In this document: positions 1-39,475 of the stretch, piece by piece
How positions within the stretch are numbered: the stretch's first letter is position 1
Layout of the letters: every line of letters starts with the position of its first letter
Assembly: GCA_029253285.1 (NCBI GenBank)
Contig: JAQWZU010000036.1
Location: 1 to 39,475, forward strand
Source of the DNA: Akkermansiaceae bacterium
GTDB lineage: Bacteria > Verrucomicrobiota > Verrucomicrobiia > Verrucomicrobiales > Akkermansiaceae
Length of the DNA stretch: 39,475 nt
Direction: 5' to 3'
Made by a program: the position numbers and the translations under genes
Notes under the pieces: generated by a model
What the model saw: the letters and a program-made list of their open reading frames with translations, nothing else
The model's database searches: none
Told to the model about the DNA's origin: nothing

Positions 1-993
1 GGGAGCAATGGCTATCCGGATGGCACGGACACATGTGCGATAGATCGAACGGCTAACTTGGGTGGTTCAAGCAGACTCACGAATGCAGGTAATACCATTG
101 GGACTGTCGCCGGGGTTACCGGGACAGGCACGGGTGATCAGGATATCGTCTTCAAGCATGGTGGCGCCAATACCATTGGGGACCTGACTCTCTTGGCCTC
201 CGCAGCTCCATTTCATATCCGCGAAGAGCGTGACCAGAGCCTAACCATTGATGGTGTGATCAGTGGTGAGGGTGACCTGCTGATGACACGAGACGGCGGG
301 TTTTCCGATGGAGTTGACCCGGATGAACTCATTACCATTACCGGAACGGAACCGAATACAATTACCGGGACAATCCGGCTCTGGAATAGCAACAACAAGG
401 CAGCTCCCGAGGGGCAGCCTTGTTATTGGGTTGCTGACAAGGTGGGAGCTTTCGGTCAGACCTCGGAGTTGACGCTCGAGGGACGTGCCGGGACGAGTGG
501 AGGAATTGCCTCGCTTCGAATTACCGCGAACACGGTGGGTGGCGAAGGCGCGATCGACGATGATGCGACGGTTTTTAATATCGGCGCCAAAGGTGTCCTG
601 AATATCGATGCGGGCGTTAATGAAAAGGTCGGTGAGGGAAACTTATGGATCGATCCGGAGGGGACGGGAAGCTACACCGAAGTTGCTCCGGGAACCTATA
701 CCAACACGGAAGCTTGGATCGAAGGTGATGGAAGTATTACCGTTGGGGCCTCTTCCATTTTAGCAATCACCGAAATCGACCTATCGTCGGATCTAAAATT
801 GGCGCTGACCTGGAATTCGAATCCGGGAAGAATCTATTCCGTGTACTACTCGCTGGATATGATCGATTGGGGTGCTGATCTGGACGACGGTGTTGTTGGA
901 GACGATGGTGAAACCACCACCAGAGAATTTGACCTCTCGGCGATTCCCGCCTTGGACGGTGTTCCAAGGGTCTACTTTAGGGTTGAGCAGTAG
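1..993 (+). CDS. C-terminal part of a large secreted beta-strand-repeat protein (5' end outside window)
   Basis: The frame is open from base 1, so the gene starts upstream; about 330 residues are visible. The text is rich in Gly, Thr, Asn and Asp with short repeated strands (for example NTIGTVAGVTG, NTIGDLTLLA, DGVISGEGDL), as in autotransporter-associated beta-strand-repeat proteins of Verrucomicrobia. The last ~80 residues (LALTWNSNPGRIYSVYYSLD... to YFRVEQ) match the C-terminal beta-sandwich tail common on secreted Verrucomicrobia proteins, with a W-N-x-x-P-G-x-x-Y core and a terminal FRVE. It is probably a cell-surface or extracellular adhesin or scaffold; no catalytic motif is visible. 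It converges on the protease gene with 16 bp between the stop codons. The start and total length cannot be judged here. Confidence 0.75.
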   Translation, partial: GSNGYPDGTDTCAIDRTANLGGSSRLTNAGNTIGTVAGVTGTGTGDQDIVFKHGGANTIGDLTLLASAAPFHIREERDQSLTIDGVISGEGDLLMTRDGGFSDGVDPDELITITGTEPNTITGTIRLWNSNNKAAPEGQPCYWVADKVGAFGQTSELTLEGRAGTSGGIASLRITANTVGGEGAIDDDATVFNIGAKGVLNIDAGVNEKVGEGNLWIDPEGTGSYTEVAPGTYTNTEAWIEGDGSITVGASSILAITEIDLSSDLKLALTWNSNPGRIYSVYYSLDMIDWGADLDDGVVGDDGETTTREFDLSAIPALDGVPRVYFRVEQ

Positions 994-1009
994 TCTCTTT
1001 GGAGCCAGA

Positions 1010-2497
1010 TTACTTCTGGTCGAGATCGCGGATCACCGTGTTGACTTGGAGTGGCGATTCGCCAAAGTTGCCGGCCTTGATTTCCACTGCTGATTCGCGG
1101 ACGAGCTTGCCTTTTGGGTCATAGAGCCGGACGGCGGCTTCGTGGAGTTGGCCTTTGACCTTGCTGCCGTCGGCCCGGCTGAGTTGGAGGAAGAGTTTTC
1201 CTTTTTCGCCTTGATCGGGGCCCAGTTTTTTGAGGAGGGGAGTGAGATCAATTCCGACTTCGATGGGCGTGTCATCCTTCGGTCCGGCGAGGGGAACGTG
1301 GCCGCCATTTCCGCCTCGTCCGAAGAGCGGCCAGCCGTTGAAGGCTTCGGGTGTGATTTCGTGCTCGGCAGATTTGGCGTTCTTGTCTCCGGCGATGCCG
1401 ATGGTCATACGGAGGTCGGTGCGGTCGTTGCAGGAGAGTTTGAGTTTGAGCGTTTGGCTTGGAAGGTAACGGGTCACTTCGGCGCGGCCGAGGTAGTTTC
1501 CACGTTTCCAGCTTGGGTCAATCATGGCGCTGTAGAGGAGATAGATTCGTCCGTCCTTCGACCACTTCTCGCCCCAGGAATTAACCACGATGTAAGCACC
1601 GCGTTCCCAGTCGGCGAGGGTGACCTTGCCATCGTTATTGGTGTCGATGTCGTTGGTGATTTTGCCGTCGCCATTTACATCGTAGCCGACTTGATCGTCG
1701 TATCCCACACAGGTGATCCCGTGCCCGTAGCCGGAGGGTCCCCAGCGGGTCCAGATGTCCTTGCCTGCTTCGTGCTCCCCATCGGGAATGGTTACGGTGA
1801 CTTTCTTCAACTCGCCCATGCGCCCGTCGAGGGCCATGATACCGCCGGGCGTTTTCTTTCCGGGTTGATTGCGATCAAACATCCAACCACGGGCTTCGTT
1901 GAGTTGGGCCACGGTATTGGCGGGAGTGTAGCGATAGCCCGAGACGCGATACTCCATCGCTTCACGCCAAATATCGTAGCCGTTGGGCCACACTCCGATT
2001 TTGTTGAGGCGCACGCCGCCGTAAGATTTCGCGGTGGGAATGCCGATCCGTTTGGCGACCTCCCATCCGTGATAAGCTTCCGACCCTTTGTTCTCGGCAC
2101 GGTTCATCATGTTCCAGGAAAAGTGAGCGGGGAATCTGTTCTCGTCGCGGTCGGCTTTCTTGCCATTCAGGACGTTCATTTCGTAAGTAAAGATGGAAGC
2201 TACCGAAGCAAACTGACCGCAAGCTCCCCACCGCTGTTTGTAGACCGGGGGAAATTCGGGCCTTTTCGAATTGTCGACGCGCGAGGGCAGGCGTTTGGGG
2301 TCGACTTTCGTTTTACCGACATCGGGGCCTTTGGCACCGTTCCAGGTGTCGTAGTTTTTTCCTTCTGAGGGCGGACGCGTAAACCCGCCCGGATACTCGG
2401 CGCGGGCTGTAGCGGATTCTTCGGCCATCACTGGCCCAAGGAGACCGGCAAATGCAAAGCCGCCGGCGACGAGGAGATGTTTCGGAGTGGTGATCAT
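1010..2497 (-). CDS. Secreted papain-like (C1 family) cysteine protease with Ca-binding-type insertion
   Basis: 495 residues with an N-terminal signal peptide (hydrophobic 8-24, cleavage likely near VMA-EE). The papain triad is readable: Cys93 in WGACGQFAS, His259 in GYGHGITCVGYDD and Asn306 in VVNSWGEKW; Gln88 is the probable oxyanion residue, one position closer to the Cys than in papain. Between His and Asn sits an insertion with two Asp/Asn-rich loops, DVNGDGKIT and DTNNDGKVT (about 273-293), of EF-hand/dockerin type, which would bind calcium. The last ~150 residues are a beta-rich domain of unknown role. The gene diverges from the DUF1592 operon across 142 bp, so the two may share regulation. 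The family call is firm; the substrate is unknown. Confidence 0.85.
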   Translation of the reverse strand: MITTPKHLLVAGGFAFAGLLGPVMAEESATARAEYPGGFTRPPSEGKNYDTWNGAKGPDVGKTKVDPKRLPSRVDNSKRPEFPPVYKQRWGACGQFASVASIFTYEMNVLNGKKADRDENRFPAHFSWNMMNRAENKGSEAYHGWEVAKRIGIPTAKSYGGVRLNKIGVWPNGYDIWREAMEYRVSGYRYTPANTVAQLNEARGWMFDRNQPGKKTPGGIMALDGRMGELKKVTVTIPDGEHEAGKDIWTRWGPSGYGHGITCVGYDDQVGYDVNGDGKITNDIDTNNDGKVTLADWERGAYIVVNSWGEKWSKDGRIYLLYSAMIDPSWKRGNYLGRAEVTRYLPSQTLKLKLSCNDRTDLRMTIGIAGDKNAKSAEHEITPEAFNGWPLFGRGGNGGHVPLAGPKDDTPIEVGIDLTPLLKKLGPDQGEKGKLFLQLSRADGSKVKGQLHEAAVRLYDPKGKLVRESAVEIKAGNFGESPLQVNTVIRDLDQK

Positions 2498-2639
2498 GAG
2501 TGGAGTTTTGAAGTGATACTGCGTTTAGCAGAGGGGTCAAGGTGTAGGTTCGATTGAGAATGGTAATCGCTCCTTCCCCACAAACATTCGCCGATAGAAG
2601 TAAGTAGGTGTGGGCAGTAGACAGGGAGCGGCATCTACG

Positions 2640-5123
2640 ATGATCAAATCCTGCACCGATACCCTAAAGAAAATTGGCATCACGGCGTGGTGTCTTTTGG
2701 CATCTGCCTCCATGGGTCGTGCCGAGCTGCCTTCCTTGGCTGAAGCCCGGGAAGCGGGGCGGGCGAATTCGGCTTTGTTGTCCTCACGAAAGGAGGTCCC
2801 GACGGGAGTGCCGACCGCGAATCTTGGGGACTTTAAAAAGCACATCGCGCCCATCCTCAAGAAGACCTGTGTGGAATGCCATGGGCCGAAGAAGGCGAAG
2901 GGGAAGTTCCGCATTGATACCCTCGATCCGAATCTCATGGAGGGCGGCGATGTCGATTGGTGGTTGGAGGTTCTTGATGTCCTGAGCAATGGTGAGATGC
3001 CGCCTGAAGACGCGGATCTTCATCTGGCGGACGAGGATCTGGGAAAAGTTACCGAGTGGTTGAGTGGGGAAATTGACAAGGCCTCCACCGCGCGCCGCAA
3101 TGAGGGAGGGCATTCCTCGTTTCGTCGCATGGCTCGTTACGAATACGATTACGCGCTGCAGGATCTCCTGGGCTTGCCCTATTCGCTGGTCGATAATCTC
3201 CCGCCGGAGACGGCTTCCGAGGATGGATTCAAGAATAGCTCGGAGATACTGCAAATGTCCGCGATGCAATTTGAAATTTATCGTGAGATTGCCTTGAAGG
3301 CTCTCAAGCACACCACCGTTCTCGGTGAGCGGCCTGAGATGGTGGTTTATCGCTTGCCGGGGCAGGACGAGAAATTGTCGGCCCTTGATGGCGAAGACGT
3401 CGGTAACGTTCATCTTCTCAAAGAGAATGTGAAGAAAGGCCAGACCTCCCCGAAAGTGGCTTTGTTGGACCGGAGGAAACGTTCGGTGAAGTATAATCTC
3501 AGTAATCATCTTCCCGACGAAGGAACCATGCGGATTACCCTCCGCGCTGGACGCACTTCGATGAACGAGGATGAGTTTGCCAGCCTGCGTTTTACCTTCA
3601 GTGCGCATACCAGCAACAACGCCAATTTTTCCGAAGTCATCAGCGCGCGCGACATTCCGGTGACGGCTTCGGTCGATGACCCGCAGCTCATTCATTTGGA
3701 CATTCCGCTCAGCGAGATCCAACGCAATCCGTTTCGGAAGAACAAAAAGAATTTCCCCCGACGCGATGAGTTTTTGACCATCGAGTATCAAGCGAGCACG
3801 CGGGGTAAGGAACCGCTCGGCGTCCTGATTGACTTCGTCGAAATCAGCGCGCCGCACTTCGAGAAATGGCCGCCGCAAACTCATCGGGAGATTTTCTTCG
3901 AGAGCGAAAACAAAACGAATGAAGAAAAATACGCCCGAGAAGTCCTGACGCGATTCATGGTGCTGGCCTGGCGTCGTCCGCTTGAGGTGAAGGAAGTGGA
4001 GCCCTTCGTGAACTTGTTTGCGAAATACCGTCCTGAGTTCGCCACCATGGAAGAAGCGATGCTGGAAGTCTTGGCAACCATTCTGGCGACGCCGGAATTT
4101 CTTTACCTGACGCAACAAGATTCCAAGACGGTCAGTGAAGTCGAGTTGGCCAGTCGCCTGTCGTTTTTTCTTTGGTCCAGTATTCCTGACGAAGAACTGC
4201 TGACGCTCGCCTGGGAGGGAACGCTCAAGAAGCCGGAGGTTCTGAAAGGGCAAATCGGACGCATGTTGGCGGACCCACGGGCAAAGCGCTTCTCGCGAAA
4301 TTTCGTGCAGCAATGGCTCGGTCTGGATGCCATGGCAAGTGTGGTGCATGTGAAGGACGGTTCGCTTTTTGAAGCGATGCAGGAAGAGCCGGTCGCCTTC
4401 TTTGATCACGTTCTCAAGAGCAACGACAGCGTGATGGATTTTCTGCACTCGGACTATGCCGTAGTGAACGAAAAGTTGGCGGGGCATTATCGTATCCGCG
4501 ATGTCTATGGTCCGTATTTTCGAAAGGTTGCGGTGAAGCCCGATCTCAATCGCGGCGGGATTCTCACCAATGCCGCGATCCTCGCGATGAATTCCGATGG
4601 CAAGGATTCCCATCCGCTCAAGCGCGGCATTTGGATGCTGGAACGCGTTCTCCATGACCCGCCGCCGCCCGCGCCGCCTAATGTCCCGGAGGTGGATTTG
4701 ACCGACCCGAGGATTTTGGAAATGACGCTCAAGGAACGCATCGTCGATCATCGCAACAAGCCGGCTTGCATTTCCTGTCACGCCAAGATTGATCCCTGGG
4801 GAATTGCTTTTGAAAACTACGACGCCCTGGGGTCCTACCGGACGATGATCAAGAACAAGCCTGTCGATGCAACCTCGGCTTTATTTAACAAAAAGGAATT
4901 GGCCGGGATGGATGGCTTAAAACGCTATCTGCTTGCGGAGAGGCAGGATCAATTCACTCGTGCGATGGTTCACAAGATGACGGCCTACGCGCTCGGGCGG
5001 CCCTTGGGCTTCAGTGATCATGCCGAGATCGATGCCCTGGCGGTGCAATTCAGAAAAAAGGGAGATCGTTTAGGTGATTTGATACACTTGATTGTTCACA
5101 GCAGTATCTTCCACTCGAAGTAG
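2640..5123 (+). CDS. DUF1592/DUF1588/DUF1585 secreted cytochrome-type protein (copy 1)
   Basis: 827 residues from ATG 2640. An upstream GTG is also in frame, but the ATG gives a clean signal peptide (hydrophobic 10-27) and has AGGGAG 12 bases upstream. Domains in order: a c-type heme motif CVECH (Cys77, Cys80, His81) with the PSCyt1-like GEMPPED segment; a DUF1587/1595-like part (RMARYEYDYALQDLLG); DUF1592 (RFMVLAWRRPL to ATPEFLYL); DUF1588 (SRLSFFLWSSIPDEELL to WLGLD); and a C-terminal DUF1585 part holding a second motif CISCH (710-714) followed by AKIDPWGIAFENYD. The family is abundant in Planctomycetes and Verrucomicrobia; an electron-transfer role in periplasmic polymer breakdown is inferred. 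It is first in an operon with the DUF1552 gene, whose ATG lies 2 bases after this stop. Confidence 0.9.
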   Translation: MIKSCTDTLKKIGITAWCLLASASMGRAELPSLAEAREAGRANSALLSSRKEVPTGVPTANLGDFKKHIAPILKKTCVECHGPKKAKGKFRIDTLDPNLMEGGDVDWWLEVLDVLSNGEMPPEDADLHLADEDLGKVTEWLSGEIDKASTARRNEGGHSSFRRMARYEYDYALQDLLGLPYSLVDNLPPETASEDGFKNSSEILQMSAMQFEIYREIALKALKHTTVLGERPEMVVYRLPGQDEKLSALDGEDVGNVHLLKENVKKGQTSPKVALLDRRKRSVKYNLSNHLPDEGTMRITLRAGRTSMNEDEFASLRFTFSAHTSNNANFSEVISARDIPVTASVDDPQLIHLDIPLSEIQRNPFRKNKKNFPRRDEFLTIEYQASTRGKEPLGVLIDFVEISAPHFEKWPPQTHREIFFESENKTNEEKYAREVLTRFMVLAWRRPLEVKEVEPFVNLFAKYRPEFATMEEAMLEVLATILATPEFLYLTQQDSKTVSEVELASRLSFFLWSSIPDEELLTLAWEGTLKKPEVLKGQIGRMLADPRAKRFSRNFVQQWLGLDAMASVVHVKDGSLFEAMQEEPVAFFDHVLKSNDSVMDFLHSDYAVVNEKLAGHYRIRDVYGPYFRKVAVKPDLNRGGILTNAAILAMNSDGKDSHPLKRGIWMLERVLHDPPPPAPPNVPEVDLTDPRILEMTLKERIVDHRNKPACISCHAKIDPWGIAFENYDALGSYRTMIKNKPVDATSALFNKKELAGMDGLKRYLLAERQDQFTRAMVHKMTAYALGRPLGFSDHAEIDALAVQFRKKGDRLGDLIHLIVHSSIFHSK

Positions 5124-5125
5124 TG

Positions 5126-6523
5126 ATGAAATCAGCCGCAAGTCAGTTGAACCGGAGAAAATTTCTGCATGGCGCAGGAGTGTCGCTGGCTCTGCCTTGG
5201 TTTGAAACCTTCGCCGCGAGTCGCTCCGGGCAGGACCCTGCGCCCAAACGCTTTCTCAGTGTCTACCATCCCGACGGCGTCGGCTTGCCGGTGAAGGAGG
5301 ATCCGGCTTGGAAGGACTGGAGTTGGTTTCCACGAGGTGGCGAGAGAGATTTCCAACTCACTAAAGTGCTCGATGTCCTCGAGCCCTTGCGCAAGGAGAT
5401 CACCATTTATTCGGGGCTTTCGCATCCGGCGGCCCGGAGTGTTCACGGTCATTCCAATGCCGACCAGTATCTCACCGGCGCAGCCATCGGTGGACACGGA
5501 GCTTATCAGAATTCGGTCTCCATCGATCAGGTCTATGCCGAACAAGTGGGGCAATACACGCGCCACTCCTCGTTGGTGATGTCGACCAACGGAGGCGTCG
5601 GCGGCCCCCGGGGGGCCCAGACGCAATCCTACAATCGCAGCGGTCGACCGATCCCGGCTCTCAATCATCCCAAGCAAATCTTCGACATGCTTTTCGTCAC
5701 CAGCGGGAAGGATGCCGCAGCGAAATTGGCGAGAAGCAAAAGTGCGCTGGATCTTCTCATCACCAACACTCGAGCTCTCGGACGAAAACTTTCTAAGCAC
5801 GATCAGGAGACCCTGGCACAGTATCTCGATGCCGTTCGCGACACCGAAGTGAAGTTGGAGAAAGCCCGTAAGTGGATTGATACTGCGGTTCCCAAAGTGG
5901 ACACCTCGAATCTGCACCTCGAAGCCGGGCCGAAAGAAGCACAACTTTACTTCGAAACGATGTATGAGCTGATCTACCTTTCCTTTCTCAGTGACTCGAC
6001 CCGCGTGGCGACCTTCCAGTTGGGTCGCGAGAATGGCGGCGGGGAACACGACCTCCTCTCGAAGGCCGTTGGTTTGGGAAATGCCCATGGCTTGACGCAC
6101 GCCGTCAAGAAGCCCAAAGGCTGGGAAAATCTTGGCACCTACAACCGCTACCAAGCGGAAGAATTCGGACGCTTCGTGCAGAAGCTCAAGGGCACCAAAG
6201 AGCCGAACGGACAGGGGAGTATCCTCGACAACACCTTCGCGATGCATGGATCTGCCTCTAGTAGTTTCCACCTCTCCCGCAACTACCCTATCATCTCGGC
6301 TGGCGGCAAAAACCTCGGTTTTAAAAATGGCCGCTATCTCAAATTCGGCAAAGGCAACGAAGACAACCAAGCCGGTGCCGGCATCGTCAGCGACAAAGGC
6401 TGGCGCGGAAAAGTGGAAGTCGAAGAACTCCCGCTCTCCCAACTCTTCGTCACCGTCCTGCAACGTCTCGGTGTTGAGACGGACGCCTTCGGTGGCTTCA
6501 CCGGGGCCTTGGATCGGGTTTAG
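5126..6523 (+). CDS. DUF1552 Tat-exported protein (copy 1)
   Basis: 465 residues from ATG 5126 (an in-frame GTG directly upstream overlaps the previous stop). The N-terminus carries a twin-arginine signal, NRRKFLHGAGVSLALP (Arg10-Arg11), so it is exported folded. The body matches DUF1552: YHPDGVGLP near the start, YSGLSHPAARSVHGHSNADQYLTG, a helical segment LGRKLSKHDQETLAQYLDAVRDTEVKLEKA, and STRVATFQLGRENGGGEHDLL. DUF1552 genes typically sit beside DUF1592 genes, as here; the biochemical role is unknown. Translational coupling with the upstream gene is likely (2-base gap). The sulfatase follows after 18 bases. Confidence 0.9.
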   Translation: MKSAASQLNRRKFLHGAGVSLALPWFETFAASRSGQDPAPKRFLSVYHPDGVGLPVKEDPAWKDWSWFPRGGERDFQLTKVLDVLEPLRKEITIYSGLSHPAARSVHGHSNADQYLTGAAIGGHGAYQNSVSIDQVYAEQVGQYTRHSSLVMSTNGGVGGPRGAQTQSYNRSGRPIPALNHPKQIFDMLFVTSGKDAAAKLARSKSALDLLITNTRALGRKLSKHDQETLAQYLDAVRDTEVKLEKARKWIDTAVPKVDTSNLHLEAGPKEAQLYFETMYELIYLSFLSDSTRVATFQLGRENGGGEHDLLSKAVGLGNAHGLTHAVKKPKGWENLGTYNRYQAEEFGRFVQKLKGTKEPNGQGSILDNTFAMHGSASSSFHLSRNYPIISAGGKNLGFKNGRYLKFGKGNEDNQAGAGIVSDKGWRGKVEVEELPLSQLFVTVLQRLGVETDAFGGFTGALDRV

Positions 6524-6541
6524 GATTTGGGCATTCTTATC

Positions 6542-7840
6542 ATGAAATTTCCCTTCGCTACTTTTCGAGTCCTTGTCGTAATATTATTGCTGGCAGCTCC
6601 CTTGATGGCACGGAAGCCGAATGTGATCATTATCTTCACCGACGATCAGGGCACCATCGATATGAATTGCTATGGGGCGAAGGATTTGGTCACGCCGCAC
6701 ATGGATGGGTTGGCGAAGCGGGGAGTGCGGTTTACCCAGTTTTATTCGGCGGCTCCGGTGTGCTCGCCGTCGCGCGTGGGCCTCTTGACGGGGCGGACGC
6801 CCCAGCATGGTGGATTGAATGGCAATGTGGGACTCAACTCGGTGGGGATGCCTTCGAGCCAGGTTACGATCGCCGAGGAATTTAAGAAGGCGGGTTACGC
6901 CACGGCGCACATTGGCAAGTGGCATCTCGGGCATCACAAGGAAACCATTCCCAACGGCCAGGGCTTCGATTATTCCTTCGGACACCTTGTCGGGTGCATC
7001 GATAATTATTCCCACTTCTTCTACTGGAGTGGCCCCAACAAGCACGACCTCTGGCGGAATGGAAAAGAGGTGTTTCACAACGGCGAGTTCTTTCCCGATC
7101 TCATGGTCAACGAAGCCGGTGCGTTCATTGATCAGAACAAGGAGAAGCCTTTCTTCATCTATTTCGCCCTCAATACGCCGCATTATCCTTATCAAGGATC
7201 GCCCCAGTGGTTGGAGCACTACAAAGACCTTCCTTATCCCCGCAATCTCTACGCGGCCTTTCTCTCAACCACCGATGACCGGATTGGGACTCTCCTGAGG
7301 AAGGTCGACGACGCGGGCCTGACGAAGGACACCATTGTCATTTTTCAATCGGACCACGGAGCCTCGGAAGAAGTGCGGGCGCATAACGGCGGCGGGAGCG
7401 CCGGACCTCATCGTGGAGCCAAGTTCAGTCTCTACGAAGGAGGGATTCGTGTCCCCGCCATCATCTCCTGGCCCGGTACGATCCCTGAAGGTGAAACCCG
7501 CGATCAACTCGCCACCGGCTGCGATTGGTATCCCACCTTGATGGAGCTTTGCAAAGTCTCCGCCGGGGATCACAAGATCGATGGCAAGAGCCTCCTGCCC
7601 GTCATCAAATCGAGGAAGGCCCAAACCGCGCATGAGAGTTTTAATTGGAAATCCGGAAAGTACGTCGCGATCCGCGAAGGAAAGTGGAAGTTGATTACTA
7701 CTGGAAAAAAGATCGAACTCTACGATCTGCCCAATGACCTGGGAGAGGCGAACAACCTCGCCAAGAAGCATCCGGAGATCGTCGAGCGACTTCAGGGAAA
7801 GAGTCGCGAGTATTGGCGGACTATTTCGGCGAAGAAGTGA
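6542..7840 (+). CDS. Secreted type I sulfatase (formylglycine-dependent)
   Basis: 432 residues from ATG 6542; an in-frame TTG 15 bases upstream is less likely because the ATG starts a clean signal peptide (hydrophobic 9-21, LMA-RKP). Metal ligands Asp34-Asp35 lie in NVIIIFTDDQG. The maturation signature CSPSR (Cys74) gives the formylglycine nucleophile, followed by GLLTGRTPQHGG. Further active-site motifs are IGKWHLG (Lys126, His128), QSDHG and RGAKFSLYEGGIRVP. The length is somewhat short for the family but complete, ending in a normal C-terminal subdomain (GKYVAIREGKWKLI). It would hydrolyse sulfate esters, most plausibly on an extracellular or periplasmic glycan. Third gene of the DUF1592-DUF1552 operon. 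It needs a formylglycine-generating or anaerobic maturase encoded outside this window. Confidence 0.93.
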   Translation: MKFPFATFRVLVVILLLAAPLMARKPNVIIIFTDDQGTIDMNCYGAKDLVTPHMDGLAKRGVRFTQFYSAAPVCSPSRVGLLTGRTPQHGGLNGNVGLNSVGMPSSQVTIAEEFKKAGYATAHIGKWHLGHHKETIPNGQGFDYSFGHLVGCIDNYSHFFYWSGPNKHDLWRNGKEVFHNGEFFPDLMVNEAGAFIDQNKEKPFFIYFALNTPHYPYQGSPQWLEHYKDLPYPRNLYAAFLSTTDDRIGTLLRKVDDAGLTKDTIVIFQSDHGASEEVRAHNGGGSAGPHRGAKFSLYEGGIRVPAIISWPGTIPEGETRDQLATGCDWYPTLMELCKVSAGDHKIDGKSLLPVIKSRKAQTAHESFNWKSGKYVAIREGKWKLITTGKKIELYDLPNDLGEANNLAKKHPEIVERLQGKSREYWRTISAKK

Positions 7841-7899
7841 TCGTTGTCGAAAGCGGTGCTTTTGATGCCTCTCATCCGCCCCAAAATTGAAAATTTCGG

Positions 7900-8724
7900 C
7901 TACTTTAGCCAACCCAGCTTCACGAGGAAGGCCTCGGCTTCCTTGGTCGTGAGCTTCAGGTGTTCCCCGCGATTGAAAAATCCATGACCGGCGCCTTCGT
8001 AGGAAACGAGTTTGCAGGGCCGCTTGAGTTTTTTCATCTGCCTTTCGAATACTTCCACCGTGGCAATCGGCACCGTGGTGTCTTTCGAGCCATGCATGAT
8101 CAAGGTCGGTGGAGTGTCCTTGCTGACGTGGTGGGCGGGTGAAAGGTCTTCGGGCTTTGCCACGCCGAGACGTTCAATGGCGAGGGTGCGTCGAGCTTTC
8201 CATTCCCCAAGACTGGCCAGGGTGGTGGCGGGATTAAAGAGGATCATGGCGTTGGGCCGTTCGTCGCTGCCCAGGTCATCCAGAGTGCCAATGCTCGCGG
8301 CGACGTGTCCGCCTGCCGAGCCACCGGCGGTGGCGATGCGTTTGGGATCAACACCGAGTCTGTCGGCATTTTTTCGGACCCATGCTAGCGCGGCCTTTCC
8401 GTCCTTCACGCATTCGACGGCGGGAGTTCCGTGGCGGCTTTTCACCCGGTAATCCACCAGCATCGCGATCATCCCGCGTTTGGCCAGGTGTCGCGCCTGT
8501 GGTTCGAACTGAGCTGGCGATCCGGCATTCCAACCACCGCCAAAAAAGAACAAGATGGCGGGCTTGGCCTGGCCGTCGACTTTTTCGCCAAAGATCCACG
8601 TCTTCAATTCCACCTCGCCCACCGTTCGGTATACCTCGGTTCGGGCATCGACGATCTTGGGTGGATAAGGCGGTGCGGCGTGCAGATTGGTGACGAGAAG
8701 AAAGAGCGCGAATAAGCGGAGCAT
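7900..8724 (-). CDS. Exported alpha/beta hydrolase (esterase/lipase-like)
   Basis: 274 residues from ATG 8724; a longer frame from TTG 8763 runs through the palindrome and is not preferred, because the ATG gives a signal peptide (MLRLFALFLLVTNLHA). Oxyanion loop FFFGGGWNAG corresponds to the HGGG loop of hormone-sensitive-lipase-like esterases. The nucleophile elbow is GGSAGG (Ser in TAGGSAGGHVAAS). The acid is likely Asp in HGSKDTTVP and the base His in GAGHGFFN. Homologues are often annotated as acetyl esterases or xylanase-like hydrolases; the substrate cannot be told. It converges on the sulfatase (59-base gap) and is transcribed singly. The palindrome 24 bases before the ATG suggests dedicated regulation. 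Confidence 0.85.
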   Translation of the reverse strand: MLRLFALFLLVTNLHAAPPYPPKIVDARTEVYRTVGEVELKTWIFGEKVDGQAKPAILFFFGGGWNAGSPAQFEPQARHLAKRGMIAMLVDYRVKSRHGTPAVECVKDGKAALAWVRKNADRLGVDPKRIATAGGSAGGHVAASIGTLDDLGSDERPNAMILFNPATTLASLGEWKARRTLAIERLGVAKPEDLSPAHHVSKDTPPTLIMHGSKDTTVPIATVEVFERQMKKLKRPCKLVSYEGAGHGFFNRGEHLKLTTKEAEAFLVKLGWLK

Positions 8725-8747
8725 GGAGGATGAAACGCAATAAAGAG

Positions 8748-8767
8748 TAATTTGTTGCAACAAATTA
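8748..8767. promoter_or_regulatory. 20-bp perfect palindrome, candidate operator
   Basis: TAATTTGTTGCAACAAATTA reads the same on both strands without mismatch. It lies 24 bases upstream of the hydrolase ATG (8724), where a repressor would block transcription. It has no loop and no T-run, so it is a poor terminator. The form (AT-rich arms around a central GC step) fits a dimeric LacI- or TetR-like operator, but no regulator gene is in the window. Confidence 0.5.
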
Positions 8768-8989
8768 TTGTTGGCCTTTGGTGCCGCGCGAGGATGGGGT
8801 GGAAATCGTTTGGGCGTTTTCGTCTTTGTGCAAGGCTGATGAAAAGGGGCTCACTCTTACGATAATGAATCTCGAGGGCAAAGAGGTGGAGAAAGCGTCT
8901 CTCGTCTCATTGCAATCTTGATGGGGAAGGCCGGGGTTAATTTTTCGTATTGTTGACAGTCCTCTGGATTTAGCAGGGGATGGGGGACG

Positions 8990-10273
8990 ATGCGTGTCAA
9001 AAAATATGTTCCCTTCTTGTTGCTGCTGGCGGTGGTGTTGGCTGTTGTGATTGCAGTGCGGCCCGGGAAAGAAGAGGAGCCCGAGACCTGGAATGAGAAA
9101 GGAGCCTGGTATAAGGGGAACACGCATACTCATTCGCTTTGGAGTGACGGGAATGATTTTCCTGACATGATTGTCGATTGGTATAAGGAGCAGGGTTACG
9201 ACTTTCTCGCTTTGTCGGACCATAATCTTTTGAGTCGGGGTGAGAAGTGGATGAAGGTGGCGAGTGTTGAAAAGCGTCGCAAGGTGGGGAAGACCGGAAC
9301 ACTGGATCGGTATATGGAGCGCTTTGGTGAAGAGTGGGTGGAGCTTCGCGGGGAAGGCGATACGCGCGAGGTGCGTTTGAAAACGCTAGAGGAGATTCGC
9401 CCGGAATTTGAAGAGGAGGGGGAATTTCTCCTCATCGAGGCCGAGGAGATCACAGACAAGTTCCGACAGTATCAAGTGCACATTAATGCCGTCAATTTGG
9501 CCGAGCCGATCAAACCGCAGCATGGTGAGTCGGTGGTGGAGACGATGCGCAAGAATTTGCAGATGGTGGAAGAGCAGTCGAAGCGATTGGGGCGTCCGAT
9601 CTTGACTCACCTTAATCACCCGAATTTCCGATGGTCGGTTACGCCGCAGCAATTGGCCGAGGTTGTCGAAGAGCAATTCTTCGAGGTCTATAACGGACAC
9701 CCGGGAATCAATCATCTCGGAGACGAAAGCCGCCCGGGCGATGAAGCAATTTGGGACATTGCCAACACCCTGCGTCTTCTCGTCCACAAAGCGCCGCCTT
9801 TGCTCGGTGTGGCGACTGATGACTCACATAATTATCATGGCGGCGACGTTTCGCCGGGACGGGGTTGGGTCATGGTTTGGTCGGAGTCGCTAGAGGCGGG
9901 GCAATTGGTGGAGGCGATGCAGCGGGGTGAGTTTTATGGTTCGAGCGGAGTCGAGATGGAAACGATCGACTACGATCAAAGCGCGCGAAAGCAGGTCGTG
10001 GAAATGAAAAAAATCGCCGGTGTGAGTTACGAAACGAAATTTATCGGGACCCGTCGCTCAACGCCCGAAGTCACCGGCGAGGTTTTTGCCACGGTGGGCG
10101 GTGACCGGGCGGAGTATAAATTCACCGGAGACGAGCTCTACGTCCGGGCGGTGGTGACTTCGTCGCGCCCCCACGTAAATCCCTCATACAAAGATCAGCG
10201 CGAGCAAGCGTGGATCCAACCCGTCGGCTGGCGGAGGGATCTTGAATCGGCAAAGTTAGTCCAGGAAGATTAG
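8990..10273 (+). CDS. Membrane-anchored PHP-domain metal-dependent phosphoesterase-like protein
   Basis: 427 residues. Start ATG 8990 is preceded by a G-rich ribosome-binding stretch (GGGGAC). A hydrophobic segment (8-23) with basic flank RVKK makes an N-terminal anchor or uncleaved signal. PHP metal-binding motifs are clear: NTHTHSLWSDG (His46, His48, Asp53), ALSDHN (Asp77, His78), an LTHLNHPN motif near residue 205 and a late ATDDSHNYHG motif near 280. The family hydrolyses phosphoester or related bonds using two or three metal ions. This extracytoplasmic form resembles the CehA/McbA-like PHP proteins of Planctomycetes and Verrucomicrobia, whose substrates are mostly unknown. It is followed by the cytochrome/propeller gene on the same strand after 87 bases. 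Confidence 0.85.
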   Translation: MRVKKYVPFLLLLAVVLAVVIAVRPGKEEEPETWNEKGAWYKGNTHTHSLWSDGNDFPDMIVDWYKEQGYDFLALSDHNLLSRGEKWMKVASVEKRRKVGKTGTLDRYMERFGEEWVELRGEGDTREVRLKTLEEIRPEFEEEGEFLLIEAEEITDKFRQYQVHINAVNLAEPIKPQHGESVVETMRKNLQMVEEQSKRLGRPILTHLNHPNFRWSVTPQQLAEVVEEQFFEVYNGHPGINHLGDESRPGDEAIWDIANTLRLLVHKAPPLLGVATDDSHNYHGGDVSPGRGWVMVWSESLEAGQLVEAMQRGEFYGSSGVEMETIDYDQSARKQVVEMKKIAGVSYETKFIGTRRSTPEVTGEVFATVGGDRAEYKFTGDELYVRAVVTSSRPHVNPSYKDQREQAWIQPVGWRRDLESAKLVQED

Positions 10274-10360
10274 GTCACCTATCCTGGGCGGGCCCTTGGG
10301 GATGAAAGGTTTCGTCTTCTGCTCTCGACGGACCACATTCGTCTCTCTAGGAAGTGGGTG

Positions 10361-13018
10361 ATGAAACGCTTCCTGCTTCTCTCTCTCATTTCACCCGCCC
10401 TCCTCGCGCAGGAGAAAATCGATGCCGTCGCCGATGGTAAGAATACTTTCGACACGATGGGCTGCATGGAATGTCATACCGTCTCGCCATCTGATGACTC
10501 CATAAAGACGGGACCTTCACTGTATGGACTTTTTCTGAACGAAGCCCGTGATCGCAAGGTCGTGGCCAAGGGCAAAACCGAGCACATGACCGTTAAGGCC
10601 GATCGCGGATATTTCGATCGCTCCGTTCGCCAGTCGTGGGACCAACTCGCTGTCGCCGAATCCGGAGCCACCAAGGGAACCGCCTACCTTCCAGCCATGC
10701 CGATGTATCCCAAGGAAATCATCACTGACCGCGACCTCGACAATTTGTTTCACTACCTCCGCACTCTTGCGCCAGCCGGGAAAGCAGGCCCCTCCAAGGT
10801 CATGGTTGATAAGCCAAAGGCCGCCAAAGTGAATTCCCTGTTGGAAATTGCCAACGAGATTCCAGTTACCAATCGCCCGCGCGTTTTTCGTGCACCTCTT
10901 CGGGGATCCAGCGGACGTGCTTTGCACGTGGGCCTTCCGGACGGCATGAACTACACTTTCGATCCTCAGACTCTCTCGCTCCGGAATGTCTGGACGGGAG
11001 GCTTCCTCAATCTTTCCTCAGAACGCAAGGGGCGGGGAAAACCCGGCTCTGTCCGTGGCTTTATCAATAAGGGTATCGCAGACAGCAAAGGACTTCTTCA
11101 GCCACTGACTCAGTCAGGTGAGCCGGTGAGTTTCGACCACAAGGAGCCCGATGTCCTTGATCACGGCACTATTAAGAAGTGGCTGTGGGACGACCGTGAT
11201 TTTCTCGCGATTTCGGAGTCGCTCGATGCGGAATTCCTGGGACACTCGCTATCCAAAAAAGATTCCTCGCCCTCGTTCAATTTCCGCGTTGGTAAGAACA
11301 AGCTGAGCCAGGCGATTCGCTTCAATGGCAACCGCCAACTCGAGATTGCGATCAGCGGAAAGCTGGCCTCACCGCAAAAATTCCAGCTCGATGACAAACA
11401 CCTCTCCGGGGTCAAAGTCACCGGCGGTTCTCTGAGTGGAAAGATCATTACCCTCAATCCCGCCAAAGGCCCCAACTACCTCGTCACCGCCCAACTTCCC
11501 ACCGGCTTAATTGCCCGTCCAAGTCTCGCCAAGGCGGAAAATTGGGCTCCCCAGCCTGTTGAGAAACGTCCTTCCCAGCCTGGAAACAAACCTCTTGAGC
11601 TGCCCGCCGGTTACTCAATCGAAACCTGGGTTGCTCCCAAAGATCTTTACGGTCGCAACCAACTCTTCGAGCCCATCGGCATCGCCGTAGCCAAAGATGG
11701 GACGATCGTCGTGACCACCCGCACCGCCGGAGTCTGGCGCATTCGTGACGACAAGTGGTCCCTCTTTGCCGAAGGAACCTACGAAGCTCTCGGAGTTCAG
11801 ATTGAGGACGACAAAGGAGACCGCATCGTCATCATGCAGAAGCCCGAGCTCACCCGTCTCGCTGACACGAATGGCGACGGACGGGCGGATCAATTCCAGA
11901 CCCTCTGCGACGACTATGGATTCCACGGGAACTACCATGAATACGCGCACGGTCCCGCTCGCGATCATGAGGGCAATTTCTACTTCGCGCTCAACCTCTC
12001 CCACGGTGGCGACGAGAAAACATCCTGGCGCGCTGGCGGTCCCTTTATGGGATCGATGGGTGGCTATCGCGGCTGGGCCTGCAAGGTGACAGCTGATGGA
12101 AAGTTTGAGCCTTACGCCAACGGCCTTCGTTCACCCGCCGGAATTGGAGTCGATCCCGAGGGCCGACTTTGGTATGCCGAAAACCAAGGCGAATACGTTG
12201 GCTCCTCAAAGGTCGTCCCACTCGAGAAAGGCAAGTTTTACGGTCACCTCTCCGGCTTGGTCACGCTGCCCGGCAAGATGAATCCGGATTCTCCCGAGCT
12301 TAAATTCGACAAGTGGAAGGACAAGATTCGCAAAGGCGCAGTGTGGCTTCCCCACGGTCGTCTCGCCAACTCACCAGGGCATCCGGCCTGGGAAATGACC
12401 GGCGAAAAGTTCGGTCCCTTTCAAAAGCAAATGTTCATTGGCGATCAAACTCTCTCGACGATGTTGCGGGTGCAAACCGAACAGCTTAATGGCATCGATC
12501 AGGGTTGTGTCATGCCCTTCGCCCGTGGTCTTCACGCCGGAGCGATGCGCCCTTGCTTCCTGCCTGATGGCTCTCTCCTCATCGGCCAAACCGGTCGTGG
12601 TTGGGGTGCCCGCGGAGGCAAGCAAGACAGCCTTCAGCGTGTGGTTTATGACGGGAAAACCAGTCCCGCCGACATCCACCACATGACGCCGACCAAGGAT
12701 GGTTTCGTGATTCACTTCACGGCTCCCATCAACAAGAACATCAAGGCAGAGGACTTCGTAAAGGCTCTCTCCATGGAGTCCTGGTACTACGCCAATACCG
12801 GAAAATACGGTTCACCTTCGCACGACAAACGCAAAGAGGAAATCACCTCGGCCAAGTTTCAACGCTCGAATCAGGCCGTTGCGATCACAGTCAAAGACTT
12901 TTCGAAGGAACGGTCCATTGACCGCCTTCATTATCTCAGGATCAACACCGACGGGATGTTCAAGGACGCCGCCTGGAAAACTCTGGAAGTTTATTATACT
13001 CTCCGCGAACTTCCGTAA
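10361..13018 (+). CDS. Periplasmic cytochrome c fused to a dehydrogenase-like beta-propeller
   Basis: 885 residues from ATG 10361 (preceded by GGAAGTGGGTG). Signal peptide MKRFLLLSLISPALLA. Residues ~20-140 form a class I cytochrome c: heme motif CMECH (Cys35, Cys38, His39) and probable axial Met113 in LPAMPMYP. A middle beta-rich region (~170-390) resembles the DUF6797-type module of Verrucomicrobia proteins, an assignment made from memory. From ~400 a propeller of the glucose/sorbosone dehydrogenase class begins (LPAGYSIETWVAP, FEPIGIAVAKDGTIVVTTR, DTNGDGRADQF). A natural reading is sugar or alcohol oxidation with electrons passed to the attached heme; the substrate is unknown. It ends in a strong intrinsic terminator 23 bases downstream. 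Confidence 0.85.
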   Translation: MKRFLLLSLISPALLAQEKIDAVADGKNTFDTMGCMECHTVSPSDDSIKTGPSLYGLFLNEARDRKVVAKGKTEHMTVKADRGYFDRSVRQSWDQLAVAESGATKGTAYLPAMPMYPKEIITDRDLDNLFHYLRTLAPAGKAGPSKVMVDKPKAAKVNSLLEIANEIPVTNRPRVFRAPLRGSSGRALHVGLPDGMNYTFDPQTLSLRNVWTGGFLNLSSERKGRGKPGSVRGFINKGIADSKGLLQPLTQSGEPVSFDHKEPDVLDHGTIKKWLWDDRDFLAISESLDAEFLGHSLSKKDSSPSFNFRVGKNKLSQAIRFNGNRQLEIAISGKLASPQKFQLDDKHLSGVKVTGGSLSGKIITLNPAKGPNYLVTAQLPTGLIARPSLAKAENWAPQPVEKRPSQPGNKPLELPAGYSIETWVAPKDLYGRNQLFEPIGIAVAKDGTIVVTTRTAGVWRIRDDKWSLFAEGTYEALGVQIEDDKGDRIVIMQKPELTRLADTNGDGRADQFQTLCDDYGFHGNYHEYAHGPARDHEGNFYFALNLSHGGDEKTSWRAGGPFMGSMGGYRGWACKVTADGKFEPYANGLRSPAGIGVDPEGRLWYAENQGEYVGSSKVVPLEKGKFYGHLSGLVTLPGKMNPDSPELKFDKWKDKIRKGAVWLPHGRLANSPGHPAWEMTGEKFGPFQKQMFIGDQTLSTMLRVQTEQLNGIDQGCVMPFARGLHAGAMRPCFLPDGSLLIGQTGRGWGARGGKQDSLQRVVYDGKTSPADIHHMTPTKDGFVIHFTAPINKNIKAEDFVKALSMESWYYANTGKYGSPSHDKRKEEITSAKFQRSNQAVAITVKDFSKERSIDRLHYLRINTDGMFKDAAWKTLEVYYTLRELP

Positions 13019-13040
13019 CTCCCTACAAACATCTAAAAAG

Positions 13041-13073
13041 AAAAAGACCGCTAAAATTTAGCGGTCTTTTTTT
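13041..13073 (+). terminator. Strong Rho-independent terminator
   Basis: AGACCGCTAAA (13045-13055) pairs perfectly with TTTAGCGGTCT (13057-13067) and is followed by further T residues to 13073, with an A-run before the stem. It sits 22 bases after the stop of the cytochrome/propeller gene and closes that transcription unit. The A-run upstream means it could work weakly in the other direction too. Confidence 0.92.
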
Positions 13074-13448
13074 GGATCAGTTCCAGAAGACCGTGGACAT
13101 TCGTAAAAAGACGCGCGACGGGGGTGGAGTGCATCGGGAGTGACGATCGCGTGATGATTGATCGATGATGTCACCGGTCTCTCCGTGGGGCGACGTCGTG
13201 ACGGCGTTTCGGGCGCTGAAGTTCTTTTTAAGATTAGACGATTAGCCTTCGTATAAACTGAATCGACTCAATGCTTACCTCACGAAAACATTTACTCAAA
13301 GGCCTCACTTTGGGGACAGGTGTTCCTGAATCCGATGATCCAAGGGGGGGAGCCGTAATAAAAGCACAGGATTGCATCGAACCGGAGTTAAGCGCTAATT
13401 ACAATACCCCTATGTTTTTCTTGCTTGAATCACCTTCTCTAAGAGCCC
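13074..13448 (+). other. Gene-poor stretch with a possible decayed Tat-protein N-terminus
   Basis: No intact gene is seen. A frame beginning at ATG 13271 reads MLTSRKHLLKGLTLGTG, which resembles the start of a DUF1501/DUF1552-type Tat protein (basic pair-like SRK, then a hydrophobic Gly/Leu segment), but loses protein character after about 20 codons and runs into the repeat at 13449. This may be the stump of a deleted gene. The likeness is short and could be chance. Confidence 0.3.
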
Positions 13449-13471
13449 TCCCGCCAAAAGCAAATTTCCAG
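13449..13471 (-). repeat. Degenerate copy of the CTGCTAGG repeat family
   Basis: Read on the minus strand, the inner half (AATTTGCTTTTGGCGGGAG) matches the family exactly, while the outer CTGCTAGG end is altered to TTTCTGGAA. It is the only copy outside 29-39 kb and lies 8 bases before the start of the second DUF1552 gene, next to a possible gene stump. Confidence 0.6.
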
Positions 13472-13478
13472 AAATAGT

Positions 13479-14711
13479 ATGATGAAACGTCGCGATATTT
13501 TAAAAACCGCTGGCTGCACTCTTTTCCTGCCGTCTCTTGAAAGCTTTGGGGTGAATCGGTCTGCTCCGGCCGAAGCTGATGTTAAACGGCTTTTCTGCGT
13601 CAGTATGGGCTACGGTATATTCACCGACGTCCTGCCGCAAACTGCTGGTGCTGACTACACATTCAGCGACCACATGGACCCTCTTAAAAAACATAGGGAC
13701 AATTTTACGCTCTATTCGAAAATGAAGTTTGGAGGGAACCATGCAAGTGACCACCGGTGCTTTGTTGGAAATACCACAACGAACCCGGACTCTCTGGACC
13801 AACTTGTAGCGGACCACGTTGGGCATTTAACCCGCGTCAGAAACGTGGTCACTTTCATTAGTCATGCCCATCACCACATCGTTGCTTCCTGGCGTAATAG
13901 GTTACCCGTTGCGCCAATTCAATCGACGAGGGTGTTGTTTGAAACTCTCTTCGCCAAGACTGACAGGAAGACGGAGGAGCAACTACTGGCGAATAAGAAG
14001 AGCGTCCTTGATGGATCTCTTGAGGAGGCGAAATCACTGATGGCTCGGGTCTCGGGCCGGGACAAGCAGAGACTGGAAGAGTATTTCGCGGCATTACGAG
14101 AATCGGAGCAGGAACTCAATAAATCCATCGAGTGGCTCAGCCGACCTCGTCAGGATGTCGAATTCCCAGTTGCCCCTTCATTTGAGAATGAATTCCTCGC
14201 AACCGAAATTGATAAACAAAGATTCCTGACAAACCCGCGTCAGATTCAACGGGGCATTGCCTTCGACATGATTTACAAGGCCTTCAAGTTCGATGTCACA
14301 CGCGTGGTCAATTTTTATATGACAGGGCTCGACAATGATCATCACCTCACGACGCACAACGTTCCCAAATCCGAGGACGCACGCACAAGTCTGACGAAAT
14401 ATGACTCTTCGTTCTATTCACTGATGGCAAACTTCTACGACAAGCTCTCCAGCACGAGAGTCGAATCAGGAGGCACGCTGATGGATGAAACGATCACCGT
14501 ATCCACAGGAAACAACAGCGTGAGCCAGAAAATGGGGCCTCACAACGGAAATGAAATCCCGGTTTTCGTTGCGGGCGGAAAATTCAAAAATCATGGCGGC
14601 CATATCGTGCGCAAAGGCGAGACCACCTGTGATATTTACCTTTCAATCCTTCAGCAATTTGGAATCGAACGAGACCGGTTCGGCAATAGCAAGAAGAGCA
14701 TCGCGTTGTAA
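13479..14711 (+). CDS. DUF1552 Tat-exported protein (copy 2)
   Basis: 410 residues from ATG 13479 (a second ATG at 13482 is equally possible). Tat-like signal KRRDILKTAGCTLFLPSL. DUF1552 features are shared with copy 1: an early segment on a conflict-type active face (SMGYGIFTDVLP), FGGNHASDHRCFVGNTT, the helical block SGRDKQRLEEYFAALRESEQELNKS, and FDVTRVVNFYMTGLDNDHHLTTHN. It is 55 residues shorter than copy 1 and clearly diverged. Here it comes before, not after, its DUF1592 partner (gap 4 bases). Base composition looks more AT-rich by eye than copy 1, which with the flanking repeat fits separate acquisition. Function is unknown. Confidence 0.85.
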   Translation: MMKRRDILKTAGCTLFLPSLESFGVNRSAPAEADVKRLFCVSMGYGIFTDVLPQTAGADYTFSDHMDPLKKHRDNFTLYSKMKFGGNHASDHRCFVGNTTTNPDSLDQLVADHVGHLTRVRNVVTFISHAHHHIVASWRNRLPVAPIQSTRVLFETLFAKTDRKTEEQLLANKKSVLDGSLEEAKSLMARVSGRDKQRLEEYFAALRESEQELNKSIEWLSRPRQDVEFPVAPSFENEFLATEIDKQRFLTNPRQIQRGIAFDMIYKAFKFDVTRVVNFYMTGLDNDHHLTTHNVPKSEDARTSLTKYDSSFYSLMANFYDKLSSTRVESGGTLMDETITVSTGNNSVSQKMGPHNGNEIPVFVAGGKFKNHGGHIVRKGETTCDIYLSILQQFGIERDRFGNSKKSIAL

Positions 14712-14715
14712 CCTC

Positions 14716-17181
14716 ATGTTGAGTTTCAGAATCATAAAGGTCGCCGGGTTCCTGCTGCTGGTTGCCGATGCCCGGGCTTCGGACGGCCTTGCAGAAGACC
14801 GGACGCAATCACAACAGTTCTTCAAGACGTATTGCGTTTCCTGTCACGGAGCGGAAAAGAGTAAGGCTGACCTCCGGCTGGATCAGATTGACGTGCGGCA
14901 ATGGAACGACCCAAGTCTGTTGAACGACATCTATGAGGCGATCGAATCTGGCGAGATGCCACCGGAAGATGCCCCGAAACTTCCAGAAGCCGATCAGGTC
15001 AAAGTATTGCAGAAGGCCGTGGGCAATCAACTGCACCAACTCGCAGAAAAGCAGAAACCCGGAATGCTGAAACGCTTGAGTCGGATCGAGTATCAAAACA
15101 CGGTGAATGACGTCTTTGGAAGCGACTTCTCATTGCTCGACCGGCTGCCACTCGACAACATTGAAGCTGGCTTCAATAACAACGCCGACAATCTGCATAT
15201 GTCGGTTGTCGATATGGAGTCCTACTTCAACGCTGCCAACCTCATTGCCGAGAGTGTTGTCAGCGACAAACCTGCTCCACGCTCCATTGTCTATTCAACG
15301 AAAGATACCGACATCGATACGCACAGCCACAAGGACAATACCAATGGCTTTGCCCCGACGCTCCCTCAGGCTTCACGACCCCTGGTTTTTTCGACCCAGT
15401 CCATCCAAATAAAAATCAATCCATCGGTTAAAACAAGTGGGGTTTACCGGATCGTTCCCAAGGGATTCTATATCCAGGCCAAGTATGTTGCAGGAAGCCG
15501 GGTTCAAGAAAGATTACCTACCGTCACGGATGTTTTAGAGCTTAACGCCAAGGAATGGCCAAGCGACCACTCGATGAGCTACTTCCTGCGGAAAAACTCC
15601 GGAGTGGGACAGAGCATTGTCACCGTGGTTCCCAAAAATGCTGCTTGGCAGGAATTTGATCCAAGCATCGGGTTCACGACGCAACTCTCATCCGATGATA
15701 CGATCGTTCTCCGATGCAATTCAGTCAAAGGAGGTTTTCAGCAAATGTTCTGTATTGAGACGGCGACCATATCGGGACCAGTGTATGAGTCATGGCCACC
15801 AGAAACCTACTTTTATAAAACCTACTGCAAAGACTTGAATGTCTCTTCTGGCAATGAGCAATGCCAGGCTATTTTGAGGAGACTTGCGCGGAAACTTTTT
15901 CGCGGTCCGGTCTCCGACGCCGAGATGCAGCAATTCGATCTGCTTGCCAGGAAAGCATTTGCCCAAGACCAAAGCATTTTCTCAGGTCTGCAGGCAGGCA
16001 TTCGCGGAATGCTATGTTCCCCGAAGTTCTTGTTTAAGCAGGAAGGCAAATCAGGGCCTTTGGATGATTACGCGATTGCGGCACGGATGTCGTATTTCCT
16101 GTGGAATTCCCTGCCCGACGAGATGCTCTTCGAGCTGGCGAGCCAGGGAAAACTCAAGGACCCGAAAGTCCGTCGTGAGCAGACGCTCCGATTGTTACAG
16201 GCCGAACGAGCTGATCGCTTCGTCAAAGACTATGTGCATCAATGGCTCGATCTTGAAAAACTCAAGATCATCGAACCAGACCTCAGCATTTTCACGGTTG
16301 AAGAATTTGACCTTGTCCGGAATCAAATCAGAGAAGAGCCGGTTGAGTTCTTCAAGGAAGTACTGTCGAGCAATCTAAGCTTGGTGAATTTTATCGACTC
16401 TGATTTCGTAATGATCTCACCGGAGCTCAACTACATCTATCGGATTGGAGGGCATCCGGTCGCGAAGCCTGCCAGAAGACCAGGCGTCAGTAAAATATCA
16501 CCGAAAGATTACCGGCCAAAAGAGATCACCTCAAAGTTCTCCAAAGTGATGCTGGGCGAGAAAGACAAATATCGCGGAGGCCTGCTTCCACAGGCAGGGT
16601 TCATGCTGATGACGACCAACAACGGGGAATATACCAACCCGTTTTATCGTGGAGCCTGGGTATTGAAGAGTTTTTACGGAGATCATCTGGAGACACCGGA
16701 GGACCTTGAGATCTCTGCACTCAGCCCCCCTACGAAAACGGAGACCATCAAAGAAACGATCGATGCCCATCGAGAGGATGTCAGCTGTAACATCTGTCAC
16801 AAGAAGATGGATCCCCTTGGAATCGCCCTGGAGAACTTTGACGTCATCGGACGCTGGCGGGACCAATACACTGACGTGAGCAACTATGCCCCAAAGGGCA
16901 ATAAGAAGGGGGAACGTTTTCCAGTGGATACGAAAACTGTCCATATGGACGGCCGAGCTTTCGAGGGGCCCCAGGGTCTGAAGACAATTCTGATGGAAGA
17001 CAAAGAGAAGTTTTTCAAAGCTTTCGTGGAGAACATCTTGTCCTATGCAATGGCTCGTGAGCTCAACTTTCCCGACCGCAAAAATATTGAACAGCTCTAC
17101 GAGCAGTCCGCTAATACGAACTTCAGGCTCCGAGACATTTTGTTGGAGATCGTGTCGTCAGACTACTTCACCAAGCGATAG
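14716..17181 (+). CDS. DUF1592/DUF1588/DUF1585 secreted cytochrome-type protein (copy 2)
   Basis: 821 residues from ATG 14716. The frame is open further upstream, but that part lies inside the DUF1552 gene and lacks a signal, whereas MLSFRIIKVAGFLLLVADARA is a good signal peptide. Heme motif CVSCH (Cys40, Cys43, His44) with ESGEMPPEDAP; DUF1587/1595-like RLSRIEYQNTVNDVFG; a long beta-rich insert (~190-380); DUF1592 LARKLFRGPVS; DUF1588 RMSYFLWNSLPDEMLFELA to WLDLEKLK; and a C-terminal second motif CNICH (691-695) followed by KKMDPLGIALENFD. It is coupled to the DUF1552 gene 4 bases upstream. It is a paralogue of copy 1 with the same architecture but strongly diverged, so probably aimed at a different substrate. 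Confidence 0.88.
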   Translation: MLSFRIIKVAGFLLLVADARASDGLAEDRTQSQQFFKTYCVSCHGAEKSKADLRLDQIDVRQWNDPSLLNDIYEAIESGEMPPEDAPKLPEADQVKVLQKAVGNQLHQLAEKQKPGMLKRLSRIEYQNTVNDVFGSDFSLLDRLPLDNIEAGFNNNADNLHMSVVDMESYFNAANLIAESVVSDKPAPRSIVYSTKDTDIDTHSHKDNTNGFAPTLPQASRPLVFSTQSIQIKINPSVKTSGVYRIVPKGFYIQAKYVAGSRVQERLPTVTDVLELNAKEWPSDHSMSYFLRKNSGVGQSIVTVVPKNAAWQEFDPSIGFTTQLSSDDTIVLRCNSVKGGFQQMFCIETATISGPVYESWPPETYFYKTYCKDLNVSSGNEQCQAILRRLARKLFRGPVSDAEMQQFDLLARKAFAQDQSIFSGLQAGIRGMLCSPKFLFKQEGKSGPLDDYAIAARMSYFLWNSLPDEMLFELASQGKLKDPKVRREQTLRLLQAERADRFVKDYVHQWLDLEKLKIIEPDLSIFTVEEFDLVRNQIREEPVEFFKEVLSSNLSLVNFIDSDFVMISPELNYIYRIGGHPVAKPARRPGVSKISPKDYRPKEITSKFSKVMLGEKDKYRGGLLPQAGFMLMTTNNGEYTNPFYRGAWVLKSFYGDHLETPEDLEISALSPPTKTETIKETIDAHREDVSCNICHKKMDPLGIALENFDVIGRWRDQYTDVSNYAPKGNKKGERFPVDTKTVHMDGRAFEGPQGLKTILMEDKEKFFKAFVENILSYAMARELNFPDRKNIEQLYEQSANTNFRLRDILLEIVSSDYFTKR

Positions 17182-17432
17182 CAATGAGTCATCAGAGTAG
17201 ATTTACGGATTTAGAAACTTGGATCCATTGAGTCTCGATTGATTTCATTCCTAACCAACGCCCGAGAACTTTGTAAATCAAGAGAGGTGATTCCCCTCAT
17301 CGAGGGGGGCTTGCTGAAAACCGGGAGGATTAGTTTTCCTCGCTGGAGCGCGGCGGCCCGGGCGGCGCTGTCATGCAGCCGCAGATCAGGACGAAACCAG
17401 ACCGGGAATTGCTTCCGGTTCGTTCATGGGAT
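17182..17432. other. Convergent intergenic region with a short hairpin
   Basis: No gene is seen between the DUF1592 copy 2 stop and the SOUL gene stop. CCCCTC (17291-17296) and GAGGGG (17300-17305) form a tight 6-bp stem with a 3-base loop. There is no T-run on either side, so a terminator call is weak. Confidence 0.3.
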
Positions 17433-18029
17433 TTATTTGCTGATGCGCGCCAGGATTTCGTTGCGTCGCATGAAGGGCGGAGTGAAAGGAGGGTCATAGC
17501 TGGCTTTCTCCATGACGGATGAAAGGCTGAGGTTTTGTTCCTTGGCCCACTTGACGAGAGCGGCACGGGCTTTCTTATCGTTGGCTTCGGTCCAGCGGCC
17601 GCTGTAGCGATAAACTACAAAACGTCCGGCCTGGCGTTTGGAGACTGTGACATTGTCGTTGTTGGCTTTGGGTGCTCCGTTTTTAGCAACTTCGTCGGGA
17701 AGTACGAAACTCATCTCCTGTTGCTCTCCACCGGTCTTCGAAAAAACCGGAGTGGTCATGGCAATCTTTTGTTCGGCTTCGTTCTTTCCGGAGATGTATC
17801 GGAACAAGCTCATGAAGCCGGAATTTTGCTTGTTCTTGGCGTCTTTCATGACGGTGGTGGCGACGACAATTTCGGGGTAGTCTCGAATCTCAAAAGCGCC
17901 ATCTTTTTTGACGGTGGTGTAGGGGGCGGACTCATATCCGGATCGTCCGAGAGGTCCGGCGCAGGAGGAGAGGGCGGTGAGGAGGAGTGCTCCTCCGATG
18001 GCAAGAGCGATAGTGATTTTGGTTTTCAT
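17433..18029 (-). CDS. SOUL-family heme-binding-like lipoprotein
   Basis: 198 residues with a lipoprotein signal: hydrophobic 7-20 followed by LTALSSCAG, lipid-modified Cys near residue 23. The mature part matches the SOUL family: YTTVKKDGAFEIRDYPEIVVATTVM near the start, a central KIAMTTPVFSK motif (the MTxPV signature), FVLPDEVAKNGAP, and a final RYSGRWTEANDKKARAALVKWAKEQNLS block ending in PPFMRRNEI. SOUL proteins bind heme or other hydrophobic ligands; an envelope anchor suggests heme or tetrapyrrole handling beside the many c-type cytochromes, which is inference. It is transcribed alone. Confidence 0.85.
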   Translation of the reverse strand: MKTKITIALAIGGALLLTALSSCAGPLGRSGYESAPYTTVKKDGAFEIRDYPEIVVATTVMKDAKNKQNSGFMSLFRYISGKNEAEQKIAMTTPVFSKTGGEQQEMSFVLPDEVAKNGAPKANNDNVTVSKRQAGRFVVYRYSGRWTEANDKKARAALVKWAKEQNLSLSSVMEKASYDPPFTPPFMRRNEILARISK

Positions 18030-18323
18030 GGTCGTATTGATTGTTTGAAAAGTTCAGGCAGCGAGGGTTGGAATTGCTTTCCCTGCTTGGTGGTGCAGGG
18101 GCCGATTTGGGAGGCTGGAAGAATGAGGTGTCTGGTTTTGTGAGTAAATGATTTTGGCGGCGAAGATTTACCCTTTGTCTGGGAGATGCCACTTGTCAAA
18201 TTACAGTCGATACTTTCGTCACTTTTTGTCGCACTTGCTGCCTGTTTGATGGCCTTTTCCCAATGAAATTGGAATTTTGACGGTTGGATATACGCCCACG
18301 TGTCTTGCGGGTACTATCGCTCG

Positions 18324-19712
18324 CTAGGAAAAGATGTCGTGCACGACTTCGCCGTGGACATCTGTTAGACGAAAATCGCGGCCGCCGTAGCGATAGGTGA
18401 GCTCGGTGTGATTCAGGCCCATGAGGTGAAGCATGGTCGCGTGCAAGTCGTGGAGGTGGACTTTGTTCTCGACCGCTTCGTAGCCGAGCTCGTCGGTTTT
18501 GCCATGAACCATGCCGCCGCGAACGCCGCCACCGGCCATCCAAACGGTGTAGCCTTTGGCATTGTGATCACGACCGGGATTGGTTTGTCCTTCGAGAAGT
18601 TGCGACACCGGTTGGCGTCCGAATTCGCCACCCCAGAAGACCAGAGTGTCATCGAGGAGGCCGCGTTGTTCGAGGTCGCTGAGAAGTCCGGCAATGGGCT
18701 TGTCGACCTCCTCGCATTTCCGTGGAAGCCCGGTCTCGATCGACGAGTGATGATCCCAGCCGCTGCTGGCGACTTCCACAAAACGCACTCCCGATTCGAC
18801 CAACTGACGGGCCATGAGACATTGTCGTCCGAAATCATCGGTGCGTTTTCCGTCGATGCCGTAGCGTTCCAAAGTTTCCTTTGATTCCCGGGCGGTGTCG
18901 ATGACTTGAGGGACAGCCTCTTGCATCTTGCTGCTGAGCTTGAGTGAGTCGATGACGCCTTCGACATTCGGATTTCCACCACTGCGTTGCAGCAAGTGGC
19001 GGTTCATTGATTGCGTGAAATCCAAAACACCATTGGCAATGTCCGCCCCGCTGAAGTGTCCGCTTAGGTTTTTTATTTTGGCATCTTTGATCGCTTTTCC
19101 TTCCCAGCCGATGCGGGTTGCTTGATAGGCACTCGGGAGAAATGCATTTCCGTAATTGGACGGCCCGCCGAAGGTGCGCGTCGGTTTGATCGTGACATAG
19201 CCGGGGAGATTTTCGTTCGGGCTCCCGAGGCCATACAAGACCCACGAGCCGAGTGAGGGACGCACGAATTGAAAGCTTCCGGTGTGTAGCATCGGGATGG
19301 CCAACGGGTGAGCACTGCTGTCCGTTTGCATGCTGTTGATGACGCAGAGCTTGTCGGCCTGCTTTGCGACGTGCGGCATGAGTTCGGAAATCCACATTCC
19401 ACTCTCGCCGTGCTGGGCGAAGTCCCACTTCGGGGCCATGAGGGTCGTCTTTTCCTTTTTTCCCTCCTTGCCGCCGTCTGCAAAGAGCTTCGGCTTGTAG
19501 TCGAACATGTCGTGCTGCGACGGACCGCCGTTCATGAAGAGGAAGATGATCCGTTTGGCCTTCGGAGCAAAGTGAGGGCCACTGGGAGATTGCCTTCCCG
19601 CGATACTCTGACCGGCGCTCAACCCAGCCATCGCGAGTGAGCCAAAGCCGCACGATCCCAGCTTGAGCCAGCTCCGGCGTGACAAATTTGGGGACTCTTG
19701 TTTGGGTTTCAT
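18324..19712 (-). CDS. DUF1501 Tat-exported protein
   Basis: 462 residues. Twin-arginine signal LSRRSWLKLGSCGFGSLAMAGL (Arg12-Arg13). Family motifs include FLFMNGGPSQHDMFDYKP, the SGMWISELMPHVA segment, FVEVASSGWDHHSSIETGLP, FWGGEFGRQP and GRDHNAKGYTVWMAGGGVRGG, which recall the alkaline-phosphatase/sulfatase fold. DUF1501 genes in Planctomycetes and Verrucomicrobia almost always follow a DUF1549/DUF1553 gene. Here the ATG lies one base after that gene's stop, so the two are translationally coupled. The enzymatic activity is not known. The C-terminus (RDFRLTDVHGEVVHDIF) is complete. Confidence 0.9.
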   Translation of the reverse strand: MKPKQESPNLSRRSWLKLGSCGFGSLAMAGLSAGQSIAGRQSPSGPHFAPKAKRIIFLFMNGGPSQHDMFDYKPKLFADGGKEGKKEKTTLMAPKWDFAQHGESGMWISELMPHVAKQADKLCVINSMQTDSSAHPLAIPMLHTGSFQFVRPSLGSWVLYGLGSPNENLPGYVTIKPTRTFGGPSNYGNAFLPSAYQATRIGWEGKAIKDAKIKNLSGHFSGADIANGVLDFTQSMNRHLLQRSGGNPNVEGVIDSLKLSSKMQEAVPQVIDTARESKETLERYGIDGKRTDDFGRQCLMARQLVESGVRFVEVASSGWDHHSSIETGLPRKCEEVDKPIAGLLSDLEQRGLLDDTLVFWGGEFGRQPVSQLLEGQTNPGRDHNAKGYTVWMAGGGVRGGMVHGKTDELGYEAVENKVHLHDLHATMLHLMGLNHTELTYRYGGRDFRLTDVHGEVVHDIFS

Positions 19713-19713
19713 T

Positions 19714-21876
19714 TTATGATTCGATATCTACGAGGTAACGAAACTCGGCTGTGGAAAACAATGACAGAAAGAGAGAGGACCATGCGCTTTCATCACGGTT
19801 TTTAACTTCGGTCTTGGAATTCCGGGTCAGAGAAAGCAGGGCGAGTGCGCCCTTCTTTTCTTCGGAAGTGGCTCCGCGCGAAAAGACCCAACGCATCGCG
19901 AGATCGATTTTCTCGGCGTCATTTTTCGGGGACAGGTCGGCGAGGAGACGTTTGGCCGCGTGGGTCGCTTGTTCGGCGACGAATGCGGAATTACGAAGAA
20001 AGAGCGCCTGGGAAGGGACCTCGGTCACGGCTCGTTTTCCACTGACCAGACTGGAAGAGGGGAAGTCGAAACGGTCAAACATCTCCGGGGCGTAGTCGCG
20101 GATGACGGGGAGATAGACGCTGCGGTGATTGCTTGGCGGTTGCAGGATTTTGGTGTCCACACCGCGCACCAGCTTGTCGCCTAACCCGGTTACGGTGGAG
20201 CCAACCGGCGGCTTGATGTTGAGTTGTCCGCTCACAGAAAGAATGGCATCGCGGATTGCTTCGACCGGCAGACGTCTTGGTTTCGAGTGCCAGAGCAAGC
20301 GGTTCTCCGGATCGATTTCCTGGCCCAGGCTATCGTTTGCACAACTGAGTTGATAAGTTCTGCTGAGGACAATTTTTCGGATGGTCTTCTTGAGGGACCA
20401 TCCTTCGCTCATGAATTCAACCGCGAGGGTGTCGAGCAATTCTTGATGACTGGGAGGCGAGCCTGTTGATCCGAAATCGTCAACCGATTCGACCAAGCCC
20501 CGACCGAGGAGATGGTGCCAAATACGATTCACCATCACCCGGGCGGTGAAGGGATTGTCGCGGCTGGCCATCCAATGCGCCAACTGCAGACGACCGCTTT
20601 GCTTGGGATCAATGGTGGGGACGCCGGGGATCGAGATTGCGGAGAGAAATCCGCGTGGAGCGACTTCGCCCAGCTCGCCGAGTTCGCCGCGAATCGCGAT
20701 TTTGGTGTCGGCAGGCTTCTCACGATCCCGAACGCGCATGGCGTAAGGTGGTCGCTTTGGACGGTGCTTTTCCAATTCCTTGACTGCCGCTTCCAGAGGC
20801 GCGAGTTCTTCCTTGAGCTTGGCGATGACCTCTTCCTTCTTTTCCTTTTCCGCTTTCGTTAACTCGGTCTTTTTTTCGTCCCGGGGTTTCTTGGCGGCCT
20901 CGACTTTTTTTTCGTGCGCCTCAGCGATAGCGTGCAACTCGGCTCCCTTCTGTCCCAAAGGAAGAAGGTCCGTTGGGTTGTTACTGTATTTCTGTTTGAT
21001 GGTGCCATAGAGCGCCTCGGTGCTGAGGAAGATGCCAGCCATCGAGTAGTAATCTTTGGTCGGGATGGGGTCGAACTTGTGATCGTGGCACTTTGCGCAG
21101 GCGACGTTGAGTCCGAGAAAGGCACGCGTGGTAACATCGATTTGGTCATCCACGATTTCCATGCGAAAGGCATTGCCGCTGGAGTTGTGACGCTTCGTGC
21201 CGAAGGACAAGAGGCTGGTTGCGATCAAACGGTCTTCCATTTGCTTGGCAGATTCATCGGGAGCCTTGGGCAGGAGATCGCCGGCGATTTGCTCCCGGAC
21301 AAATTGATCATAGGGTTTGTCCGCGTTGAGTGAGGCGATGACGTAATCCCGGTAGGGCCAGGCGTGCGGGTAGGAGAAGTTGAACTCCTTGCCGCTTGAT
21401 TCAGCAAAGCGCACCACGTCGAGCCAGTGCCGCCCCCAGCGTTCGCCAAAGCGGGGTGAGGCCAGAAGGTCGTCCACTAGTTTCGCGATGGCATCAGGAG
21501 AGGAGTTTGTGACGAAGGCCTCCACCTGTCCGGGAGTTGGAGGCAAGCCAATGAGGTCGAAATAAAGGCGCCGCACGAGAGTGGCGCGACTGGCATCGGC
21601 GACCGGGGCCAATCCGGCTTCTTCAAGTTTCGTCAGAGTGAAGACATCGATCGGGCTCTTCGGCCAGTCTGCGTTTTTAACCTTCGGAGCTACTGAAACT
21701 TGCGGAGTGCGAAAGGCCCAAGTGTTCGAAGTAGGTTTTGTTTCTTCCGCTTGCGCTGAGAGGACAAGGCAAGAGGAGAGAAGCAACTTGTGAACCGGCC
21801 TAGTGAATAAATCCCTGACCGTGCCCCCGACTCGATCTCTTTCATGATTGAAATCAACGTGAATTGTCGCGGGCAT
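19714..21876 (-). CDS. DUF1549/DUF1553 secreted cytochrome-type protein
   Basis: 720 residues from ATG 21876, the only start that covers the export signal. The signal core (KLLLSSCLVLSAQA) is preceded by an unusually long ~30-residue N-region and no ribosome-binding site is visible, so the start is uncertain. DUF1549: PIDVFTLTKLEEAGLAP, RLYFDLIGLPPTP, RFGERWGRHWLDVVRFAESSG and a heme-type CAKCHDHKFDPI (Cys260, Cys263, His264). A charged coiled coil follows (~320-375). DUF1553: QSGRLQLAHWMASRDNPFTARVMVNRIWHHLLGRGLVESVDDFG and later RRLPVEAIRDAIL. It lacks the N-terminal PSCyt1 heme domain many relatives carry. First gene of the two-gene operon with DUF1501. Confidence 0.9.
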   Translation of the reverse strand: MPATIHVDFNHERDRVGGTVRDLFTRPVHKLLLSSCLVLSAQAEETKPTSNTWAFRTPQVSVAPKVKNADWPKSPIDVFTLTKLEEAGLAPVADASRATLVRRLYFDLIGLPPTPGQVEAFVTNSSPDAIAKLVDDLLASPRFGERWGRHWLDVVRFAESSGKEFNFSYPHAWPYRDYVIASLNADKPYDQFVREQIAGDLLPKAPDESAKQMEDRLIATSLLSFGTKRHNSSGNAFRMEIVDDQIDVTTRAFLGLNVACAKCHDHKFDPIPTKDYYSMAGIFLSTEALYGTIKQKYSNNPTDLLPLGQKGAELHAIAEAHEKKVEAAKKPRDEKKTELTKAEKEKKEEVIAKLKEELAPLEAAVKELEKHRPKRPPYAMRVRDREKPADTKIAIRGELGELGEVAPRGFLSAISIPGVPTIDPKQSGRLQLAHWMASRDNPFTARVMVNRIWHHLLGRGLVESVDDFGSTGSPPSHQELLDTLAVEFMSEGWSLKKTIRKIVLSRTYQLSCANDSLGQEIDPENRLLWHSKPRRLPVEAIRDAILSVSGQLNIKPPVGSTVTGLGDKLVRGVDTKILQPPSNHRSVYLPVIRDYAPEMFDRFDFPSSSLVSGKRAVTEVPSQALFLRNSAFVAEQATHAAKRLLADLSPKNDAEKIDLAMRWVFSRGATSEEKKGALALLSLTRNSKTEVKNRDESAWSSLFLSLFSTAEFRYLVDIES

Positions 21877-22005
21877 TTGATAAAAGCGGAGAGTTCGAAC
21901 TTCAGATTACCGGAGATCGGATGCGGATCTATCAAGTGGAGGAAAGTGGGTCTGGGGTTGAAATGCCCTTTGATTCAAAGTCAGGGGCGATCAGCGGAAG
22001 TCATC

Positions 22006-22119
22006 ATGAAAGGGTTTCTCCTCATTGCTCTCCCGATATTCATGCTCGGCACAAGCTGCACCGCAGTCAGGTTCAAGAAGTTGCCGCAACCGGAGAATCG
22101 GCTCGCAACGATGTCTTGA
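22006..22119 (+). CDS. Small putative lipoprotein, 37 residues
   Basis: ATG 22006 starts MKGFLLIALPIFMLGTSC, a short lipoprotein-type signal with Cys18, followed by only 19 residues (TAVRFKKLPQPENRLATMS). A purine-rich CGGAAG lies 8 bases upstream. The -3 position is Gly instead of the usual Leu, so the lipobox is imperfect. It sits between the divergent DUF1553 gene and the PQQ-propeller gene and points towards the latter (77-base gap). It could be an entericidin-like peptide or the stump of a longer lipoprotein. Confidence 0.4.
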   Translation: MKGFLLIALPIFMLGTSCTAVRFKKLPQPENRLATMS

Positions 22120-22196
22120 ACCGATCACTTTCATCCATAGCTAGGCACGGCATTCCGCTTTCCAGTGGAGAGCCGGGCTTTATTTTTATCGCCATT

Positions 22197-23531
22197 ATGA
22201 AATCTCTATTCTCTGTTTCCCTTCTTTTAGTTTCACTCTCGGTTACTGCCATTGCCGACGACTGGGGGCAATGGTTCGGCCCGCAACGAGATGGAGTTTG
22301 GCGGGAGACCGGGATTCTCGAGAAGTTCCCGAGCGGTGGTCCCAAGGTTCTCTGGCGCACTCCGGTCAACCGTGGCTATGCCGGACCCTCGGTTTTCGGA
22401 GATCGTGTCTTTGTGATGGATCGCAAGGCACTCAACACTGCGGAAGCAAAAGCCAAGGGCGCACGCACAGGGAACAAGCAGGGGAACGAACGTCTTCTCT
22501 GTCTCGATGCCGCCACCGGAAAAGTGATCTGGGAAAAGACCTACGATTGTCCTTATACCATGTCGTATTCCGCGGGGCCGCGTGTCACTCCGCTGGTCGA
22601 TGGTGATCGCGTCTACACGCTGGGCGGAGAAGGAAATCTCATTTGTCGTTCGGCCGAGAATGGCGCGGAAAAATGGTCTCATGATTTCAAGAAACTCTTC
22701 GCGGTGAAAACCCAGACCTGGGGATTTGCAGCCTCTCCTCTGGTGTATGAAGACCTTTTGATCTGTCTCGGAAGTGGCGAGGGATCGACCGCGGTGGCGT
22801 TTCACAAAGTGACCGGTAAGGAGGTCTGGCGGTCGGTTTCAGCCAAACACCCCGGCTACTGTCCGCCGCGAATCGTGAAACATGCCGGCCGCGATCTCCT
22901 CCTCATTTGGCATCCAGAGGCCGCCAATGCGCTTGATCCCTTGACCGGGAAAATCTTCTGGAGCGTTCCCTGGAAAATCCGTGCAGGTCTCACCATCGCG
23001 ATGCCCCAGATGATCGATGAGGATCATCTTTTCCTTACCAACTTCTACAACGGATCGATGCTTCTCAAGCTCAAGAAAGACGAATCCACGCCGGAGATTG
23101 TCTATCGTACGGAGCGCGCCAGCGAGCGGAAGACGACCCACCTTCACGGCATTATGAATACGCCGGTGCTTCGTGACGGCCATCTCTTCGCGGCGTGCAG
23201 TTACGGACAATTCCGCTGTATGGAAGCTCTTACCGGAAAGCGGGTGTGGGAATCACTCAAGCCACTCGCCATCGTGGAACCGATACGATGGGGTACGGTT
23301 TTCGTCACTCCTCATGAAGACCGCTACTTTCTCTTCACCGAAAAGGGTGACCTCGTCATCGCGAATCTTTCCGTGAAAGGCTTCGAAGAAATTGATCGTG
23401 CCCACGTTATCGAACCTAACGGCCTCGACCTCAGACAGCGCGACATCGTCTGGTCACATCCCGCTTACGCCAGAAAGTGCGCCTTCATCCGCAACGATAC
23501 CGAAGTCATCTGCGTCTCGCTCGCGAAGTAA
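22197..23531 (+). CDS. Exported PQQ-type beta-propeller protein
   Basis: 444 residues from ATG 22197, which starts a signal peptide (MKSLFSVSLLLVSLSVTAIA-DD). The frame is open for 111 codons upstream, but that part has no signal-like or family-like character. The mature part begins WGQWFGPQRDGVWRETGILEKFPSGGPKVLWRTPV, the standard opening of the PQQ-like repeat proteins common in Planctomycetes and Verrucomicrobia. It contains repeated blades of the form ...LLCLDAATGKVIWEKTY, LICRSAENGAEKWSHDF, VAFHKVTGKEVWRSV and RCMEALTGKRVWES. Such proteins are BamB-like scaffolds or sugar/alcohol dehydrogenase relatives; which applies here cannot be decided. It is the last intact gene before a gene remnant. 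Confidence 0.85.
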   Translation: MKSLFSVSLLLVSLSVTAIADDWGQWFGPQRDGVWRETGILEKFPSGGPKVLWRTPVNRGYAGPSVFGDRVFVMDRKALNTAEAKAKGARTGNKQGNERLLCLDAATGKVIWEKTYDCPYTMSYSAGPRVTPLVDGDRVYTLGGEGNLICRSAENGAEKWSHDFKKLFAVKTQTWGFAASPLVYEDLLICLGSGEGSTAVAFHKVTGKEVWRSVSAKHPGYCPPRIVKHAGRDLLLIWHPEAANALDPLTGKIFWSVPWKIRAGLTIAMPQMIDEDHLFLTNFYNGSMLLKLKKDESTPEIVYRTERASERKTTHLHGIMNTPVLRDGHLFAACSYGQFRCMEALTGKRVWESLKPLAIVEPIRWGTVFVTPHEDRYFLFTEKGDLVIANLSVKGFEEIDRAHVIEPNGLDLRQRDIVWSHPAYARKCAFIRNDTEVICVSLAK

Positions 23532-23562
23532 GCGAAGTCGTCTTTTTGATCCTCTCTAATGA

Positions 23563-23868
23563 CAATTCTTCCAGATCGGGCGCGAGCGATTTTCGCTATG
23601 GGGTGACTTTGCGGACCGCGATGGCGACGGGAATGGTTCTCTGGTCGAATACGCGCTCGGCACTGATCCGGGATCTCCGCTTATCGAGGAGGACGGGATC
23701 AGCGCCGCGTGTGATGGTGAGTCAGTGGAATTGACTTACCAGAAGCTCCGCGACCGAACGGATCTTACCTATCAGGCCCAAGCGAGTAGCGATCTGATCA
23801 CCTGGATCGATGTGCCTGACGATCTGGCATCGTTGCCATACGGCTTGTGGGATCCGCGATCCCGATAG
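23563..23868 (+). pseudogene. Remnant of the 3' end of a secreted Verrucomicrobia-type protein
   Basis: A 101-codon open frame without start codon, beginning directly after a stop 31 bases downstream of the propeller gene. It reads WGDFADRDGDGNGSLVEYAL then GTDPGSP..., followed by ELTYQKLRDRTDLTYQAQ and SSDLITWIDV. This is the typical C-terminal pattern of many Verrucomicrobia secreted proteins (DPDGDG-x-x-N-L-x-E-Y-A-L-G-x-D-P, then a LTYxxxxDxxDLTYxxxxSSDLxxW beta-sandwich). The usual final strand is replaced by LPYGLWDPRSR and a stop, which suggests a late frameshift. It has no start and no upstream part, so it is dead or read only as part of a longer transcript. Confidence 0.65.
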
Positions 23869-23870
23869 AA

Positions 23871-23898
23871 TCGATTTCATCATATTTGATAAAATCGA
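23871..23898. promoter_or_regulatory. Inverted repeat upstream of the dehydrogenase-DUF1080 gene
   Basis: TCGATTTCATCA (23871-23882) and TGATAAAATCGA (23887-23898) are inverted copies of 12 bases with one mismatch around the loop TATT. It lies 35 bases before the ATG at 23933 and three bases after the remnant's stop. It could be an operator for the large gene or a terminator for the unit before it (a short T-run follows at 23902). Confidence 0.4.
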
Positions 23899-23932
23899 AC
23901 ATTTTTGACTGTATGGATTTTTCTACCTTCTA

Positions 23933-26900
23933 ATGTTTATGAGATCTTTTCTTTCAAAAGCGATTCTGCCTGCGCTGACCTTGGGGGCTGCGGCCGACCA
24001 ACAAACGATGCTCGAGAGTTTTTTGGTGGCACCCGGACTGGAGGCCCGCTTGTGGGCCGGGACCGACCTGTGTTATAGCCCGATTGCGATGGATGTTGAT
24101 TCGAAGGGGCGGGTCTGGGTCACGGAGGATTTGCAGAAATCGGGCAAGAAAGGACCGCACGCGCGGATTAAGATCCTTGAGGATACCGACGCCGATGGGA
24201 AAGCAGACTCGGTGAAGATTTTTGGGCCGACCTTCAGTTCCAAGCCGATGGGCATCAGCGTTTTTGACAACGTGATCGTTGTCTCGATGGCCCCCAACAT
24301 TCACGTCTATACCGATGTGAACCGGGACGATACGTTCGACCCCAAGGTGGATCAGGAAAAGATCATCGCGAAGGGATTTCACGGCAGCGGACATGATCAT
24401 GCGCTCCACGCGGTGGTGCCGGGTCCGAGCGGGAAGTGGTATGTCAATCACGGCAATATCGGCGCGGATGTGACGATGTCGGATGGCCGCGAAATTCACG
24501 CGAGTTCCTACTACAGCCACAATCCCCGGAGCATCGGCAAGAGGAGTTCTGACGGGCGTCTCTATGTGGGTGGATTTGGCCTGCGGATGAATCCCGACGG
24601 AAGCGAAGCAGAGGTGATTTTTCAAAATTCGCGTAATGCCCATGCCATGTCGTTGACTTCATTTGGAGATGTGTTGCAGGCGGACAATGATGACCCCGCG
24701 CATGCCCGGGCGGCCTGGGTCATGGAGCATTCGAATTTCGGGTACGCCGCCCTGGAGGATGGAAATCGGTCCTGGGAAGACTCGGCAAAAAGCTGGGAGA
24801 AAAAAATCGTGACGGGAGAGATCATGAAGAACGCCTACGAGCGGCACTCCAAGTCGTCTCTTCGTCGGGACGAAGGACACTGGCGGGAGCATTTTCCCGG
24901 CGTGACTCCTCCGGGAAATCTTTGGGGTCCGGGTGCACCAACGGGTGACTACATGATCGAGGGCGATGAACTGGGGAAGAAATATCGCGGACAGTATTTG
25001 GTTTGCGAAACAGTGCATCGCGCGGTCTTTGCCTTTCGACCCGAGTTGCGGGATGCCCAGATCGAGCTGCAGGATTTGAACAAGGCGTTCTTTGCGACTG
25101 ATCGTAAGTCGAAGAACAAGACCGCCTCGGGCTTCCTACCATCGGATGTCGTAGCGTCGACAGATGGAGCTCTTTTTGTGAGCGATTGGAATTCGCACAC
25201 CAATGCCCGTGGCTCGGGAAATGCCATCGGGGGGATTTTTCGCGTCGCGAAAAAGGGAAGCCGGGTTCGCCTTCCCAAGATCGATTTTTCTTCGAAAAAA
25301 GGATTGCTGGAGGCCTTAAAAAGTCCGTCGCCGGGAGTGCGGTGGGTGGCGCAGGACCGCCTGAAAAAGCAAGAGGGTGTCTTTGACGAGCTTCTGGCAT
25401 TCAGTAAGGCGCACGCGGACAATCCTTACTATCAAGCGCGGGCGCTTTTCGTGATGGCCCAGCTTCAGGATTCCAGGGGTCCGTCCTTGGTGAAGACCAT
25501 GTTGACGACGGATGATGCACAGTGGCGCATTGTCGCGATCCGGGCCCTCCGGATGGCGGGGAAGGAGTCGCTTCTTCCTCTGATTAAACAATTGGCGGGT
25601 GATCCTTCGCCAGCAGTCCGTCGGGAGATTTTGGCAATCATGCGGGGGATGAAACTGGATGACATCCGGGAACCACTGCGCAAGCTCATTGCCGGGTACA
25701 AGGGCAAGAATCGATGGTATCTTGAGGCACTCGGCGCGGTTTGTGATGATCACAAGGACGAGATTTACGGGAAGTTAGTGAAGCCGCTGCAGCCTGATCC
25801 TGGAAAGTGGGACGAACGGCAAAAGGCCCTCGCGTGGCGATTGCGCTCTGCCGAAGCTCTGGCGGATTTGGCGGATTGCATGATCGCGCAGAATGTTGAC
25901 GCGATCACTTTTCGCAAATTGGCCTATACATACGGGCTCTGTTATTCCGACGAGGAGAGAGAGAGGAATCTGGGATTCATGCAGCGTTTTCAGAAGCATG
26001 GGGGATTTGGTGGCGAAGAGTATCAGGTCACGATTGCAGAGTTTTTGGAGAAAGACATCAATGATCCTGATCCGGTTGCGCTGACGCAGAGTTACCTTTT
26101 CCCGACGAAGTTTGGAGTTCCCACCAAGGTGGAATCCATCGGGAAGATTTCGGCGCTCAAACCGAATGTCGACAACGGACGAAGCAAAGCCGCTCTTTGT
26201 GTGATGTGTCACCAGATCGGAGGAAGCGGAATTTCCTTCGGACCTGATCTCACCAACTGGGGACAGGTACGGGATGTTGCCACGGTTGTCCGGGCGCTCG
26301 TCGATCCCTCGGGGGAGCTTGCCCATGGCTATGACAAGCCACTGGTCGTGACGCAAAATGGGCACCGGCTTGAGGGAGTTTCACGCGGCTATAGTTGGCA
26401 TGCTGGGGCCATCCGGGTGAAGACGATGGGCGGAGTGACCTTGAAGGTGCCGCATCGTCGTCCTCATGCGAAAATTGAATACCTTAAGAATCATTCCTGG
26501 ATGCCTTCCGCTTCGGCGATGGGGCTCAGCAGCCAGGATGTCCGGGACATCGCCGCTTACCTGATGAGTGATATTGCCGGTGAGGTGGACAGCGGGTTGA
26601 CCGTGAAGATGGAGCCGGAGTTCAGCCGTGGCGTGGGTCCGGGATGGGTCGAGTTGACGGAAGCTGATTTTGCCAACGTGAATTGCAAGGCTGACACCTG
26701 GAAGTGGGAAGGCAGCCATGCCTGGTGCACCGGGAATCCCACCGGAGTGATCCGCTATCACAAACCGCTTACGAATTTTGAATTTTCCTGCGAGTGGATG
26801 CATAAGAAAAAAGGCGGAAACTCCGGGGTCTTTGTGTGGGCGACACCGCAGTCGATTAACCGGCTCATGCAAGGCAAAGGCCTGCTTCCCCATGGCATCG

Positions 26901-27541
26901 AGGTGCAGGTACTGGACCTTGGTTATAAGGAAGTTTACGAAGCCCAATATAAGAAGAAGGGCGATTGGTTTACCAGCAATGGAGATGTCTTCCCGGTAGG
27001 ACCGATCAAGATGCGGCCATTTCCTCCGGTTGCTCCGAACGGTCGACGGAGCTTTCCGTCGAAAGATACCACGCTTGGGATCAATCAATGGAATCACTAC
27101 TATATTCGCGCGGTCGACGGCGTGGTGAAGCTTTGGGTGAACGGAGAAGAGGTGTCAGGAGGCGATGGTATCAGCCCGGCATTTGGCTTTCTCTGTCTTG
27201 AGTCGGAAGGGGCTCCTATTGAGTTTAAAAATCTCCGCCTACGGGTTCTTCCACCTTTTGAAACCAAACTTGATGTTGAAATGGGCACTCCTCTTCCGCA
27301 ACCCAAGCCCGTCACACTCAAAGGACATGCCCTGCTTGGGAAGTGGGCTTATGCCGGTGCATACACCCGCGAGTTTTTGGAGGATGGGCGCTGCATTCTT
27401 CGGAATGGAGACGAGGTGGTTTGGACAAAGCGGGCGGTGAAGGCCACACCGGATTCCGTCACGCTCGAAGGAGGATATGCGCACGTCTTAAAGGGCGACG
27501 TCCTTCATATTGAAGGACGATACCAGGCGAACAGGAAGTGA
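23933..27541 (+). CDS. Fusion: dehydrogenase-type propeller, HEAT-like repeats, c-type heme domain, DUF1080 domain
   Basis: 1202 residues; ATG 23933 or the in-frame ATG at 23939, both giving a signal peptide (RSFLSKAILPALTLGAAA). Order of parts: residues ~25-430 a propeller of the Planctomycete/Verrucomicrobia membrane-bound-dehydrogenase type (SPIAMDVDSKGRVWVTED, KILEDTDADGKADSVKIF, FHGSGHDHALHAVVPGPSGKWYV); ~440-600 HEAT-like helical pairs (LLEALKSPSPGVRWVAQ, AQWRIVAIRALRMAG, SPAVRREILAIMR); ~750-870 a heme domain with CVMCH (Cys756, Cys759, His760) and GGSGISFGPDLTNWG; ~900-1105 a DUF1080 domain with KKGGNSGVFVWA (~960) and GIEVQVLD (~985); and a final ~75-residue GxW/F-x-x-DGR beta module. 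Inferred role: oxidise a glycoside, move electrons to heme, then cleave the 3-keto product. Confidence 0.85.
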   Translation: MFMRSFLSKAILPALTLGAAADQQTMLESFLVAPGLEARLWAGTDLCYSPIAMDVDSKGRVWVTEDLQKSGKKGPHARIKILEDTDADGKADSVKIFGPTFSSKPMGISVFDNVIVVSMAPNIHVYTDVNRDDTFDPKVDQEKIIAKGFHGSGHDHALHAVVPGPSGKWYVNHGNIGADVTMSDGREIHASSYYSHNPRSIGKRSSDGRLYVGGFGLRMNPDGSEAEVIFQNSRNAHAMSLTSFGDVLQADNDDPAHARAAWVMEHSNFGYAALEDGNRSWEDSAKSWEKKIVTGEIMKNAYERHSKSSLRRDEGHWREHFPGVTPPGNLWGPGAPTGDYMIEGDELGKKYRGQYLVCETVHRAVFAFRPELRDAQIELQDLNKAFFATDRKSKNKTASGFLPSDVVASTDGALFVSDWNSHTNARGSGNAIGGIFRVAKKGSRVRLPKIDFSSKKGLLEALKSPSPGVRWVAQDRLKKQEGVFDELLAFSKAHADNPYYQARALFVMAQLQDSRGPSLVKTMLTTDDAQWRIVAIRALRMAGKESLLPLIKQLAGDPSPAVRREILAIMRGMKLDDIREPLRKLIAGYKGKNRWYLEALGAVCDDHKDEIYGKLVKPLQPDPGKWDERQKALAWRLRSAEALADLADCMIAQNVDAITFRKLAYTYGLCYSDEERERNLGFMQRFQKHGGFGGEEYQVTIAEFLEKDINDPDPVALTQSYLFPTKFGVPTKVESIGKISALKPNVDNGRSKAALCVMCHQIGGSGISFGPDLTNWGQVRDVATVVRALVDPSGELAHGYDKPLVVTQNGHRLEGVSRGYSWHAGAIRVKTMGGVTLKVPHRRPHAKIEYLKNHSWMPSASAMGLSSQDVRDIAAYLMSDIAGEVDSGLTVKMEPEFSRGVGPGWVELTEADFANVNCKADTWKWEGSHAWCTGNPTGVIRYHKPLTNFEFSCEWMHKKKGGNSGVFVWATPQSINRLMQGKGLLPHGIEVQVLDLGYKEVYEAQYKKKGDWFTSNGDVFPVGPIKMRPFPPVAPNGRRSFPSKDTTLGINQWNHYYIRAVDGVVKLWVNGEEVSGGDGISPAFGFLCLESEGAPIEFKNLRLRVLPPFETKLDVEMGTPLPQPKPVTLKGHALLGKWAYAGAYTREFLEDGRCILRNGDEVVWTKRAVKATPDSVTLEGGYAHVLKGDVLHIEGRYQANRK

Positions 27542-27556
27542 GATACTGCTCCCGGC

Positions 27557-28444
27557 TTATCCTTTCTTGCCGATCATCAACTGATCGATCAGCGCGGAGG
27601 TATCTTCGATACTCTTGTCACGGCCCTCCCGGGTGGCCCAGCCGGAGAAGCCAACTTCTTGAAGCGCAACGCGGACCTTGTCCCAATCAACGTCACCTTC
27701 GCCGAGGCGACAGAACCCGTTCTTCTTTCCCCAGTCCTTGATGTCGAGTTTGACTGTACGGTGACCGAGGGTGCGGATCCATTCTTCGGCAGGAGCGAAC
27801 TTCTGCATGTTCCCGATGTCAAAATAAGCACCCACCCATGGGTTGTCGAAGGCGTCGAGATAGTCGCGGAATTTGTCGGGCGATTCGCAGAAGCCATTCC
27901 AGACCGTTTCGATTAGAATACGCACTCCGAGACGGCTGGCGAGAGGGAGAACCTTGCGCACTTCCGCGATGGAACGATGCCAGACGTCATCGTGGGTTTC
28001 CTTGGCTCCGCTGACCTTGCCGGGGACGAGAAGAACGGAGGAACCACCCAGACGGTGGGTGTCGCGGATGTTTTGTTCCATCAAGGCGAGGCCTTTCGCG
28101 CGAATGGCTTCGTCGGGACTACTGAGCCGGGTGCCCCAGTGCCAGCCGCAAACCATTCCGTGAAACATCACGCCGGTCTGTTGGGAGGCAGCCGCATATT
28201 CGGCGGCCTGCTTGGCATTGCCGCTCTCGACGCCATCAAAGCCGAGCTTCTTGAGACGCTGAAAAAATTCGAGAGGGGATTCTTTACCCTTCTTGCCGCC
28301 TTTCACTGCCTTAAAAATGCGACCTTCGAGGGATGGTCCCGAAGTTTTCGCGTCCTGGGCAAGTGCGCGGGAACCGGTCAGGGCAGCGGCGGTGGCGAGA
28401 CTGGAAGTGGTGAGGAATTGGCGGCGGTTGTGAGGATTGATCAT
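27557..28444 (-). CDS. Tat-exported TIM-barrel sugar isomerase/epimerase/lyase-like protein
   Basis: 295 residues from ATG 28444, which starts a Tat signal (NRRQFLTTSSLATAAAL, Arg7-Arg8, AQ cleavage near 30). The open frame extends 103 codons upstream without family character, so that start is rejected. The body is an AP-endonuclease-2/xylose-isomerase-like barrel: LEFFQRLKKLGFDGVESGN, FHGMVCGWHWG, VRILIETVWN (Glu179), VGAYFDIGN (Asp209), VKLDIKDWG (Asp234 where relatives usually have the metal-binding His) and ATREGRD (Glu273). Relatives epimerise keto sugars or, in 3-keto-glycoside pathways, eliminate the aglycone. It is tail to tail with the DUF1080 fusion gene (15-base gap), which supports a role in the same periplasmic sugar pathway. 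Confidence 0.85.
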   Translation of the reverse strand: MINPHNRRQFLTTSSLATAAALTGSRALAQDAKTSGPSLEGRIFKAVKGGKKGKESPLEFFQRLKKLGFDGVESGNAKQAAEYAAASQQTGVMFHGMVCGWHWGTRLSSPDEAIRAKGLALMEQNIRDTHRLGGSSVLLVPGKVSGAKETHDDVWHRSIAEVRKVLPLASRLGVRILIETVWNGFCESPDKFRDYLDAFDNPWVGAYFDIGNMQKFAPAEEWIRTLGHRTVKLDIKDWGKKNGFCRLGEGDVDWDKVRVALQEVGFSGWATREGRDKSIEDTSALIDQLMIGKKG

Positions 28445-28758
28445 GATCTTGTTCTCGTAAAAGTTGACCCAAGATTGCTTGAGAATTGATGATTGTCGAT
28501 TTCGATTATGAAGGGCTTCAGGGCTGTGAATTTCCTGAGCCTGAAAATTCTCGCGTGGGTATTGGGGCACTGATCGTTGTGGCGAATTTCGATTTGGGAG
28601 GGCGGTCAATTTACCGGAGAAATTAAATTGGATGGGGAGTTTTCTCCCGAAAAGGACCTCAAAACGGCCCGAACCCTTGCTTGAGAGGGTTTTTTCACGA
28701 AAAGCGCTTCGGATTGCTTGACAATCTCGGTTGATTGACTGAGCTACTCCCACTGCTT
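28445..28758 (+). other. Divergent intergenic region with an orphan terminator-like structure
   Basis: No coding sequence is seen. Two hairpins lie in a row on the plus strand: GGGAG-TTTT-CTCCC (28635-28648) and AACCCT (28672-28677) paired with AGGGTT (28686-28691), the second followed by four further T (28692-28695). No plus-strand gene precedes it, so it may end a small RNA or a leader transcript, or shield the HU gene from read-through. A perfect TTGACA lies at 28718, but no good -10 follows at the expected distance. Confidence 0.45.
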
Positions 28759-29076
28759 ATGAAAGCCACTAAAGAACGTTATACCAAGACACAGATTTTA
28801 GATCAAATCGGAGAAGAAACTGAACTGAGCCGCAAGCAAGTTGCTGCTGTTCTCGAAAGCCTTTCCGGCGTGATCGAGGGCCACATCAAGAAGCGCGCCG
28901 TCGGCGAGTTCGTCCTTCCCGGGTTGCTGAAGATCGTTACCGTCCGCAAGCCGGCAACGAAAGCTCGTATGGGCATCAATCCATTCACCAAAGAAGAGGT
29001 GATGTTCAAGGCCAAGCCTGCCTCCACTGCAGTCAAGGTTCGTCCTCTGAAGAAGCTCAAGGAAATGGCTCAATAA
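28759..29076 (+). CDS. HU/IHF-like DNA-binding protein
   Basis: 105 residues from ATG 28759; an in-frame TTG 24 bases upstream adds eight residues of no family character. The sequence follows the HU fold: KTQILDQIGEETELSRKQVAAVLESL (helices 1-2), then VLPGLLKIVTVRKPATKARMG in place of the arm that in HU reads GFGxFxVxxRxARxGRNP, then GINPFTKEEVMFKAKPASTAVKVRPLKKLKEM. The GINPxTxE motif and the basic C-terminus are kept. It is about 15 residues longer than E. coli HU. It would bind and bend DNA as a nucleoid protein. It has its own terminator and no ribosome-binding site is visible, and it marks the boundary to the repeat-rich region. Confidence 0.9.
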   Translation: MKATKERYTKTQILDQIGEETELSRKQVAAVLESLSGVIEGHIKKRAVGEFVLPGLLKIVTVRKPATKARMGINPFTKEEVMFKAKPASTAVKVRPLKKLKEMAQ

Positions 29077-29102
29077 TCCTCTACGATTAAACCACCTTTA
29101 TG

Positions 29103-29135
29103 AAACGGCTTCGGGTTTTCCCCGGAGCCGTTTTT
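29103..29135 (+). terminator. Strong Rho-independent terminator of the HU-like gene
   Basis: AACGGCTTCGGG (29104-29115) pairs with CCCGGAGCCGTT (29121-29132) over 12 bp with a single G-U pair, and a run of T follows to 29135. It starts 27 bases after the HU-like stop. Confidence 0.93.
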
Positions 29136-29170
29136 CGTGCCGGAGTTGAAGGTCGCCGAAACTTTAAATT

Positions 29171-29185
29171 TACTGCTAGGAAATT
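29171..29185 (+). repeat. CTGCTAGG repeat, copy B (outer end only)
   Basis: TACTGCTAGGAAATT matches the outer end of the repeat family exactly; the inner part (TGCTTTTGGCGG) is replaced by unrelated sequence. Together with copy C, in opposite orientation at 29326-29352, it frames a 182-bp noncoding segment. Confidence 0.7.
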
Positions 29186-29325
29186 ATCTCGTCAAATCCG
29201 CGCCCATTGACCGCCTCCGCGATTCTGCTCTCTTTGCGCTTTCACCCCTGCCAGAGCGGTGCCCACTCGCCACTCTCCCCTTATGGTAGACTCTCTAATC
29301 TACTCAACAACCTCCTCTGGGAAAC

Positions 29326-29352
29326 CCCGCCAAAGGAAAATTCCTAGCAGTC
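29326..29352 (-). repeat. CTGCTAGG repeat, copy C
   Basis: On the minus strand it reads GACTGCTAGGAATTTTCCTT followed by TGGCGGG, differing from the consensus at three inner positions. Inverted relative to copy B. Confidence 0.8.
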
Positions 29353-29557
29353 AGTTTGAGGCTCATCCGAAGTTGATTCACCCCCTTTACTGATTGGGGG
29401 ATGCGGCTTAGGGGGATCGGTGGTTCACAAATCTATGTGACAAAAAATTGGGCTTTAGCACGTATTAAAAATTAAGCCACGCTGTCTTTTCTGCGTTATA
29501 AACTACTGCTTGGATTGTAATTGTTAGCAAAGAATTGGGTTGATATTTTTTATAAAT

Positions 29558-30283
29558 ATGAAGTTTTTGACTCTTCTTTTAATTACTACGAACCTTATCA
29601 CAGCGTTCTTTGGCTACCAGGAACATATTAAGTCTAGCGAATCTCTAGCTAAGTCTAACGAATCTCTAGCTAGGCTAGCACGGACACAAAATCATCTTAA
29701 CGCGCTTGTATCCGACCGAGTTCGAATGCAAGAAAATCTTTCAGAAGCAAAGGCGGAACTAAAGGCAGCCCGTTCGAAAGGAGTCGAGCAATCTGCAGTC
29801 AACAAAGAACAACCTAAAGAAGGCAAAGAATTACCTTATTTCCCTTCTTCAACCAAGGAACTGATGTTCGGGTCCAATCCGGTCGTCACGGATAAGGATA
29901 AGGCTTTCTGGGAAGCGGCGAAATCCGGCAACTTGGAAGCCCTGCAAAGCCTTCTTGGCGAAGGAGTAGATGTCGACATCTACGGCAGCACCATCGGAGT
30001 TGACTTTGGGTGCACAGCTCTTTTCTGGGCCGCAAAACACAATCACAAGCAGGTGGTGCAGTTCTTACTCGAGAAGGACGCCTACATCGATGCTGGCGCG
30101 GGCATGGGTGGATCTCCTCTTCATATAGCGGCCTACGAGGGGCACTCCGAAATAGTAGAGCTACTTATTTCTGAGGGAGCGAACGCTGAGGCCAAAACTG
30201 GAGAAGGCGAGACCGTCTTTGATTTCGCGAATGAAGAGATCGCTACCCTCATTCGTAAGAGTATCGAAGAGAAGCAGAAGTAA
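29558..30283 (+). CDS. Exported or membrane-anchored ankyrin-repeat protein with coiled-coil stalk
   Basis: 241 residues from ATG 29558 (an in-frame TTG 18 bases upstream is less likely). Hydrophobic 3-19 is a signal or anchor. Residues ~25-80 form a charged helical stalk that starts with a small internal duplication (SSESLAKSNESLARLAR, visible as a DNA repeat around TCTAACGAATCTCTAGCTA). Ankyrin repeats follow at 115-141 (FWEAAKSGNLEALQSLLGEG), 150-180 (CTALFWAAKHNHKQVVQFLLEK) and 184-214 (SPLHIAAYEGHSEIVELLISEG), plus the start of a fourth. The role is probably protein-protein contact in the envelope; no enzyme motif is seen. It lies alone between repeat copies C and D; the stop codon abuts copy D. 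Confidence 0.85.
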   Translation: MKFLTLLLITTNLITAFFGYQEHIKSSESLAKSNESLARLARTQNHLNALVSDRVRMQENLSEAKAELKAARSKGVEQSAVNKEQPKEGKELPYFPSSTKELMFGSNPVVTDKDKAFWEAAKSGNLEALQSLLGEGVDVDIYGSTIGVDFGCTALFWAAKHNHKQVVQFLLEKDAYIDAGAGMGGSPLHIAAYEGHSEIVELLISEGANAEAKTGEGETVFDFANEEIATLIRKSIEEKQK

Positions 30284-30359
30284 TCCCCTTTCTCCCCCAC
30301 GGGTTCCGCCAAACGCGGTTTCCGCGATCTTCCCGCCAAAAGCAAATTCCTAGCAGTAA
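30284..30359 (-). repeat. CTGCTAGG repeat, copy D (near full length)
   Basis: On the minus strand: CTTACTGCTAGGAATTTGCT, then TTTGGCGGGAAGATCGCGG, AAACCGCGTTTGGCGG and a G-rich tail ending GAGAAAGGGGA directly at the ankyrin gene's stop codon. It contains a perfect hairpin, CGCGG-TTT-CCGCG (30314-30326 on the plus strand). Confidence 0.85.
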
Positions 30360-30418
30360 GAATCCAGCTTGACCTGATACTTCCTCATTTCTCACATTAA
30401 ACCATCCTTCCATTCACG

Positions 30419-31201
30419 ATGAAAACAACCATTCTACTAATCATCATCCCCCTATTGGGCCTCACGTCCTGCAAGCAGGCACAAAAACAACAAAAGGCTC
30501 AAGAGGCAGAAAAGGAGCTACATGAATCGCTAGCCGACCTCAAGAAATCGCAGTCGGACTCTTACGAGAAAACAGGCGAAGTCAGCAGCGACAAGGGCGC
30601 CACGGACAAGGTAATCCAAGCTGCAAAAAAAATGGAAGAATCTGGCGGCAAGTCCCAAGCCGCCAAAGGAGCAAGTATCCGTATCTGGGTGAACCTTATG
30701 AAGCGAGAAGAAGCTATTCTCACGAGAGGGGCAGACCACATAGCCGTTGGCTCTGATTATTCTAAAATTAAGAAAAAAGAAGATATCGCCAAAATGTCTG
30801 CCGCTGTGCGCAAATATGAGGCTATTAACCAAGCCACTATCAAAGGAATCAACGGAGGCTGGTTTCAAGAGGTCAAAGACAAGATGAACGATGAAGAGAT
30901 ATCCTCCACTCTCATCAAGCGTGGCATTGTTAGTCTCAAAAGTGGTTTCAACAAAATCAAACCTACTCTATTAGTACTCAGGAAGACAGATCTCGCTCTC
31001 TGCGCAGGCCTACTTGAGCAGCACGCTGTGCTCACAGAGTCATACGGCAAATGGGTTTGGGATGCCGAAGAGGAAGTCCCTTCATTCACCGAAGATGCGG
31101 AAGACGCTCATCTCGATAGATACAATAATGCTGCGGACAAAATCCAAAAAGCTATCGACGAACAAACTGTCGCCCAACGGGTGTTAATGCAAAATCGCTA
31201 G
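30419..31201 (+). CDS. Lipoprotein of unknown family
   Basis: 260 residues with a textbook lipoprotein signal: MKTTILLIIIPLLGLTSC, lipobox LTSC with Cys18. The next ~75 residues are very polar and helical (KQAQKQQKAQEAEKELHESLADLKKSQSD), a probable coiled-coil tether. The rest is a mixed helical domain (ASIRIWVNLMKREEAILTRGADHIAVG, SAAVRKYEAINQATIKGINGGWF, GLLEQHAVLTESYGKWVWDAEEEVPSF). I do not recognise the family. It is transcribed alone and is flanked by repeat copy D (inverted) and copy E, so it looks like a one-gene unit. Confidence 0.75.
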   Translation: MKTTILLIIIPLLGLTSCKQAQKQQKAQEAEKELHESLADLKKSQSDSYEKTGEVSSDKGATDKVIQAAKKMEESGGKSQAAKGASIRIWVNLMKREEAILTRGADHIAVGSDYSKIKKKEDIAKMSAAVRKYEAINQATIKGINGGWFQEVKDKMNDEEISSTLIKRGIVSLKSGFNKIKPTLLVLRKTDLALCAGLLEQHAVLTESYGKWVWDAEEEVPSFTEDAEDAHLDRYNNAADKIQKAIDEQTVAQRVLMQNR

Positions 31202-31208
31202 GAGAATT

Positions 31209-31325
31209 TTACTGCAAGCTCTCGCGGTCTGATTTTTTTAAACTCTTCACCACAAGATCATACGAGTGATCGATGAGTTCGTAGAGCAGCGAATCTGGGA
31301 CACATCCATCAAGCACAACGGTGTA
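31209..31325 (-). pseudogene. C-terminal fragment of an MmcQ/YjbR-family gene, cut at repeat E
   Basis: Read on the minus strand from 31325 to the stop at 31209-31211, the frame encodes YTVVLDGCVPDSLL followed by YELIDHSYDLVVKSLKKSDR and ESLQ. This is the recognisable C-terminus of MmcQ/YjbR proteins (pattern W/Y-x-x-V-x-L-D-G-x-V-P-D ... E-L-I-D-x-S-Y-x-L-V-V). Those proteins are about 115 residues long; the first ~75 are missing. The likeness stops exactly where the repeat begins (TACTGCTAGG at 31324), and the next codon in frame is a stop made by the repeat itself. The fragment has no start and is dead. Confidence 0.7.
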
Positions 31326-31390
31326 CTGCTAGGAAATTGCTTTTGGCGGAAAGGTCGCGGAAAACCGGGTTTGGCGGGAAAGGGTTGAAG
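31324..31390 (+). repeat. CTGCTAGG repeat, copy E (long form)
   Basis: TACTGCTAGGAAATTGCTTT, then TGGCGGAAAGGTCGCGG, AAAACCGGGTTTGGCGGG and AAAGGGTTGAAG. Compared with copy J it lacks the GAAGACATGG block near the 3' end. Its left end is the truncation point of the MmcQ/YjbR fragment. Confidence 0.9.
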
Positions 31391-31503
31391 TCGCATTGGA
31401 CCGGCGAGCAGGAGTAATTCTATTTTGAAGCGACTGATATTGGACCTATGGGGGGTGGGTTATTGCTTCGTTGAGTAGCCTGTTGTGATAGGCTTCCTGA
31501 GTA

Positions 31504-32130
31504 ATGAAGATTTTAACATCAATTTTAGCTCTGTCGTTTTTCTGTGCGCCCCTGTCCTTTGCAGCGGACGGGTTTACTACGATTTTTGACGGCAAGGACT
31601 TGTCGAAGATCAAAACTGCCGGGAACTGGAAGATCCAGAAAGATGGCTCACTTTTCCTGGAGCCGAGGTCCGGCGAGAAGGGCTGGTCGCGTTACGGTTC
31701 CTACCTGTGGCTCAAGGAGGATTACAAGGACTTCATTTTCGACTTCGAGTATAAGCACGAAAAAGGTGGGAATTCAGGCCTCTATTTCAGGATTTATGAT
31801 GAGACTGACCCGACTGCACACGGTTTTGAGGTGCAGATTCTTGACTGCTTCGGCAAAAAGAAACTCGGCCAACATGACCTTGGAGGGGTGATTAAGACTG
31901 CCGGCCCGCTGGCCAACGGCTCGAAGCCAGCTGGTGAATGGAATCGTATGGTTGTGACAATGAAGGAAGGCAGGTTGAGTGTGGTCCTCAACGGTAAGAC
32001 GGTGCAGGATAAACTGGATCTAGCGGCCAGTAAACCGAAGAACAAGAGGTTGGCGGATTCGGGGAAAATTGCGATTCAGGACCACGGCCAAAAATTCTGG
32101 GTGCGCAACCTGAAGGTCAAGAGTCTATAG
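31504..32130 (+). CDS. Secreted DUF1080 (3-keto-glycoside hydrolase-like) protein
   Basis: 208 residues; signal peptide MKILTSILALSFFCAPLSFA. The whole mature part is one DUF1080 domain (LamG-like jelly roll): GFTTIFDGKDLSKIK (the family's FNGKDLxGW opening), WLKEDYKDFIFDFEYKHEKGGNSGLYFRI (79-96), HGFEVQILDCFG (107-116), GEWNRMVVTMKEGRLSVVLNGKTV and a closing GKIAIQDHGQKFWVRNLKVK. DUF1080 members cleave 3-keto-glycosides in several bacteria. It shares the KGGNSG and G-(F/I)-EVQ-(I/V)-LD motifs with the last catalytic part of the fusion gene at 23933. It stands alone between repeat copies E and F. Confidence 0.9.
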   Translation: MKILTSILALSFFCAPLSFAADGFTTIFDGKDLSKIKTAGNWKIQKDGSLFLEPRSGEKGWSRYGSYLWLKEDYKDFIFDFEYKHEKGGNSGLYFRIYDETDPTAHGFEVQILDCFGKKKLGQHDLGGVIKTAGPLANGSKPAGEWNRMVVTMKEGRLSVVLNGKTVQDKLDLAASKPKNKRLADSGKIAIQDHGQKFWVRNLKVKSL

Positions 32131-32173
32131 CTGAGGATCTTCTCCCTACATTCTATTGCTTAGCAAAATAGCA

Positions 32174-32209
32174 GCACCAAAAAGTGATACTCTTCGGTGG
32201 CGTTTTTTT
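32174..32209 (+). terminator. Probable Rho-independent terminator of the DUF1080 gene
   Basis: An imperfect stem (CACC...AAG with CTT...GGTG, loop TGATACT) is followed by GC and seven T residues (32203-32209), 44-79 bases after the stop. The stem has internal mismatches, so confidence is moderate. Confidence 0.5.
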
Positions 32210-32217
32210 AGGTTTCT

Positions 32218-32270
32218 TGACTGCTAGGAAATTGCTTTTGGCGGAAGACATGGGCGGGAAAGGGGCTTGA
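32218..32270 (+). repeat. CTGCTAGG repeat, copy F (internally deleted form)
   Basis: TGACTGCTAGGAAATTGCTT, then TTGGCGGAAGACATGGGCGG and GAAAGGGGCTTGA. Relative to copy J it lacks the 27 bases between the two GGCGGAA repeats, as expected for a deletion between direct repeats. Confidence 0.9.
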
Positions 32271-32298
32271 TCCAGCTCTAGGTTCCCAGGGTGAAACC

Positions 32299-32859
32299 TT
32301 ACTCCTTTTTAGAGGCTTTAGAAATTAATCTCTCTTCCCCCATGCCCTCATCACGGGCAAGAATGATCACCAATGTCTCTGGAGCAAAGAAATCTTTGTA
32401 GTAGGGATCAACCGACTTTCCGTTGAGCGAGCAAAGGACTCTTTTTGATTTTGCGAGTTCAGTCTTAATTTGTTCTTGAGTGAGTCTTGTGCCGTCAAGT
32501 CGTGTGATGGTAGATTCTGGAATCTGGCTGGAAGAGTTAAAGTCCAAAGTAAGTTCATGAAACTTCGTCTCGGTCTCAATTTCCCTCCAAATTAACACCT
32601 TACCGGCCCTCTGCTCATGGCGCACACTCTTCCAATTCACTTCAGGAACATTCACTATTACTTCAAAGGCGGCGCCCATTTTATTTAGCCTTCTCTCTTT
32701 TGCCGTTCTTACCTGAGCATGACCAAAAACGGGAGCGATCGAAGTCGGAGAGTTAACAAGAGCGTTCTTTTCTACCTTCTTCTCCTTTTCATTGGCTACA
32801 GCAAAGGAACAAGAGGCAATGGATACGATGGCGGCAATGAATGTGATTTTCGTTCTCAT
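32299..32859 (-). CDS. Secreted protein of unknown family
   Basis: 186 residues with a signal peptide (MRTKITFIAAIVSIASCSFAVA-NE). An alternative reading as a lipoprotein (SIASC) is possible but followed by a hydrophobic stretch. The mature part has a basic linker (FGHAQVRTAKERRLNKMG), a beta-rich centre (AAFEVIVNVPEVNWKSVRHEQRAGKVLIWREI, ETETKFHELTLDF) and an end with DPYYKDFFAPETLVIILARD. I do not recognise it. It is a one-gene unit between repeat copies F and G, on the opposite strand to its left neighbour. Confidence 0.65.
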   Translation of the reverse strand: MRTKITFIAAIVSIASCSFAVANEKEKKVEKNALVNSPTSIAPVFGHAQVRTAKERRLNKMGAAFEVIVNVPEVNWKSVRHEQRAGKVLIWREIETETKFHELTLDFNSSSQIPESTITRLDGTRLTQEQIKTELAKSKRVLCSLNGKSVDPYYKDFFAPETLVIILARDEGMGEERLISKASKKE

Positions 32860-32972
32860 GGGGTATTTTTAACACAAAATTTGATCTTAGGTATAAAGAC
32901 ACGGTAAAAACAAGGGGCATAGAACCAACGCCCTCGAGTCCAATTCAGTATCCCACTCCCAACACCCTCAAT

Positions 32973-33052
32973 TTACTGCTAGGAATTTGCTTTTGGGTTG
33001 GAACCTTTGGGGGCGCCCTTGAGGGGATCGGGAGAGGGGAGAAAGGGGCTTC
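32973..33052 (+). repeat. CTGCTAGG repeat, copy G (divergent middle)
   Basis: TTACTGCTAGGAATTTGCTT at the left and GGGGAGAAAGGGGCTT at the right match other copies; the ~45 bases between are G-rich but diverged. Total about 80 bases. Confidence 0.75.
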
Positions 33053-33316
33053 CCGACTATGGTCAGATGTTCAATGAAGTAGATGGTCGGAAGGTGGTGA
33101 GAATGTAAACGGGGCTGAATGCTCATGGTAGCCGAGTGGAGCCAGTGGTCGATGTTGGGGCACAATCACGCATCATGAGCGTCAAAGGAATCGATGATGC
33201 CCTGAGAAACCTTTAAGGAACCAAGACATGATCACTGAGGTTGGCAAGATTAGACCCGGTATGGTCTAGAGGAGTAAATCGAGCTCACAACAGGAGGACT
33301 TGGCAGGTCTCCACTA
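33053..33316. other. Intergenic stretch without recognisable gene
   Basis: Between repeat copy G and the MscS stop. All frames are short or broken, and no convincing family remnant or terminator was found on either strand. Confidence 0.4.
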
Positions 33317-34699
33317 TTATTTTTCCTTATCGGCTACGGAGGTGTTCTCTGAAGCCTTTATCAATTTCTCGATTTCCCTGGCTTCCGCCGCATCGTCTGG
33401 ATCATTAGGATCAAAATCGCCCACTGTTCCTGAAAAGCCAACCTGCCCACTACCAGAAACATCTTTTATCCGAATCTCACGCTGCGGAAATGGAATTTCG
33501 ATGTTGTTTTCTTTGAACTCCCTCCACACCTGCAACAGCACAGCGGAACGCACATTGGCCACGCCTTCGTTAGCATCATTGATCCAGAAGCGTATCTGCA
33601 AATCGATCGATGAATCTCCAAAGCTCACCAGCAGGCATTTGGGAGAAGGATTCCCTACAACGCGCGGGATATTTTCCGCAGCCCTGATGCAACACTCGAT
33701 CGCTTGATCAACATCCGCGTCATAAGAGATTCCCACATTTGCCTTAATCCGCACAAAAGTATCCGAGAAAGACCAGTTCACTACCTTGTTGGTGACAAAG
33801 TCTTCATTGGGAATCAGGATCTCCTTACGATCGCGTGTGAGGACAGATACATATCTAGTTCGTAGTGTATTGATCCAACCATAAGTGCCGTCGATCTCGA
33901 TGACGTCGCCAGGTTTGATCGATTTATCCAGCAGAATAATCACACCCGAAACCAAATTAGAAATGACCTTCTGCAACCCAAAACCTAATCCCAAACCGAG
34001 GGCTCCGGAGAAAAAAGCGAGAGCGCTGAGGTCAACGCCAGATGTCTTCAAAGATATTAAAATCGCCACTACAAAGAGAAAGAGACGAGACGCTTTCATG
34101 ACTAGGACTCGCATCGTGGGAGGCAGCGCCCTATTGCGCCGAGCCCCTACCTCTACAAGATTACTAATCACTCCGGCGAGCCAAAGAAGCACCAGTAGAA
34201 TCACAATTCCCGAGAGAATTCGCCACAGATCAAGACGAATATCACCGATCGGAATCGCAGCGCTCGACATTGCTTGTTTGAGTGGTTCGAGCCAACCTAC
34301 CAGGGAGAGTGCCAGCGTGATATAGATCAGCAAGCCAAGTACTTTAGGTACGAAATGTCCTTTTGAGAATACGGTTACTAGATTGTAAACGCAGAAGGCT
34401 GATACCAAATAAGAAATAATCTTGATGTAGCGCGATTCAAGGTCGAAGAGGGGAACAATGCTCATTGCGACCACCAAGCAAAACACAAGAATACAGGGAT
34501 AGGTGCGAAGGCCGTCGTAGTTATCGAATGCGGATTTACAGTATCTTTCAAACTTGGTATTAGTTTTGTTAAGATAGAACCTTGCCAACTTCTTGATCGC
34601 GAAGGCGAATCCAAGACAGCCAGCAATCACGGCCCATTGAATCCAATCCGATTGATCGTCGAATAAGTCTACCAGAGAGTTGAAAAAATCTGTGAACAT
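33317..34699 (-). CDS. MscS-family mechanosensitive channel
   Basis: 460 residues. About seven membrane segments: 20-38, 68-86, 92-110, 118-136, 158-180, 203-220 and the pore helix 226-250 with the Gly/Ala pattern ALAFFSGALGLGLGFGLQKVISNLVSG. The beta domain follows (IKPGDVIEIDGTYGWINTLRTRYVSVLTRDRKEILIPNEDFVTNKVVNWS, 261-310) and then the alpha/beta vestibule to ~420. The C-terminal tail (~420-460) is acidic and disordered. It would release small solutes on hypo-osmotic shock from the inner membrane. The start at ATG 34699 gives an amphipathic N-terminus (MFTDFFNSLVDLF). It is a single unit between repeat copies G and H; H lies 64 bases upstream of its ATG, in its promoter region. Confidence 0.93.
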   Translation of the reverse strand: MFTDFFNSLVDLFDDQSDWIQWAVIAGCLGFAFAIKKLARFYLNKTNTKFERYCKSAFDNYDGLRTYPCILVFCLVVAMSIVPLFDLESRYIKIISYLVSAFCVYNLVTVFSKGHFVPKVLGLLIYITLALSLVGWLEPLKQAMSSAAIPIGDIRLDLWRILSGIVILLVLLWLAGVISNLVEVGARRNRALPPTMRVLVMKASRLFLFVVAILISLKTSGVDLSALAFFSGALGLGLGFGLQKVISNLVSGVIILLDKSIKPGDVIEIDGTYGWINTLRTRYVSVLTRDRKEILIPNEDFVTNKVVNWSFSDTFVRIKANVGISYDADVDQAIECCIRAAENIPRVVGNPSPKCLLVSFGDSSIDLQIRFWINDANEGVANVRSAVLLQVWREFKENNIEIPFPQREIRIKDVSGSGQVGFSGTVGDFDPNDPDDAAEAREIEKLIKASENTSVADKEK

Positions 34700-34762
34700 T
34701 AATGTGCTACCTCGCCTACAGCAAATCGCGCTTTATTCCAATGGTATTCCCGCCGTGAACTG

Positions 34763-34800
34763 GAGCTGCTAGGAATTTGCTTTTGGCGAGAGGGCCTTGA
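34763..34800 (+). repeat. CTGCTAGG repeat, copy H (short form)
   Basis: CTGCTAGGAATTTGCTTTTG then GCGAGAGGGCCTTGA. It lacks the whole middle of the long form. It is the left part of the ~375-bp duplicated segment shared with 36189-36565. Confidence 0.85.
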
Positions 34801-34835
34801 TGTCGCCTTTGGGGCGGAGCGACTGCTTGAGTTTT

Positions 34836-35140
34836 TCACGGTTTGGCAAGCCAGTGGTCAGCGAAGTCGAGGGAGTGTTTCCAATCCTCGGGGGTGATGT
34901 TGTGTTTTCCTTCGCGGATGTGGTAGCGCATGAGGTTACCAGCACTTGTTCCTGGTTGGGCCTGTGGTGTAGGAGCTCTGAAGGGATTTTTTTGGTAGAA
35001 CTCGTAGATAGAGACAGCATGTTTGAGGGCGAGGAATTCTTCGGTAGGGTCAGCCCAAAGGTCCCGGGTGGCGCTCGCGGCATAAATCGGACGAGGGGCA
35101 ATCAGAGCGATGAGCTGATGCTGGTCGATTGGCAGTGCTG
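34836..35140 (-). pseudogene. Duplicated 3' fragment of the CE15-like esterase gene
   Basis: On the minus strand this encodes the last ~101 residues of the protein at 36261-37535 (ALPIDQHQLIALIAPRPIY to DFADHWLAKP and stop) at about 90% DNA identity or better, in frame and without internal stops. The likeness ends abruptly at 35140; beyond it the frame stays open into hydrophobic text (ILFPILSPLGNLFAVFG) of no family likeness. It lacks the signal peptide and nucleophile Ser but keeps the catalytic His region (REGKHNITPEDW). It is not functional as an esterase. Confidence 0.9.
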
Positions 35141-35217
35141 AGAGAACACCGGGTCCGAAGACTGCGAACAGATTGCCGAGGGGGGAGAGGATCGGGAAGA
35201 GGATGCTCCACTGTAGA

Positions 35218-35255
35218 CAAAAACGGGGCGGTCCGCTCTCGCAGATCCGCCCCGA
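35218..35255 (-). terminator. Rho-independent terminator of the PEP-CTERM gene
   Basis: CGGGGCGG (35225-35232) and CCGCCCCG (35248-35255) pair perfectly; read on the minus strand the hairpin is followed by a T-run (A-run 35219-35224 on the plus strand). It lies 21 bases after the PEP-CTERM gene's stop. Confidence 0.88.
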
Positions 35256-35276
35256 TTGAGATTGATGTGTAGCCGT

Positions 35277-35957
35277 CTACTTCCGTCTGCGGAGCATCAT
35301 GGCAAGACCGGCAAGGCCGATCAGTGCAATGCCAGAAGGCTCAGGAATGACCGTCCCGACTGCCGTCGCGGTGTTTCCGGAGAAAGTAAGGATGCTGTTA
35401 TCAGTGGCAAACGAGACGCCGTTCACCATGATGTCTGCACCTTGTTCGGTGAACTCGGCGACACTTGCCAGAGTCAACTGCGCGCCGGGCGTGAGGTTGA
35501 TCGTGGTTTTTTCAGATTGGCTATTGATCGGATCACCGGCTCCGCGCAGCGTGTAGGAGCTTGTGCCGTCGACATTCAAGGTCATCCCTTCAGTCAACCA
35601 AGTTGAAGTCATCGCCGAACCGCCGAGCACGTTGAGAACCGAGTTGCTTGGATTCCCGTCAACGACACCGTTGACCCCGCTGCTCGGAGCGAAGCTTGAA
35701 TTAGTCAGAGTGATCGAGTAACCAGCACCGAGATCGAGTCGGCCCGCTCCAGTCAGCCCGCCGGCGCCATTTACGGTAAGGTCCTCATTGATATCTGTCG
35801 AAGGGTTGATCGTGGTCGTCCCGTTGACAGCTCCCGAGAAGTCCCAGTTGGCGTCGTTGTAGAAATCGGCATTCGTGGCGCCGGTCCAGACGACGGTTGC
35901 GTGACTGGCGATAACGGATGCAGAAAGGACGCCCGCAATGGTTAGGATTTTTTTCAT
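35277..35957 (-). CDS. PEP-CTERM surface protein
   Basis: 226 residues. Signal peptide MKKILTIAGVLSASVIASHA, followed by a G/T/N-rich beta-strand-repeat body (WTGATNADFYNDANWDFSGAV, the opening typical of autotransporter-associated repeat proteins in this phylum). It ends with a PEP-CTERM sorting signal: IPEPS, a hydrophobic stretch GIALIGLAGLAMML and RRRK. Such proteins are processed by an exosortase and moved to the cell surface or matrix; the exosortase is not in this window. It has a clear terminator and is a single unit between repeat copies H and I. It is small for the class. Confidence 0.9.
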   Translation of the reverse strand: MKKILTIAGVLSASVIASHATVVWTGATNADFYNDANWDFSGAVNGTTTINPSTDINEDLTVNGAGGLTGAGRLDLGAGYSITLTNSSFAPSSGVNGVVDGNPSNSVLNVLGGSAMTSTWLTEGMTLNVDGTSSYTLRGAGDPINSQSEKTTINLTPGAQLTLASVAEFTEQGADIMVNGVSFATDNSILTFSGNTATAVGTVIPEPSGIALIGLAGLAMMLRRRK

Positions 35958-36157
35958 ACGTGAAGTGAGTTAAGGAGGATGAGAATGAGTTGAGCAGTGA
36001 GCAAAAGCTAACCTGCTCTCGATATTTATCGAAATTCCACCCAGTGTTCAAACCAAATTTTCGACCATTTAGTTAGGACTTACGAAATTCCCGTGGTCCA
36101 TGCCCCCGCCGGGTAGGGACAGTCTTGGTGAGTGTGACGAGAGCGCTCTCATTTCAT

Positions 36158-36181
36158 TTACGGTGAGGAAATTACTTTTGG
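36158..36181 (+). repeat. Degenerate CTGCTAGG repeat copy directly before copy I
   Basis: TTACGGTGAGGAAATTACTT followed by TTGG resembles the first 22 bases of the family with changes at five positions. It stands in tandem with copy I. Confidence 0.5.
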
Positions 36182-36186
36182 ACTGC

Positions 36187-36223
36187 TACCGCTAGGAATC
36201 TGCTTTTGGCGAGAGGGTCTTGA
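36187..36223 (+). repeat. CTGCTAGG repeat, copy I (short form)
   Basis: CCGCTAGGAATCTGCTTTTG then GCGAGAGGGTCTTGA, the same short form as copy H. It lies 38 bases downstream of the CE15-like gene's stop and is part of the duplicated segment. Confidence 0.85.
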
Positions 36224-36260
36224 TATCGCCTTTGGGGCGGAGGGTAACTGCTTGAGTTTT

Positions 36261-37535
36261 TCACGGTTTGGCAAGCCAGTGGTCAGCGAAGTCGAGGTAG
36301 TGTTTCCAATCCTCGGGGGTGATGTTGTGTTTTCCTTCGCGGATGTGGTAGCGCATGAGGTTACCAGTAATTGTTCCTGGTTGGGGCTGTGATGTTGGAG
36401 CTCCGAAGGGATTTTTTTGGTAGAACTCGTAGACAGGGACAGCGTGTTTGAGGGCGAGGAATTCTCCGGTAGGATCAGCCCAAAGGTCCTGCGTGGCGCT
36501 CGCGACATAGATCGGACGAGGGGCAATCAGAGCGATGAGCTGATGCTGGTCGATGGGCAGTGCTGCTTCATTCTTGTTGTATTTTTTGAAGCTGTCGTTG
36601 AACCAGTGCGGGAAGTTGCTGTTAATGCGCTGAACCGTTTCGCCGTAGGCACGCATGCTGAGGGCTGCTCCTCCACAGCCTGAATTGTTAGAAATGGCCA
36701 TGGCGAAGCGTGGGTCGGTGGCGGCGGCCCAGAGGGCGGTTTTCCCGAGTCGGGAGTGACCTATCGTCGAAATACGCGAGCCGTCGATTTCCTTAATCTC
36801 GGTGAGAAGGTCAAGCATCCGGCTCATACCGTAGGACCAGGCAGTGATGGTGCCCCAGCTTTTTTCGTTCCGAGGTTTTTGGTCGAGCGCATGCAGTCCA
36901 TTCTCAAAGCCGTCGTGGAAGTCGGGATCGAAGTTTGAGCAGCAGGCAGTGGCGAGTGCGTATCCACGGCTAACGATGAGCTTGGCTGGCCAACGTTCGG
37001 CACCGGTTCCCCTTGACGACTCAAGCGAGCGGTTATTCTTCACGTAGTTTTTTCCTCCAATCACATAACCCTTTTCCATGATGATTTCCGGGTCGGCCTC
37101 GACAAGTTGGTTCCCCCGAAAATTGAGACCAAGAAAACCCGGAACAGGTCCTTTGGCGTCTCGCGGGATGTAAACAAGCAAACGGGCTTGAACCTTGTTT
37201 TCAAATGTCACGAGATACTGACGTCGGATCGCGATGCCTCCAAGGGCTGCCGGGTCTTCGTGCTCTATTTTCCAGTTCATTTTTGGCTGGAAGTCTTTCG
37301 GGGTTCTGCCGTAAACGTGATCTTGGAACTCTCTGAGTGTCGTTTCGCGACCATGCGACTCCCAATCGGCTCGGGAAGTAATATTTTCCCCGCCCGGCGA
37401 AAGTGGGTCAGGGAGGGTGTGGGCAGGGACCTTTTCCTCATCGTAATTAGCAACGAACTTTTGGGCCGAAAGGATACCCGGGTTGGTTGCAAAAGTGAGC
37501 AAAAGGTAAATGGTGTATCGAGAGCGCAAATCCAT
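36261..37535 (-). CDS. Secreted CE15-like glucuronoyl esterase
   Basis: 424 residues; signal peptide MDLRSRYTIYLLLTFATNPGILSA. The nucleophile motif GHSRLGK (Ser261) corresponds to the GCSRxGK motif of CE15 glucuronoyl esterases, followed by AALWAAATDPRFAMAISNNSGCGGAAL, a strong signature of the bacterial branch. An acid candidate is Asp350 or Asp354 (TQDLWADP) and the base is His403 (REGKHNITPEDW). Such enzymes cleave the ester between glucuronoxylan side chains and lignin or alcohols, and many bacterial relatives are annotated as acetylxylan esterases. It would act outside the inner membrane on plant or algal glycans. Its last 101 codons are duplicated at 34836-35140. It is a single unit with repeat copy I behind it. 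Confidence 0.85.
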   Translation of the reverse strand: MDLRSRYTIYLLLTFATNPGILSAQKFVANYDEEKVPAHTLPDPLSPGGENITSRADWESHGRETTLREFQDHVYGRTPKDFQPKMNWKIEHEDPAALGGIAIRRQYLVTFENKVQARLLVYIPRDAKGPVPGFLGLNFRGNQLVEADPEIIMEKGYVIGGKNYVKNNRSLESSRGTGAERWPAKLIVSRGYALATACCSNFDPDFHDGFENGLHALDQKPRNEKSWGTITAWSYGMSRMLDLLTEIKEIDGSRISTIGHSRLGKTALWAAATDPRFAMAISNNSGCGGAALSMRAYGETVQRINSNFPHWFNDSFKKYNKNEAALPIDQHQLIALIAPRPIYVASATQDLWADPTGEFLALKHAVPVYEFYQKNPFGAPTSQPQPGTITGNLMRYHIREGKHNITPEDWKHYLDFADHWLAKP

Positions 37536-37971
37536 CGTATTTTTCTAGGTAAGGGCAGGAACGTTGACAAGAACCAGATTTTGGGGGTTGAGATAATGTT
37601 TGAGGTGCAGCCGGAGGAGGTGCTTTTTTAGGTTGTCACGCTGATTTCTAAAATAACTGGCTGGCAGGAAATCTCACTTGAGATTTACGATGCTTACCGG
37701 AGATGTGCCGGGCTAGGGGACATGGGACATATGCCGGAGCAGCAAAGAATTCCCTACCATTTAGGGCATTCCTACGGTATGCGAGTTGCGCTACTTATTG
37801 GAATAGGGCTATCGCCATATTGATATTGCGTTCGCGGATGATGAGGAGCGATACCGTCCTCTTGCTTATGAGTCGCACCAAGTTTCATCCCAAGATAGCG
37901 AATTGTCCCGCTCTCTCCTCGCCCTCTCATCGGGCATCGGCAGGCTTTAACTTTCAGAAAGGAACCCGACG
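37536..37971. other. Divergent intergenic region, no intact gene
   Basis: It separates the CE15-like gene and the coiled-coil membrane protein. A frame at 37809-37950 reads YRHIDIAFADDEERYRPLAY and on to a stop; it is protein-like but starts after a stop and has no recognisable family. At 37661-37680 there is a 14-of-20 match to the outer part of the CTGCTAGG repeat, possibly a decayed copy. A ribosome-binding site (AGAAAGGA, 37956-37963) precedes the next gene. Confidence 0.35.
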
Positions 37972-38790
37972 ATGAGCGCCCTGGCTGGTTATTTCCACGC
38001 GGCAGGAAAAATTTCCACCTTTATCATTCATCTCGCGGTAGTTCTCGGGGGTTTGATCAGCTTGTTTTGGCTTGTTGGGAGCCTCTTTCTATACTGTCGG
38101 CTGGACCGGCCGGTTTGGGAATTGGCGAGCCTAACAGCGGTTAGCCTCTTTGCTTTTTTCTTGTTTTGTGTGAGGGAATCCAGCAAGCGGGCTTCAAGGG
38201 CTGGCACAGGAAAGTCAGCCGATGAGGACAGCTGGGATGAAGGCAGGGATGAGCTAGAGGGGCATCTTGCAGAAATTGAGGAGGAACTGAGTGAAGCTCG
38301 GCAGAAAGGAACGAAGGTAATGATCGAGAAATTTGAGGAGGCTCGTGAGGATGTCTTAAGCCAGCTCAAGGGATTCGAACTTGAAGACAAAGTTGAGGAG
38401 CTTCATCGACAAAGGGATGAAGCAAGCGCCGCTGGTCGTGGGAGTGAGGCTAGGGAGTATTCAAAGAAAATTGAGAAGCATACCGTCCGGCTGAAAGAGC
38501 GTGGCGACAGGCTCGAAGATCTGCCTGCCGTCACGAGAATATTTGCATATGGGATACTCACTTCTTTTATTTTTGTGATCGCCTTCTCGATTCTGCTTGC
38601 TCCGCTTTTTATGCTGTTAATGACCGGCTTTTTTTGGGAGTGGTGTAACGGTGATAGCGATTGGTTGCGCTCTCCTGAGAGGATGGTCACGCTGGTTCTT
38701 GCCTCCCTCATCTTGGCCTGTTTGGGGGTGAGAGTCGTTTCATGGCATTTCAGCCCGGAAGCAAAAAAAACGGGAGAAAAACCTTGGTAA
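37972..38790 (+). CDS. Membrane protein with central coiled coil, unknown family
   Basis: 272 residues; ATG 37972 with AAAGGA 9 bases upstream. Two membrane segments near the N-terminus (17-42 and 49-67), then a highly charged helical stretch (~75-182, for example DELEGHLAEIEEELSEARQKG, FELEDKVEELHRQRDEASAAG, SKKIEKHTVRLKERGDRLEDL), then two more segments (~188-215 and ~238-256). The coiled coil would lie in the cytoplasm if all four segments cross. I do not recognise a family. It is a one-gene unit between the CE15-like gene and repeat copy J. Confidence 0.75.
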   Translation: MSALAGYFHAAGKISTFIIHLAVVLGGLISLFWLVGSLFLYCRLDRPVWELASLTAVSLFAFFLFCVRESSKRASRAGTGKSADEDSWDEGRDELEGHLAEIEEELSEARQKGTKVMIEKFEEAREDVLSQLKGFELEDKVEELHRQRDEASAAGRGSEAREYSKKIEKHTVRLKERGDRLEDLPAVTRIFAYGILTSFIFVIAFSILLAPLFMLLMTGFFWEWCNGDSDWLRSPERMVTLVLASLILACLGVRVVSWHFSPEAKKTGEKPW

Positions 38791-38916
38791 AAATGTGGTA
38801 AGTGTGTCCCCGGGTGTTGTTGAGCACCCACCCTAACTTTCGATGGTTGATGAAATCCGTCTATTTTCCACCTCTGGCTCAGGCCACCAATCCAAAGCCT
38901 TACATCTATAGTCTTC

Positions 38917-38990
38917 TGACTGCCAGGAATTTGCTTTTGCCGGAAAGGTCGCGGAAACCGGATTTGGCGGAAGACATGGGCGAGAAAGGG
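38917..38990 (+). repeat. CTGCTAGG repeat, copy J (full-length form)
   Basis: TGACTGCCAGGAATTTGCTT, then TTGCCGGAAAGGTCGCGG, AAACCGGATTTGGCGG, AAGACATGGGCGAG and AAAGGG. It contains all blocks seen in the other copies and is taken as the reference long form (about 74 bases). Confidence 0.9.
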
Positions 38991-39257
38991 AGTTACACTC
39001 CACTTACGATCAGGGCGAAGGATACCTTTTACGATTGGTGTTTCATTGATGAATTGCTAAAGCTTTTGGTGAAAATGTCTTCACTCCGATTCTTCTCCAT
39101 CCTTCTTCTTTTTATCACGCCGGGAGAAGTCACTTCGACAACATCCGCCTTGTTGGTGCGTAAAATATTCATTCTGAGAAAAGTGAAGGTTTGATGTCAT
39201 ACTCCCCACAGGCAATATTAGGGTTTTTTGCACTCCAACGCACGGCCACAAAACAAC
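38991..39257 (+). other. Intergenic stretch with a possible gene tail
   Basis: No intact gene is seen. A short frame ends HFDNIRLVGA and stop (39131-39163), an ending often seen in secreted carbohydrate-binding or LamG-like domains. It has no start and is too short to assign. Confidence 0.25.
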
Positions 39258-39475
39258 ATGATGAAACGTAAGAAACTTAGAATCCTCTCCGCCCTCTGCG
39301 TCGCGATCTTCGCACCAGGCTTGGCAAACGGAGCTGCGATCCCTGTCAATAATGCTAGCTTTGAGGACAACGTTCTGGGTGGCAACGCTTGGGCCGATGC
39401 CATTCCCAACGGCTGGTTTTCCGAAGGTAACGTTGCTGGAACACCAGGTGCGCCAACTACGGATCCCAACTTCAA
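39258..39475 (+). CDS. N-terminus of a secreted protein (3' end outside window)
   Basis: Starts at ATG 39258 (or the next codon, ATG 39261). Basic MMKRKKLRILS, then a hydrophobic stretch to LANGAA, is a signal peptide. The mature start IPVNNASFEDNVLGGNAWAD followed by AIPNGW is typical of secreted PEP-CTERM or carbohydrate-binding-like proteins of this phylum (I-P-V-x-N-x-S-F-E ... P-x-G-W), which open with a jelly-roll domain. Only 72 residues are visible, so any sorting signal or catalytic part lies beyond the window. Confidence 0.7.
   Translation, partial: MMKRKKLRILSALCVAIFAPGLANGAAIPVNNASFEDNVLGGNAWADAIPNGWFSEGNVAGTPGAPTTDPNF

Follow-up and report, generated by a model that had tools for sequence, protein, structure and literature searches.

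Most of what is known of gene capture by IS91 and ISCR elements concerns resistance and virulence regions. A single tyrosine characterises ISCR transposases, and in REP/RAYT systems short intergenic repeats are spread by an HUH enzyme acting in trans. For IS91 sensu stricto, passages of PMC5714925 give two catalytic tyrosines four residues apart (Y249/Y253), and passages there and in PMC3189936 describe IS91-family transposition as beginning at the right end of the element and as able to overrun or stop short, thereby moving neighbouring DNA. In sections of PMC3189936 on IS801, a member of the IS91 family, right-end fragments and adjacent gene pieces are reported to move. Here we describe a terminus of this class that has been reduced to ~80 bp and lies, dozens of times in a genome, between ordinary genes of environmental bacteria; differences between related genomes cluster at it. 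The parts of this system belong to a known kind, IS91/ISCR; in the open-licence literature we recognised no description of its array-forming, transposase-poor form in this lineage, and no literature there matched IS91 together with Akkermansiaceae. The analysis started from a 39,475-nucleotide stretch of an Akkermansiaceae genome (henceforth referred to as the window) and extended to the rest of that genome and to 96 relatives.

A YjbR gene fragment at the edge of a repeat

The minus-strand frame 31325-31209 of the window (38 codons and a stop) translates as YTVVLDGCVPDSLLYELIDHSYDLVVKSLKKSDRESLQ* and, as the sequence-only reading had proposed, is the C-terminus of a YjbR/MmcQ protein. The fragment represents the last third of such a protein (37-38 C-terminal residues) and matches profile positions 67-88 of the 88 in Pfam YjbR PF04237 (E 3.4e-4), its score of 21.7 bits lying under the curated cut-off of 30.1, as expected because only a fragment is present. 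The best match found was the intact YjbR of one relative (G049), with 72% identity over 36 residues and 80% likeness over 61 bp at the DNA level. This likeness runs to base 31324; base 31325 is A, the base that typically precedes the repeat (127 of 172 copies), and the repeat itself, henceforth R, begins at 31326 with its 21-bp core directly beside the fragment. The in-frame codon before the fragment is TAG, formed by the repeat, so that both the abrupt end of the likeness and the repeat-supplied stop were as initially read. The counterpart of the cut point in G049 lies between residue 79 (N) and residue 80 of a protein of 116; 37 residues therefore remain in the window and ~79 of 116 are lost, which upholds the loss of the N-terminal part and replaces the earlier figure of ~75 residues. 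The missing part, which the sequence-only reading had suggested might lie next to another repeat copy, was found neither beside R nor anywhere else in this genome (96.7% complete). The sole other YjbR gene found in the genome, on contig C121 (G000:C121:26673-26937; L032, L047), is a distinct paralogue whose frame is apparently broken by a small deletion.

The breakpoint is formed by the outer edge (CTGC) of an R copy at 31326..31381 (+), which is orthologous to a copy in three relatives, G005, G002 and G017. Only in these three of the 96 relatives did matches span both sides of the site, and the YjbR piece was absent from all three. The site is anchored on the left by a gene at 28760..29076 (+) for what we take, from its sequence, to be an HU-like DNA-binding protein, and on the right by a 3-keto-disaccharide hydrolase (DUF1080) gene at 31504..32130 (+). 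In G005 the order is simply HU-like gene, one repeat and hydrolase gene, the repeat and the hydrolase gene forming a single block conserved with the window; the arrangement is the same in G002, with an internal deletion in the repeat, and in G017, with the first ~13 bp of the repeat swapped for other sequence (L328 on C61, beside the HU gene; possibly an outer-edge scar).

What this genome has in addition is a segment of 2,152 bp (29174..31325), absent at the same site in G005, G002 and G017 and bounded by two direct copies of CTGCTAGGAAATT, the first 13 bp of R. The left copy (29174..29186, (+)) follows the HU gene. Within the segment lie two R copies in the opposite orientation, one of the outer half only (29313..29350, (-), outer edge 29350) and one of full length (30279..30356, (-), outer edge 30356), an ankyrin-repeat gene (29540..30283, (+)), an orphan ORF of 260 aa (30419..31201, (+)) and the YjbR piece. 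Once the segment is removed, 349 positions of the window align collinearly with G005 at 95.4%, with a single gap; the corresponding values are 91.8% and 15 gap positions for G017, and 86.6% and 31 gap positions for G002. Among the 96 relatives, the 969 bp that hold the ORF and the YjbR piece (30357-31325) matched DNA only twice, over 61 and ~31 bp. Since the relatives lack the piece and these 969 bp are nearly matchless among them, the YjbR piece most likely arrived with the segment, having been cut elsewhere, and the R copy at 31326, being common to the relatives, was most likely already resident when the segment arrived. The segment requires more than one event, because its left junction consists of only 13 bp of R and its two inner R copies are inverted. 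We also observed that the stretch 29174-29350, after the HU gene, is an inverted pair of R starts around 177 bp, resembling a tiny element with 13-bp inverted ends.

These results change how the locus is to be read. The repeat edge is a true breakpoint, as had been claimed, both here and at further R copies. The proposal that a YjbR gene was cut in place by deletion is not supported at this site, where the piece ends a segment seen in this genome alone and is missing from the aligned relatives. The alternative proposal, insertion of the repeat, comes nearer the mark in that the repeat is a transposon end (see below), but the copy at 31326 is common to the relatives and most likely preceded the segment.

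Copies of the repeat and boundaries between genomes

R is ~80 bp long and starts with the 21-bp core, for which the window contains 8 matches with up to 3 mismatches compared to none in 100 shuffles. Downstream of the hydrolase gene, copies on the (+) strand occupy 32221..32248 (differing from G005 past the core), 32976..33054, 34766..34820, 36189..36253 and 38920..38996, and a diverged copy lies outside the array at 13429..13475 (-), with 4 core mismatches and a profile E of 6.8e-5. The copy at 36189 adjoins a full-length glucuronyl-esterase-like gene (36261-37535), and R together with ~300 bp of the 3' part of this gene is duplicated 1.4 kb apart (34766-35121 and 36189-36546), the duplicate running from R's edge and the first copy ending within the gene. 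The genome contains 38 core matches (up to 2 mismatches). With at most 1 mismatch allowed, the core was found in 28 of the 97 genomes (this one and the 96 relatives) and, among the matches listed, in many Akkermansiaceae/Verrucomicrobiota MAGs. MAGs labelled Deltaproteobacteria, Halioglobus and Mariniblastus (L185, L219, L222) have it too, through either mis-binning or a wider spread, and a 4219-bp entry of a viral collection (L272), perhaps not viral, has R beside a gene that by eye appears to be of the PEP-CTERM type.

A profile of R gave 230 hits in loci taken from this genome and from seven others of the genus, the relatives' copies having been fetched in part, from contigs among the matches listed. 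The profile was seeded with core matches and the core holds most of its information, so copies lacking the core are harder to detect. The outer edge is constant, with 219 of the 230 hits starting within 9 positions of it and 11 not doing so; the inner edge varies, with 121 of the 217 hits whose start falls no more than 6 positions from the outer edge reaching position 76 or beyond of the 84 in the model. Arrays are mostly one-way: in 78 of 89 cases adjacent copies, a few of which form close tandems, have the same orientation, and the genes between them face either way with no strong rule relative to R. The target preference comprises A at -1 and a weak T-G/T-A at -3 to -1, with no further rule, and no target-site duplication was noticed by eye in some copies inspected. 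Five copies folded as DNA on both strands gave no stable hairpin (z -1.20 to +0.51), RNA folds were likewise weak, and Rfam returned no match from 4 sources. R was rejected as a MITE flanked by terminal inverted repeats, its outer edge having no inverse repeat at the other end save in the 177-bp stretch noted above. A transposase encoded inside the arrays was similarly rejected, as the 25 most paralogue-rich clusters among 761 ORFs were, by eye, not transposases.

R is a preferred boundary of change between related genomes. Homology blocks of at least 400 bp and 78% identity, with ends more than 60 bp from a contig end, terminated at R in at least one genome in 31 of 107 cases, compared to 3.9 expected (maximum of 1000 simulations, 11), and at R in both genomes in 10 of 107, compared to 0.05 expected. 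Flank matches were broken in 78 of 116 comparisons at R and in 32 of 461 at random points of the same loci, for points with 300 bp on each side and free of N runs and for matches with at least 600 bp of room; these comparisons are not independent. Large insertions or deletions were listed in 15 rows, the same event appearing from each of two genomes among them; R lies at a junction in 8 of these rows and at none in the other 7. L038 of this genome holds a piece of 640 bp together with its R, and this piece is found at a different place in G002, beside an R; insertions of ~3.4 kb and ~5.8 kb lie beside R in G016 (with a scaffold gap, right-hand copy) and on another contig of this genome.

The cut at R's outer edge is seen in other genes too. 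A 334-aa gene (G019 L157) and a 482-aa gene (G016 L152) are cut within 2 bp of it, and at G002 L126 and L125 homology ends equally close to it although the compared genome shows no R. These four remained of seven rows after three had been set aside because of an R detected by the profile (L038/L127), a stretch of N (L100/L144) and a deletion that crosses the edge (L164/L042). In 37 cross-genome pairs of R copies, the outer flank alone was kept in 16, the inner flank alone in 12 and both in 9; within genomes the inner flank alone was kept in 2 pairs (one a 22-bp tandem) and the outer flank alone in 1. With outer-only and inner-only pairs so close in number, the direction of mobilisation is not settled by the flank pairs.

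The repeat as the end of an IS91/ISCR-like element

R is the 3' end of an IS91/ISCR-like element, the terminus of a class of ~500-aa transposases. Twenty transposase loci were fetched, 13 with this class and 7 with another (L297, with fragments of both, was counted with the first). All six intact ~500-aa genes with enough downstream DNA have R in one orientation, its outer edge 252, 261, 264, 273, 274 and 292 bp past the transposase stop, and for the seventh (L288) the contig ends 269 bp past the stop. The last bases of the element are CTAGCAG in three of the six and one- to two-base variants of this in the other three. The core itself is diverged in three of the six, with 4 mismatches and no profile hit at L293 and L294, and with 3 mismatches and a weak hit at L303, where several copies are present and the nearest was taken. 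Broken genes that keep the C-terminus (L289, L301, L297) have R ~280-310 bp past it, a spacing that agrees within ~20 bp. No R was found at six of the seven loci with the other class (L290, L291, L299, L300, L302, L304); at the seventh, L295, a truncated gene has an R-like core with 3 mismatches alongside. As a separate observation, transposase genes are apparently cut beside R or an R-like copy at L295 (G083:C75, 3635-3736) and L306 (G006:C99, 4549-4555).

The solo copies are related to these ends. The R that ends the element in G003 shares up to 90% identity across 72 bp with solo copies of this genome, and the copy on contig C110 of this genome keeps ~180 bp more of the element at 71.5%. 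One piece of transposase was found in this genome, codons 393-488 at the start of contig C223 (1-303) with 81% identity, and it runs into an R copy in the expected orientation. Across the 97 genomes, counted by hand with G038, G074 and G077 left out (only 25-27% identity), the class is present in 18 of 28 that bear R and in 6 of 69 that do not (Fisher p 4.8e-8, kinship ignored); among those six, G071 carries an end that resembles R with 3 mismatches. Within the genus, where 17 genomes bear R, an intact gene of the class was found in G003 alone, a further 7 have fragments, broken or contig-cut genes, and in the other 9 none was detected at E 1e-10.

Two proteins of the class carry PF04986 (Y2_Tnp) and PF14319 (IS91 zinc ribbon), and one scored 187 bits against NCBIfam IS91 (cut-off 125). 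The HUH motif is evident from H175, P176, H177 and H179, invariant in 9 aligned proteins, whereas the Y-x-x-x-Y pair of IS91 is present in two ~390-aa proteins and seven ~500-aa proteins keep its second tyrosine (Y262) only. The ends are dissimilar, with no terminal inverted repeats: in the stretches fetched R lies solely 3' of intact genes, and on the 5' side conservation starts ~55 bp or less from the start codon in most cross-genus pairs, with no R. Just upstream of the transposase gene, five of seven genes (L298, L287, L288, L292, L303) have a palindrome, TGTTC-N4-GAACA, which to our eye resembles a LexA box. SOS control is reported for three ISCR transposases in passages of PMC13393415.

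Proposed mechanism and comparison with known systems

We consider it probable that R is the origin end of the element and that one-ended rolling-circle transposition moved neighbouring DNA, leaving genes cut at R's edge. The R copies would mostly be ~80-bp derivatives, without transposase, of an IS91/ISCR-like rolling-circle element, and the ~500-aa transposase, now or formerly acting in trans, would nick at R's outer edge. Copying would then proceed through R and the DNA beyond it until a chance stop. Should R be the right end, a unit would start at R's outer edge and extend into the sequence past R. The product would be joined to the target with R's outer edge against the target. If insertion happened again and again at older R ends or next to them, one-way arrays would result, with an R at the head of every unit of host DNA and the preceding unit losing its far end, often within a gene, exactly at the next R's edge. 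The YjbR fragment would be such a cut far end of a mobilised segment; this identity, the rolling-circle step and its direction are what we infer from the arrangement. The window has one example of an R-headed unit, the copy at 34766 with its ~300 bp of esterase gene. Several observations sit uneasily with the model. Pure one-ended transposition predicts ragged inner edges, whereas that of most solo copies is fairly fixed; flank pairs of the two kinds are about equally common; and the 13-bp left junction with inverted inner copies does not fit a single step. The remainder of the gene cut in G016, which a simple insertion would retain, was not found apart from one 50-bp match. Further points against the model are the scarcity of intact transposase genes in the genus, the lack of a stable hairpin or of a target rule past A at -1, and the R-like core adjacent to the other transposase class at L295.

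It is possible instead that the R copies are dead transposon ends now serving as short substrates of homologous (RecA) recombination, whose exchange swaps intervening genes and leaves the YjbR cut as a by-product. We think this unlikely, even though change affects the two flank types to a similar extent, this genome yielded no intact transposase of the class, the copies are mostly 75-90% alike over ~75 bp, and passages of PMC3189936 make a closely similar case for the majority of IS801 fragments in the genomes of P. syringae. The four edge-cut cases weigh against it: homology there stops no more than 2 bp from R's outer edge although the other genome shows no R, an outcome that exchange between two R copies cannot produce; moreover, the junctions of the 2.15-kb segment have just 13 bp in common and the outer edge is retained in nearly all profile hits. 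Less credible still is that a resident YjbR gene lost its N-terminal part from R's edge while the relatives lost the segment by recombination between the 13-bp copies. These copies are direct repeats and deletion between them would give exactly the relatives' arrangement, and sequences matching the YjbR piece are widespread in the group, 49 of the 97 genomes (counting this one) having one. Against this reading, YjbR is absent here in G005, G002 and G017, loss would be required in each separately or in an ancestor of theirs, and locally G002 resembles this genome (95.6%) more than it does G005 (93.4%).

An integron-like cassette system, with R as an attC-type site for a tyrosine recombinase, appears very improbable. 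The mostly one-way gene arrays with an intervening repeat and the gain of segments at R in cassette fashion recall such a system, but the five folded copies show no attC-like fold on either strand and R is attached to an IS91-type transposase, a link that makes this reading unlikely unless a recombinase captured R. The tyrosine recombinase hits of the genome are XerC/D-like, a 403-aa protein (34 of the 265 bits of the integron-integrase cut-off) and an unclassified 95-aa fragment, none of the three lies on a listed R-bearing contig, and no integron integrase was found in this genome at its 96.7% completeness. An origin from RAYT/IS200 was also considered and rejected: with a threshold of E 1e-5, 12 of the 17 genomes of the genus that bear R (this one and 11 of the 16 others) gave no Y1 transposase match, one or more being present in G006, G020, G021, G022 and G026.

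One-ended transposition from R, our preferred reading, would explain the gene fragments at repeat edges and the many contigs of these assemblies that end near R. More tentatively, and with the balance tilted somewhat against it, solo ISCR-like ends may constitute a standing gene-cassette system in mostly marine Akkermansiaceae, in which an origin end plus a host gene would be the mobile unit, units would insert at older outer edges, and one-way arrays of unrelated genes would turn over between species, as integron arrays do, but through an HUH transposase in trans. The repeat offers a natural, testable system for one-ended transposition and for the assembly of gene arrays without an integron.

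Compared to integron cassette arrays, the R arrays are alike in being mostly one-way, in having a repeat between genes and in their cassette-like gain and loss, and differ in that R has no attC fold, no integron integrase was found and genes lie in either direction relative to R. R shares with REP/RAYT repeats a short, dispersed, intergenic nature but is not palindromic. Among the closest known elements is IS801 of Pseudomonas syringae (IS91 family), which, according to sections of PMC3189936, also has an IS91-type transposase, no inverted repeats and a constant 3'/right end, and truncated right-end fragments of which are mobilised with adjacent gene pieces, as the movement here would be. Unlike IS801, the ~80-bp end here far outnumbers the transposase (38 core matches and one fragment) and forms arrays between ordinary genes, and unlike IS91, the ~500-aa transposase keeps one of the two tyrosines. 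ISCR elements, as described in parts of PMC13393415 and PMC5714925, similarly have an IS91-related HUH transposase and distinct ori and ter ends and are credited with moving their neighbours, and ISPps1 on pADP-1 is of similar size (515 aa). The class nevertheless scored only 117 bits against the 925-bit cut-off of NCBIfam ISCR clade Ia, and of at least 5000 plasmid matches the 12 listed are 27.6-28.5% identical to it and mostly carry an ISPps1-family annotation; the cargo here, unlike that of ISCR, consists of ordinary Verrucomicrobiota genes.
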